Shown here: one piece after another, positions 1 to 64,000 of the stretch
Position numbering within the stretch: position 1 is the stretch's first letter
Layout of the letters: the number at the start of each line of letters is the position of its first letter
Source: Gautieria morchelliformis
Taxonomy: Eukaryota; Basidiomycota; Agaricomycetes; Gomphales; Gomphaceae
Assembly (NCBI GenBank): GCA_015179125.1
Contig: WHVA01000260.1
Location: forward strand, 1 to 64,000
Length of the DNA stretch: 64,000 nt
Reading direction: 5' to 3'
Made by a program: the position numbers and the translations under genes
Notes under the pieces: generated by a model
What the model was told of the DNA's origin: nothing
What the model saw: the letters and a program-made list of their open reading frames with translations, nothing else
Database searches by the model: none

Positions 1-520
1 ACCTCCGCAACCTCCCCAATCCATCGATTCGCGCTACTGGGAAAGACATTCTGAGTCGCTCGCGAAACCTCCACCAGAGCAAGAACAACAAGTCTTCTGA
101 CAAGAAGTCTGATAAAGACAAGAAGAAGACCAATTCCGGAAACAACAACTCCGGAAACAACAACTCGAACAACAACTCGGAAACAACAACTCCGGAAACA
201 ACAACTCCAAACAAACAAACTCCGGAAACAACAACTCCGGAAACAACAACAACAACAACAGTTCCGGATCCAACTCCGGCAACCGGAACAACAACCCACC
301 CCTCGCAACAACCAGGCCTCTGGTTCCAACACCAAGCCCGGAAGAGCACTCCGACCTTTCCGACAAACTTGGGAAGGACGGAAAACTAACCCCTGTAGAA
401 CGCCAGCGTCGCATGGACAACAACCTTTGCCTTTTCTGCGGCAAAGCGTCACGTCGCTCGCGACTGCACTCGCGCTTCCGCCTCCGCTGCTAAGGCCAAG
501 GGCTGCGCAGCAAGACGGAA
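1..520 (+). other. gag tail with Asn-rich repeat and zinc-knuckle remnant
   Basis: This is the 3' part of gag of the Ty3/gypsy element. A low-complexity stretch at about 139-290 is built from repeats of an AACAAC-TCCGGAA unit and would encode an Asn/Ser/Gly-rich linker. A Cys-x2-Cys start of a CCHC nucleocapsid knuckle is visible near 430-470. It belongs to the broken element and is treated as fossil. Confidence 0.7.
139..290. repeat. tandem AACAAC/CCGGAA low-complexity repeat in gag
   Basis: An imperfect tandem repeat of about 15 bases mixes AACAACAAC with CTCCGGAA. It probably arose by slippage inside the Asn-rich gag linker. It supplies part of the CCGGAA/TTCCGG excess of the element. Confidence 0.8.
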
Positions 521-689
521 GAGAAATCCGAAGCAGCTCCCGCTGCGGATTCAAAAAAATAGTCAGCAGTCCTCCGGCCTCCGCACGAGCTGAGGGCTGT
601 GTTGACCCCATTCGTGCGACAAACGAGGTTAAACTCAACGCATCCACTCTTTCGTCCTCCGACTCCCTCTCTGTTCCACTCACTTCCGA

Positions 690-930
690 CACCATTTCCG
701 CACCCCCGTTTACAGCATTGATCGACTCCGGTTCGACTCATTGTTTCCTTGATTCCGACTTTGTTTTGAAACATAAACTTCCGACCCGCAACATTCCGAC
801 AATTCCGCTCCGCCTTTTCGACGGATCTTCCAACACGGCAATTTCCCAAGTCGTGGATCTGTCTATCCATTTCGCTACTGGGGACAACCATGAAGTTACG
901 TTTTCGTTACTCCACTAGATGCTAGCTGTT
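690..930 (+). other. retropepsin-like protease domain of the Ty3/gypsy element
   Basis: The translation shows an aspartic protease active-site motif of the form ALIDSGSTH near 715-745, followed by the hydrophobic pattern of a retropepsin fold. It lies between the gag knuckle remnant and the reverse transcriptase, as expected for a Ty3-type Pol. Fossil copy. Confidence 0.8.
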
Positions 931-1259
931 CCGTTGTACTAGGACACAATTGGCTCACCCGATATAATCCGTCGATTAACTGGGCATTGGGTCAAATACA
1001 GTTCCGTACCCCGGATCAACTTCCATCTATTCCGACGTCGTCCACAAAGATGGCTCAGGCCTCTTCTGCAACTCCGCTCGTGGATTCAGTTCCGCACTCC
1101 GGTCCCGCTTTAGCACCTCCGTCCCTCGAAGCTCCTCGAATTGCGCTCGTCTCCGCCACCGCTTTCCGAGTATTGCAACGGCAAGAAGATACGACCGTTT
1201 TCCAGCTTCACCTTTCCGATTCGGCTTCAGTCAAGGCTCGTTCCGCCTCGACTTCCGCT

Positions 1260-2780
1260 CTGGTCAACATGAGCTCAGTTCCGGAAGAATATCGTGACTT
1301 CCCGGACGTGTTCAATAAGGCCAAAGCCGATAAACCTGCTGAACATCGACCTTACGATCTGAAGATAGATTTGGAAGAAGGGGCATCTCCGCCCCTTGGA
1401 CCGATCTACTCTCTTTCGCAAAGTGAACTCCAAACTCTCCGAGAGTTCGTCGATGAACATCTCAACATGGGCTTTATCCGCCCTTCGCTGTCTCCACACG
1501 GCGCTCAGGTCCTTTTCATCAAGAAGAAGGATGGATCTCTCCGCCTCTGCGTCGATTTCCGCGGACTCAATGCCCTTACTAAGAAGGACAAATACCCGCT
1601 TCCGCGCATTTCCGACCTACTCGACACTCCCCGCAGGGCGAAGATCTACACCAAAATTGACCTCCGGCACGCTTATCACCTTGTCCACATCCGGGAAGGT
1701 GACGAGTGGAAAACCACTTTCCGCACCCGCTACGGTGCTTTTGAGTGGGTTGTCATGCCTTTCGGTCTAACCAATGCTCCCGCCGCTTTTCAGCGATTCA
1801 TGAACAACGTATTTTCCGACCTCCTCGACGTATGCGTTCTAGTCTACATTGACGACATCCTCATCTATTCCGACACACCGGAAAAACATCAGGAACATGA
1901 CCGCGAAGTACTCCGCCGTCTACGCAAACACCATCTCTACGCAAAAGCAGAGAAATGCGAATGGCATCGCGACACGGTCGAATACCTCGGCTACATCCTC
2001 TCTCCAACAGGTCTTACCATGGCAGAGGACAAAGTCAAGGCAATTCAAGAATGGCTGGAACCCCGACGTGTTAAGGATGTACAGTCTTTCCTTGGCTTCA
2101 CCAACTTTTACCGGCGTTTCATTTATAATTTTTCCAACATTACTGTTCCGCTCACGCGTCTCACCAGGAAGGGTGCCCCATGGAATTTCACTCCGGAATG
2201 CCGTTCCGCATTTGAAGCCCTCAAATCGGCCTTCACTACGGCTCCTATACTCGGTTTCTGGATTCCTGATGCCCAACTTGTACTCGAAACCAACGCTTCC
2301 GACTATGCACTAGCCGCCATTCTTTCCATCATTTCCCCCGACGACGGAGAAATTCATCCAATCGCCTTTCATTCCCACACCTTTTCCGCCCCGGAACTCA
2401 ACTACAACGTCCACGATAAAGAACTACTTGCGATTTTCGAAGCCTTCAAAATCTGGAGACACTACCACAATTATAGAACTTAGATCTGATATTTTTTTTT
2501 CAGATTCAGAATGAAGATCTCTAATGATTCTTATGTTAATTCTTTATACCCCTTTGTAATGAAGAAATACCCCGAAGGTCCAACTTATCCGATCAACGTT
2601 GTAACGGATCATAAGAACCTTGAGTATTTCGCGACTACTAAGATCTTGACCCGCCGTCAAGTCCGCTGGTCTGAATATCTCTCACAATTCAACATGGTGA
2701 TCCGCTTCTGCCCCGGAAAGCTCGGAGAAAAACCCGACGCACTCACTAGACGTTGGGACGTCTACCCAAAAGAGGGAAGT
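1260..2780 (+). other. reverse transcriptase and RNase H of the Ty3/gypsy element
   Basis: The reverse transcriptase shows the LCVDFRGLN palm motif near 1540 and the catalytic YIDDILIYS motif at about 1845-1871. The connection and an RNase H part with the LETNASDYA region follow at about 2280-2310, with the KPDALTRR motif near 2730. Order and motifs are those of chromoviruses of the Tf1/sushi type. The copy is broken. Confidence 0.9.
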
Positions 2781-2959
2781 AGCGACTATGCCAGCATTAA
2801 CCCGCACAATTTCCACCCAGTATTCTCCACTGAGCAACTGGCATCGTCCCTGCGTGCCACAGCATTGCAGTTTCCGCTACTCCGCGCCTCAATCATTATG
2901 GACACCGAGTCTCTCCATTCCGACATCCGTTCCGCACTCCGTTCCGACTGTGTGGGAAC

Positions 2960-4375
2960 CGTTGCTAATGAAAAGCCTCGCGAAAAAAGGATTAAAATCG
3001 CTTTAAAACCCTGTTTTCCCAGCTGATAGTAGCTAATACACGTGGCTATTGTTGGGAGAACTCTATTCAAATATTCCTTGAATTTCCTCTTATTTTTTCG
3101 CCATTTAACTTGGCTTCCCTGGCTCAAAAACTCCTTATTCTGTCAGGCAGAGTTATGAACCCACACACGTCCACAACTCTGCCACAGCCGCTCAGTTTCA
3201 AACTCCGACCGGAGCTTCCCACGAACCGTAAACTCGGAGTTACAGGCACTCAAGCACCTACAACTCCGGTACCTCGGCTCACTCAAACTCAGCCACTGAG
3301 TCTGAATGTGTCCCCTACCGCTTACACAAGCCTGTGCAATTCAAACCCAGCTGGCACATGACTTGCATCATAGCAACCATGGCTGTGCAAGGCTGCGTAC
3401 AAAGTCACACAAAGATGTACAAAGCCAAAACTAGGGTGCAGGTTTGATAAAGCCTATTGGATGAAGGATCCTCCAAACGCAACGCTACGACACCAAATAG
3501 GCCCCTTGATGTCATAGCGGCTGTGCAGGGCAGTGCAGGGCAGTGCAAGGCTGTGAAAGGCTGTGTAAGGCTGTGCAAACCAGGGAAGGTGATTGGCTAT
3601 CTATTTCCAATTTCTTTGCACAAACACGCCGCAATAGTTACGAGGGTGTGTTTCAGCAGTGCAAATATTTACTTATGACATCACTCACCTAATAGATAGA
3701 AGAACCCCATTTTACGTAATCCTGTGTATTTTACAATATAAAAGGAGGCCATTCTGACCTCCTTGATCCATTCAAGCAATCTACCCATCTTCTATCCTAC
3801 ACGTGACCTCATGTGACTTGCATCTTACTAAGCTGCTAATCCCAGCTAGGGTTATTCACTTACTTTAGTGTCTAATTCCTTGTTAAGTAGTTACTTTACT
3901 GCTTAGCCACTTGGACTAATCCTCCGGGTGTAATTCTACAGAGTGAGTCTGTCAATTGAAAGTCTTGCCATTCGCACTCCAATACCCGAGACGATCTAGT
4001 CAGTCGATTTTCCTGATTAGAGACTTTCACAAGTCGCTTTGTTCACAAAACTCGTCCCTCGTTTTATTGCTGTGCGCTGGTAGATTATCAGGGCAGTCCA
4101 TTTATAAACTCGCCTGCTAAGTACATTCCTTTATATTTTGGAATACGCTTGGACCCCGATAGTGTCCTTGAACTTACATTCTTTTAGTTTATTGTTCAGT
4201 GCTGCTAAGAAACGTATTGCCTTCCATCCGTATTAACTTGGACTAGTTTTTACGCGGATTGCAACCAAGGTACAAATATTAAATTATTTCCGGAGTTGTG
4301 CTGCAGCATTGTTTAATATTCTTTGAGTCTCGTAAATGACACGTTCTGATAGATTGAAGTGTTAGCAATAACACC
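2960..4375. mobile_element. insertion of another LTR element inside the chromovirus
   Basis: Homology to the chromovirus Pol stops near 2955 and resumes near 4376 with the segment leading into integrase. The intervening 1.4 kb has no long open frame, is more AT-rich and holds only one TTCCG, unlike the host element. It contains a promoter-like TATAAAAGG near 3738 and an LTR-like stretch, so it is read as a nested LTR remnant, possibly a solo LTR with extra flank. It must be younger than the host element. Exact ends and target duplication could not be settled by eye. Confidence 0.7.
3141..4341 (+). repeat. candidate solo LTR within the insertion
   Basis: The stretch starts TGTCAGGCAGAG and ends in TGACA, giving a 5-base TGTCA/TGACA inverted terminus typical of LTRs. 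A TATAAAAG at about 3738 would place the promoter some 600 bases in. No clean 5-base target duplication is visible, so the ends are tentative. Confidence 0.45.
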
Positions 4376-4539
4376 AAAGTCTTGAAGGGTTCCAAAACAC
4401 CGACCCCATCTCCGCAACCCACCTCGATGACCCCACCAGTCCTGGATGGTCCCTTGATTCTGACGGATTTCTCCGGTACAAGTCCCGGATTTACGTTCCG
4501 GATACCAACGATCTACGACTTCGCGTACTCCAGCAAAGC

Positions 4540-5500
4540 CACGATCATCCGCTCTCAGGACACCAAGGCCAGAACAAAACCCTCGACATAATCCGACGTA
4601 CCTATACTTGGCCTCTTCTCCGCACGATGGTCCAAGACTACTGCAAGTCATGCACCACCTGTATGCGAGCCAAGCCTCAACGTCACAAACCCTACGGCCT
4701 CCTGAAGCAACTTCTGATCCCGGAACAACCGTGGAATTCGATATCCATGGATTTCATTGAGAAACTTCCTAAGTCATCTGGCTATGATACCATTCTAGTG
4801 ATCGTTGACCGCCTCACAAAGCAGTCCATCTTTATTCCGACCTACGACACCATCACCTCCGCCCAACTCGCACAACTCTTCGTGCTCCACATCTTTTCCA
4901 AGCACGGAATCCCTTCCCATGTCACTTCCGACCGTGGTTCCGAATTCGTGTCATCCTTTTTCCGCACACTCGGCAAGGCTCTCGACATGAAGCTCCACTT
5001 CACTTCCGGTTATCATCCCGAAGGAGACGGACAAACGGAACGTACTAATGAGACCCTTGAGCAGTATCTCCGTGTCTATTGCAACTACCAACACAGCAAT
5101 TGGTCCGACCTTCTTCCACTCACGGAATTTGCCTACAACAATGCGCCTTCCACTACCACCGGAATTTCACCCTTTTACGCCAACAAGGGCTACCACCCAA
5201 ATCTCACCATCCACCCTGAACGCGACCTTGCCTCTGCAAGAGCCCGAGATTTCATTGTGGAACTTGACGACCTTCACCAGCACCTCCGAGAGAACATTAC
5301 CGCTGCACAAAAGAGATACCAAACTTCCGCCGATCGGAAACGACTTCTGCAACCGGCATTCAAGATTGGCGACAAAGTCTTTGTCAAAGCGGAAAACTTC
5401 CGCACTACTCGCCCCTCGAAGAAGCTCTCTGAGAAATACCTTGGCCCTTACGAGATCATTGCTAAGGCCGGCAGTCGTTCTTTCACTCTCAGACTTCCTG
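4540..5500 (+). other. integrase of the Ty3/gypsy element
   Basis: An HHCC zinc region with the CxxC pair of CKSCTTCMRAKPQ near 4645-4680 is followed by the DDE catalytic core: Asp in SMDFIEKLP near 4750, Asp in TSDRGSEF near 4930, and Glu in QTERTNETLEQYL near 5030-5065. A GPY/F-type module (YLGPYEII) lies near 5440. Fossil copy. Confidence 0.9.
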
Positions 5501-5614
5501 ACAATATGCGCGCAGTACACCCGGTATTCCATGTCTCCATGCTTGAGCCCGCAGTTCCGAATACAATTCCGAATCAAGAACAACCTCCACCTCCGCCAGT
5601 CGTCATCGACGGAG

Positions 5615-5826
5615 AACCGAAATATGAGATCTCGGAAATTCTCAACTCCAAGCTCGACAGACGATACCGCTGCCAACTCCAGTACCTAGTCAAGTGGGCA
5701 GGCTATGAAAACACCGACGAAGAGACCTCGTGGATTTCCGCCATGGAGCTCGATCACGCCTCTGACCTCGTCTCTGATTTTCACAAGTCTTATCCTGATA
5801 AGCCTGGCCCCATTTCCGCGCCCTAG
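5615..5826 (+). other. chromodomain at the end of Pol
   Basis: The last part of Pol reads as a chromodomain. YEISEILNSK is followed by the LVKWAGY core with its Trp, and the helix-leading ETSW motif, near 5625-5760. The frame closes at 5826. In the family this domain binds modified histone H3 tails and steers integration. Its presence defines the element as a chromovirus. Confidence 0.88.
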
Positions 5827-6127
5827 TCATTTCCGACCTCGTTTCCAACACCCATTGCTTTCTTACAGTTCTCAAGTCATTATTAAAATCCGACTATTAT
5901 TCCGATACGCTTATTTCCGACACTTCAAGAAATTATATTACAAGTCTCTTAGACCCCTACTCCTCCCTCATTGTCTCCGCCTCGACCTCTTCTTCCGCTT
6001 CCGGCTCTTTTTCCACCTCTCCTACCTCGACGCTCACCAACTCCGTTTCCACCCTTTCCCTCGTTTCCGCCCCCCCGCTCGGACCCGCTTCCGCCCCAAT
6101 TCCCTGCTCCCGCAGCCGCGCATCCAT

Positions 6128-7145
6128 TCAGTCCCGGACCAGATCGTTCCGCCACCGCATTTCCCGCGTCAACTGCTGCAGGATGGTAGACATAACAATC
6201 ATCTGGTTCTGAATTGACAGAACCTGATGCTGCTGAACCTCGGCCATTTCGATCATGATATCCCGGATTTCACGTTGCTGTTTCCGCATGGCCCTCAGCG
6301 ACCCGGCAATATCGAGAAGGGGATAAGACATGGTGAATCAGTTCAAAACCGCCTGTCCCGATTTTCCGGTCACCGGAAACGATTCCTCGGACCTCCCTCC
6401 ACTCGGTCCCGGTTCCGACTTCGGATTCGACTCCTCAACCTTCTGTTTCTTTCGCTCCAGCCTTGAAGCGCACCCATCCACAACGCAGTGTCTCTTCCTG
6501 TCACGGCACTGATCGCACGACGTTTCCCGTGGATTACTCGACCATGTGCAATCCGCCCCCTTAGACTCGCATGGGTCGCAAGGAGCTTTTTCCTCCTCAT
6601 CGCCGTCCCGCGTTTTCCACTTCTTAGTTGCGGGATTTTCCGGCCCTAGTTCACGCAGCTCCAACATCCGATTCAACTTCTCCTTCCAAGCCTTCTGGAA
6701 TGCGTCCGCCTGATGTTTCCGTTCTGCCACAAGGTTCACCAGAGTAGTGATTTCCTTTTGCTTCCCTTTTCCTTCGGGAGACGGTGTACTTTCCGCCAAA
6801 CTTTCCGAGTCTGACTCTGACTCGTCCTGAACATTATTCTGGAAGAACTTTTAGTTGATTCAAGAACTTTTTCCGCCGGACATTCCCGACTCACCTGTTC
6901 CTTTTCCGCCCTCTCCGCAGCAACTTTCTCCGCAGCCGCCTTCTCTGCAGCAGCTTTGTCCGCAGCAGCTTTCCGTGCCGTGTTCCGTTTCCGTTTCTCT
7001 TCACGGACGCGTTCCATTCCTTCTCTTTCTGCGCAGCTTCCTCAGCCTCGCGTTTTTCGGCCAATTCCTTTTGCGCGAGCATATCAGCGAAATGCTGTTT
7101 CATCTCGGTGCTGGACATTTTAGAGAAGTCTACTGGAGCACTCAT
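6128..7145 (-). pseudogene. antisense accessory gene with Zn2Cys6-like cluster (element-borne, broken)
   Basis: Between integrase and the 3' LTR the minus strand carries protein-like sequence over about 1 kb, broken in a few places. The first part, from 7145, is Ala/Lys/Glu-rich and should form a coiled coil. The middle part holds six cysteines at 6485-6580 with spacing C-x2-C-x6-C-x10-C-x2-C-x6-C. The second half reads CDQCRDRKRHC, the basic signature seen in fungal binuclear zinc clusters. The last part has a long amphipathic helix rich in Gln and Met. This is the spacing of Zn2Cys6 DNA-binding domains, although in classical members the basic run lies in the first half. I infer a DNA-binding or nucleic-acid chaperone protein of the element; function is unproven. 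Confidence 0.65.
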
Positions 7146-7254
7146 GATGGAATGGACAGAAGATGCGTTTGTTCCTCAGCCTATTTTTTAGAACTCCGAC
7201 GTGTTTGTTCACAGGTCACGTGATCCGACCTGTGGTCTCGCGGGGCTCGACCTT

Positions 7255-7264
7255 AGAAGGGAGA
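7255..7264 (+). other. polypurine tract candidate
   Basis: A short purine run, AGAAGGGAGA, sits three bases before the 3' LTR, where plus-strand priming normally occurs in Ty3-type elements. Confidence 0.5.
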
Positions 7265-7267
7265 TAC

Positions 7268-7929
7268 TGTTACGACCGTTCATTTCGGACCTCCGACCCT
7301 CAGTTCCGCCACACCTTCCGCCCCTCCAATATTTCCGACATTCCGCCCATTGTTCTATTCCCTTGTTCTTTCGACTCTATTACTCGGACCCACCGGACCC
7401 GTTTCATCGTTCATCAAAACCACATATCCGGTCACCCTTGTAATTTGTTGTCAGATATGTTTTCCCGACCCCTTGTTCTTTGCCATTGTTCTACCTTACC
7501 CTGAACCCCCCTTGTAGTCCCATTGTTCCCAATAGTTAGTTCCCACGCATTGTCTACTCGACTTCCGCTTCCCCTGGAATTTGCTTAGTACTATGTCATT
7601 ACCTGTTGTCTCAGCTCTTTGTATAAAAGCCTGTCATGTATGTCTCTTATTCTGAAATCAGATAATCGCCTTCGATACTTGATTTCCTTCGCTCCATCTC
7701 CTGTTCTTAGTACAGCGAGTCTAGCAAGATCTCAGTCTCTCTCCGCCTTCCATCTTCCGCCTTCCACCTCAGTTCCGACTCAAGTTCCGACCAACCTCTA
7801 GTTCAGTACTTTCCGACTTCCGACTCATTTCCGAAATACCTAGGACGATAGTTCATTGGGGGCGCAACCTACAAGTTGAAGCCGCTGTCCTTTCCAGTTC
7901 CGACTTAGCGGAAATCTCGATACGTAACA
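7268..7929 (+). repeat. 3' LTR of the chromovirus
   Basis: The LTR is 662 bases, starts TGTTACG and ends CGTAACA, a perfect 7-base inverted terminus. A TATAAAA box lies at 7622-7628. Twelve TTCCG pentamers were counted on the plus strand but only one CGGAA. The partner LTR lies outside the window, so LTR divergence and the target duplication cannot be read. Confidence 0.85.
7622..7628 (+). promoter_or_regulatory. TATA box in the 3' LTR
   Basis: TATAAAA lies about 355 bases into the LTR, followed by pyrimidine-rich sequence. This is the expected place for the element's promoter. Confidence 0.55.
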
Positions 7930-8740
7930 TAGGACCAGTGATGAACCACCAGGTTGGTCCAAAGACGTCGATCGTGCGTTGATGGCATGGCTATGGTGAG
8001 TGGCATGAACAGCGAAGATCGGTTGCCGAACAGGGCAAGGGCGATCGGAGCGAACACGGAAATGGAGTGAGAAATGGGAGGATAGAGTATGCAAGTATGG
8101 GAAATAAACATGTCATGACAGAAACCTCCAGACACAGTGTTAACCCATATCGATGTGTATCAGGATGGTGGCCAGGATGGTTGCAAGCAATGTGGCAAGC
8201 ATTGTTCGAGCCTGGTTCTCTGAATGGTCAGATACATGATCCTTGTCCCCACGATGCGCATATGGGCCAGGGATGGAGTCGTCACTCGAATGAGTACACC
8301 GGCTCCTCTCTGTCTACTGATCTGCTTGTGGCCCAGACATTACATAGCTGTGCAAGTTCTTGTGCCCTATTCACTGTACATGTTATTTCACTATATCCAA
8401 GTCTTTCTAACAGAAAGGTCCTACAGATCATGCTGAGAAAGTACTATAATGTGACCACAGTCATCCTTGGAGGCAAAAAGGGCACGGCGCTGATCAAAAT
8501 GATTTGCTACTGTATAATCCGCTGCAGTGGCGCGATCCAAATGGCACCGGCTTCCCTGCTGAGTCGGACTGGCTCATGCCATCTGTGAACTTGACAATCA
8601 ATGGACGAAAGGATATGTCTAGCCAGAGGTGTGTGTAAAACATCAAGGCGCATCAAGATTGGAGTGGAGGAAAGCGGTTTTGACATCAAGTTGTCGCAGT
8701 TCCCAGTCGTGGGTATCGGCGAGTCCTCTCACTCGCAGCC
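7930..8740. other. no gene recognised
   Basis: This stretch lies just outside the 3' LTR. Short open frames exist on both strands but none matches a family I know, and none has a convincing start with splice sites. TTCCG is absent here on the plus strand, in contrast with the element. Confidence 0.5.
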
Positions 8741-9650
8741 GCCCTCTTCCTCCTCTTCCTTCTCTACACCTATGCCTACCAGATCCAGAACACCATATCC
8801 TATGGCTCCCGCCTGCTATGGGACATGCCCAATGGCCCACAGCACATCATCCCCCACTACTATGCCGAAGGCACCGCATTCGACACACAGCACTGTGGGC
8901 TGCACGGTTGAACTCTGCAGGACTGGGCGTGCATGCCAGAGGTGTGAGATGCGGTGCTGTTCAGCATGGAGCTGGACCTGCTCGAGATACGGATGCACAA
9001 GCTCGATGCTGTCATCAACAGGTTCTTCATCATCGAAAGCGACTGTATGCCGTTTGTGCCTTTTCTCGGTGATTGTTTACCAAACATGGCTTTCTCATAG
9101 GTGCGTTCACAGGCATCCCAAAGGCACCCATCTTTTCCCAGAACCGCGCCCACTTCGACGCCTTTGCAAGCAAGATCGTCTATACGGATGGTAGCATGGC
9201 ACACGAGGGAGATACATGATTTCACATTCGTACCTGTGCACCTGCCATGAGATAGTCTGGCTGTAAGATTATGCATCAGTGGATGGCTAACATCTCCACA
9301 AGATGTCACAGCACCTTGGATGATCTTTGATCAAGGGGAGGACACATTTGCCCTTCAATGGGTGGGTCTATTAGTATCCATCAGATTTGTTAGTTTTCAT
9401 CTCCTTGTAGGAGGTGAAAGCCCTCAAGGATCTCTCAACAGCATTATACGACCTTATCAAACTTCATGCTCTAAACTATCATCAGCCGGCACATCCCCAC
9501 GCATGGGGAGACGGTGTTTGACGTCGAGCACGACCAGCACGCTGCGATGACCCTGGTGATCAACACACATGTCCTCATGCAAGCACAGGTGTGCCCACTC
9601 ATCGTCTTCTTGGACATGGACAACTTTGCTAGACCATTTGTAAGCACTAC
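8741..9650 (+). pseudogene. family 17 glycosyltransferase relic (beta-1,4-GlcNAc-transferase-like)
   Basis: The translation shows an N-terminal signal anchor (LFLLFLLYTYAY, near 8745-8780) and then the GT17 hallmark FSMELDLLEIRM and FFIIESD at 8960-9043. A plausible intron at 9045-9100 rejoins the frame to give a FTGIPKAPIF segment (about 9107-9136). A degraded piece near 9512-9640 resembles the family's EQR-MSDxDEIP region, but the acidic motif reads LDMDNFA. Two in-frame stop codons lie upstream of the FSMELD motif, at about 8910 and 8942, where Trp and a coding codon are expected. The C-terminal half is not recognisable. GT17 enzymes act in the Golgi on N-glycans (known from animal MGAT3). 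I judge this a decayed host gene. Confidence 0.65.
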
Positions 9651-9724
9651 AGCATCATACTGACCATTCTGCCTGTTGAATGATTTGCTATACCAGTGAT
9701 GACAATTGGCGCATGCTCGGCAGC

Positions 9725-9787
9725 TTGGCATGACGCACAACTTAGCCAAAGTCTGCAAGACCTTGGCTAACTTGTGCGTCATGCCAA
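9725..9787. repeat. near-perfect inverted repeat (hairpin)
   Basis: Arms at 9725-9751 and 9761-9787 are complementary over 27 bases with two mismatches, separated by a 9-base loop (TCTGCAAGA). The sequence lies just past the GT17 relic and is not explained by any gene. It could be a foldback element, a cruciform-forming site, or the source of a small hairpin RNA. Confidence 0.85.
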
Positions 9788-9789
9788 CA

Positions 9790-10795
9790 TGCCAGGAAGA
9801 TGGATCAGGAACATTCTTTTTCAACATGCTGGAAGAACTTACCTTGCACAAGCTTCCCCAACTCGCTTCGTTGTTCAGAGAGAATCAGTGATTTTCATGG
9901 CTCACAAGTGTATGATTCATGACTTACAGCAACCCTGAGGGTGGACTGAGGGAAAAGGTACACCTTAGGATCAAGGATAGCTTGTCTGATCTGGATGCGA
10001 GAGGGAGACTCCAGCTCATATGACCAATGCACACGTTAAACCAGCTCGTCTGGTCGAAGTTTCCAGTGCCCCTTTGACTGATCATCGCCTTCACTGCAGG
10101 CCCAATTACAAGAACATCTCTTCGGAGAGCACGATGCAGAGGTTGGTTCCCATTCCAGTAAGAAAACTGCTATCTCAAAACTGTGGACCAAAGCACTTTG
10201 GGACAACGCAGATGCAGAGCGAAACAGCTGGACCCGCTTGACGATGAGCACCCTCCACCGACAAGCAGCATTGTTTCCCAGAGAGATACAGCTGAGGCTC
10301 AGAATCTCGCTCATGTCGCAGATTTGTGTGTGGAACAGGAGGAAATCAGGCTTAGTGGGAACACGCTATGGCTGGTGTTAGTCAACTTTCTGATGCAGGA
10401 GGCGGAGATTGAAGAGGACCATGACAACAATGGGAGCGACAATCCAATGTCGCATTCTAACAACATAGTCATAAAGTTGATGCCAAGTCAGATGTTCCGG
10501 TGATTATTATCACCTGGTCGCAAACCACAGCATGGGGAGAGTAGTCCCTCACCTTAGAATTTTATCAAGTAATTTATCAAGCTGTATCAATGCTGTAGAA
10601 GAACATCTGACTCTTCTCGACTGGCCACGAAACATGCAAGCATAGTAGAGCTATAGGTCCACCGTGTGTAAATGTTACGACATTATTCATTGATACTTAT
10701 CCATCTGACTGTGTTTAGAGTTTGATTGGCTCTCTTTTACCCTCCCGAGCTGCAGTTAAGTCCTTCACATACTGGTTTGGGAATAAAGTCAGAAA
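9790..10795. other. no gene recognised
   Basis: Fragmented short frames on both strands and no recognisable domain. It may contain the unrecognisable rest of the GT17 relic. Confidence 0.4.
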
Positions 10796-11190
10796 CGTCC
10801 ATGGGTATCAGTCCAACCTATGCGGCTCCCAGAGTACTTGGACTTGTGGGGCTCTTTGTTAATGACATTGACCTGCTTGGGGTGAGAAATCTGATGTCCC
10901 TTGTGTTGATTGATCCTGAAATCCTTTACATCAACGAGGCATTTGCGTCCATGTATGTTTACTGTGTTCGGAAGCTCAGCCTGGACCCCAGGAAAGTGAA
11001 TGTCAATGGTGGCACAATTGCTCTTGGTCATCCTTTAGATGAGTTTCTGATGTCCATGAGTTTCTGTTGTCGCCACTCCAATTTTTCCTTGACGTACTTT
11101 CTTGTGTTTACATGCCACAGGAACCAGACAGATCGTAACAGGACTTGCAGAGACTAGTAGACCAAAGAGGGGAAAAGGTAATGCTCAGAC
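10796..11190 (+). pseudogene. 3-ketoacyl-CoA thiolase relic (C-terminal part)
   Basis: This is the C-terminal part of a peroxisomal-type 3-ketoacyl-CoA thiolase, the last enzyme of beta-oxidation. Visible motifs are MGISPTYAAPRVL, INEAFASMYVYCV, the thiolase signature NVNGGTIALGHPLD, and GTRQIVTGLAET. Two former introns can be recognised. At about 10882-10929 the donor GTGAG remains but the acceptor now reads AC. At about 11039-11120 the acceptor CCACAG remains but the donor reads AT instead of GT. The N-terminal half and the final catalytic CIGxGMG block are missing. Lost splice sites and truncation mark it as dead. Confidence 0.85.
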
Positions 11191-11790
11191 AAACCACCCT
11201 TGCCTCCATCTATTCTTGACTGTCCCTGTGATAGATATTAGTTACGTCCATGTGTGCATGAGTGCTGCAGGTGAGAATAAGTAGGACAGCCTGAGTGGAA
11301 AGCAGGGGAGGGTGAGAGAGTGCAGGAACGTGAACACAAAGCAGGGAAATCACACAAGTGTGAAACAGAGCATCTCGGGTGCCTGCACGGGCCAGAAGGC
11401 AGGAGAGGGAGAGACTCTGCAGCGATGGACATTGATTCGGCAATGTCACGCTCTGCTTCCGGCTCTCCAGGAGGGTCATCTTGTGTTTGAATATGTGCAG
11501 CTGCCACAGCAGGGGTCCTCACAGCCCCGGCGTGCCCATGGCCTATAACCACCCTGACCATAGCCACATTATATGCCACATGGTCCCATTTTCATTGCAT
11601 GCATGCAATATAATATATGTGCATTTTGACTGCCATAGGGATCTAAAATAATGCAAACTGAGAGATGGCATGTAAATAAGTAAACAGTGGAACTAATAAT
11701 GCATATATTATTAAGACACATTTACATAATTTCTGTAAAGTTCGGCATATGCCAAAACAAGTAACACACCTCTCTTGTCCCCTATTAGCT
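11191..11790. other. no gene recognised
   Basis: The first half is purine-rich on the plus strand and gives spurious open frames on the minus strand. The second half (from about 11590) is AT-rich and includes a TGCATGCATGCA palindrome near 11598. Nothing coding can be supported. Confidence 0.45.
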
Positions 11791-11791
11791 T

Positions 11792-12382
11792 ATGACAAAA
11801 GCTCACAGGAAATGTGCGGTATTCCATATAACATTTAACCATGAATATTTTACCAATGACCTAGGAGTGGTATCCACCAGCAGCTCAGATGTCAACGATG
11901 AGGCATTCACCGAGCTGGGTGATAATGACAATGGCTCTGGACTTGTGCCAGAACATAACAGACCCAATTTTCCCTCTAAAGTGAGTGCAAAAATTATATC
12001 TATGCCATACCTGACTGATTCAAGCATTGTCACTTAGCGCTCCCATTTAGAACAGGCTCAACTGAATGAGATTGAAGTTGACATCGCTAACCTTGGACAT
12101 GAGCTTGCAGCACTCAAAAATGCTGATTCCCAAGGCTCCAGCTCTTCAGATTATCCAAACTCTCATAAGGTGACCCAAGAAGATAGCGGTTCCAAGCTCA
12201 ATGGAAAGGATATCGAACATATTTGCCAGCTTGGTGGCAAATTTGCAATTATGCACATGCTGTGGATCAGCAACGCACAGGCTGTGCTTCGTACACCGCT
12301 GAATGTGGATTACACTCCAATGGACCGTTTCAAGCCAGGCATTGAGTGGAAGCGACAAGTAACAAAATGCCATAACATGTAA
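11792..12382 (+). pseudogene. unrecognised protein fragment, possibly repeat-associated
   Basis: Two plus-strand frames, broken at about 12037, give an acidic Ser-rich N-terminal piece, a short Leu/Glu heptad stretch near 12060-12115, and a conserved-looking C-terminal block containing LGGKFAIMHMLW and RTPLNVDYTPMDRF. The last block resembles hypothetical proteins that occur in many copies in mushroom genomes, often near mobile elements; that is from memory and weak. No start, intron set or domain can be assigned. Confidence 0.35.
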
Positions 12383-12389
12383 ACTTATT

Positions 12390-14480
12390 ACACCATTGGC
12401 ACCTTAACACTTAAGTTGAAGCTGTGTGAATTGCGGGGGAAGGTTGAACAACAATGTAAATTGATTTAATGCATAACGATTAATCTCTCAACATTACTTA
12501 TAATGTTACCTATATGAATCCTCTTTCAAACTGGTAAGACCATATGTTGATAGTTGTCTACCTGGTTGTTAGGTAGTTGTTAGGCCCTAGTCAGTAAAGA
12601 TTAGGACATATCTAGTTAATCAGTACATGTCACTGCATGTTGACTCTATCAGTAAGTATCTACTTAATCATTACTTGTCAGTATAGTGCAAAACTGATCA
12701 GCTACCTCTTCTTTATCAGGTCTGATAAGGCGGTACCACAGCCTGATGGCTTGATGAGCCTTGTCGGGCCTTATATGGACTTTTGAGTTTTTCTGACAAT
12801 TGGAGGCTATACCTACACTACCGGGGTTCCCGAGAAGATTCTTTTGGTCGTCGATAATCTGGTAAAGAAGCAAAATATTGGCATTAATGGACAAGCTGCC
12901 AGTGGAGAATGCCATGGGTGGCGTTGTCATGTTTTGTCGAACACAAATGGAGATGGCAAGAGTGATGAAGCGATGACGATGAGTCTGCGCGCCGAACTGA
13001 TGAAAAGCACAACTATATTAATAGCTCATGCTAGTAAACATGCGACGGGCAATCGATTACTCTAGCTAGTTGCATGAGATTGCGCTAGCTGGCACTTAGC
13101 AAGTTTTACAGTACCTAATCGAGCTCTTGCGGGTATTGCCGGTTTGGTACCATTGATCGGCGGCTGCTCGGATATAACCTACGCAATTTGGATATCGATC
13201 TTCCTTTCGTAGCCTTGGTAACAGGGCTCCCGACTTCAGTATTCATACTTGGTGACTTCTTTTACACCTAGGACACGCAAGAAGTGAAGGGAATGCAGTA
13301 CACCGGACGACCATCCGATCGTGAGCGGATGTGGCCAAAATACTGTACTCAGCTCTGCCTGAAACTTGCCGATCCCTGTGACCCAGAGATCTTTGATGAG
13401 AGATCACCATTAGGGATCTCCCGGATGACGAGCCTCATAATTTCCAAGTGAAGCTTTTGTGAAGAAATGGTGGATGATGCGCACCGTATGGTCCAGAGTT
13501 CATTATATCGAAGAGTTGGAGCAATATGGGTGCGTAGTTGCGGCATCAGAACGAAAGAGTCAGAACAGCTGATTAACGTGCAGTCGAAGATCGGGAGACT
13601 CAGCGGAATTGAGTGACAAGTTTCAGTTCCACATTGGCGTGAACCTCCCTTGCTGGTAGCCTGGTAACAGAGAATCTACAGAAAAGGCAAGAAGGCGCCT
13701 TCAAGTTCCTAGGGGGATCAGCATTGCAATGCGAAAAATGCAGAAACCGTACCTACAGCATTCCCAGAGACATCTCCATGTCACGGTGGATCCAGATCAG
13801 TTGTTCAAGAGGTGTAAGAGCTGCTGACTGGATGACAGATACAGCTTGCGCCCCCCTGGCCTGAGCGTGCCTCACGAAGCTGCAGACTGATCTCGCTACC
13901 AGGGATAACATCTTGGCTTGTTGTAACACTTGGCTGCGCTGGAGATCAAAACGTGTTGGAGAGCTGCCCAGCCGACGTGGCAGATGTACAGCTCATGCTT
14001 GTGTTGCGTGTCGACGAGGTTATACCACGACATGCAGCGCTCGTCGAAGACAGAATAGACAGTCTGCCAAGAGCCTAGACGTACCCCGGATCAAACATGC
14101 CGCCGTCGAAGGAGTTTCCCAGTCTTGCTGAAAATTTTTGAAGAAAGCAGTGCTTTGTGACAGGGTCGCTCATGAAATTTGTGTGAGATGCTGCAGTTGT
14201 AGAAACATTGAGCTGGCCATAGCAAGATCAACGGAATGCGGCTAATTGACGTTTATGGCAATTACGGTTAGCACTGCTATTCGTTCGTTCGGCTTGTTTG
14301 TCCTTGTTGACACCCATTCGCGCGTGACCGACCTGCTCACAACACCACCACTACCGCCTTCTGTCTTCCTGCACAGCTTCACCCCCCAGCGCCGACGCAC
14401 CAGTTTTTGCCTCACCACGCAGTTGTCAGCAGCCCTGCCAGTATAGCCCTGTCATACTTTCTCCATCCAGGACGGCCTGC
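12390..14480. other. long stretch without a recognised gene
   Basis: No family was recognised over 2.1 kb. A minus-strand open stretch of about 50 codons near 13930-14080 looks protein-like (MSWYNLVDTQHKHELYIC) but ends in stops on both sides, so it may be a relic. The last 200 bases before 14489 are pyrimidine-rich with CACCACCACTACC and probably hold the GSK3 promoter and leader. Confidence 0.4.
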
Positions 14481-14488
14481 CAGAACTA

Positions 14489-15998
14489 TTGTTGAATGTC
14501 AACGAGCAGCTTGAAGATGGGTCAGCCTTTTCATCCATTTCTGTGCACCCTCATACACTCAATATCCATCCAGAGGATCCCCACAAAGTCGTTAAAGTCG
14601 TCGCCTCCGACGGGAAATCGGGCGAGCAAAAGGACATGTCGTATACCAATTGCAAAGTCATTGGAAACGGCTCCTTTGGCGTCGTTTTTCAAGCCAAAGT
14701 CATCTCAGCCCCCAAGGGCGACGACGACATTGCCATCAAGAAGGTGTTACAGGACAAGAGATTCAAGGTGAATCCCATGGCTGGCTAGGCTGCGGCGGTG
14801 TTACTGACGACATCCGCGTGGTGTCGCAGAATCGAGAACTGCAGATAATGAGACTCGTCTCTCATCCAAATGTCGTCGACCTAAAGGCCTTCTTCTATTC
14901 CAATGGCGAGAGCAAGGCGCGTTTGATACCATCCCACCCACCCCTTTTCTCGAATGCGCGCTTACCTCGCTCTGCAGCAGAAAGACGAAGTCTATTTAAA
15001 CTTGGTGCTGGAATATGTTCCAGACACAGTGTACCGTGCCAGCCGACACTACGTCAAGCTTAAACAACCTATGCCCATGTTACAGATTAAATTATACATG
15101 TACCAGGTCTTGCGCTCGCTCGCGTACATCCATTCGGTCGGCATTTGTCACCGCGACATCAAGCCGCAGAATCTACTACTCAACCCTGCTACCGGCGTGC
15201 TCAAACTGTGCGACTTTGGAAGCGCCAAGATCCTTGTTGCGGGAGAACCGAACGTGAGCTACATATGCTCCAGATACTACCGCGCGCCCGAACTCATATT
15301 TGGGGCAACCAACTACACGACTAACATTGGTGGGTGTCTCTAACGTGCCACGATAGGCTTCGGCTGATGGGTAACGTGCTGGTAGACATTTGGTCGACTG
15401 GGTGTGTGATGGCGGAGTTGATGCTGGGTCAACCATTGTTCCCTGGGGAGAGTGGGATCGACCAACTGGTCGAGATTATCAAAGTGCTCGGCACGCCGTC
15501 GCGCGAGCAGATAAAGACCATGAATCCGAACTACCAAGATCATAGGTTTCCACAGATCAAGCCCCATCCATTTTCAAAGGTATACCCATCGCGGTAGTTC
15601 TATCTACAAGTCTAATCGTATCTCAGGTGTTCCGGCCGCGCACACCGAGTGAAGCCGTGGACTTGGTTGCCAAGCTGCTGGAATACACACCCGAGTCGCG
15701 GTTGAGCGCGATCGAGGCTATGTGCCATCCCTTTTTTGATGAGTTACGTGTAGAGGGCCAGAGAATGCCGAATGGAAAGGATTTCCCACCATTATTTGAC
15801 TTTACCCGTGAAGGTACGATCGCTGCATCCTGCTCGCTGCGCTTGCACCTGACCTGTCTCGCAGAGTTGTCTATCCGTCCCGACTTGATGCGACAACTTG
15901 TACCCCCACATTGCGAGCAGGAGCTAGAGTCGCGGGGGATCCGACTGGAGTCGTTTGTGCCGATACCGCTCGAGCAATTGCGAATTACGCTGGATTGA
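14489..15998 (+). CDS. GSK3: glycogen synthase kinase 3 (GSK3/shaggy-type Ser/Thr kinase)
   Basis: A CMGC kinase of the GSK3 family, about 409 residues, which phosphorylates many primed substrates in growth, stress and cell-cycle control. Exons are 14489-14767, 14830-14916, 14981-15329, 15386-15579, 15627-15813 and 15865-15998. The Gly loop [10 protein letters not shown], the lysine in [18 protein letters not shown], the activation-loop tyrosine in [12 protein letters not shown] and the C-lobe are all present, so it looks active. The short N-terminal tail before NPEDPHKVV-like sequence ([12 protein letters not shown]) is normal for fungi. The second intron, 14917-14980, starts with GC rather than GT; only this boundary gives the conserved [11 protein letters not shown]. 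The F-box/WD40 gene follows on the same strand 270 bases downstream. Confidence 0.95.
14917..14980 (+). other. GC-AG intron in GSK3
   Basis: The donor is AAG/GCGCGT and the acceptor CAGCAG. No GT donor in the region keeps the kinase frame, while this choice restores the family's [10 protein letters not shown] sequence exactly. GC-AG introns are a minor class in fungi. Confidence 0.8.
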
Positions 15999-16267
15999 CA
16001 TCTTGTGATTCGTTTGTCTTTTTCCCCCTGTAGTGACTGACACCTGTGACCGAGACTAGCTATTTCCTGTTTTCTTCTCCTTTTGCTTGCTTGTGTGGAG
16101 CACAATACATGACATATTACCGAGATGCTGTGTAGGACAAGTATGCATGCAGAGTAAACCTGCTTACGTATGCAAGACGTATTCGCTCGTGCGACTTGCG
16201 CCATAAGTAGCCTTGAGATCCCATAATACTTAAGGCTCGACGCTGCGGGCTCTCTCTCCGCCTCGCC

Positions 16268-18625
16268 ATGACCCCGACCGATGGTGCCCCCAGCGATACC
16301 AGCCAGCCCACACAGAGCGAGGCCCTCATTCCATATCCTACCCCGTCTCCACCGTCGCCGTCGCTCCCCTTGCCTGTGTTCGACACGCCTTCACACGATG
16401 ACGTTAAGAAAGGTGCCGTTGAACTCCCCCCAAAGGGCAGCGACACCATTTCCCCCGAGAAGCAGCAGCCGGCACGCAAGCTTTGCGTCAGACATCAGCG
16501 TATGGCCGACGAGGGAACGAGTCTCAAGCTGCAGCAGGTATGAGTACTCGCGCTGCCACACGCACACCCTTTTTAACGTCCAACAGTCACTCAATGCGCT
16601 CCCTCTCAAGGAGCGCGAGACCGTCAATAGGATTTGGTCCGACTTCAGCGTCTCGTCCCACCCCCGGCGAGAGCTGATCCTGCATGGCATTCTTACAATG
16701 TGCTGCTTCTCCCAGCTTTCACTTCTTACTGAGCAGCTGCAGCACCTGATCCGCCTCGATCCTTTCCACGTCTTTCCCAGAGAGGTCGCGCTCAAGGTCC
16801 TTCAGTCTCTGGACGCGATCTCGCTCGGCCGGGCTGCTCAGGTGTCCAAGCACTGGCGAAGCCTCGCCGATGACAACATTTTGTGGAAGAACATATGCGA
16901 ACAGCACATCGACAAGAAGTGTTCAAAGTGCGGATGGGGATTACCCTTGCTCGAAAAGAGACGAATCATCCGATCCCCGCTCCCATTGCCGCCGTCCCCA
17001 GCGCAGTCTTCGTCTTCACTCTCATCTCAGTCATCTAAGCGCGATATAGAACTCTCCGGAGTAGTGCCTGATACCCGTCCACACAAGCGACACAAGCCTG
17101 ATCGCACTGACCTCCCCGATCCTCCTCTCTCTCCGCCAGGTCCTCGATCGCGTCTTGTCCGCGGCCTGTCAGATGACTGCGATCTTACTCCCAGCGCCCT
17201 CAGTCCGGTCGAAGTAACGCGCCCCTGGAAAGATGTCTACTGTGAACGTCTCACCATCGAGCGCAACTGGCGTCGTGGTCGTTGTTCTGTGCGCACCCTC
17301 CAGGGGCATACTGACGGTGTGATGTGCATGCAATTCTCCGAGACTCTCCCTCATCCGGCATTCCCCGTTCTCATCACTGGCTCCTATGACCGTACTGTCC
17401 GTGTTTGGAACATGGAATCCGGAACGGAAGTCCGTTGTCTCCGTGGACATACGCGAGCGGTTCGTGCATTGCAGTTTGACGAGGCAAAACTTATTACGGG
17501 ATCGATGGACCGGACATTGCGTATATGGGACTGGCGTAATGGCAAATGTATCCGCACGCTCGAGGGCCATACCGAGGGTGTCGTGTGTCTTCATTTTGAT
17601 GCCAACATTCTTGTCAGCGGAAGCGTCGACACGACCGTCAAGGTGTGGAATTTTCGTAGCGGAGCATGCTTCACTCTTCGTGGACATCATGACTGGGTCA
17701 ACTCGGTGGCTATATGGGATCGCCCTGATGTGGACCCCATACAAGCCGACGTTCCTGCTGGTGGTATAGATCTTGGCAAGATGCTTTTCTCCGCCTCGGA
17801 CGATGGCGCTATCAAACTTTGGGATCTTAACCGCCGCACTTGCATTCGTGAGTTCATTGACCATGTCGGACAGGTCCAAAGTATTCGTGTCGTCACCGTC
17901 GACCCAAATGCTGATGAGAACGAACTGCTCGCACCATCGCCCGAGGACGAGGAAGACAGTAAAACCGAAGTAGTTGAGCACCGCGCGTCGCGACCTCCCT
18001 ACGGTGATCCACGGTCGACGCTTGCTTCTGGCCTTCCTGGGTGGGCACCTGCATCAGTGAGTGTGCCCACTCACCTTCCAGCGGATCATCCTGGCTTCGA
18101 TGCTCCAGAGTTTGATCCCCCACCTGGATTTGACCCACACGCTTATCGTGGAAGTCCTGGCGATATACCTCCGCCACACGGTTTTGCCCATGCAGATAAT
18201 GAAAACGCTAAGGGTAAGGGTAAGCAACGGTCGCGGTCGTCGACGCCTGGGCGGATGGATGGCCCGACACCTGTTCTTGTCTCCGGCAGCCTTGATAATA
18301 CGATCAAAGTGTGGGATGTGGAGACTGGCAAGGTACTCAAGACACTATTTGGACATATTGAAGGTGTCTGGTCTATTGCATGCGATAAATTGAGGTTGGT
18401 TAGCGGGAGTCACGATCGTACGATCAAGGTGCGTGGAGATGAAGGAGTGGTGCTGCGGCTTGGGTTAATGTACGTTTCTTCCAGGTCTGGGTACGCGAAG
18501 AGGGAAGATGCATGGTTACCCTCGTTGGCCATCGTGGTGCCGTGACATGCCTCTCACTCGGCGATGACAAGATCGTCTCAGGCAGTGATGATGGTGACAT
18601 AAAAATCTGGAGTTTCTCTCCGTGA
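16268..18625 (+). CDS. F-box/WD40 protein, MET30/SCON-2-like SCF subunit
   Basis: About 750 residues, exons 16268-16537, 16587-18428 and 18485-18625. After a Pro/Ser-rich tail come the MET30-type N-terminal region (NALPLKERETVNRIWSDFS) and the F-box (HVFPREVALKVLQSLDAISL), which should bind Skp1. Next is the KKCSKCGWGLPLL block diagnostic of MET30/SCON-2 relatives, then about seven WD40 repeats from near 17290 to the end. A low-complexity insert (near 17930-18270) splits the propeller. In yeast and Neurospora these proteins are substrate receptors of SCF ubiquitin ligases that control the bZIP activator of sulfur uptake. That role is inferred here from family membership. An antisense open frame of 270 codons across the WD repeats is a shadow. 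Confidence 0.9.
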
Positions 18626-19644
18626 AAGCGGCCATAGTCTGGTGGTTTCGTTGGTCTATTTCTTGTTCATGCTCTGACACTCACTTTCCACCCCGCGACA
18701 CTTGCTATCTCGTCGACAATACTTACCTCGATTTCCATAATCTCGCGTTACCCAACCTCTGCTTTGCTTGGTCCAGCGACATTTCGACCTGCACCTTCTT
18801 GCTGTCGGATTCTCCTGCACGTATGATGCCATCCAAGCATCGCTGTAAAAGTCGCTGTGTGGAAGCTCCATCGCAATTTCCAGACCACCCCGGCCACCCC
18901 ACCCCTCTCACTTTGCGATACCTTTCGTTTCTACATTATGACAACTTTATACACGTCGACGCTGTTGGCTTGTAGACTACATGAAGAATGGAATATTGGA
19001 TGTATAAAACTGAAAGCTAACACGGACCGTCTTCGGAAAATGTAAAAGGAGCACTGCACTGCATATTTACACCGCAGCTCGGCCGATTTCACAATTCACG
19101 CGTTCGCGACACGACGCGACCCTGCACCGGTACCGCCGCTCAAACAAATTAGGAAAGTATGACTTCCAAACACAGAACATGGGGCATACAGCGTAGCGAC
19201 CCATCATTGACGCCTACTAATCGTATCCTAATACTCAACAATAACATCCAAGAGACAAAATGTATGTATATACCTTTATATAGGCAAGGAAAGAAAACCT
19301 CATGAGTGAAATCTGTACCGTGAAGACCCATCGAAAGACTAATGGACTGGTAGCAACAGCGTCGGCGCTTCCATATATAGAGAAGGATATAGCACTATAA
19401 TTATAAGTCAGTCTGTTCATCGACCAAGTCATCATCTGTGGGAAGCCCGTCGAAAGCCACATCCGTGACATCCCTATTCATGACTCAATCCTAGATCATG
19501 GCGATGCCCTGAAATGAAGCAGGATTTCATGCCCGTAAACGCGATAGTATCCATGGGAGACTTGGCAGGGTAGGCGATAGTAGTGAGAAACATCCGGCCG
19601 AGTTGGACCGTCGAGATCACTGCCGGGTGATGGTGCATTTCAAC
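18626..19644. other. convergent intergenic region
   Basis: About 1 kb separates the ends of the F-box/WD40 gene (+) and the kinase-RasGEF gene (-). Only short frames occur. It should hold the two 3' untranslated regions; a small unannotated RNA cannot be excluded. Confidence 0.5.
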
Positions 19645-22600
19645 TCAGGTCGATAGAATGAAACCCGAAGCCCTGAGTTCCTGGGTATGAGATATAAAAT
19701 CCACATGTTCTTCGCGCTCCAACCCATTGGCTCTTTTTTCCAACCGACGACGAAGTGTCTCATCGACCACGAGAGAGCGAACCTGATTGTCGATGAACGT
19801 TCGGATATCACGCGAGCGTAGATCATCGGGGGTTTTCAAAGGAGTGTGCTGGAAGCCTAGCATGCGGATAATCTGCTTGTGGAGGTTATGGTAGAGGTCA
19901 AAGTTGACCATATTGGGATGCCCATCTTGAGTAATAAATTTGACATGCGAGCTGTGGGTTTCTTTAATGTCACGTAAATGAACACCTTTAAAGGTTGTCA
20001 GGAGGCCTTTGGGCTTTGCATAGATCGAAGCTACGTACGTAACATCGGTATGCAAGGCTCTGTCGATGCTTTCAAGGCTTTCCTGTAAGCCTGGTGATTC
20101 TTACTCGCCGACAAAAGTTTCTCCATTCCGGCGGAAATTTTGGTATTTGGCCTATCAAGGACAGAAGTTCGTTTGAGGCGTGTAATAAAGGACGAAGCGA
20201 GACCTGCGAAGATGGCACTACTAGACGAGTAGTTCCGAAATTTTCGGCACTCCTGGGAGTCGATGCTACATTACACTGGGCTCACACAGAAGGTCGAAAA
20301 TATAACTCACCTCAGCCACAGACAAGAAGTATTTGCGAGTGTCGCACCTTGTTAGCTGATCGTCCGGTTTCAAAATGGACATTATGACCCAGTGGGAAAG
20401 CCTATCGTTCTCAGTAATGAAAGACGACAACCCGCTGTTCTCGTATTCGCCTACGAGCCAGCCTATGCAATCCGACGGCATGATCTTGTCGTAGCGTTCG
20501 CTCTCAAGCGCTGTGACAGCTTGAGCCAGAGCCTGGGGAGATATGTCAGAAGCAAAAGTGGGAGATCGCGGGCCCGAAGTAGACGAGAGCGGTGTCACAG
20601 GAAGAACGGGAGATTTGCTAAGTGCGGACACCTGAGGAAAGTCAGGAAACTTTCGGACTACTTTTTCCAAGCTCAAGACTCACTTGGGTGTCGATCAAAT
20701 TTGTCAATGTTCCGGCATAATGGTCTATGGTCGGTGCCGGGGAAGATCGTTGAACGGATCGAGTAAAAGTTCGCATTCGTTCCAATAATGGGATATCTTT
20801 AGTTTGAGAATTGTGACCTTGTAACCATGAAATCAAAACCTTGAGCACACTATCATATGGTCACACAGTTGAAACGCAAAAAAAAAAATGAATCAAGCCC
20901 ACGCTAATCGTACACTCGCACGTTGCTCTGGTGGATGATGTGGCGACGACGCAGCATCAAACCGCTCCAGTAACAAGTTGAAGACATTCTCGGCATTCGT
21001 GAACGCTTTATAAGAGACGAGAAAGGTATCCCTGAACTCCATATCTCTTCTGCGATCTATAACAAAAGAATTAAGATTTGGTAAGGATGTCATGAATGGA
21101 AGAAAGACCTGAAGAAGTGTGAATTAGCCTTTCCACCAGTGCTGTTAAAGTGCCCGCTGTCACGACGCCATCCTTATATTTGATACCTAACGGTGCCTCA
21201 TTGGAAAAACATTCGGGTTCTGAATAACGGAGTGCTTGATTAGTATACGCAATGCAAGACTTTGTCGGTTAAGGCGACAAACCACATCGTCCACAAGGAG
21301 ACGCCGTTTGAACATTAACGATCGGCGCACTGCTTGGTCCGTCAACGGCTGTCTGGTTGGAAGTGGCAATGTCATTAAGGGCGTTGTGGTTTTCGCCTGT
21401 GAGGGACAGATGAGCAAAGCCACTTTGGACTCCAGCGGAGGATGGGCGCGTTCTGCCAGTGGTGGAATGTTCCACCGGCGACGGAATAACTATGCTGAGT
21501 GGTGTAGTCTGATAATCGGGGGAGGCAGGCGCACTGGACGTGTGACTAACTATACGGGAGCTAGTGTTCAATATTCCGCCGAAAGATCCTGATCCACCGG
21601 GAAATGACATTGAACTACCGGCTGAATGTGTGGGATCCATGACCCCAAGAGAAGAAATGGAGGAGGATTGACGTGGCAGCGCGCGATGTGAACTTGGACT
21701 ATCGGCGAGAAAAATGGCATCCATGCCACCAAGAGAAGAAATGGAGGAAGATTGGCGCGGCAATGAGGGCTCTCTCCCGTTTGATATCTGATTAGAACTA
21801 GAACGACTGGATGAAGCCTGGGCTGCCTGTGAGGCTATTGTTATGTATGTCAGGTGGTCATTCTTCGAGGAGGATCTGTAGGTCACTTGCATGAAGGTCG
21901 GTGAAGTCTATATTGTAATTGTGAACTCGCTTGCAACGTTCTCATTAGCATCACGACTTTATTCATTGTTGGTCTGCTTTCAGGCTTCCCATGCCAGCAT
22001 AACTGCATGAGGCTCCATAGTTCATCAGATAACCCGCGATGTGTGACTTGGTCTGGGGGTCGCGCCGGGCGCACACCGCCGATTAGGTCGGATATTACCA
22101 TCGCGGCGCGGGCGCGGTCGTGGAATGGACACTTGCCAGTGAGAATCTCGAGGCAGAGCATACCGTAGCTCCACACATCCGTGGCTTTGTTCGGTTTCAC
22201 AGCGGAGAGACCTATGAGTTCAGGCTTGATGAGCTCTGGCGCCATCCAACGGCTATTACCGTGATTGTCAGGAGTCTGGGTGGATTGCATTTCCCCCTGT
22301 ACGGCGGATGAGTAGCAGTTCAACAAATAAGGGACATGAACTCTTTGATACCTCTTCTTCCAAGATAACCGACAAACCAAAGTCAGTTATACATGCCGCC
22401 TCTGTGTCAGATATCAAGATATTCGCCTATAACATGCTTAATTAGAAACCTGATGTTCGCAGCTATATCAGTGCTCTTACCGCACGTAAATCCCCATGTA
22501 CGACCCCATGGCTGCCAAAAACCCGAAACAATATGAATGCATGATATGGACTAAAGTATCCTTGCTTACTTGTGCAGAAATTCAAGGCCTGTAGCCACTT

Positions 22601-24089
22601 CGCGTAACTAACAGGCGACAGATGAGCAGAGCTATAAAGATAATGGCGAAAACTCCCCACAAGTTTCAACCGATCCGCATTAGGGTTATTTTCAACATAT
22701 TTAATGGCATCGCGATGCTCCATCCAAGGCGAGACCTGGGAGAAGTATAAGTCGCTCGGTCCCGTGTCATCATTAGGATCATGAAACTAAACCGCGTAGA
22801 TATGGCCTCCCAACGTTGCTACACCGTACAGTCGGGCTACGTCTGATCCTATTGTCAATCGCCATCATGGCCACTCATCAGGTGACATACTTCTATGCTG
22901 TAATTGCCGCCAAATGGCCACCTCGTTGATAAATCGCTGTGAGCCAGACGTCAGTGTTTGGAGTTGCTTCAAAATATTGGTGACGCACTTTCTGAGCCTT
23001 TGGCGTCTGATTAATACCGCGTGTTAGCTTCAGTGCAACTTTCTCTTCGCCTAACCATTCCCCTAGCGTAACAAGAGATGAAGCAGAGGGTTAGAGCAGG
23101 GACTTCTAAAAATATAACACAAGCTCTCACCTAAATAAACGTCGCTGTATCCGCCAGAGATATTTATCGGATGATCCGTAATTCGCCGCACTTCACCGGT
23201 GACTGTTACTCGACCAAGTAAGAGAGAGAGCCCTAGAACAAAAGACATATCCTACGATCAATCATCGGTGGCAGCAACTCTGCCCGATGGCGGTGTATGT
23301 TGAGTAAATGCTTCTGCAGACGATGGCGTTGTTCTGGCTCTGCGACGTCTGCATGGATAGCGGCCTGGACATGCCGCATGTGATCTTTAATCTTGGGGTC
23401 AGACTGCTTAAGGATTGCGTGGACGTCGCGGATGCTGTCGAGCAAATGATGCAGCTGTTCTTGCATTTCAGCATGGTTTCCTGCTAAGACCAGACGTGAC
23501 TCTTGCTGGCTGCTTAAAATTTCAATATGCGACATGATCTTGTAAAGAAATAAGTAACAGACAGCAGATAAACTTGAGCAGGCGTACATTGAAGCGTGTG
23601 GCACAGTCGTTGAGGTCCTTGCGCATGTCATCGATCCCTTGCTTAATCTCGGACTGGAAAAACAAAGATCTGGGTTTGCTCCAATTTGACCATGTGTGCA
23701 CCTTTCTTGAAATACGTTCCAAGGTGCTAGACGTTATGATTAGGTGCAATCGTGGCCACATGCCATTAATGTAACGCACGAGCTAGTTTCATCAATGGCC
23801 TCCATGAAATCCGTACCGATCAACCTTTCACCATGGTCGCGTAGGGTGATCAAGAGGACTGTGCATTGATCACTCAACTGACTGCATTGATCCTAACGCT
23901 ATGTCAGCGGACAAAAAAGCACTTGGGTTGCACTGTGCTCACCTGGTATACTTTCACGTTCTTAACTGAATCATATATTTGGAAGACTGGAAGGAAAGTT
24001 GATATTTAGGATATATCGGATAAGTGCAACGGACCTGCTTGGACAGCACGACTAAGGTGAGGGATAGCTACAAAGGCAGCAGCCTCCAT
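19645..24089 (-). CDS. MLKL-like bundle / TKL-type kinase / RasGEF fusion protein
   Basis: One minus-strand gene of roughly 1150 residues and about 15 introns. Residues 1-210 form a helical region whose spacing (FMEAIDET, WSKPRSLFFQSEIKQGIDDM, NDCATRFN) resembles the MLKL-type four-helix bundles common in mushroom signalling proteins, followed by a coiled coil. About 215-500 is a protein kinase: GGYSDVYLG, lysine in VALKL, catalytic VVHGDLRAANIL (HGD instead of HRD), ITDFGL, MAPE; all key residues are present. A Ser-rich linker repeats PRQSSSISSLG twice. Then come RasGEF_N (start DGVVTAGTLTALVERL) and a full CDC25 RasGEF domain (ERYDKIMPSDC, RNYSSSSAIFAGL, HSSHVKFITQDG). It probably activates Ras in response to an upstream oligomerising or kinase event. 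The start at 24089 is the first Met that fits the helix; the frame stays open to a Met at 24260. Confidence 0.75.
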
Positions 24090-24260
24090 GTCTCCCGCGT
24101 AAACTGGGCGCTGGAATTGGTAGGATACGCGACTATGGTTATGTCGATAAGAGCTGTATTCGCACCGCACTAGAGTGGCATAAGTAGCTGTGTAAGTCAC
24201 GTGCGTCAGGACAGGCCCAGGGACTGTGAACTCGTCGGTGACGCTCAGTCCAGATCGCAC

Positions 24261-25156
24261 CCAGCAGGCACAACGTGGATTTTCCAGTCACGATTGTGCG
24301 TGCACGATTTATAGTTTGTTCAGCTGAGAGAAATAATGTAAATTATATAATCAATGTTACACAAGCAACCATCTCCCTGCATGGACGCGAGAGCATATGC
24401 CGCCTGAGTGGAGACTACCGCAGTAACTTGAGCTGAGCTTGGGACGAAGCTTCCGTCCTCTGACTAGCGCACCCACCTAGCAGGTCATGAGCACCGTTAG
24501 CGATCTCTGTTCGGGTAGCTAAAGACACCATGCGCGCGGGCTCCAGCTAGCGCCAAAAGGCTCAGAGGTAGCGACTCTTAAATAGAACTGGAAGGGCGAG
24601 CGGTGGGGTAGCGGTATCCCCCTGATGAGAGCTTTTGTCGGCTCAAATCCGCTGCGAATCCGCTGCACATCCGTCTCCCCCAGCAACCCTCATCCCTGGC
24701 TAACAGAGCCCAATCTTCGGAGACGGCTGCCTGCAGCGGGTGCAAAGGTTGTGCTGCCCAGCGGCGCTTTGCTGGACGCGGCGCCTGCGGCTTCGCTCGC
24801 AGGCAGCTTGGCTAATACTGTATAATTTGAACACCCAGTCTTACTGCCACCCCCTCTTCTACCACTCCGCCACGCCCAATATATCAGGGTCCGCCGTAGA
24901 TAGCTGCACCCGCAGGCCCGGAGGCTACACAGTACTGGAGATACCCGCTAAACGACGATGGACGACCTGGCCACCGAGAACAACTGCAGCGAACACCCAC
25001 GGACTTAGACCCCTCATTGGGGTGATTCCGGGTGGGGAGTCACAAACTGAATCCGAGACTCACTCCCACTACACACATGTCTCGCAACGACACGCACCCT
25101 ATAAGCTCGCTGTCTGGAGTGATATACTGATTGTCTTCCTTTCCACTTCAGTTACA
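24261..25156. other. intergenic stretch with tRNA-like A and B boxes
   Basis: No protein gene is recognised. At 24604-24614 (TGGGGTAGCGG) and 24640-24650 (GGCTCAAATCC) lie weak matches to Pol III A and B boxes at tRNA spacing. Short inverted repeats (for example GCTGCCTGC at 24726 with GCAGGCAGC at 24799) follow. This could be a decayed tRNA-derived SINE head, but the cloverleaf does not close. Confidence 0.35.
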
Positions 25157-27640
25157 ATGCAGGGCAAAGATCGCCGCTCTTCGCCTCCAAAGTCCACGCC
25201 TCTAAAGTCCAACCAAAAAGCTACAGCTGCACCGTATTCTCCAACTCTCCACCCCAACGCCCCCATCCCGCTACGTGGAACTGGGGGAACCTGCCTCGAG
25301 CATCTGGCCTCGATCAGGAGTAGTTGGTGACGCCCTTCCATCGAACTCACCCGCTCCAGAAGGAAAATTCCGAAAGGCACGGCGCCCCAGGTCCTGCGCA
25401 TCATTAATGGATCGCGCATTCCAGCCCCATTAATGTTTCAAGGCCGTAACGGCTTTGGGCTCGGACTTGGGCTTTCGAATTGGACTTCTGTGCCAAAAAC
25501 AACTCCAGTCCAGACCTCGCCAACACGCACAGGTCGGCCAAGTTTCTACCTAACTGTCATACACTCTCGCCCGCCAATTTTTGTATCTACGACAAGTGGC
25601 AGGCATGCGGATCCTGGTCCTGGTATCCGCGGCGATGGGAGGAAGCCTGAGGGAGTACCAATCAACGCTTCAACTACCGATGCCGGAGACGCACCGCAGA
25701 TTGTCATCTCGGGCACTCCGCCTACCCTGATGTGCACACCGACTGCTTCTCCTTCTGACGTGCCCAGCGAATCGCAGTGCACCACCCAGAGTGCGGCTGA
25801 ATCGGCGGAAGGCCATTTTAATCCTGAGCTCAAAGACATAAACGACAGTGATGAGAACAAGTTTGGGGACGAGGAACACCCATCGGATAGCGCAGTTAAT
25901 CGAACGGAATGCGGAGATGACAGTCCCGGCTTCGATGTTATCCAGGCGCTTGCAGACACAAATCAGAAACCAGACGAAAGTACCGCTTCTGAACAATCAC
26001 CGAACACCCCGGATTCGTACAAGGCGCCTCGCAGAAGACGAAATCCAAGACCACGCCTGCCCACGCGCCGTCTGGAAATATACCTGATCTTATCCAGGAA
26101 GTCGAAACGCTCATCGGCCATCCCTGTGTAGACCACGATGCTGTTCATGCTGCGCATCGCGATGTCGGGCTCATTCCGAGACAGGGTCATGTGAGTTGTT
26201 TCTATACTTTGTATACTCTGCGATATTGAACGGTTCATTCTTATTCTCCTATCTCCAGGTGCTGTATTTGGTGCAAGGCTCAACATGACTACCCGGTATA
26301 ACTCTTGCACCATCATGTTACACGGCCTGACGTACACGCTTCCGCTTTTGGTATTTGCGTGCGCTGGAGCTGAATAGTACAGGTGCATCGTCATTACATC
26401 TCTTTGCAGCAAATAGTGGCTCATCCTCGTTCTATTTACTTGGCTGGATGATAGGACTTCGCTACTCATGTCTTCTGCGTCCTCCGTCGCACGCGTGCAC
26501 TAAGCCAATTCACACGGCCAGCCATTGTCGGGACCATGCCCGCAGCACAACGCATTCATTTCGCGCACTCGTGGCAGCGTTCAACACACCTCCAAGCTAC
26601 GGAAATGATATCGATCTTGCTCTCGCATCCCTGGACGATGTCGGTGCACTTCTGCTCACGTACCTTGACGGCTTACCTGGGGGAATTGTCCCTATGTGGA
26701 TGCGACACGTGCTAGGAGATGCGGTAAGCATATATGAGGGAAATCGGGACGGCGGGTCGGCCAACATGAGGGAGCGGAAGAGGGCGATACGTGTGGCACA
26801 GTTGGTCCTCTCCTCCCCCACCCCCAGTTCAGCCTACTGGTGTACCTTGTTGAGTTTCTGTCACGGGTTCCGCTGGAAGAGGCATGGAATGGGTGGAACG
26901 TACACGGGGTGGCGAGGGCGTTTGCAAGGGTAGTCTTGGGCGTCGGTGCAGGAGCAAGGGCGGGGCATGTGAGCGGAACGAGGAGGAACGACTGTCTGAA
27001 AGACGGAAAGGGCGACGGGAAACACACGGCGGAGGATGTGGACTGGGTTGCGGAGGCGGACGCAGCTGAGGTGCTAGAATGGCTTTTGGTGAATTGGCAT
27101 GAACTTTCTAGTTGCCTGTTCTTTGACGCACAACCTGAGGGACAAGGGAGGCATGGGAATAACAAAGATGGAGAGAAAGATGGAACGGAAGAAAGGGAGA
27201 CGGATGGAGCGGCTTGATCCCGCGCACACTGTCCGTTCCGGAGATGTTACCGCTACGAAAATCGATCCCGCCGCGAGCCAGGCGATATCCTCGCGCGTAT
27301 CGCGGACCTCGAGCGTGAAACCTCCAAGTGGAAGTGGTTGGAGGGACTGCACGGATCAGAGCTTCGGTTGATGTTACGGGGGACCCGAGAAGCGGAGAGG
27401 GCGCTGGTGGAGGAGCGAAGTGGGCGAGAAATGGTGGAAGACGTGTTGATGAAGGAACGGGCTGCGTTGATAAACAGTCGGACGAGCATCGAAAATGCGG
27501 TGCGAGCTGAGCGCAGGTTTTGGGGGCAAGAAGTGCAGGCATTGGGGAACGCTTTGGCCGGCGTAGGGAAGACCATGGATGAAGTTGGAAGAACCATAGG
27601 GGCGATCCGTGGAGCGGGGATGAGAAATAATTATGGTTGA
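25157..27640 (+). pseudogene. RhoGAP-like gene with damaged reading frame
   Basis: The plus strand carries a Ser/Pro-rich N-terminal part (from MQGKDRRSSPPKST at 25157, then 25433-26190), ending IPDLIQEVETLIGHPCVDHD. After an intron at about 26187-26257 comes a GAVFGARL start resembling RhoGAP domains. Further on are LDDVGALLLTYLDGLP (26625-26670), ERKRAIRVAQLVLSSPTP and VYLVEFLSRVPLEEAWN, which fit the second half of a GAP domain for Rho GTPases. From about 27260 a coiled-coil tail runs to a stop at 27640. The frame shifts by one base near 26365 and again near a C-rich run at about 26820; neither looks like a normal intron. The arginine finger is not identifiable. It is either a recently broken gene or contains sequencing errors. 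Confidence 0.5.
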
Positions 27641-29204
27641 AACACATACTTTGTTGTGAATGAACGGTGATATTAGCTAGCTCGTCATCAACGTCCCACC
27701 CGTTTATAGTCGATTGGTACGGTTCGGGTGCGTGGCGGCTATCCGGCACATCGGGTTGCCTATTTCCAGCACCTAAGGTCTCAAACAGTACATGCGGAAC
27801 CGTTTTTTTTTATGGAGTTTTCGTCTGGCGCACGAAGAGGACCTCCCCTCCCCTCCCTCGCTGGGCTCCCTTCATGCTGGTGAAGAGAGCTGTCACTGGC
27901 AGTGAGAGGGCGAGAGCAAGCTCCGGACAAGTTATTTTGAGGAGTGGACCTGGGGGACTTGTGCTGACAACGACTCGGTCGCCGCAACGGAGGATAGAAA
28001 GATCCCATCGCCAAGGGCCCGAGTGAGCACACCGAGATTTTGACCACACCATCCCAACGGGTGGGTGTCCGTGGGCGCTGCATGCTGAAACCGGTGATAG
28101 GACACGGCGAGACAAATTTAAGACCCATGTTAATTTAAGACATACTTACTAGTACCGATAGCCACAACTCATACTCGTTGCCTACACACTAGTACTCTGA
28201 ATCACAGCTATACTTATGAGGGCTTTACGAGTGTGAGGTCAACGTTTCAACAGTCAATTGTGGACCCTGGAGGTTCACGGAAGCGCCACTAGCGTCAAGT
28301 GGTACGTGAGACGTTCCCACCGAGTAAAAATGGTAGATCATCATGTCTACAATAATAGCAGACAGTAGCACGTTGCCAATAGGGTGTTCCTGGCTTCCGA
28401 GGTCGGCACAGGGTAGTAGAAGATTTTCGATTCGGCTCCGGATGCATCGGTGATGAGAAATTTTGTCAACCACCAGCATTTGCCTACTGTGAGGGCACGC
28501 TGAATCCAGCGGCGACACTTGCGGGTTAAGAAGCTGGAAGACGGCGTCATCCAGTGACAACTGTGGGATCTGTTGCCAATGAGACATACTTTGGGCGACT
28601 ACTTTTGACTCGCCTGCTGCGCATCTTGTTCTCTGCCATTTTCGCAATCTCCGTGATGTGATTACAGTATTGTACCCGACAGCCATCAGCGTGCGCAGCT
28701 TTAGTCTCCGTAAGGTCCGAACAAATAAACAAACGCCCAAAAAGACTCCGCGGCACTACAGCATTGCGGCGGCGTGCGAAGAACTCCAGCCAGTACATAC
28801 TACTTACTATACGTTCTGTTCAACAACGTGATGTGATAGGGCCAAACCGGAACTTTCACCCTTTCACTTCTCCGCAGTAACTCCCTTATCTGGAATGCGC
28901 GTCCGCTACCTTGCTCGGCCTGGGTCGGCCAAGTCGTGGAAGAAAAAGTGAAACATTCCAAGCCTGCCAGAAGTCCTACTCTCCTCCTCCTCTGCCACTA
29001 ACTGGAACAAAGGGTATGTTTACCTGGTCATTTTTTCTTTTTTTAATATGATTTTCATTGCGTGACTCCTCAGTGGAGCAGCTCCTTCAGCCGAAACGCC
29101 CACGACCGTACCACCATTATGTCGGCTGCGGACCTGTACGGCATGGGAATTTGTCCCAAAATATGGTTCCATTCTTCTGCTGACAGCCGCGCCAAAATGC
29201 CGCA
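27641..29204. other. no gene recognised
   Basis: Short frames occur on both strands. The largest is a minus-strand frame at 28225-28740 (171 codons) with no domain, no clear splice pattern and ordinary composition. The last 300 bases should include the cupredoxin promoter. Confidence 0.45.
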
Positions 29205-29211
29205 TATAAAA
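29205..29211 (+). promoter_or_regulatory. TATA box of the cupredoxin gene
   Basis: TATAAAA lies about 70 bases before the start codon, and a CT-rich stretch (ACTTCCTCCCC) directly precedes the ATG. This is a typical strong fungal promoter layout. Confidence 0.6.
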
Positions 29212-29280
29212 CCTCCAAACACCTCGCTTGCCAACTCCACGCTTGTCACCAACTAACACCACCCCTACTTCCTCCCCATG

Positions 29281-30269
29281 AAGTTCCTCGCCCTCGCTGC
29301 CCTCCCCGCCCTCGTTGCTGCTCAGTATGGTGCTCCCCCCAGCGGTGGTGGAGCCACGACCTCGTCCTCTTCTTCTTCTGCGGCTGCCGCTGCTGTCCCG
29401 ACAGCTGCCGCAGGACAGCACATAGTACGTACTTCTTCTCCGACCTCTCCTCTTGCAGACCTTGAATCCTTCTCAAGGTTGTAGTTGGCGAAAACAATGG
29501 CGTCATGTTCACGCCCAGTACGGTTACCGCCGCCCAAAACGAGACAGTGACCTTCGTGTTCAACGAGTAAGTTTTGCGTCAGTGTTGCTATATTGATCCC
29601 TCAAACTGGGCAATTAGGTTTGATGGAACAGTCATGCACTCCGTGACTCAGAGCACCTTTGCGGCACCCTGCACGTTGGCCAACGGTGGATTTGACAGTG
29701 GTTTCCAACCCACTAACAACCAATTTACGATCACTATTATGAACGCTAGTCAACGTAAGTCTTATTTCTCGCCTGTTTAGCATACCTTGCTTAGCTATCT
29801 TGCAGCCATTTGGTTCTTCTGCCAAGTGATTGCATAGCCGCTTTTCATTCCTGTCCAGCTCCCTGATAGCATTTTTTAGCAAATCAACCCGTTGAAGCAC
29901 TGTAACCTTGGCATGGTTGGGTATGTAGGCGGTAATTTACTCATTCTTCACGGTTAACATTTTCATTAGTGGTATCAATGTGCCAGCCAGCGGGACCAAT
30001 GACTTTGCCAACTTCTCGTTGGCCGCATCTACCGCCGCCGTTCCAACGGTATGTGTCTTCTGTTAGTATCTCGTTCCCCCAGTTAAGCAAGTCGTGTGCA
30101 GCAAACCGGTTCCGGCATCTTATCCGGTATTGGAGCTGCGGCTACTGCCCCGGCTGCGCCAGGCGGCAGCGCCAGCGCCTCCGCGGCGCCCAGCAGCGCC
30201 ATGAGGCTCGTTGCTGGTGCTGGTTCATTGTTAGCAGGCTTGTTCGCTGTCGTCTACACCCTTGCATAG
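29281..30269 (+). CDS. secreted GPI-type cupredoxin
   Basis: A 225-residue protein, exons 29281-29424, 29478-29566, 29618-29754, 29806-29825, 29880-29920, 29970-30048 and 30102-30269. The signal peptide (MKFLALAALPALVAAQ) is followed by a Ser/Ala linker and one plastocyanin-like domain. Likely type 1 copper ligands are His85, Cys129 (IWFFC), His137 and Met142 (HCNLGM). A Ser/Ala-rich stem and a hydrophobic C-terminal tail (LLAGLFAVVYTLA) suggest GPI anchoring. Such cupredoxins are common at the surface of fungal hyphae; the electron partner is unknown. The coding sequence contains a 20-base exon. All four ligands are intact. Confidence 0.9.
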
Positions 30270-30875
30270 AGATGGCAGAGAAAACCACCCTCGTAGAGGA
30301 TGATTCCGTGTTGGACTGAACTTTTTGTGTCAGTCTGCAGAGCAGCTATTCAGTAGTACTTACTATATAGATCGCTGTAACGATTTTAGCTACAGGATTC
30401 CCCATGAGTGTATTCTTTTCAATAATGATTTGAGACGAACATCTCCCAGACAGGCTGATTGACAGACTGCTTGATGGGCGATTGACTTGAGCTATAAAAG
30501 TATTAGCTAGCTGTTGCTTGCATGGTAACAGTGTACGATGGTGGTGTTTGATTGTTCGCTTGTTGGATAGTGTTCGCTAGTAATATCAGAATTTCGTGGC
30601 TGATCGATTTATTTGTTGGTATCACCAGCATTAATCTCGAACGTGGAGGAACCCTTTGACAAGCCGCAACTAGAGACCAACACCAGCCAGCAGTAGGAAC
30701 AGCCTGCTTGAATATTATTGCTCAGAACGTTTAAGCGCCAGCTAATGGGTTGACTGTCACGCGTCACACACCCCGTAGTGAGGGTGTGACGAATCGTTAC
30801 CGACGAGCTCGTTTCGCACACATTTTCATTCTCATCTACTGCAGTTTCTAGCCAACCTGGTACGCGCACTCGGAA
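30270..30875. other. intergenic, cupredoxin to HOOK
   Basis: It holds the cupredoxin 3' end and the HOOK promoter. No motif stands out beyond a short GTGTGAC-type inverted pair near 30760-30790 (CACACC..GGTGTG). Confidence 0.4.
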
Positions 30876-33800
30876 ATGGCGGAATCTCGGCGCACAGAGG
30901 CCGACGCGTTCTTTGACTTTTTGGCGACCTTCAAGTTATCTAGACCGGTCACGACAATCGCTGACCTTAGTGACGGAGCAGCTCTATTTGATGTTCTTTC
31001 CCTAGTGTATGTCAAATTCCCTATGTTTTGATTACCGTCGTGTCCACACTCACTCCGCTCAAGCGACGAGCAGTACTTCCGTCAACCGTCAAGGGCTTCC
31101 GCGCAGCTGTCCGACAATTGGGTTCTACGCTTTAGCTCCCTCAAACGGCTCTACCGTCTCATTACTCAGTACTTTGCGGATGTACTGCACCAACCTACCA
31201 GCTCACTTGATGTCCCGGACTTGCAGGCAGTGGCCAAAGATCAGGACGAGGCTGCCACCCTTATATTGTGTCGTCTTACCATCGCCATTGCTGTACAGAG
31301 CGAGAAAAATAAGGACGTAATAGAGCGAATACAGAAGCTAAGTGAAACTAAACAGCATGTCCTAATGAGGGCCATCGAACAAGTCAGCCTGAGTGCCGGA
31401 TGTAACTAAATCAGTCTGACAACTGTCATTTTATAGGTAATGTCAAAATTTATGGGCGCCACAGGTGACCGACATACCGGTGATTATAGCATGACCGAGT
31501 AAGTCACATTATCCCATGGGTTGCGCGACGTCTTCTGAGCTGTTTCAGCGACGATCACTACTACCAGATCCAATCCGAGCGCAGTCGCGTGCTGACCGAG
31601 AAGGAGACCATAGAGAAGGTGTATCAGCAGCTCCTCGAGGATCACCGCACATTGCAGACTTCGTTTGACGATGCTGTATCTGAGAAGGAGGATGCACTAG
31701 CTCGGTTCCGAGACCTTCGGCGCAACATGGACGACCACCGGAATGACAAAGCGGACGTGTTCATGCGCGCGGAAATTGACCGTTTGCGGGTAGAGCTGTA
31801 AGCCTTACATTCCCCAGCTTCCAAGCGAGCGCCGTTTCAATAGCCGTCGCATTAGCCAAAAGAGCGAGGAGGATTTGAATGCAGCAGAGGCCGAGCTCGA
31901 TAAACACACTAGCCTGGTGACCGACCTGACACGAAAGGTTTGTCTCTCTTGTTGAGCGTTTCTCGTTTCGATTCGCTCAGCATTTTGTTATTGCATAGAT
32001 CGACGAGCTCCAAGTCAAAGCTGATCAGGCAGCTCGATTGAAAGATCAGGTCGACGAGTAAGTATCGACGGGTTCCAAGTTTCACCGTCACTCAGTTTTC
32101 CTTTCCAGGTACCGCCACGCGGCGGATAAACTTCAGAAGACAGAAAATGTGATGGAGAAGTACAAGAAGAAACTAGAGGAGAGCGCTGATCTTCGGCGCA
32201 ATATTAAGGTCGGCGTGAAACCAACTCAGTTCTTTAGCCGTCTGAACACTCCGTGCAGGCGCTTGAGGAACAAAATGCCTCACTCGTAGACAAGAACGCT
32301 TCCTTGGAAGAAGAGTACAGAAAAGTGTCCGCCTTCCGGCCACTCATGGAATCCTACAAGTCGCAGATTGCTGACTTGGAAACCAAGAGTTCAGCTCGTA
32401 CAAAAGAGATAGATGCCCTCCAGTTCGAGCTTGACCAAGCTCGTACGAAACTAAAAATTTCCAGTGAAGAACGCGCGAAAGACTCTGAAGCCTTGGAGCT
32501 CTACCAAGAGCGTGTTCGCGAGCTCGAATTGATGTCCACTCGTCGCCCGAGGGCCAAATCGACATCTTCCGTTGCTGCCAACGGGGACGCAATCGGACGG
32601 CGTGATATGACGGAAGGAGAACTGCTTGGCGGCGATGATGACACTCCTGATGGGCACGGATTGGGCGGCGAACTGGACGATGCTATTACTGGAACAACGA
32701 TGACCGACCTGAAGTTACAAGTCCGCCAATTGAAACGAGATCTGCAGGCAGCCAGAACAAACCAAGCAGATTCGAGTCGGGTGCTTGTTCTAGAGAACTT
32801 ACTTGAGGATGCAAACAGAATGAAAGCCAGGTATGAGGCTGACTATCTCGCTGCGCATCGCGAGAAGCTGGTGCTTCAGAATGACCTAGAGGAGATCCGA
32901 GAGGGTAAAGCTTTAGGTGACGGGTCAGTAAACCTCCTTACCGATCCATCACCGTGAGTTCCTAATATTTTGCCAGGGCTGAAGCAGCGATTGCATTGCG
33001 TCAGCGGTTGAATGAAACCGTCGATGCTCTGGACGCTCTGAAAAAAGAACACGTGGAGCTGGAGACGAAGTTCGAGAATCAGAATAAGGAACTTACTATC
33101 GCCAAGTCCGACCGTGAGCTGCACGCCTGCTAACATCAGGGACTAAACTCACTGAATTTTAGTCAATCTTGTCAATAAGGATCAACTCGAAATCCTCGCT
33201 ACGCTACGAGAATCTGTCAACGAAGACAAGCTTGGCCTTGAGTCAGACATGGAAAAGCTGCGGAAACAAATTCGTGACCTTTCGGACAAGAACAAGATGC
33301 AACTTGAGCAGGTGAATGCCTTGCTTATGGAGAAGGTCAACCTGCAGAGTGAAGGCATTGGTCAACGAGAAAGAATGTTGGAGCGTGAACGAGATTATGG
33401 GTGAGTTGATGTTTGAGTTGAAATTTTATGCAAATCAATCTCATCCTCGCCATCTTGTTTGGTTTAGTGACTTGCGTGCATCGCTTAACGGAAGAGACCT
33501 GCCAGAAGAGGACAAAGCGCGGATGCTTAATATGCACGAGAAGATTGTGCGGCTTGAAGAGGAGCAACAGACCACCAAGGAACAACTCCTAAAAGCTCGT
33601 GCGGTATGTTACAAACGCTGCAGCGAGTACCCTCTTACGAATTACGACGCGCAGTTTATCAAAAATCAAGATAAACTCTTTCGAGAGCGCGAGGATGCAG
33701 CGAGATCAAATATTCCTGTCAGTTGCTCTTGGCATGCCTCATTATTCCAGATTGACCCTATTTGACTTGTTTCAGACCACGTTCGAAGAAGCTGAAGCAA

Positions 33801-34189
33801 GTTTCCGGTCACAGATTAAGATCCTCGAGGACGAGGTGACAAGAAACAAGGTGGGTGGCACATGGTGCTTTATTTGAACTAAATCACAAGGACCGATGTA
33901 GCGTCTGGTGCTGGAATCGCAACAACGATACCGCAAAGAGCAACAAATCATGCTTGGCGCTCTTCACCTCTTGGGTCTTCAGACAGCGCGCGGTCATTTA
34001 GGTACTGCACAACAGCGACCTGACCCCACATCATGGCTGCCTCAACTACGACGAGGGGTAAGTGTTGACTCTTGGACCATGGAATCTCTCTCATTGCAGA
34101 CTATTGCAGCTACAACTTGTTCCTGGCCATGTGAGCAATTCTTCCAAGTGTTAGTAGAATCTACTCAGCCATCATCCATCCGATTTTAG
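30876..34189 (+). CDS. HOOK family endosome-dynein adaptor
   Basis: The N-terminal Hook domain starts at 30876 (SRRTEADAFFDFLATFKLS). After an intron at 31007-31063 it continues through NWVLRFSSLKRLYRLITQYF and LILCRLTIAIAVQSEKN, the calponin-homology-like fold that binds dynein light intermediate chain. Nearly all the rest, to about 33870, is heptad-rich coiled coil in many exons, interrupted by a Gly/Asp-rich hinge near 32620-32680. The C-terminal part (RLVLESQQRYRKEQQIMLGALH, 33901 on) would bind cargo through FTS/FHIP partners. In fungi Hook proteins link early endosomes to dynein and kinesin-3. The last exon after 34050 is uncertain, so the stop at 34189 is provisional. Confidence 0.85.
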
Positions 34190-34830
34190 CACCGTTGAAC
34201 CTCCCGCCTACGTTGGTTTTCCTTTGCTTTCTCTTCAATACCCGGGACTTGATTTATTCTGTGGCAAGTACATAACACGCATTTCATGATCATGTATCAC
34301 TACGACTTTCTGCGCTCCATTGTTCCATTTGCCCAATAGAGGTATAAGTTACCTTAATGGATACATGCCAGTCGACTACTAATTCACGGCGGCGACAAAT
34401 TTAGTACAATTCTCCCAGTAATAGAAGAATGATCCGGCGCACCACGTAATAGACCTTACAGAACCGGCCATCATTGATATCTTGCCATCCGGCAAAATAC
34501 GGTTTCTCTCGTTTCAACTTATAGTCCACATCGGACTAGAAGACTCAAGTAGAATCTAGTACTTGTAGTCACAAAATATTAACTCGATGTTCATACTTGA
34601 TTATAATAAGCATTCCACGCGGCTTTCTTACCCTGCGGAGGCTGGAGCATGCATTTTAGCCCGACAGAAAAACGCTCTCACTTAGCAAAATGGATCTCGT
34701 GAAGGGATATCAGTAATAGCTCCGGGAGCGTTGCTTGTTGCGGCAACGTACTGCCTCGTCATGCTTTGTCAAGAAGGACTGAGTACGCCAAGCCACCGGA
34801 GCGACATACCACCTCACGTACAACCTCGCC
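34190..34830. other. intergenic, HOOK to CDC50
   Basis: AT-rich, short frames only. It should contain the HOOK 3' end and the CDC50 promoter. Confidence 0.4.
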
Positions 34831-36266
34831 ATGGCTCTCTTCAATAGACGCAAGAATTCACGGGAGGAATCCAATGGCGATGGCGACCATAGTTCAGAGG
34901 GGAAGAAGGAAAAGGGAGGGTGGAGGAAGCCAGCAAGTATGCCATTGCCCGCTCCACGACATAGGCGAACTAATCCCTCGCCTCAGACACCGCATTCAAG
35001 CAGCAACGACTGAAGGCCTGGCAGCCAATATTAACCCCCAAGACAGTCCTTCCTATTCTATTCCTTATTGGCATCATATTTGGCCCCATTGGTGGTCTCC
35101 TGATTTGGGGGAACGATAATGTATGTTGTAGACTTCAGCACAATCTACCACTAACATCCAAACTCTAGGTCAGCCAAATAACGCTGCCGTATACTGACTG
35201 TGACAAACAGGGTCCCACCTTCTCAAATCTGCCTGACGCCAATTACCAGCTGCGGTCATCAGATTCTGGGCTGTCTCCAAGCCCCCCGCTTTGGACTTAC
35301 AACAGCAGTTCACAGACGTGCACGATTCAGTTCGAACTCCCAGCAGACCTTCAGAAGCCCGTTTTCTTATATTATAAGCTCACCAATTTCTTCCAAAACC
35401 ACCGTCGATATGTTCAGAGCCTGAACACGGATCAATTGAGGGGGAAGTTTGTTAGTTTCAACACGCTCAAGGGCAGCACATGCAAGCCTCTAGATGTGAT
35501 TGGCAACCAGTCTATCTATCCATGCGGTCTCATTGCAAATTCCCAGTTCAATGGTGTGTATTATCTCCTTTCTTAAAGAGCATCTCTAAATTCAATCAGA
35601 CTCAATCCAAAGCCCATTCCTTCTAAACACCATTGGAGATTCTAATTCGTCATCGCCTTATAACTTTTCCGCAACGGGAATTGCGTGGCCCGGTGAGGCG
35701 AAGAAGTACACCTCAGCACCCAACTACCCTTCTCTATCGGATATCGTACCGCCCCCGAACTGGATGGCGAGATACCCAAATGGCTACACGAATGCTACGC
35801 CGCCGCCCGATTTGCGCGCGGATGAACAGTTCCAGAACTGGATGAGAACCGCAGGCTTACCCACGTTCAGCAAACTATGGGGCAGGAATGACACTGAGGA
35901 CATGGTAAAGGGGATGTATAATATCAGCATCCAAATGAGTGAGTTCCGTGATTGTATTGTGGTGGATTACTATATTAAATATATGGTGGTTCAGACTTTC
36001 CAGTCACCGAATTTGGAGGCACCAAGTCGCTGGTAATATCTACCATTCAGTGGAGTGGGGGCAAGAATGCATTCCTCGGTTGGGCCTACGTTGGTGCCTC
36101 CGCATTGTTCGTTCTCCTCGCCGTCCTGGGAACCGCCAGGCACCTCATCAGACCGAGGTGAGTTCGTACCTATGACCCCACCTATATGGCACTGACCGCC
36201 GCCATTCGCAGACGTCTGGGTGACATGAATCTGTTGTCTTGGAATCAGCCAGCCACAGTACGGTAG
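34831..36266 (+). CDS. CDC50/LEM3 family flippase beta subunit
   Basis: A 393-residue membrane protein, exons 34831-34936, 34987-35120, 35169-35553, 35600-35938, 35995-36157 and 36212-36266. A basic cytosolic tail leads to the family motif [16 protein letters not shown] and a first membrane helix ([17 protein letters not shown]). A large lumenal domain has paired cysteines and several Asn-x-Ser/Thr sites ([19 protein letters not shown] is highly typical). A second helix ([21 protein letters not shown]) and a short tail follow. These proteins pair with P4-ATPases, carry them out of the ER and are needed for phospholipid flipping. It converges on the RNA cyclase gene with only 59 bases between stop codons. 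Confidence 0.95.
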
Positions 36267-36325
36267 AGATAGAATCGGGAATGATAATTTAGTCGACTCT
36301 GCGCATGTAGTAACTTATTGTAATA

Positions 36326-37621
36326 TCATTGGTTTAAGGAAGACGATGATGCAAGGCCAATGCCTTCGCAACTGAGAATGGTGCGTGCTGTGCCATGCTC
36401 GTCCTCGATTTGGAATTTGGCACCTGAGAGTTTCTCCGCCAACCATACTGCAGTCCTGAGTAGAAAGTCAGGCTTCGTTCACGAGAAATAAGAAAACGAA
36501 CTTGGTATGCATTGTCAAAGGGCCAGTTGCTACAGTAGACTTCCCCTTTGCCAGTGCCATAAATATAATGATTTGATCCTGAACAACATCAGTATGTGTC
36601 TATGGTTACGGGTCAATGTTACAGAACCTGCAGGTAATCGTCGACGCAGCCTCCATGTTTCAAGTTGCGTGCCAGCTCTTCGGCGGCATCGTCGCCTGTT
36701 TTTCCTGCGTCGGTCCCTTTGGATCCTATGGCACCGCCACCGATGATGCAGGATCCATCAGTTTCGGCCCAGAGAATAATGCCAGACCCGCTTCCGGTGG
36801 CGTCGTTGTCGTTGTCACGCCCAACTTCTATATCAATGAGACCATGATCGACGCCGCAAGAGACCAGGCGTAGTCTCGCAGCGTCTGCCATCTTGCGGGC
36901 GATGTGTGACGGTAGGGTTCCCGCTACGTAGGCTTTGCCTTTGATCGCTGTGATGTTACCTCGAAATGTTAGATTGAAAGAGGGGAGAGGCCCTGGGCTA
37001 TGAGGTATTGACAAGACTACCTTCCCTCCCCCTCGGGGGTAATAACCACGCCTCTGAATATCGAGCGTTGGTTGGAGATGGAAGTGACGACGGAGAAAGG
37101 GCAGGAACACTTGTGTCGTGTAGTCGATTTGCGGTGCCGCGATGGCGTTGGTGCCACCGCGGAGTGCTAGAATAGATTCTAAAGCTTCGAGTGGGGAAGG
37201 GGAAGAAAACAGAAGGCAGGGAAGGGCTATCTGGAGGAGAAGTGTCGTAGAACCTGCTGTGCCAGTGTCGGCGAGGTAGTTCCCAACCTTTGGACGACCA
37301 GGGTGGAAATATAGGTGCTCAGAGCCCTTTTCAACCCCTACAATTCTAGCATCACATATTTCTGCTGCTAATTTTACACCTAAAGTATGAGGTATCGGGC
37401 GTTAGCGCTTAGCGTCCCACTGACATCACTGAAGCTGGTAGACCTGCAACATGTTGGGGCTTGAAACCCTTGGGGTTTCTGTTCTGCCGAATGTTTGATA
37501 TAGAAATAGGGCGAGAGAGGAGAACTGAAAATGCTACAGCGTTGCGGATGAGCTGGCCGCCGCCTTCTAGAACGCTCCCGTCGATGAGCGTGGTACTATC
37601 CGAACTTGCTGGAGCTGCCAT
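36326..37621 (-). CDS. RNA 3'-terminal phosphate cyclase
   Basis: A 378-residue enzyme that turns RNA 3'-phosphate ends into 2',3'-cyclic phosphates with ATP. Exons on the minus strand are 37621-37444, 37379-36628, 36578-36502 and 36455-36326. Motifs are IDGSVLEGGGQLIRNA at the N-terminus, HLYFHPGRP, YYPRGGGKVVL, the substrate-domain VDHGLIDIEV, and TMHTKTAVWLAEKL, whose histidine should be the adenylylated catalytic residue. All are intact, and length matches RtcA-type rather than RCL1-type proteins. The start at 37621 (MAAPASSD) is preferred; the frame is open to a Met at 37741, which would add a basic 40-residue extension, conceivably an organelle signal. Confidence 0.93.
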
Positions 37622-38101
37622 TTGCGCGGGAAGGAAACGGGGTAGTGTTGGGAGTGCTCTGCGTTGTCTATTGCGATGCGATACGGCTCTCAAGATAGAT
37701 CCGAGGCTTTTTATACTGGTGGCTGTTTCCAGCGGAGTCATACTAGTAACTACATACTTGCTCCGCTGATTGATGTATTGCCTGATGACTAGAGCTACTT
37801 ACTCGAGTCAGATATACAGGCACTGTCGTTCTCAAGGTCCTATGATTCTGAAACTAAACTAAACTGGAAGACATAGTGGTCGAGGGCTCTCACTGACAAT
37901 ATTGTGCAACGGAGCCCTGCGAACATGACCGCCGATCGACCAGCCTGTGATCATGCATGCTTACTGTAATATTTCCCTTCGAGCTAGACAGTAGCAACAT
38001 GCGAAGAAAATCGATAGCTCAAGCAGAATCACGACAACTAGGTTATAAATACATCAAAGCACGTCTCCCGCGATTGTGGCGACAAAATCAACTACCCATT
38101 A
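37622..38101. other. intergenic, sugar porter to RNA cyclase
   Basis: About 480 bases hold the 3' end of the transporter and the promoter of the cyclase. No distinct element is seen. Confidence 0.4.
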
Positions 38102-40034
38102 TTAGCCCGTGTACGCTTTTGACCATGCGAGGTATACGGCGAGGAGAATGGCGGCAAATACATAGAAAACGCGACCGTTGCGATGGTCATCTTCTCCTGC
38201 AAGGAAATCGCGCAACGGGATAAACCCAATGCCAACGAAGAAGTTTGCTATCCCTATGCAAGAAAGGATGCGTGAGGACAGAAGAGCTGGTGAGGGGGTC
38301 ATCTTACAATTTAGAGAAAGGGCGATCGACGAGAGAGAGGATACAGCCTATGCGTAGACGGGTGAGGCACAGATGCAAAGCTGAGAGAATGACGCACGTG
38401 GATTGGAGAAACGTCGGGGATGATGACGAATGGAACGGGACCCAGTCCGACAGCATAGGACCTAACAATCGGATTGAACAGACAATTTTTAAGGGTGAGG
38501 CATGTGAGGGGAGACACTCACGCAACAAAGGTGATGATGGCGACACTGGCGAGCATTATATGGCCGCCATTGATGCCATACCCTACTCCGAGGAGCGAGA
38601 GTAGTGCGCCGACGGTGGAAATAGTAACAAGGGAACGACGGCCGATGCGCTTAGAGAATATGTGAGTACGCACGAAACAAGAGTGGGAAGGGCGAACCTC
38701 GATGAGATAAATAGGAGGGAAAGTCATGAGGACGTTGATGACGGTCACACCCAGAGACACGTATGCCGCAGCATCGGGCATGACGCGAGAGAGGATATCA
38801 TTGCTGTAGTAGAGGACGGCATTGATGCCTAATATATTCACGAGTCAACGATGGTAGCGATATTGAGAAAAGTTGAAGTATAAGCACACCTGAGATCTGC
38901 TGGGCGATCATGCCGAAGCAAACAATGAGGAGAGGGCGAAGAAGGGGTGGTCTAAGGAGTTGATGGAATGTAAGGGGGTCATGTGCAGCTGTAACTGGCC
39001 TAAGGGGCGTGTCTGCATCAAGATTGGACAAAAGAGCCTCTTCCTCGCGTGATGAATCCTGGGATGCTGCGAAGTGTTCGATGTCAGTTTGTGCAACTGT
39101 CCAGCAAGACTGGAAAAGTACGTCTAGCTGTAGGGACGAGGGTCTGATCACCCCACAACAATGCAGCTGATGCCTTTGCTTCGGGTAGACGGGCTTTGCT
39201 AGAGAGCCATGCAGGAGAGTCTACTGCGACGAAACTGAGCAGAAGCTGTGCCAGAGCAACAGCGGCGGCAATGAGAGGAACGAGACGCCAAAGGCTGGGC
39301 GCTGCGAGGACGATGCCCAGTGCTTGTGTAATGAAAATTCCAAGGACGATTCCCAGCTGGTTCAGGACGCCTGTGGAGTCATTCAAGTAGCAGGTGACAG
39401 AGACGAGTGCGACCAACCTATGCTGCCTCTGATTGCAGGAGGTGAAATCTCCGAAAGGTAGGCAGGGACTACGCAGAGACCGAGGCCCGATCCAGCACCA
39501 ATTAAAAATCTGGGGGAGATGAATGGTATAATTTAGTGCTGATCTGAGAGTTGATTGGACGAACCTGCCGATAACCAAGGGGGGAACAGAGGCGGAGACA
39601 GTCATGATGGAAGAACCCAAGAAAATAAGGAGGGTATTTATGCGGATTGATCCTTTGCGACCGAATGATTCCATGGAATAGTTTGCGGCGATGCTGCCGA
39701 GGAGCCCTCCCGCTGGGGGCAAGGAGTCAAGGAGAGGAGAAAGGAAAATGAAGAGAGCTGACCAATGAAAGAGGAGGTTACGAGTGTGAAGGCAAATTTG
39801 GACATTGGAATACAGGACGGCAGGCGGGAGGAGGGGGGAGTCTCGCGCGTTGTGCCACATGTGAGGACATCCTGTATCTGGTTAAGAGCGGAGATATGCC
39901 TGGGTGATGGGGTGAAAAATGAGGGGAACGAGATGGACACAAATTAGATACCATCCATATTGCAGACTGGTGACAAGCATCCATACTGCAGTCTGCCATC
40001 CTCTGGACGAGAGTGTGGACGATTGTGGAGCCAT
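38102..40034 (-). CDS. MFS sugar transporter (VPS73/low-affinity hexose porter type)
   Basis: A minus-strand, multi-exon major facilitator gene. The start ATG at 40034 gives TAVWMLVTSLQYGW, joined after a short intron at about 39906-39951 to HISALNQIQDVLTC, the usual first helix and exofacial loop. Further motifs are LLGSIAANYSMESFGRKGS (helix 2 to loop 2-3), DSPAWL in place of PESPRWL, FGMIAQQISGINAVLYYSN (sugar-porter QQ-SG-N motif of helix 7), ERIGRRSL, and GLGPVPFVIIPDV in helix 10. The end is NFFVGIGFIPLRD and a last helix. About 12 helices are expected. The substrate is likely a hexose, by family. It is divergent from the GH13 enzyme, suggesting shared control. Confidence 0.88.
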
Positions 40035-40719
40035 GGAAGGCGTTACATGTTACGTAATATTTATTTCCCCGGTGGTCGTCGTCATTACATAATTCGAGAC
40101 AAGTTACTTCGCTTCCATCGTTTGACGGCCTCCCGCCTTATAACGGAACAAATGCCTGTCCGAGGAATCGCCTGTGGTCACCTCGGCAATCCTCGGACCA
40201 TATAATTATAGTGCGACCTAAATAGCTGTGTGACAGTGACATGTCACTGATCCTATAGCTCTTGTGACAGGATCTCGTGATGGGACAATATGATCGAACC
40301 GAGCTTTTCTTGGACTTGGCCTTTTAGAATTTGCGAGAGCCATGCATGCATACTTCGTCGCTGGTAGTCGTACTTTGGTGCTCGCTCCTGTTCGCCTCCC
40401 CATCTCCGGCAAATAATCCCTCTGGTTTCTTTCTAGTTTCCACCAACAAGTCCAATTGAGCTCGATCATCGGTTCTGTGGGATGCGGGGACGACAGTCTG
40501 ATCACGTGCAGTATACAGAGTGGGCGTCTATTCACCACAAATATGCAACGGAAGCCCGAAGCGCGTAAGATCTGCTACTGGTCTCCGGGTTTTCTCGTCT
40601 CTGTACCACCGCATTTTTCTCGTGGGCTCTCTCACAAAGAACCCTGCCACTCTTTTACCTCCTCGCTCCTTACAAAACCAAGGCCTTGAGTCCTTATACC
40701 CACACTCTCTTCCCCTCCC
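40035..40719. promoter_or_regulatory. shared divergent promoter of sugar porter and GH13 enzyme
   Basis: 685 bases separate two start codons pointing outward. Three matches to the SYGGRG-type carbon repressor site (or its complement) are visible: CCCCGG near 40067, GCGGGG near 40486 and CTCCGG near 40586. Such short sites also occur by chance, so binding is only a possibility. Confidence 0.4.
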
Positions 40720-43096
40720 ATGCTCGTCCTCCTCCTCCTCCTCCTCCCCCTCGCCGTCATCCCCTACCCCGCACATGCCGCTACTGCGGATCAATGGAGG
40801 AGCCGTTCCATCTACCAGCAAGTTCCGCTTCCCTGTCTATTACATTCCCTCATTCCCCTCTAGGCTCTTCACAGATCGCTATGCACTGTCCCCTGCTGTC
40901 GCTTCATCGGCCAACTGCAATCCCGGTGATCAGACGTGGTGTGGTGGCACCTGGAATTCCACCCGCGAAAATCTTGATTATATTCAACAAGCTGGCTTCA
41001 CCGCAAGTCCGTCTCAACCTTCCCCTCTCCCTTTCTTTCTCACCGCCCTGTTGACCCGCTACTCCTTATGCTAGTATGGATCTCTCCCGTAAACAAAAAT
41101 TATGACGGCCCTCGCACACAGTATGGCGATGCATACACAGGCTATTGGGTCACCGACGTCTCTCAGCTCAACCCCCACTTTGGCACAACTGCCGATCTCA
41201 AGCTCCTCTCGGCAGAGCTTCATCGTCGTGGCATGTTTCTTATGGTCGACATGGTCCTTAATAACGTCATGGCCACCTCTACTACCCCAGATTACTCAGC
41301 TTACTTCTTCAAGGTGCGATAGTCTTTGCCTTGTTGTTTCGCCCATGACAATCTTGTCGCTTAGGATTCGTCACAATACCATCCATATTGCCCCATACAG
41401 TGGGGTAACAGGACTAGCGAAATGGATTGCTGGCTTGGCGACACCGTCGTTCCTCTCCCAGACGTGAACACCGAGGATCCCTCGGTCAGTCAAGCATATC
41501 AGAATTGGATCACCGCCTTTGTCCAGGAATTCTCAATTGACGGCTTAAGGATTGACGGCAAGCCTTCCTAGCTTTGTCCTGTATTCATCGCTAATTTTCG
41601 CCTTGCAGCCGCCAAGTATGTAGAATTACACTCGCTTTCACCTATTCTAACCGGTTATTTCAAGGCATGCTCCGGCAGCCTTTTGGACCCCCATTTGCGC
41701 TGCAGCTGGTGTCTTCTGTATGGGCGAAGTCTTTGGTCCCGACGTCAACGAGGCTGCTTCATACCAGGGAGCTCTTGACTCGGTACTTAATTATCCAATG
41801 TACGATGCCCTTGTGCAGGCATTTGCATTGCCCGGTCCCCAGAATATGTCCGGGCTTGTCCAAATTATGGACCAGTCCAAGCAGCAGTATAAAGTTCGAT
41901 TACCTTGCCTGCGGACTTGGTATACTTCGCTGACAATCGTGCAGGACATGTCTGTACTCGGCAACTTTCTTGAGAACCAGGTAAGTGCTTTCCTTGAGTC
42001 CTCGTGCCTAACCGACGGTTAATCTCCAGGATGTACCTCGATGGGCAAATATTTCGGTTGATATTCAGAGCCTGTAGTGAGTAGTAGTCATCGTCGAGGT
42101 ATACATGCGTAACGATGGTATGGGCAGTAACGCGATGGTTTTCACTTTCATGTCTGACGGGTGAGTCCGTTAGACGACGACTATAAGGTGATGCAACTGA
42201 CACCTGATAGGATACCCATTGTATATTATGGTATGATTCGCTGTTGAAGTATGAGAGTGTATGGCTTATAAAGCGGACACAGGACAAGAACAGCGACTGT
42301 CAGGCAATGCAGATCCTGTACGTTTATGCACTTACACAGATAAAGATGCTATTGACAAAATAACATCCTCAAGTGGAATCGCGAGCCACTATGGCCCACG
42401 AACTATGCCAACACAAGCACGTACACCATGATCGCCACGCTGAATAAGGTGAGTACCAGTCACCTGCATAAACTGTATCTACTTGTGTAATGAATTTTCG
42501 TGCAGCTACGTAACTTCTTGACCAACGGTACCGACTCTTGGACAACATCCCAGGCAGAAGTGCTCACCATGACATCGAATGAACTCGCCATCATGAAGGG
42601 CGACGTGATTAGTGTCATGACAAATATCGGATCGCCAGTAAGTTTATGGTTTGCATATGAGCGAAAATACGTTGAGTAACTTGATGCAGCCAATGAACGC
42701 CAGTGTGGCAGTTTTTACGCCGTGGGCGGACGGCATCCCGACTATAGAGTGGGTCTGCATGGTTTCATCCCTGAGTTATTCTTGACATGTTTTCCAGCAT
42801 ATTGTCTTGTACACAGCGGACTGTAGGTAGCAATGGCACGGTGTCTGTGGAATACACCAAGGGTGGACAGGCTGTTGTAACTATACTCTCAGTTTGCCGA
42901 GTTGAATTATTCTCACTCCTGTTAGGTTCTCGTGCCCCAGTCCCAGCTGCCAGGTTCAGGGCTTTGTGGATACGCTGCCTCTGCCGCTGCCGTTGCGAGC
43001 GTCCACTCCAACTCTGCCATACTTTCTTTTTCACTTCTTGGGCCTTCATGGGGTATACCTGCATTATGTGCGGTATTAGGGATGGTTGTATGGTGA
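40720..43096 (+). CDS. GPI-type GH13 alpha-amylase family enzyme (Agt/Aah-like alpha-glucanotransferase)
   Basis: A secreted GH13 enzyme in about 14 exons. The signal peptide (LVLLLLLLPLAVIPYPAHA) is followed by SIYQLFTDRYA, VNKNYDGPRTQYGDAYTGYW, region I MVDMVLNNV, region II GLRIDAAKH with the nucleophile Asp, region III CMGEVFGPD with the acid/base Glu, region IV FLENQDVPRW with the third acid, and GIPIVYYGQEQ. The conserved His of region I is Asn and that of region IV is Gln. That pattern, with a hydrophobic C-terminal tail (LCAVLGMVVW), is what I know from the GPI-anchored Agt/Aah alpha-glucanotransferases of ascomycetes, which act on cell-wall alpha-glucan rather than food starch. Introns at 40818-40863 and 41558-41608 begin with GC, and the exon 41609-41615 has only 7 bases. 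Confidence 0.88.
40818..40863 (+). other. GC-AG intron in the GH13 gene
   Basis: The donor is CCA/GCAAGT and the acceptor CTCTAG. Splicing gives SIYQLFTDRY, the family consensus; no GT donor nearby does so. Confidence 0.8.
41558..41664 (+). other. GC-AG intron, 7-base microexon and following GT-AG intron
   Basis: The intron 41558-41608 starts GCAAGC and ends TTGCAG. The exon 41609-41615 (CCGCCAA) follows, then the intron 41616-41664 (GTATGT to TTCAAG). Together they give IDAAKHAPAAFW across the catalytic nucleophile. Reading through instead hits an in-frame stop. Confidence 0.75.
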
Positions 43097-43396
43097 TACC
43101 CTCGGATTTTATACGCCATATCTCTTCGGTTATTTGGTATCACGATGTACGAACTGTTGTAGGTGTTGTACTCAAGTGTGCTACATACTTAGTAACACGC
43201 CAGTGCAAAGTATGATCGCTACCTGAATCGGAGTCCGTGAGAATTTGAACGCCCGAAGAGCACATTGAAGGAGCGTGTAGGACTGCGCTGAAAAGGCGAT
43301 CTTGCAAGCTTCAGCTTCTGCCTGTACTCTTCTCGCCCGCCCTCGACAGAGCCAGTGTGACGGGCGGGTCTATCGTATCAGTTCTGCTTCACGAAC
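43097..43396. other. intergenic, GH13 gene to NOT1
   Basis: 300 bases contain the GH13 3' end and the NOT1 promoter; no clear motif. Confidence 0.4.
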
Positions 43397-46300
43397 ATGG
43401 ACTCCAATACATCCTCTACCAGTTCGGGCAGTCAGACGCCAATACATACAATTGTCAAGGCTCAGATCGTTTTTCTGCTCTCGACACTGACAGAGGATAA
43501 CTTTGATAGGAATCAACACGAGATTCGCTCGGTAAGATTTGCGCAGTTTGTGCACGGTCGAGTAGGACGTTTAATGTTTGTCGCAGCTGTCTGAACAACA
43601 TGGCCTGGACACGTATCTCCATTTCATCCGTCGCCTCATAGTTCACTCGCAAGCTCGCCTGGCGAGCACCGCTGCCCCTTCAGCGTTCGACACGTCAACG
43701 TCTCTTACTTTCCGTCTTCTCGTGCAGGAAACACAGCGTCTCTCGCGCGATCCATTTCTTGCTGAGCGCTTCCGCGATGGCATCGACAAGGGTGATGGCG
43801 ATATTTTTCGCCACTTTGACCTCGTTCGTTTCGCAGATCGCGTCGGCTTGCGGCCGCTCGAACGTTTCATCCTTGCAAGTGCCATCGTCTCTGCGCCGGT
43901 GCGCAAAGAGCTTGCCAACCAGGCGGCTACGATTATCCGTGTAGACTTTGAGAACGCTGTGCTCTCGCTCTGCCAGCACCCCTCATTCGACCATGCCGAT
44001 CTCAGCCCCGGCCAAGTTGGGAAGCTACTCAGCAACCTCCTGTCCGATCCGCCTGCGGATTCACCTATTCTTGACGGACAACAGCGCCAAGCACTCGTCG
44101 TTGCTGCACAAGCAAAGTATGGCACAGATATTATGGCGCCAATTCTTCAGCAGATTTTCCCGACCTTGAGGTGCGTCAGTAGTCTCCCATTCGCGATCTG
44201 AAGTTTGACAGCCATCCCTATTCGAAAAGCTTGCCTCCGGGGACGTCGCTCGTTCAGACTTTGTGTGATCTTGGCCCCGAGATCACGAGCGAGCCCGCCA
44301 CGGTCCGTTCCCTTTTACAGCGGTTTGGTATCACGGAGTCCTCGCCACCAACCGATCCTCAAGTAGTCGAGATTATTTCGACGCTGAGTAGATTTGCTGC
44401 TGAAGGAACACAACTGTGCGATGCGGGCGCTCTGATTCGTGCACTGAGCGGCTTTGTGAGTTTGCTAGCAAGCCTATTTCGATGGCAATCCTGCTCACAT
44501 ATTGATAGAACGTCTCGATCCACTGGCCAGGCCTTATTTTGGCCTTTGACTGGCCAGACAGGTCGGGAGTTGACACCGCTACGTTGAAGCTTCTCATTGC
44601 CATCCTTCTGAATGCTCCTCGTGAGGTCGAGCCGCATGCCGTTGCAGGTTTTTGGTCTACGTGGTCGAACCCGCTCTACCAACTTCGTCTCCTTGACGCT
44701 CTTCTGTCGCTTCCTGCGGACACTTTCAACTTTGTCTCGCTCCCTGGCCACCGTATTGTGACAGTCGACGATGTAGCCAATGCTAGTCCTACTATCAAGG
44801 CGCTTGCAGCAAATGTCCAGGGCCACACTTGGAATTCACTTGAGCTATTTGACGTCCTTGTTACACTCGGCGATGCCGAGAGTCTTGAGATCAGGTCCTG
44901 CGTGCGGGAGATGCTCGACAAAGCCGTCAAGATCAGCGCCGAGCTCGTGCACATGGGCTTACTACAAGTCTCGGTGAGTGCTGCATATGGAGCGACACGC
45001 GCCGGCGAGGGCGCTGAAGATGCGGTCGTACAGAAACCTTGGAACGGCACACAGAAGGAGTACGCGGCCAAGCTATTGGGCATGTTTCTTGCAGGACACC
45101 CAAACCATCAACTTGTCTTCATGCGCATATGGCAAATTGACCCAACTTATCTTACTCATTCTTTCCGTGATTATTACAACGAAAGCCCGTTAAATATCAC
45201 GAGAATCCTTGATGTTGCCCAGGACCTCAAGGTATTCATATAATTATTTTCATCTATAAACTGTTTCAGATTAACGGCGCTGAATAACTCAGATTCTTGA
45301 TGCATTGTTGGATGTGCGTCCGTTCACATTTGCACTGGACGTCGCGGCTCTTGCATCTCGCAGAGAATACCTTAATCTGGACAAGTGGTTGGCGGATAAT
45401 ATCTCGAACCATGGAGCCGACTTTTTGCGCTCTGTGATTAACTTTTTGGAGCTGAAGGCTTCTAGCGAGAAGACAGCCCGAATATCCGATCCTCCCGAAG
45501 ATTCCACAACAATGGCTTTAAATCCGCAAACCATCGCCATTTTCCTTAGAATTCTTCGTAACAGGTGCGTCTAAAATTTCGCCGTCCAAGTTCCCGATGT
45601 TTAATAACTCCAAGCAGTTCTTCCATGCTGGATGAGGCAGACACTGCATATTGCCTGGAAGTCCGCAATGCCTGCCTCCAGATACATCCGCGTCTCATGA
45701 ACCTGTCTCCCGACTCAGACCAGGAACCTGGATTCTCTGTTGTTACTTACAGCACCGAAGTGGAATCCGAGGTTGACGGCATATATAAGCAGATGTATGA
45801 TGAGAATATTACCATCGACCAAGTCATCCAAATGCTGCAGCGTACCAAGGAATCTACGAGCTCGCGGGATCACGAGATCTTTTCGTGTATGCTGCACTTC
45901 CTCTTCGACGAGTACAAATTTTTCCAGTCCTTCTACCCACCGAGGGAGTTGGCCATGACGGGTTATCTTTTCGGGTCACTCATCCAGCATCGGCTAGTCG
46001 ATTACATCCCACTCGGTATTGCCATTCGCTACATCCTGGATGCCCTACAGTGTCCACCCGACACGAACTTGTTCAAATTTGGTGTCCAGGCTCTTTCACG
46101 TTTTGAGTCACGCCTACCAGAGTGGCAACCCCTTTGTGAAAAGTTGCTACAAATCCCACATCTGTTGGAGGCACGTCCAGACCTGGCAGATAGTGCTCGT
46201 CGCGCACTTCTGAACCCAGAAGAGACGCTCGTGGAGGGGGCATTAGGCGCTATGAACGGCGCCACTGAACCCGCACACTATGCATTCACAGCTCTGAAAC

Positions 46301-49300
46301 CTGACGATTTCGCCAATACTGAAGCCGAGGAACCCGAGGAAGAGGTGTCTGACAAGATACTTTTCCTTGTCAATAACCTTGCGCCATCGAATTTTGAGTC
46401 TAAAACAGAAGAGATGAAGGAACGATTTAAGGACCAGTACGCAAGGTGGTTTGCAAACTATCTCGTCGATCAGCGTGTCAGCACAGAACCGAACAATCAT
46501 CAGCTTTACTTACGCTTTTTGGACGGCTTGGACCGAAAGGCACTATTCGGTTATGTCATCCATGAGACGTACGTCAAGTCGGCGAATTTGCTGAACTCAG
46601 AGAAGACATTACAGTCTAGTTCGGAAAGGACCATTCTGAAGAACCTGGGTTCTTGGCTCGGGTCTCTTACCCTCGCACGGAACAAACCCATCATGTACAA
46701 AAATCTGTCGTTCAAGGACCTTTTGCTGGAGGGCTATGACAGTAATCGTCTTATTGTGGCCATTCCATTCGTCTGCAAGATTCTGGAGGCGTGTTCAAAG
46801 TCCATGGTGTTCAAGCCTCCGAATCCATGGCTCATGGCCGTAATAAGCCTATTGGTTGAATTGTATCACTTCGCAGAGCTCAAGTTGAACCTCAAATTTG
46901 AGATCGAAGTGCTCTGCAAAAGCCTGGAGCTTGATCTGGACCAGGTGGAAGCCACAACCGTGCTTCGTAACAGACCTATTGCGGACACGTTAGCCGGCCC
47001 GCCGCTTCCTGATTATGTCGGTGACATTGACGCTCTGCCTATCGGCGGGTATGATCCAACTCACATTGGCGCTGATTCTCAGCTAATCTCGTCACTTACG
47101 AGTGCGAGTCCGTCGGAAGTTCCCCGCGGCGTTGGTGCACAGATCGAAGCTATCTTGCTGAATTTGTCGAATGTGGTCCAGGTCAGTCCGGAATTGGCAC
47201 CATTACACACGAACCATTCCTTCAAGCGTGCGGTACAAATCGCTGTTGATCGGGCTGTCCGTGAGGTGAGTCCAGGTCATAGCTGTTGTTTCATTGCATC
47301 TAGCTTACCCTTCGCCAAGATCATCCTTCCGGTCGTAGAAAGGTCTGTCACAATAGCAGGGATTTCCACACGTGAATTGGTCAACAAGGACTTCGTCTCT
47401 GAACCCAACGAGGACAAATTGCGTAATGCGGCACATCTCATGGCCCGCAAGCTGGCAGGCAGTTTAGCGTTAGTTACGTGTAAGGAGCCACTTAAGAGCA
47501 ACCTGGCTACCCACATCCGACATTTCCTCAACGAGCATGGCTTCACGGAGGTGTGTGAGTAATTGTGAAGCTGGTACTCGAACTAAAAACTCCATTAGCA
47601 TATGGTGCCAGAGCAAGTGATAGTGTTGCTCACTAATGAGAACATTGATTTATGTTGCGTGGCCATCGAGAAGGCTGCCATGGATCGTGCCATGGCTGAT
47701 GTCGATGAAGGGTTCAGTGCTGCTTTCGAGACTCGTCGTAGGCACCGTGAGGTAGGCCATTTCCATGTTTAATCAGATATTCGTCTACAGCTTAACCACA
47801 TAGCATCGGTTCGGTCAACCGTTTTGGGATGCGACGAATCATCATACGAACTTCTCTGCGAACCTTCCGGACCCCTTACGCATTCGATCCGGTGGACTTC
47901 AGCCACAGCAAGGGCGGGTGTACGAAGATTTCAGTCAGTGAATATCGTCTCTGGTTCAGTCGTACACTTATCTCTATTGTGCGCAGCAGACGTTCGACGT
48001 AAAGTTGCCAGCAGGCCTGTCTCTCGTGTAGCATATGGGCGGGGAGAACACATATCACAAGGTTCCTATCCGCCTCCGTCACCTGCTCCTGACCGTCATG
48101 GTCCATCTGGTCCTACATTTCTGTCTCATCAAGAAGGCATGGAAAGATTTGGGGTAAGCCTGTATTTCCCTTGCCTTGCCTTTTCATATCGATTCAATAT
48201 CTCTGCCTGCTCAGCGATTGATAGTGGATTTGGAACGAGTACTACCACAAATTCCGGCTCAATCCTTGACTTTACTTCCGCCCAATCACGAGTTTCGACA
48301 ATTTAGTCGACAAATTGTTCTACTTGCCGGACAATCAATCTCACCTGATGATCAAGCACTATCGTTTTCTCAGAAAGTTGTGCAACACCTGTTCAAGACC
48401 CAGGTGCCGATTGGTCGCGAAATGTATGTTGGCGTCCTGGATCATCTTTGCCAGTCCTTCCCGAAGGTCGCCAAGGAAGCTATAGATTGGTTATTGAACG
48501 CTGAAGATGAGGTAATACTTCCACATTGGCTTTGTTTGGCATTCTTACTGAGCCTTGTATAGCGAAAATTCAATGTCCCTGTAACCATCGCTTTACTTCG
48601 TGGCGGTCTTATCCATTTGTGGCAGCAGGATGAACGGCTCTCAAAGTTCATCTACAAAGATCCAAGGCCTAGTTTGCTCAACTTTGCTGCTTCCCTTATT
48701 CGCGAATGCCTGTCTGCTGATCCTCCAGTGGCCTCCCGTCATCAATTCGCCCTTTCTATAGAGGCCCTTAACCATTCCATTCAACTGGGACGAGTTACTG
48801 AGGAGTAAGTTTTCAATTATTAAGCTATCTTTTCAATGCATGATCTATCTGGTGCAGGGCAATGCGCCTTCTGGAAGATCTCCAGGGACAACGTCGAACC
48901 GTAAGACAAGCAGACGAAAATGGATCACCAGTGGCTTCATCAATGGAGTCCGAAGAAGTGCATCTAAAACTCGTGAATTGGTTTCAACATTGGACCAACA
49001 TGTACCAGGAGTCTGCTTCTAGTGAAAAGGCGTTCCTTTCGTTCATTCCGCAGTTCACTGGCCAGGGCATTCTTGCGGAGGATACCCTGACTACTCTCTT
49101 CTTCCGCGTCTGCACGGAAGCAAGTGTCGCTACGTATCACCAACGTCTCGCCACTGGGGAAGAGTCACGGGCTTTTCAAGATATCGACGCTTTCTCTCGG
49201 CTGGTAGTAATGTTGATCAAGTACAATGGTGACGTTGGCACAGGGGCAAATGCTGACCAGAAAAAGTCCCGATATTTGACAAAGATTTTGTCTATCGTTG

Positions 49301-50671
49301 TCCTCGTGCTTGTCCATCAACACGAGGAAAGAGGAGTTGACTTCCAGCAGAAGCCATTCTTCCGTTTCTTCTCAAGTTTGTTGCACGATTTGCACTCCAT
49401 CGAGACCAATCTACACACTGCGTACCTCCCGCTCTTGGTGGCCATATGGTGTGTTGCACTCGCCTTACCCTTGCTGTGAGGTCTAACCAAATCGAGCAGT
49501 GAGACTTTCAATACCCTGAAACCCGCACATTTTCCAGGCTTTGCATTCTCCTGGATTTCCCTTATCTCACATCGTTTATTCATGCCAAAACTGTTGTTGT
49601 CAAGCAACCGAGAGGTACGCGGTTTTAATGAAGTTAAGGCCTGCTGACATTTCAGAAACAGGGATGGGGTAACTTCCACCAAGCCCTGCTGTCGCTTTTC
49701 CATTTTCTATCCCCGTTTTTGCGCGCTGGAGAACTGCAGCATGCCACTCGGGACATCTATCAAGGGGCAACTCGTGTGCTAATCGTACTACTCCACGACT
49801 TTCCAGATTTCCTCAGCGAGTACTACTTCTCTATTTGCGACGCGATTCCACCGCGGTGCATACAGCTGCGGAATTTGGTTCTCAGCGCGTTTCCTGCCGC
49901 CATAACACTCCCCGATCCTTACATGCGAAGTATGAGGCTTGAGGCGATCCCTGAAATGGGACCAATACCCCCAACCCGTTTTGACATCACATCAGGCCTT
50001 AAAAGCAATGACCTTGGCAGTATTCTTGAAGCTCTAATTTTCAATCGTGCCCCTCCGTCTTTCCTACAGTCTTTGAAAGATAGACTTCGTGACTCGAAGG
50101 ATTCGGCCTTGGGTTCATATAACCTGTCTGCTATAAATGCGGTTGTTGTCTACGTTGGAATGTCGTCTGTAGCACAAGCCAAGGCGAGGAGTGGTTCACA
50201 CACGTTCGCTCCCACAGACCCTGGAGTTGGTATCTTGTCATATCTTGCTAATCACTTGGATCCTGAAGGCGAGTCTTGTTCACTGTCTCTGTTTAGCGCA
50301 ATTGGTTGACTGTGTATAGGTCAATATCATTTGTTAAGAGCGATGGTCCTCCACCTTCGCTACCCCAATGCGCACACTCATTGGTTCAGCTCATTGATGT
50401 TACACCTATTCGCGGATACCAAGGACGAACGATTTAAGGAAATTTTGACAAGGACATTATTGGAGCATGTTATGGTCCATCGTCCGCATCCATGGGGCAT
50501 TCTCGTGACGTTCATCGAATTGGTACGAAATCCTAAATATGAGTTCTGGACGCGCGACTTCATTCGCATTGCTCCCGAGATTACGTTGATAATGGAAAAT
50601 GTATGTTCACTGTGGCTGAGACTACTCAACGCTAATCGACCCTCCAGGTGGCGAAGAACATTCAGTCGTAG
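43397..50671 (+). CDS. NOT1: CCR4-NOT complex scaffold subunit NOT1
   Basis: The giant scaffold of the CCR4-NOT deadenylase, spanning 7.3 kb. N-terminal HEAT-like helices run from 43397 to about 45240. The tristetraprolin-binding-type region (DQVIQMLQRTKES, FSCMLHFLFDEYKFF, YIPLGIAIRYILDAL) lies at about 45780-46060. The MIF4G domain that binds CAF1 (KILFLVNNLAPSNFESK) is at about 46340-46960, inside a 2 kb exon. DUF3819, the CAF40/CNOT9-binding helical bundle, is at about 47080-47750 (HTNHSFKRAVQIAVDRAVRE). The C-terminal NOT1 superfamily domain that binds NOT2/NOT5 runs from about 48900 to the end. The last exon adds VAKNIQS with stop at 50669-50671. It acts in mRNA deadenylation and transcription control. 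Frame is intact throughout; intron 1 is at about 43532-43587. Confidence 0.95.
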
Positions 50672-50903
50672 AGAGTGCATATATCTATATAGCTTTCCTT
50701 TTGCTTTGCGCTGTTCCTTCCTGTTTTTGGGCAACCTGTACTGTATTACCACGCTGTGTTCAACATCTTCATCTAAAAGAGTGAGTAATGTAATATTGAG
50801 ACTTTAGTCTATCCAGGCCATGGCCTCATTCCACGACCAAGTGCGACTCCAAAAGCTGTTAGTCAACAATGAGGTAGTACTAGTCTGGAGTATTGATAAT
50901 TAC

Positions 50904-53900
50904 TCACCCTCCGCCGCGGAGTCCTCCTACGCCCCAGGTGTCTGCTTCTCCTCCAATGATGAGAAATTCGGGTAGTGGAACGCCAGTGCGTATTGGTAAC
51001 AAAAGACGAGCTGCTCTCTCTAGCCCATTGCCACCATTTGCGCATAGAAACAATATTAATCGATCAGGTGAAGATGGATGAGGATGCAAGAATACAAGCG
51101 CTGTGGATAGGCCATTAGATGTATACTACTATATCTGATACACTCAGTCTTCGCACCAAGAGATGACTCCGCAAATGTTTTGCCGTGCACGATGAACTCC
51201 TTTGGGTATATTTTAACAATCCCTGGTCCGGAATGCAAAATGTGATTGCCGAATTTATTATTTGAGCCGATAACGATTAAGTCGCCTGTGCCCAGGTATA
51301 CTTTCCCTTTGTCCAAAGCCTCCATGTCTGTTATTATTTCTGCGTCAAGCTTGATGCAAAAGTGAGTCACGTCCGTTACAATAAAGCAAAGGCCCTACAC
51401 GGAAATTTAGAAGCATGGAATGTGCAAGCCTGCGTGCAATGGACTGTGCATGCTGATCGACCGAGGGAATGATGATGAGCAAACGGGAAGAGGAACACAA
51501 TATTCGTGATATGGGGCCCATGGGGCGGATTAGTGGAGGATGAGATAGTACCTGCCATAGAAGCTGAAATAATGGCAATAACCAAGGACAGCAGTCAAGG
51601 ACCGACCCTCCACCCAGCCTCTGTGCGCTGAACCCATGATGCCGACGGCAGAGGAAGCGTAGTTCCATCGATAGAAAATTCATCAACTTGAATGGAATTG
51701 TCGATGGAAAACGTGTGTACATTGGTCGTCCTAATGGTCACCAAACTTTCGCTGCGAGACACATGCAGTCTTGCTAGTCTGATAGAGGTCAATGTAAGTG
51801 CATAACAGCATAAACGTGGCAAACCTTCCAGGGATCTCTAATTCTCGGATGGTGAAGCCGTGAAATGACCCAGATTCGCTGGGTATCGCCACTGTCAGGG
51901 TGAGCTGATTGGCCCAAGCAGGAGGACGAGATTCGTCTTCGAGTGCTGCTGACAAAAATGTTTGTACATTGGGAGAGTTGAGAACATTCGGATACCAGTG
52001 TGGCGCCCCAGGCTCCTCGATGAAGCTGATGTAGGAAGACATGCTCAGACGAAAATCGTCTCAAGGGGGAGGTAATGACCTGATATTCGCGTCACTTTGC
52101 AAGGTCTTGACTAGACCGACCAGTTCCCGCGAGTGCCACGTAGGGACGTTTTCGTCCTCGCCGCTGTAGAATGAGACGTGTTGACGGCGAAGCATCTTAG
52201 CGATGTCACGATACTATTTACTTACCCATGTACCGCCAGAATGCTCGTGCTGACCACATTAGACAAAAATAGATCGTTATCATCAGGAGCGAGAGATGCG
52301 GCCAGTATAGCAGTAGAAGCAGGGTCTATAAAATGGGATCCTCGGGAAAACGACAAGGGGACGTATTGTTGTGATTTAATGTATGCCGCGGCGGGGATCG
52401 CTGAGAAAAGACCTTAGACACTGACTGAGAAATAGGACGATTATTTGTGGTGCACCTGCGAGGACTCGATCTGGGTATCGAGAGGCCAAGTACCAAGTCC
52501 CTTGACCGCCATTTGAGTGACCCATAATAACAACTCGACTGCTATCGCTTATCTTCCACTCAGCCCACTGGTCTTTGGTCGTCAGTAGGCGTATGAGGGC
52601 AGCCAGTGAGCCCCAAGCATCGCTTGCGCTTGGTCCATGCCAATCAAACCCCTGCGTTGCAAGATGCCCAGATCTGGATACTCAGGGAGAGGGGCAACTC
52701 ACCCAGGATGTGCGACCAATGGGACAGATTATCCAGGAATGAGGTTGTCGAGGAAGGGACATAGCCCAAAATGGATCAGATATGTCTACGCCGGCGCCAT
52801 CTGTGAAAATATAGGGCATGGTAGGCATGGTGAGTGAGAATCGCGAAGGACAATATAGGAATGCCCACGGAGGGCCAATATAGGAGGCTTTGCGGGACCA
52901 TGGTTCGGCAGCAAGGGAGGGATCGCCAGGTAAGGGGCAGCTGTATCGGCCAAGAAGTATGTCGCCTGGATAGCATGGTATCTAGCCACATCCTCCCAGC
53001 CGGACCAATGTCGAATATCCAGCCTGGGCGTGAGTGTCGCCTGGCTTGAATCCTGCGAGCTGACGAGTGTGATACAAAGTTGTAGTGTGGGTTCATGAAA
53101 AGCTGTAAGTTGTTTAATGGTAATAGGCACAACGCGCGTCTGAGAAGGAGCCAGACGTTGTCTTTGCAGAAGAGCCAGCGAGAACTGCAACGCCTTAAGC
53201 CAGCAACAGACTCGAAGGAAGTCAGCGACATACTGACGATGCTAAATCAGGCCCTAATTCAACTTTGATCACTTCCCATGTGCCTTCCACAGCGAGTACA
53301 CCAATACCCAGCGCAGTCCCGAAGGCCCAGCCTTCCAGAAAATCACAAACCACATGGAGTGCAGGATCTAATGTGACTTGCTCCTGACGGGGTTCAAGAG
53401 TAATGCTTACATTGACGTCTAGCTCAGGCTCTTGGTGCGAACCAGCCTCGGGGTCTCCAAAGAGTCTGATCTGAAGTAGAGCTCTAGGTAAGTCCGCAAT
53501 CATGTCGTGCAAGCAGCACAGAAACCTCGTAGTCTCCTGAAACAAACAGATTATAAGTTGTTGGAGTAGTTGAAGCCAGACCTGCAGGTTCAATGAGGTG
53601 TTTCGGAGGACGCGGAAGCCCATATATGTTCCCAGGATGCCATTCAGGCGTGAAAGAGGTGTCCGTGAAGTTGGACTGTACCGGCACGAGAGCAAAGAAT
53701 GAGACATGCTGTAAGGATAACGCGAGCAATGGGATACGGGTCTCCTGATTAATTTTAGTTGGCGGAATGATCTCAAGCGTTGTGCGAAGGACATTGTGGT
53801 GTTGAAACGCAGCCCATCCCTCTGCTGCGCGAAGAGATTTCCATCTATATCACTTCAACAGAGCCCCAATTGAATGCGGATGAACAGTACCTTATATGTG

Positions 53901-54334
53901 GGTGTGAGACCAGAAGACGTCCGCTTTGAGTGGCGTTGAATGACTTCCAGCCCACTTTTCCTCCATCTGCGAGCGAGGAAAACCATGTGCGATTCGGCTC
54001 ATGCTGATAAGGTGACGACACTGCAGTTACAGCGATTAGAATACAGACTGTTTGGGTGTCATTTGAACTGACAGTCAACTGGATATGAAGGAGAAAGAAA
54101 ATGTTGCTCCCTGGCACTAATTGGAAAAGGTCCCAGAACCTACTCGCAGTAAGGACCTGGTGCCACGACACATACATTAGCGGCTGAACCTACGTCCCAC
54201 TGCGTAGAAACTTTAAGCTTCCATGCTTCCATACTTTCCGTGTCAAGGACAGTCTGACTGGCGAGTGCGCCGACAATGCAAGACCATAATAAAAGCATCA
54301 TTGCGGTCAAGTTTGAACCCCGCCACTCGTACAC
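50904..54334 (-). CDS. secreted alpha/beta hydrolase, S9 prolyl-oligopeptidase-like
   Basis: A minus-strand, multi-exon gene with a signal peptide (MMLLLWSCIVGALASQ) shortly after the first Met at 54334. The N-terminal part reads STQWDV, then after an intron LGPFPISAREQHFLSPSYP. The catalytic domain begins near 52900 with PPILALHGAGVD, continues through GRTSWGLDWHGPSASDAWG and holds the nucleophile elbow MGHSNGGQGTWYLASRYPDRV near 52460-52560. The C-terminal part (KLDAEIITDMEALDKG, GDLIVIGSNNKF, NGLERAARLLLPIRTGVPLPEFLIIGG) is a conserved domain of unknown role in basidiomycete members. The serine of GHSNGG is intact. Substrate is unknown; the fold fits a peptidase or esterase. It converges on NOT1 with about 230 bases between stops. 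Confidence 0.8.
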
Positions 54335-54346
54335 TGATCAGCGACG

Positions 54347-54876
54347 ATGTCTGGAAGACAAGGTGGGTTTTGCCAAAGAACTTAGCAAAAGCTAAACTGT
54401 GCTTGTAGGCGGTAAATTGAAGCCTCTCAAGGTGTGAAAAGCGGAGCTTCCTCGTGAAACTTATGGCTGAAGGAACATGCTGAACACAGGCACCAAAGAA
54501 GGAGAAGAAAGATGATGTCTGTCCTTCCAGCTATCACACGGCGCTTTGCTGATGAGTCGAGGTAGGACGAGGAGACCAAGGCATTCAAGGAGAAACAGAA
54601 GGCGGAGGCCGCCGCTCTCAAGGCTGCGAAAGACAGAGGTGCGTGATCGAGCGTCGTGTTGAGCACGTGGCACAGTCTGAGCCCGTTTTCACGTCCTTCT
54701 CTCAGCTGCTAAAGGTGCGTAGAAACATGAGGAAACGACGTGGTGTAGGTCTAATCTCAACACGTGTAGGAGGTCCCCTGGGAGCGGGGCTGAAGAAGTA
54801 CGTCTTTACATCTTCCACTTTCTTGATAGTGACTCAGTGGGACCGCATTGCAATTGACAGGTCCGGGAAGAAATGA
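54347..54876 (+). CDS. TMA7: translation machinery-associated protein 7
   Basis: A 63-residue highly charged protein in seven exons: 54347-54362, 54409-54431, 54490-54516, 54566-54638, 54706-54714, 54770-54797 and 54861-54876. Splicing gives MSGRQGGKLKPLKAPKKEKK, DDDEETKAFKEKQKAEAAAL, then KAAKDRAAKGGPLGAGLKK and SGKK, which is TMA7 end to end; the yeast protein is 64 residues. The central half is a single charged helix. TMA7 is associated with ribosomes. The exons are strikingly small, one having 9 bases and two 16 coding bases. It lies between the divergent hydrolase start (13 bases away) and the striatin gene, so its promoter must overlap the hydrolase gene's 5' end. Confidence 0.93.
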
Positions 54877-54981
54877 GGTGTTGATGAGGTCACAACGGAA
54901 TCTGGGTGGCTTTGAAGTTAGTGTAGAATCTAGATAGCGTCGTTGCTTGTTGCGTCGGAGTTTCATGCAGTCCTTACAATC

Positions 54982-57935
54982 ATGAACCCGTTGAACCCAC
55001 CTCAATCGACCCCTACTATACGACTGCCCATGTTGGGGCACGCTCTCAATCCCAATCATCATCAACAGCAGCAGCAGCAGCAGCAACAGCAACAACAGCA
55101 CCCAGGGCTAAATCCAAATCATCACCAGCAGCCTAACCACGGCCAGCAAGGACCTATTCAACCCCCTCCACCTCAAAGTGGCCAGGACTTCACACTTTCG
55201 AGTGTCCTTCACTTCCTTCAAACAGAATGGAGGAGATACGAACGCGATAGAAATGAATGGGAAATTGAGCGTGCAGAGATGAGAGTATGTTCACCAGTAT
55301 GGACCGCGCTTCACACCGTTCATGGTACATAATCCTCAGGCTCGAATAGCCCTGCTAGAAGGGGAGCGCAGATCATTCGAGAATATTCGGGTTGACCTTG
55401 CTCGTCGCATCAAAATGCTGGAGTACGCGCTTCGCATGGAACGGTGCGTAGACTTCACTAATGTGGTCTGTCTGCGCCGCTGAAGTTTGTTGTTTTGCAG
55501 AACCAAGCAGTTAAATCAGGTCTCTCAGCCTCCCACGTCCTCCACCAAGGCCAGTGCCAACCAGGCTCAGACTTCCCAAAAGGAGGATACCCAACCACCC
55601 AAGGAGGGAAGTGGTACCAGCTCACCACGCAGTGATGGTCAGTTAAAGCCTTGCACTACCGGAACATTGACATAGTTGTCTCAAGATTCACCTCTGCCCG
55701 ACCACCGTCTGTCTGTGGGTTCACTTGCTGGTCTTCCTAACGGCGCTCCTGCCAGTGGAAGTAGACCCCAGCCTTGGGGTGTTGCTCTTAATGCACCTCC
55801 AAACCACGCTATGTTACCAGGCATCGGAAAGCCGCCTCCCGGTCGAGACCCAAGAAGCCGTCAACGAAGCAAAGACTACCTCAAACAGTAAGTCCTCCCT
55901 CTCCGAAGCTGCACAGGGTCTGATGTACCCACGTTGGTAGATGTCTTCAGGAAATTACGTATTTAACTTCGACTCAGGCTTTGAATCCCCTACCGAATCG
56001 CCCGCTACTTAGCAATTCGTCACTCCCTGTGACCATTCCAAATTTGCCCGCTTTTGATCAATCCGCTTATAATGGCCGTCCACGAAAGATCGTCCCGGAA
56101 GCAGGCGGTCCTCCTGTTGGCGGCAGTGCCGCAGTTGTCAAAAATGTCCCCGAAGTAGGCAAAGACTTCCCTCCACTCAATGGGATTAATCTTTCGACTG
56201 CGCCTCCATCTACCCCGGCAACGGCTCCCGTCCAGCTAGACCGCGGCGTACCACCCTCGCAGCAGACGCTCCCGCCCTCGCATCAAGATCCATCCGAGGA
56301 TGCTCAGCAAAGACAACTACCTCCTCCACAACAACCGAGTGACGACAGACAATCTGAGCCATCGGAATCTGAACAGAGCCAGTCATTTGAAACTGAGCAT
56401 TCCCAACTTACAGCCATATTTCGTCCCGACGAAGCAGGTGAATGGCGGGAGCGACTGAATGCAATGCGACAAGGATCTCAAAACAGTCATGCCGGGGGGG
56501 CGAGCGAGGCTGGGCTCTCGGATGAACGTCATCCTTCTCTCAGTTCCGGCGCAGCTTCGTGGGATGCACACCCAAGAGAAGACGACGACGATGACGACGG
56601 CAAGGAAGAGGAAGAGGACGGAGAAGTGGACGAAGTAAATGTTACGGGAGAAGGCGAGGGTGGAAAGGTATGGAGAGCCAGGAAAACTCTGCGAAAGTGA
56701 GAAATGTCTGCCTCCCTATTTGGTGTCTGAAACTGAGCCCGCTTTCTAGCCATCTAGATGCTGTTCGAGCCATTGCCTTCCATGCGCAAGAAATGTCTCT
56801 TGCTACGGGGGGTGATGATTGTACCGTGAAAATCTGGCGGATCGATGTGACCAGTCTAGCTTCATCTACGTGAGACACTTGCGTCTCTTGGTCATTTGCT
56901 TGCTCATTATGCACACAGTTCTGGTGCTAAGACCGAGATTGAGCCGCAATTGACTCTGCGTGGCCATTCATCACCCATAACACGACTGGTCTACTCATCG
57001 TCACGGCACTTACTCTATTCAGCCTCGTTGGACTCTACTATTCACGTCTGGCGTTTGCCGAACCCCAATCACACCACCTATGCCCCATTTGATGGGACAC
57101 GGTCGAAGGGCGTCTTGATCGGGCACACCGATGCTGTGTGGGACCTGGCATTAGTCCGAGATGAAGGCGTCCTCGTCAGCTGTGGTGCCGATGGCGTTGT
57201 CAAGGTTTGGGATGTGGGCCTATCAGCATTGGCAGGCGCATTGCGGCTGAGCTGGGGATATAGTGGATTAAGGGCGGACGATGAATTGCAAACCCAGAAC
57301 AAAGATGAAAATCTGGGAGCTACCACCCTCGAGGCCGTAAAAACTGACCTTAAAAAGGTTGCAGTCGCATATCGTAATGCCGTCGTCAAAATTTTCGACA
57401 TAGACACCGGCAAAGAAGTTGGTAAACTTCAAAGTGATATGAGCTATAGTGTGTAAATTTTTCATAGATTATGCTGTAACAATTCTGACTCCTCTTAATC
57501 CAGATGGAACACGTGGCAGTCAAATTAACAAGCTTGCGTCTCATCCTACAATGCCGCTCCTCGTAACTGCTCATGAAGACAGATATATTCGATTATTCGA
57601 TATTACAACTGGTGGGTCGGCCCTGTCCCAAATATTTTGTTGTTCGGTGACCGAACGCTTCTTATATAGGCCAATGTACACATTCGATGCTCGCGCATTT
57701 AGATTCGGTGACGACTTTGACTATCGATCCGGCAGGATTCTCGCTGGTATCGGGCGGGCACGATTGCTCAGTTCGGTTCTGGGACTTACTTAACTCCCGT
57801 GCATGCATACAAGAAATGACCAGTCATCGAGAAAAAGGACGCGAGGGTGTCCTGGATGTCGCGTTTCATCCGTCGTTACCTTTCCTGGCAAGCGCTGGCG
57901 CGGACGGAGTTGTAAAGCTATACGCATCATCATAA
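54982..57935 (+). CDS. striatin-family scaffold of the STRIPAK complex
   Basis: A plus-strand gene with about ten introns. The N-terminal tail has a run of 12 Gln (residues 28-39), then a Pro/Gln stretch and the diagnostic striatin helix [20 protein letters not shown], continuing as a coiled coil ([37 protein letters not shown]), the caveolin-binding and PP2A-A-binding segment. A long disordered middle with acidic runs (near 56580-56640) leads to C-terminal WD40 repeats ([76 protein letters not shown]). Striatins tether PP2A, a GCK kinase and the other STRIPAK members, which in fungi govern hyphal fusion and sexual development. The start at 54982 follows an intron-free leader; an in-frame Met lies at 54943. 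Confidence 0.92.
55063..55098 (+). repeat. CAG/CAA run coding poly-Gln in striatin
   Basis: Twelve glutamine codons in a row, mostly CAG with CAA interruptions. Pure CAG blocks are short, so length variation between strains is likely to be modest. Confidence 0.9.
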
Positions 57936-58171
57936 TTATATGGTCGACTGTTCTGTCTTTCCATCCATTATATCTGTTGAGACATCCTTTGAGTAAGCAA
58001 ACGAGGCACAATGTCATCTATGCCAGTAGATTGATTAATGACCAATCACAATATCTTACTTCGTAAGTGGTACTAACCATTTCAAAGGGAGTGAAGATAC
58101 ACAAAATATATGATTATACAAGTGAGGCTACAGGCACTGTTGGTGAACAAGAATGGTATAAAATTTCGCAT
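57936..58171. other. convergent gap, striatin to phosphodiesterase
   Basis: 236 bases of AT-rich sequence shared by two 3' ends; no gene. Confidence 0.5.
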
Positions 58172-59570
58172 TTATATCTCTGAAGCTGTCGTTAGCTGCG
58201 ACTCACGAAGTGCAAGCCGCTCACCAATACGCATGCCCTGAACAACAGCCGTTATCTCTAGTCCCAGCTCTTGTTTATGCACTAACGTCTTGATCTGATG
58301 GACGATGAGCAGACTTGGATCATTGACATCACTAAATGCGGCCTTGCAATGAATGATGTACAATGTCAGGCCTTTCAGAGCGCCGGTTCTGCCTGTTCGT
58401 TGTCGTTTTGAGCTCCGCATCACACCCTCTTGTTTCGCTTTCAGACTGAGCACCTCATCAGCAAAGGCCTCCAATTCATGCAAGACATGCTTAGGGGAGA
58501 GATGCCCGAAAAGCAGTGCATCTTCTCGATCGGATGGCCACGAGCATTCTAGAAAAATGGCGCTTAGTTGTTCTGGAACCAATGGTGCAGCCGCTCGCCA
58601 AACTGCAATGGTCTGTGGTTTGACAGAGAGCGAGTCGGGCTCCACGTCACCAAAGAAAAGAAATTGTCGTTTAGTCACATCATGACGGACGAAGAAGGCG
58701 GAAGATTCGTAAGGCTCCTTCGGATCGGTGAAACTTCCACCATGCGTAAGAGGCATCATGCGAACGGATACATCTGGGCACATCTGTTGATACTGATCTT
58801 CTTGGAGACTGGAGTACCATGATTTAGGCACTGAGTTACCATCAATTAGAAGTGTAATGAATGAAAGAAGCTTACATAGTCAATAAATATGGGGTCTCCT
58901 CATCATCTTCTCGTCGGCTTGCTAACTTTGGCCAGAGGCGACCGGAAAACACAGTCTCCAGATCCTCGAGAACTGTGTTCATAGCCACGATATTCTTTCG
59001 CTTGCCTCCTGAAAAGGACCCCGCTGAAAGGACGAGCCCACTGGCGGTGTAGAGGTAAATTTGTCAGAGTTCGACGACACATGGTAGCAAGGAAATTTTT
59101 TAAACCTGATATGATCAAAATGAGAGTGTGTCACAAGGTAAGTACTGGCCAAGACGCAGGTCAATATCGGATCATATAGAAATCATTATGGCTAACCCTA
59201 CAGCCTCAAATATACGAGAGGCAGCTAAAGTGGAGTTCATGGACGCCTCAAATCCGAAGTACGACAGGAGTTCAACATTGTCACGGAGTAGATGTGACAG
59301 TGTACCGATTCCAGACCCTGTTGTCATGAAGCGAGCAGAAGGTTCAACAGATCCACTTTATCGTCTGTACAAAACATAACCAATGTACAAACCGGCCTCC
59401 AGCGCGAACACGTTTCCCTCCCAAGTCGTGTCGTAGGTCTTGCATAAATATCTGGATGACAACATCAGGAAATCGGGAATTGTATGCTAGAGAAGGACAT
59501 ACGAAGAAAGGTTAGTTTCAAGTGGACCCCCACCAGAGCCAAGAGCAAATATGGAAAACGAAGGCGTCAT
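58172..59570 (-). CDS. class II cyclic-nucleotide phosphodiesterase (low-affinity PDE1 type)
   Basis: A minus-strand gene of the metallo-beta-lactamase-like class II cAMP phosphodiesterases, which hydrolyse cAMP to AMP. The start Met at 59570 leads directly into the family N-terminus FSIFALGSGGGPLETNLSS. Further exons give GIGTLSHLLRDN and the metal-binding motif THSHFDHI (about 59113-59136). SGLVLSAGSFSGGKRKNIVA, RQFLFFGDVEPDS and IFLECSWPSDREDALLFGHL follow, with the other acidic and histidine metal ligands. The end is KGLTLYIIHCKAAF and GLEITAVVQGMRIGE. All recognisable ligands are present. It would lower cAMP-PKA signalling. It converges on striatin. Confidence 0.88.
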
Positions 59571-59885
59571 GAATCTAAGGAAGTGGACTCTGAATAGATG
59601 TGCGAATGCACGACCGTACAGGAGAGCTTCACGCACCGCCGAGACCCACAAGGAGACAGCGTATCCGCTGTTCGATTGTTGGGTCTCGAAATGCAGGTGA
59701 GTCAAGCGTAAGCACAAAAGGAGCTGATTACATTACGTAAGTCGACTGCTCATTGTTTCACTAAAACTCCGGCCGTGGTCTGCGAATGAGTGGCAACTTT
59801 AATCACAAGTGAGTGCACAATATTAAATTCGCTCCATCCGCAAGTACAATAGGATAAAGAAAGCAAAAACAAGTAATATTCTTCC
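59571..59885. other. intergenic, EDE1 end to phosphodiesterase start
   Basis: About 315 bases should contain the phosphodiesterase promoter and the EDE1 3' end. No clear TATA or repeat was seen. Confidence 0.4.
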
Positions 59886-62800
59886 TCAAGCGGCCCCTAA
59901 AAGACTGTTCAGGGCCTTCTGCATATCATAGCCATGGGTTTCTAGGGCTGCAATGCTTTGAGTCCTAGAGAATCCCATAGCCGCCAATTGTTTTACGGGC
60001 TCAGCATCATCCTCAACTGCGGGAGTAACAGCGCCTGGCAATGGTGGCTCAGAGATCGGGGAAAGATATTGCTGTGCGTCGGGGAGTTGCTGGTGTAACT
60101 GTGAATGGGTTCGTTTGTCTTCCTTGTCCTTCGACTTGTCTTTCCGTCCAAAGGGGAAACGAATCTATAAATGCCTTGACGATTAGCCTCGGTCATATTT
60201 CGTCATCATATGACTCACGCTAAGTTTGTGTTTGGGCGCAGTCTCAGCCTTGGAACCGGAGCCTATTCGTAACCTCGGAGAGGACGCACGGGGCGGAAGT
60301 GGGGGAGATGAGGTCTTCTTTGAAGGGCCAACGGTGGATGGTGACTGATAGGGGGAAGCAGGCCGTATGGGTGGAGAAGCAGGCCGTGCAGAAGGGGATG
60401 GTAATAAAGTATCTGCCAACTTCGAAGGTTGCTCTGTAGGGAAAGGATCTCCACTCATTGATAGAGATGTTTCTGGAGACATGATACCAAAGACATCAAG
60501 TCGTTGTCCTCCGTTAGCTGTAGCCTGCTGTCCATTGCCGTTCGAAATAACGGGAGAGCTCAGACCGAAGGCGTCATCGAATGATACAGAGGCCATCCCA
60601 TTAGCCGGGGATGAAGCAGGAGGATAAGAAAACGGCCTATCCGTTGTTTGCATCACTGAGATTGGACTCGTCGCTTGAGGCCTAGCTTCCGCAGGAATCG
60701 AAGGCACGAGAGGTGCGGAAACCGGCGGGAAGGATGATGCCGCTGTCTCAACCTTGGGCTCTGGACGAGCAGTGACCGTTGGCAAAGATATATGCTCGCC
60801 AGTGGTGCCGTTCATAGCGGACGAAAAATCGAAGTTATCATCAAATGCAGAGTCAAGTTTGAAAGCGGGGGATGTATCCTTCGTGGAACTGGGAAGCTTT
60901 CCGAGAGCTTCGTCAAAGTCATTTAAGCTAGAGGGGTTATGGGTCGCGACACTCGCGTTTGGCTCAAGAACAGTCTCGATTGTTGGTGGTGGTGCAGTAT
61001 GTCCCGCGAGAGGTTCTAATGGAGTATGTGAGAAGTTCGAGGGACTGAATGGGTCCATTGCTCCCGCAATAGAATGGGAACTGAGTGTGCGAGTCGATAG
61101 AGCGCGCCCAGGCGATCGACTACGCTTTGGGGATGAATTCCCAGATGTCGCAGGTGAAGCCTTTCCTGTCGCAGGGTGGTTAACAGGATGACCCATCGCA
61201 TTAAACGTATCGTCAAACGCGGGTTTGATAGACGTCAGTTGTTCCAGCCCAGGCGGAGCACGGTCAGACTGCAATTGTTCATCACTCTTTTTGGGATATT
61301 TCGTTCCTAATGGTTCGTCATCGCTGTCACTAGTGTCGGACTCGTTCTCTATCTCACGAAGTGGGGCTAGAGCTCCGTCCCCTTCCAGACTAGGTGGGTA
61401 TGCGCCAGGTAATGAGTGCTGCCCTTCCGATAACTCCCTGCCAACAACACCTTGGCTACCAGGGGAAGGTGGCACTACTAGTGGTGCGCCGTTCTCGGCT
61501 GGCGAAACGGCAGACGCTGGTGGTACACTGTGAACACCAGGTCCTGCCGCTATGCTGGCAGTGGGCTCAGAGGCTATGGCAACCTCAGCAACTGTCATGG
61601 ATGTCTTGTTTGGTGGTGTTTCTGTAGCAGCTGGGATTGAGGGAACTATGAAGATATCGGAAGGTTCCACTGCCGTTGCGTCGTCACTCAAAGGCGATGA
61701 AATCGGAAAGGTGGAGGTTGGGTCACCAGCTCCCACTGATGCCATTGCAAGTCGTTCGAATGGATTAGTACTCTGCCGGCCTGGCGGTTGGGGAGTGGTG
61801 GATTGAGGAGTATCCGGTAGTGGGATCGCATCCGCGGCAGTAGACGGGGCTGGACTTGTGATGCTGTCAACATGAATGAAGTCATCTGGTGTAGCTGACG
61901 GAGCTATCTCGAGGCCAGAAATATGTTCATCCACTATTCTCTTTTCCTGCTGAGCAAGCTCGATCTCTTTTTGCACAACTTCGAGTTCCTTAGTGCTCTT
62001 TAGTTTCTCTGCCTCCGCGGTGGCCAATTGCTTTTTCGCAATGGCAAGCAGGCCTTTCTGCTGCCTAACGTCCTTCTTCGCCTTTTCGATACCAGCCTTG
62101 AGGACGTCCGTCTCGGCCCCAACCGCCTTCATCTTACGTTGTAAATCTCGAATCTCTTCCTTATCTCTGAGAACGGAACCTTCTACTTCTGCCTTTTCTA
62201 CTTTCGTGGCGCTGAGCTCGCTCTCAGCACTGATGAGTTCTCCTCGGGTCTTCTGGATATCAGACCTCTGTGTGGCCAGTCTTTCGCAAAGATTAGCCAG
62301 ATGTCGCGACTCGGTTTCGATGGATGCTCTGGCGGAGGAGAGTTGTGTTTGAAGCTGCGACAATTCCGCCGCGTGCTGGGTGACTGTCTGCTCCGTGGAA
62401 ACCTTGTCAGTTCGAGTAGTTTCGAGCGAGCGAGTCGTGGAAGCAAGTTGGTTCCGCAAGTTTCCTATTTCTGCAGAATTGTCGGGAAGAGATTCTGGTC
62501 TGGAAGCCTCGTCATCATCATCACCGAGAAGGTCCTTATTAGCAGCTGAGGGTATATACCGTTAGGACATCATAGACATAAGCCAAATGTTTTTCTAACC
62601 TGGGCTAAATACAGAAGACTCTTGACTCTGGACAAGTGGCGGGACCACGCCTGGGTATGACGGAGAGGACGCGCCCTTGCCAAGGCTGTGGCCAAACGCG
62701 GACGACGGCGGATGAATTCCCGTGCTTCCACCCGTTTGCTCAGGCTGCAAGGCTGAGCCGGAAGGTAGATCATCTAGGAGCAGATCGAACTGAGGTTCAT

Positions 62801-64000
62801 TCATTGCTGGCGTAGTAGACGTCCTCATAGAGGGGGGGACAAGCAACAGTGGCAAAGTCGAGGGAATTTCGTTACCGGCTAGCCTCGAATTGATGATATG
62901 CATAGCTACCGCAAAGCCTTCACGTGTCAGATGGCCATCATTGCCGAGATCTGCGAGGTCCCTACACCAATTGTCAAGGTATCTGACGGAGTCTAGAGTA
63001 AAACTAACCATATTTGTGCCAGTTCAGTCCCTGGTAATTTCGACTCTAGCATGAAAGGTACTGCTACCTCACCCTCAATGTAGCCTCGGTGTTGAGAATC
63101 TAGCCCATCGAAGAATTTATCTGAAGAGAGTTTCTCCTCAGGTGAAATACCCCATGGTTGACTAGATGGCTTTGTAGTGATGGGTGGTGAGACAGATGAT
63201 CTCGTAAAGCCATACGTGGATTGACGTGTTGGTGTTTGAGGTGGTTGCTGGCCAGTGTGCTGCGGCTTGATGGTGTTCGATCCCAGGGCCGCTGTCCCAG
63301 AGCCTGTGTACTGCCGAGGAATCTGAAAAACACTGTGATGTGGGGAGCTCAGTGCTGACGCACTACCGCCCGTCGCGTGACTGACAACCGTGGCATTCGC
63401 GTCTAAACTCTGAGCTGCTTGGTCGCATACCCATTTAGGAAGACTAGATGGAAGGACAAGGGAAGGGGAAGACATAGCGGCTTGAATAAGATACATTCCG
63501 ATAGTAAAATCTGTGCTATCGAGAGCTCCTCGCGTTTTAGTGTCCGCCAGAGTCCTAATGGACAGAAACATAAGGGTCAAATCAATCCAAATCAGCACAT
63601 GAGGGAAAGGTACCAGATGTGCGACAATTTGTCATAAGAGAGTTTGGACTTGACGAACACATCCCGCGACTTTTCACCTTGAGCATAACGTGTCCATCCC
63701 TGAACTTGTTCTAGAGAGCAAGCATTATCAACGTACCACTGAGCAATCCATTGACGGGACCGCATCCAATAAATAGTTTAAAAAATTTAGTTTTATCTTG
63801 CTGGGTTAATGGAGGGAGTGTAGAGCTGGCGGCTGAAGGAATGGCTCGTAGAGCAGGACTGGATGGCGGTGGAGGTCTAGCTGCAACAGGCTGAGATACG
63901 CCGTCGATATGTGCAAGTGGACCGGCTATGTTTCAAACAGGACATTAGCAAGAGGAAAGTTCATCAAGACCTTGGCATCATGACTGACGTTTATCCAATA
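59886..64000 (-). CDS. EDE1/Eps15-like EH-domain endocytic scaffold (partial)
   Basis: A minus-strand gene whose 5' end lies beyond the right edge. Seen from 64000 downward are a Pro/Ala linker (AARPPPPSSPALRAIPS) and one EH domain (KLFIGCGPVNGLLSG, VFVKSKLSYDKLSHIW, TLADTKTRGALDSTDFTIG). A Ser/Pro linker and another EH domain (KFFDGLDSQHRGYIEG, DLGNDGHLTREGFAVAMHII) follow. Then comes a long coiled coil (62460 to about 61930), a 1.7 kb disordered Ser/Pro/Asp part, a basic patch (FPFGRKDKSKDKEDKR) and a C-terminal UBA domain (VKQLAAMGFSRTQSIAALE) ending at 59886. EDE1 reaches endocytic sites first and recruits adaptors through NPF and ubiquitin binding. A further N-terminal EH domain is expected outside the window. 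Confidence 0.92.

Follow-up and report, generated by a model that had tools for sequence, protein, structure and literature searches.

The first 8 kb of a contig from the basidiomycete Gautieria morchelliformis contain a retroelement in which six regularly spaced cysteines can be read on the strand opposite to pol, between the integrase and the long terminal repeat (LTR). This raises the question of whether the frame that encodes them is a gene, and of what its product might do for the element that carries it. A sequence-only reading had proposed an antisense chromovirus protein with Zn2Cys6-type spacing, which might regulate transcription, choose targets or evade silencing. Here, we analysed the window (the whole stretch of 64,000 nucleotides of contig WHVA01000260.1) together with the copies of the element in the genome (122 Mb, 1113 contigs).

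The antisense gene and its place in the element

The features of the element in the window are as follows:
987-2483, plus strand: reverse transcriptase (RT) and start of RNase H (Pfam RVT_1, E 6.6e-40)
4627-5826, plus strand: integrase, SH3-like and chromo domains, end of pol (SH3_Tf2-1, E 1.7e-20; rve, 1.4e-8; Chromo, 4.2e-7)
5957-6838, minus strand: exon 2, delimited by homology up to the family stop codon, with Cys cluster, basic stretches, helical region and acidic tail
6485-6580, minus strand: six-Cys region C-x2-C-x6-C-x10-C-x2-C-x6-C, permuted zinc-cluster-like by pattern and profile
6839-6894, minus strand: predicted intron of 56 nt, GTGAGT...CCAG, phase 0 (splice-signal pattern)
6895-7145, minus strand: exon 1, charged E/K/R/A helix (ATG at 7145-7143); frame shifted within the exon in the window copy
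7146-7267, minus strand: leader, from the LTR to the antisense ATG (alignment of copies)
7255-7264, plus strand: polypurine tract adjoining the 3' LTR (by eye; identical letters in aligned copies)
7268-7929, plus strand: 3' LTR, TGTTACG...CGTAACA (boundaries by eye and homology)

The protease, RT/RNase H and integrase with SH3-like and chromo domains on the plus strand identify the element at 1-7929 as a Ty3/gypsy chromovirus. Between pol and the 3' LTR, sequence signals on the opposite strand delimit a gene of two exons, in the order charged exon-1 helix, intron of the GTGAGT type, Cys cluster, helical region and acidic tail. The window copy of the element is broken by a nested insertion in pol and a disrupted antisense gene, whose exon 2 is interrupted by an in-frame stop codon at 6338-6340 and by a second one beyond it; the Cys region lies within an open reading frame that encodes 153 aa (6338-6799, minus strand). 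The intron, the start at 7145, the continuation of the homology to about 5957 and the breaks in this copy had escaped the sequence-only reading. A TATA-like TATAAAAG is found at 7622 inside the 3' LTR. The nested pol insertion covers about 3.0-4.4 kb (3000-4380), and the 3-4 kb bin contains neither TTCCG nor CGGAA, two words that are treated below.

In the genome, 150 copies of the antisense gene were scored among 581 candidates (65-99% identity), and 50 were fetched, 30 via homology search and 20 chosen across the divergence. Exon 1 begins with M-S, ends with D-F-S-K-M and was open from the ATG to the donor in 32 of the 50 loci (79-115 aa), and exon 2 measures about 290 aa in complete copies, most of which end in ETMREE or near it. 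The charged, E/K/R/A-rich helix of exon 1 lies where a coiled coil had been proposed upstream of the cysteines, the helix being judged by composition. Boundaries of the form GT[AG]AGT and [CT]AG enclosed 49-56 nt in all 50 copies, a count that is itself no test given that donor and acceptor were sought by pattern. Intron lengths were not a multiple of three in 40 of the 50, where splicing would therefore be needed to join the frames. Additional copies had introns of 51-57 nt, and a diverged class (class E, see below) a candidate intron of 47 nt. Within the leader, the word ATCACGTGAC was present in 23 of 23 aligned copies, a set without class E, and the exact word was found neither in the class E copy L101 nor in L102. 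The antisense frame of one locus (L048, C139) continues into other sequence, apparently a nested insertion, which we take to be a Helitron-like helicase.

The presence of the gene was also followed from the side of the integrase, of which 104 were scored from 6777 candidates (93-100% identical to that of the window, itself included). At least 77 of these 104 loci were accompanied by a gene match in the expected position and antisense to the integrase; among the matches listed, not one was on the same strand (0/104). The gene was read directly in five further integrase loci (L051, L053, L098, L102 and L103) and a class E gene at five more (C309, which is L101, C1108, C582, C198 and C182); whole or broken, it is present in at least 87 of the 104. 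Of the 27 loci without a listed match, 14 lie outside these readings, and remnants only were seen at L057, L099 and L100. The chromovirus family is young and abundant in this genome.

Codon-level constraint and a zinc-cluster-like region

The exon 2 comparison used 39 distinct sequences with a minimum length of 230 aa; it excluded duplicates, shorter sequences and L048, whose frame passes into other sequence. The dN/dS ratio was about 0.18 in the true frame (432 pairs, dS >0.6), whereas the same substitutions read in the other five frames gave 1.44, 1.84, 1.16, 0.37 and 1.97. Stops interrupted those five frames in nearly every copy (2 of the 39 were stop-free in one such frame); the absence of stops from the true frame partly reflects how the copies were chosen. 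Exon 1 gave a dN/dS of about 0.09 (185 pairs with dS >0.3, 25 distinct sequences), in comparison with 0.08 for the integrase (pairs with dS >0.03). The antisense protein is under purifying selection, and the proposal of a protein-coding frame opposite to a chromovirus, kept in other members of the family, was borne out. These ratios, the stops in the other frames, the intron signals and the retained cysteines speak against a chance open frame or an antisense RNA without protein function, which several copies might have suggested by having long open frames on both strands. We regard this explanation as highly improbable, a chance frame being refuted by the codon-level constraint and the intron tests.

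The minus strand from 6580 to 6485 reads CDPCESKGADCTWSSNPRETSCDQCRDRKRHC. The exact six-Cys spacing that had been claimed for it was confirmed, and occurs a single time on both strands of the window, with about 0.0002 occurrences expected from the Cys-codon frequency. Identical spacing was found in 50 of 50 fetched copies, which were obtained as matches to the same protein and are hence not independent evidence, and the six cysteines are retained down to 33% protein identity in class E (33-41% identical). The Zn2Cys6 consensus is CX2CX6C-X5..12-CX2CX6..8C, and the antisense protein agrees with it (PF00172) in spacing.

Profile searches did match Zn_clus, yet weakly; apart from this weakness, none of the outcomes that the sequence-only reading had named as contrary to it was encountered. 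The window frame scored 14.4 bits against a Pfam gathering cut-off of 21 bits, 17 of 20 members matched at E up to 1 with a best E of 0.0045 (<18 bits by comparison), and no whole protein scanned (the window frame, the 20 members and class E) attained 21 bits. The genome's own Zn_clus matches scored 26.6-38.4 bits (17 hits from 90 candidates). When fragments of alleles A, B and C' were used, the N-half of the cluster aligned to profile positions 15-37 (18-19 bits, E 0.0015-0.0032) and the C-half to positions 1-13 (16.2, 14.5 and 11.5 bits; E 0.011, 0.039 and 0.35, respectively). The half-motifs thus appear in permuted order relative to Zn_clus in three of three alleles tested, one second half being weak (E 0.35); the PF00172 order, with the basic CxxCRxRKxKC half first and the second half after it, was not found. 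In class E, the whole protein scored 12.1 bits; its first half alone scored 15.5 bits, with two PSI models ranked above Zn_clus, and no Zn_clus match came from the second half.

Judged by these alignments, we class the region as permuted zinc-cluster-like and not as a canonical Zn2Cys6 member: it has in common with PF00172 the six cysteines, a compatible spacing and the match of each half to one half of the model, and differs in the reversed order and a score below the cut-off. Solved structures yielded no credible match to the antisense protein, and no relatives were confirmed in viral contigs. An IS5 transposase model (NCBIfam) matched one of the 20 members (E 0.031) and was taken as noise. 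Relative to the sequence-only reading, the case for a gene is strengthened and that for Zn2Cys6 membership weakened. Codon-level evidence of function, antisense-strand intron signals and an apparently permuted zinc cluster are united in one gene.

Antisense classes and element backbones

The antisense genes of the family fall into at least five classes, A, B, C (with C'), D and E, and eleven elements were compared piece by piece. Between classes, DNA identity was 94.7-99.2% in the integrase and 66-81% in antisense exon 2, with 87-89% for the close classes C and C'. Over 45 between-class pairs, the median dS was 0.153 (0.030-0.197) for the integrase and 1.160 (0.304-1.909) for the antisense gene; in individual pairs, integrase and antisense dS were 0.07 and 1.24 (A-C'), 0.07 and 1.01 (A-D), 0.06 and 1.32 (C-D), and 0.06 and 1.14 (C'-D). 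A single mutation rate could not produce a dS of about 0.07 in one part of a molecule and about 1.2 in another, whereas recombination could. Four elements, one each of classes A, C, C' and D, were 97.9-99.0% identical to one another in RT and 96-97% identical to the window.

In three between-class pairs, identity was 94-100% in the LTR, 88-89% in the leader, 54-84% in the gene and 97% in the pol end, the drop being confined to leader and gene, whereas the LTRs of two class A elements (L024 and L004) were 80-98% identical and hence more different than in these three pairs. Taken together, the alignments show that the antisense gene has been exchanged as a cassette between nearly identical backbones. 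Classes C and C' (L052 and L063) have exon 1 and the Cys region in common and differ in the helical part (gene positions ~2100-2400), a pattern that points to mosaicism inside the gene.

The class E protein is only 33-41% identical to those of A-D, in elements with 96% integrase identity, and retains the six cysteines, a C-x-W, a CVVDG and a PLxDIAxSLR stretch. Block by block, class E and class D were 87-99% identical in the LTR, 94-98% in the pol end and only 65-74% in the leader. A search with class E gave 144 matches, from 100% down to 35% and many of them fragments, and this larger, diverged population may have supplied the cassette that C309 and C1108 now carry. As the first ~13 residues of the query belong to the candidate intron, the single TGA of many class E copies may be intronic and is no proof of decay.

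The occurrence of several gene classes in nearly identical backbones amounts to a natural swap experiment: elements that are alike except mainly for this gene can be set side by side, which allows a direct test of its role. It also suggests that the elements have their own regulator, and that this regulator can be swapped. In lambdoid phages, immunity regions are swapped between similar genomes. By analogy, the gene might be a multi-allelic identity cassette, with at least five recombining classes kept apart by selection in one backbone, as a self-recognition or compatibility system of the retroelement built on a permuted zinc cluster; we put this forward tentatively, as a rather unlikely extension.

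That one backbone carries several classes would also suit a negative regulator or a copy-number control, acting as a superinfection-immunity factor or in the manner of HBZ, the antisense gene of HTLV-1. HBZ is spliced and has a bZIP domain. Like HBZ (PMC11963269, as far as its available text goes), the chromovirus gene is an antisense retroelement gene that adjoins the 3' LTR; it shows intron signals as well. The two differ in that HBZ belongs to an animal virus and that the product described here has a Cys cluster in place of a bZIP domain, none of the Pfam matches listed for the window frame and the 20 members being to a bZIP family. LTR and leader vary little with class in A-D, which argues against such control, and we consider it unlikely.

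TTCCG sites and the proposed role of the protein

TTCCG occurs 73 times on the sense strand of the window element, against 5.3 predicted from the rest of the window, and ranks first of its 1024 5-mers (z 16.8); 24 sites have the opposite orientation. The orientation bias was strongest in the LTRs, with 9-20 sense sites against 0-1 on the opposite strand in 8 of 8, and 12 sense sites in the 3' LTR of the window element. In comparison with synonymous shuffles, TTCCG was in excess in RT and in four integrases (0/300 each), and CGGAA in the integrase (0/300) and in exon 2 of nine copies (0-2/200), with no clear CGGAA excess in RT (32/300 shuffles reached the count) or exon 1 (6-14/200). In gag, tandem repeats of TCCGGAA units, mostly with 15-nt spacing, were seen at 114-275.

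At 14 control integrase-bearing loci (L076-L089), 0-11 TTCCG sites were seen against 3.0-10.7 expected from dinucleotides. The pol ends of two of them (L086 and L089) are presumably Ty1/copia, and a third (L088) includes half a kilobase of integrase of a sister Ty3 family. This family (L095-L097) has 48-50% integrase identity and a chromodomain-like match, and the antisense Cys pattern was absent from the three copies read. Its pol coding sequence had the motif 14 times against 5.3-6.3 and 9-11 times against 2.4-2.9 (0/300 shuffles), and a third Ty3 RT had 27 sites per 1.88 kb, a raw count without shuffles. The motif excess in coding sequence is thus a trait shared more widely by Ty3 elements of this genome; at least two Ty3 families have it, unlike the 14 control loci and the remainder of the window.

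Zinc cluster factors are described to bind CGG sites (PMC9000951, in the text available), and a PDRE reads TCCGCGGA (PMC11111045, likewise). TTCCG as the specific target of the antisense protein was first favoured, and was weakened by the sister family, which shares the coding excess without the gene, so that the excess is not specific to this protein. The LTR pile-up alone remains as a candidate target. Near-identical LTRs accompany different antisense classes, and the protein and its presumed target hence do not co-vary.

The density of the motif recalls the VANC proteins of VANDAL transposons. VANDALs are DNA transposons, and VANC is unrelated to the product of the antisense gene. In their proposed role and in a dense short motif, mostly in one orientation, VANC proteins (PMC5735166, PMC10398659) are, by analogy and within the text available, the closest functional model. 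An anti-silencing factor of this kind would coat its own element via TTCCG/CGGAA over LTR, gag, pol and antisense gene. The rank and the 73 sites of TTCCG, the shuffle results for RT, integrases and exon 2, and the near-expected counts at the 14 control loci are in line with it, but a motif unique to the encoding element would be expected of a VANC-type protein, whereas here another Ty3 family without the gene has an equal coding excess, and RT lacks a clear excess of CGGAA. CpG decay was no slower at the motif (6.6%) than at other CGG/CCG sites (6.2%; p 0.21, 59 and 64 sites, 28 copies), and therefore gave no sign of protection. Conservation of the motif between alleles was high (61% vs 24%) yet unexceptional, at rank 10 of 26 among common words where amino acids are identical. 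A coat of this kind is, in our opinion, doubtful.

The sense-strand preference, greatest in the LTRs, would instead fit a partner at the RNA level, which would read UUCCG in the sense genomic RNA as a packaging factor or chaperone with the Cys cluster as a nucleic-acid-binding knuckle. The integrase of the window, however, has both orientations in excess (11 vs 3.6 and 8 vs 1.5) and the half-motifs look like zinc clusters, which makes an RNA partner improbable.

Our main reading, with a probability of about one half, is that the antisense protein acts in the nucleus, where it would bind DNA and regulate the element that encodes it. A promoter on the antisense strand, within the 3' LTR or leader, would give rise to a spliced mRNA, the sense genomic RNA presumably retaining the intron; basic stretches would bring the protein into the nucleus, and its helical parts might form oligomers. 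The permuted zinc cluster would then bind DNA, most likely at CCG/CGG-type sites of LTR and leader, and binding would raise or protect transcription of the element, as an activator or anti-silencer. Template switching during reverse transcription could move the cassettes between elements.

Antisense additional ORFs (aORF-3R) are known from plant LTR retrotransposons, namely gene23 of Grande, RIRE2 and TRP28 of Retand, with a nuclear location for gene23 and predicted DNA binding for TRP28 (PMC7264820, PMC11963269, available text), and the function of such genes is considered to be still open (PMC7264820). The Gautieria gene corresponds to them in being antisense, in lying between pol and the 3' LTR and in its conserved coding sequence, carried by most copies. 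It differs in its host and element, being carried by a fungal chromovirus, whereas the others come from plants and Retand lies outside the chromoviruses; no zinc cluster appears in those accounts (the word "zinc" is absent from the main text of PMC11963269), and allelic cassette exchange goes unmentioned in the available text of PMC7264820 and PMC11963269. Closer in host is brtn, likewise an antisense additional gene in a fungal chromodomain element, Boty of Botrytis cinerea (Zhao 2011, as cited in PMC8365987 and PMC4227169), a likeness drawn by description. A search of open-access titles and abstract openings turned up no fungal LTR retrotransposon described as carrying an antisense zinc-cluster gene, and the words "zinc" and "antisense" are absent from the main text of a paper on LTR retrotransposons in fungi (PMC3248453). 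Relative to the known antisense genes, as covered by these texts, the permuted cluster, the predicted antisense intron and the cassette exchange are new.

Elsewhere in the window, an inverted repeat with 36-nt arms, 89% complementary, was observed at 9719-9793, and host genes comprise an F-box/WD40 protein (16272-18542), an RNA 3'-terminal phosphate cyclase (36622-37401) and CNOT1 (44509-47559).
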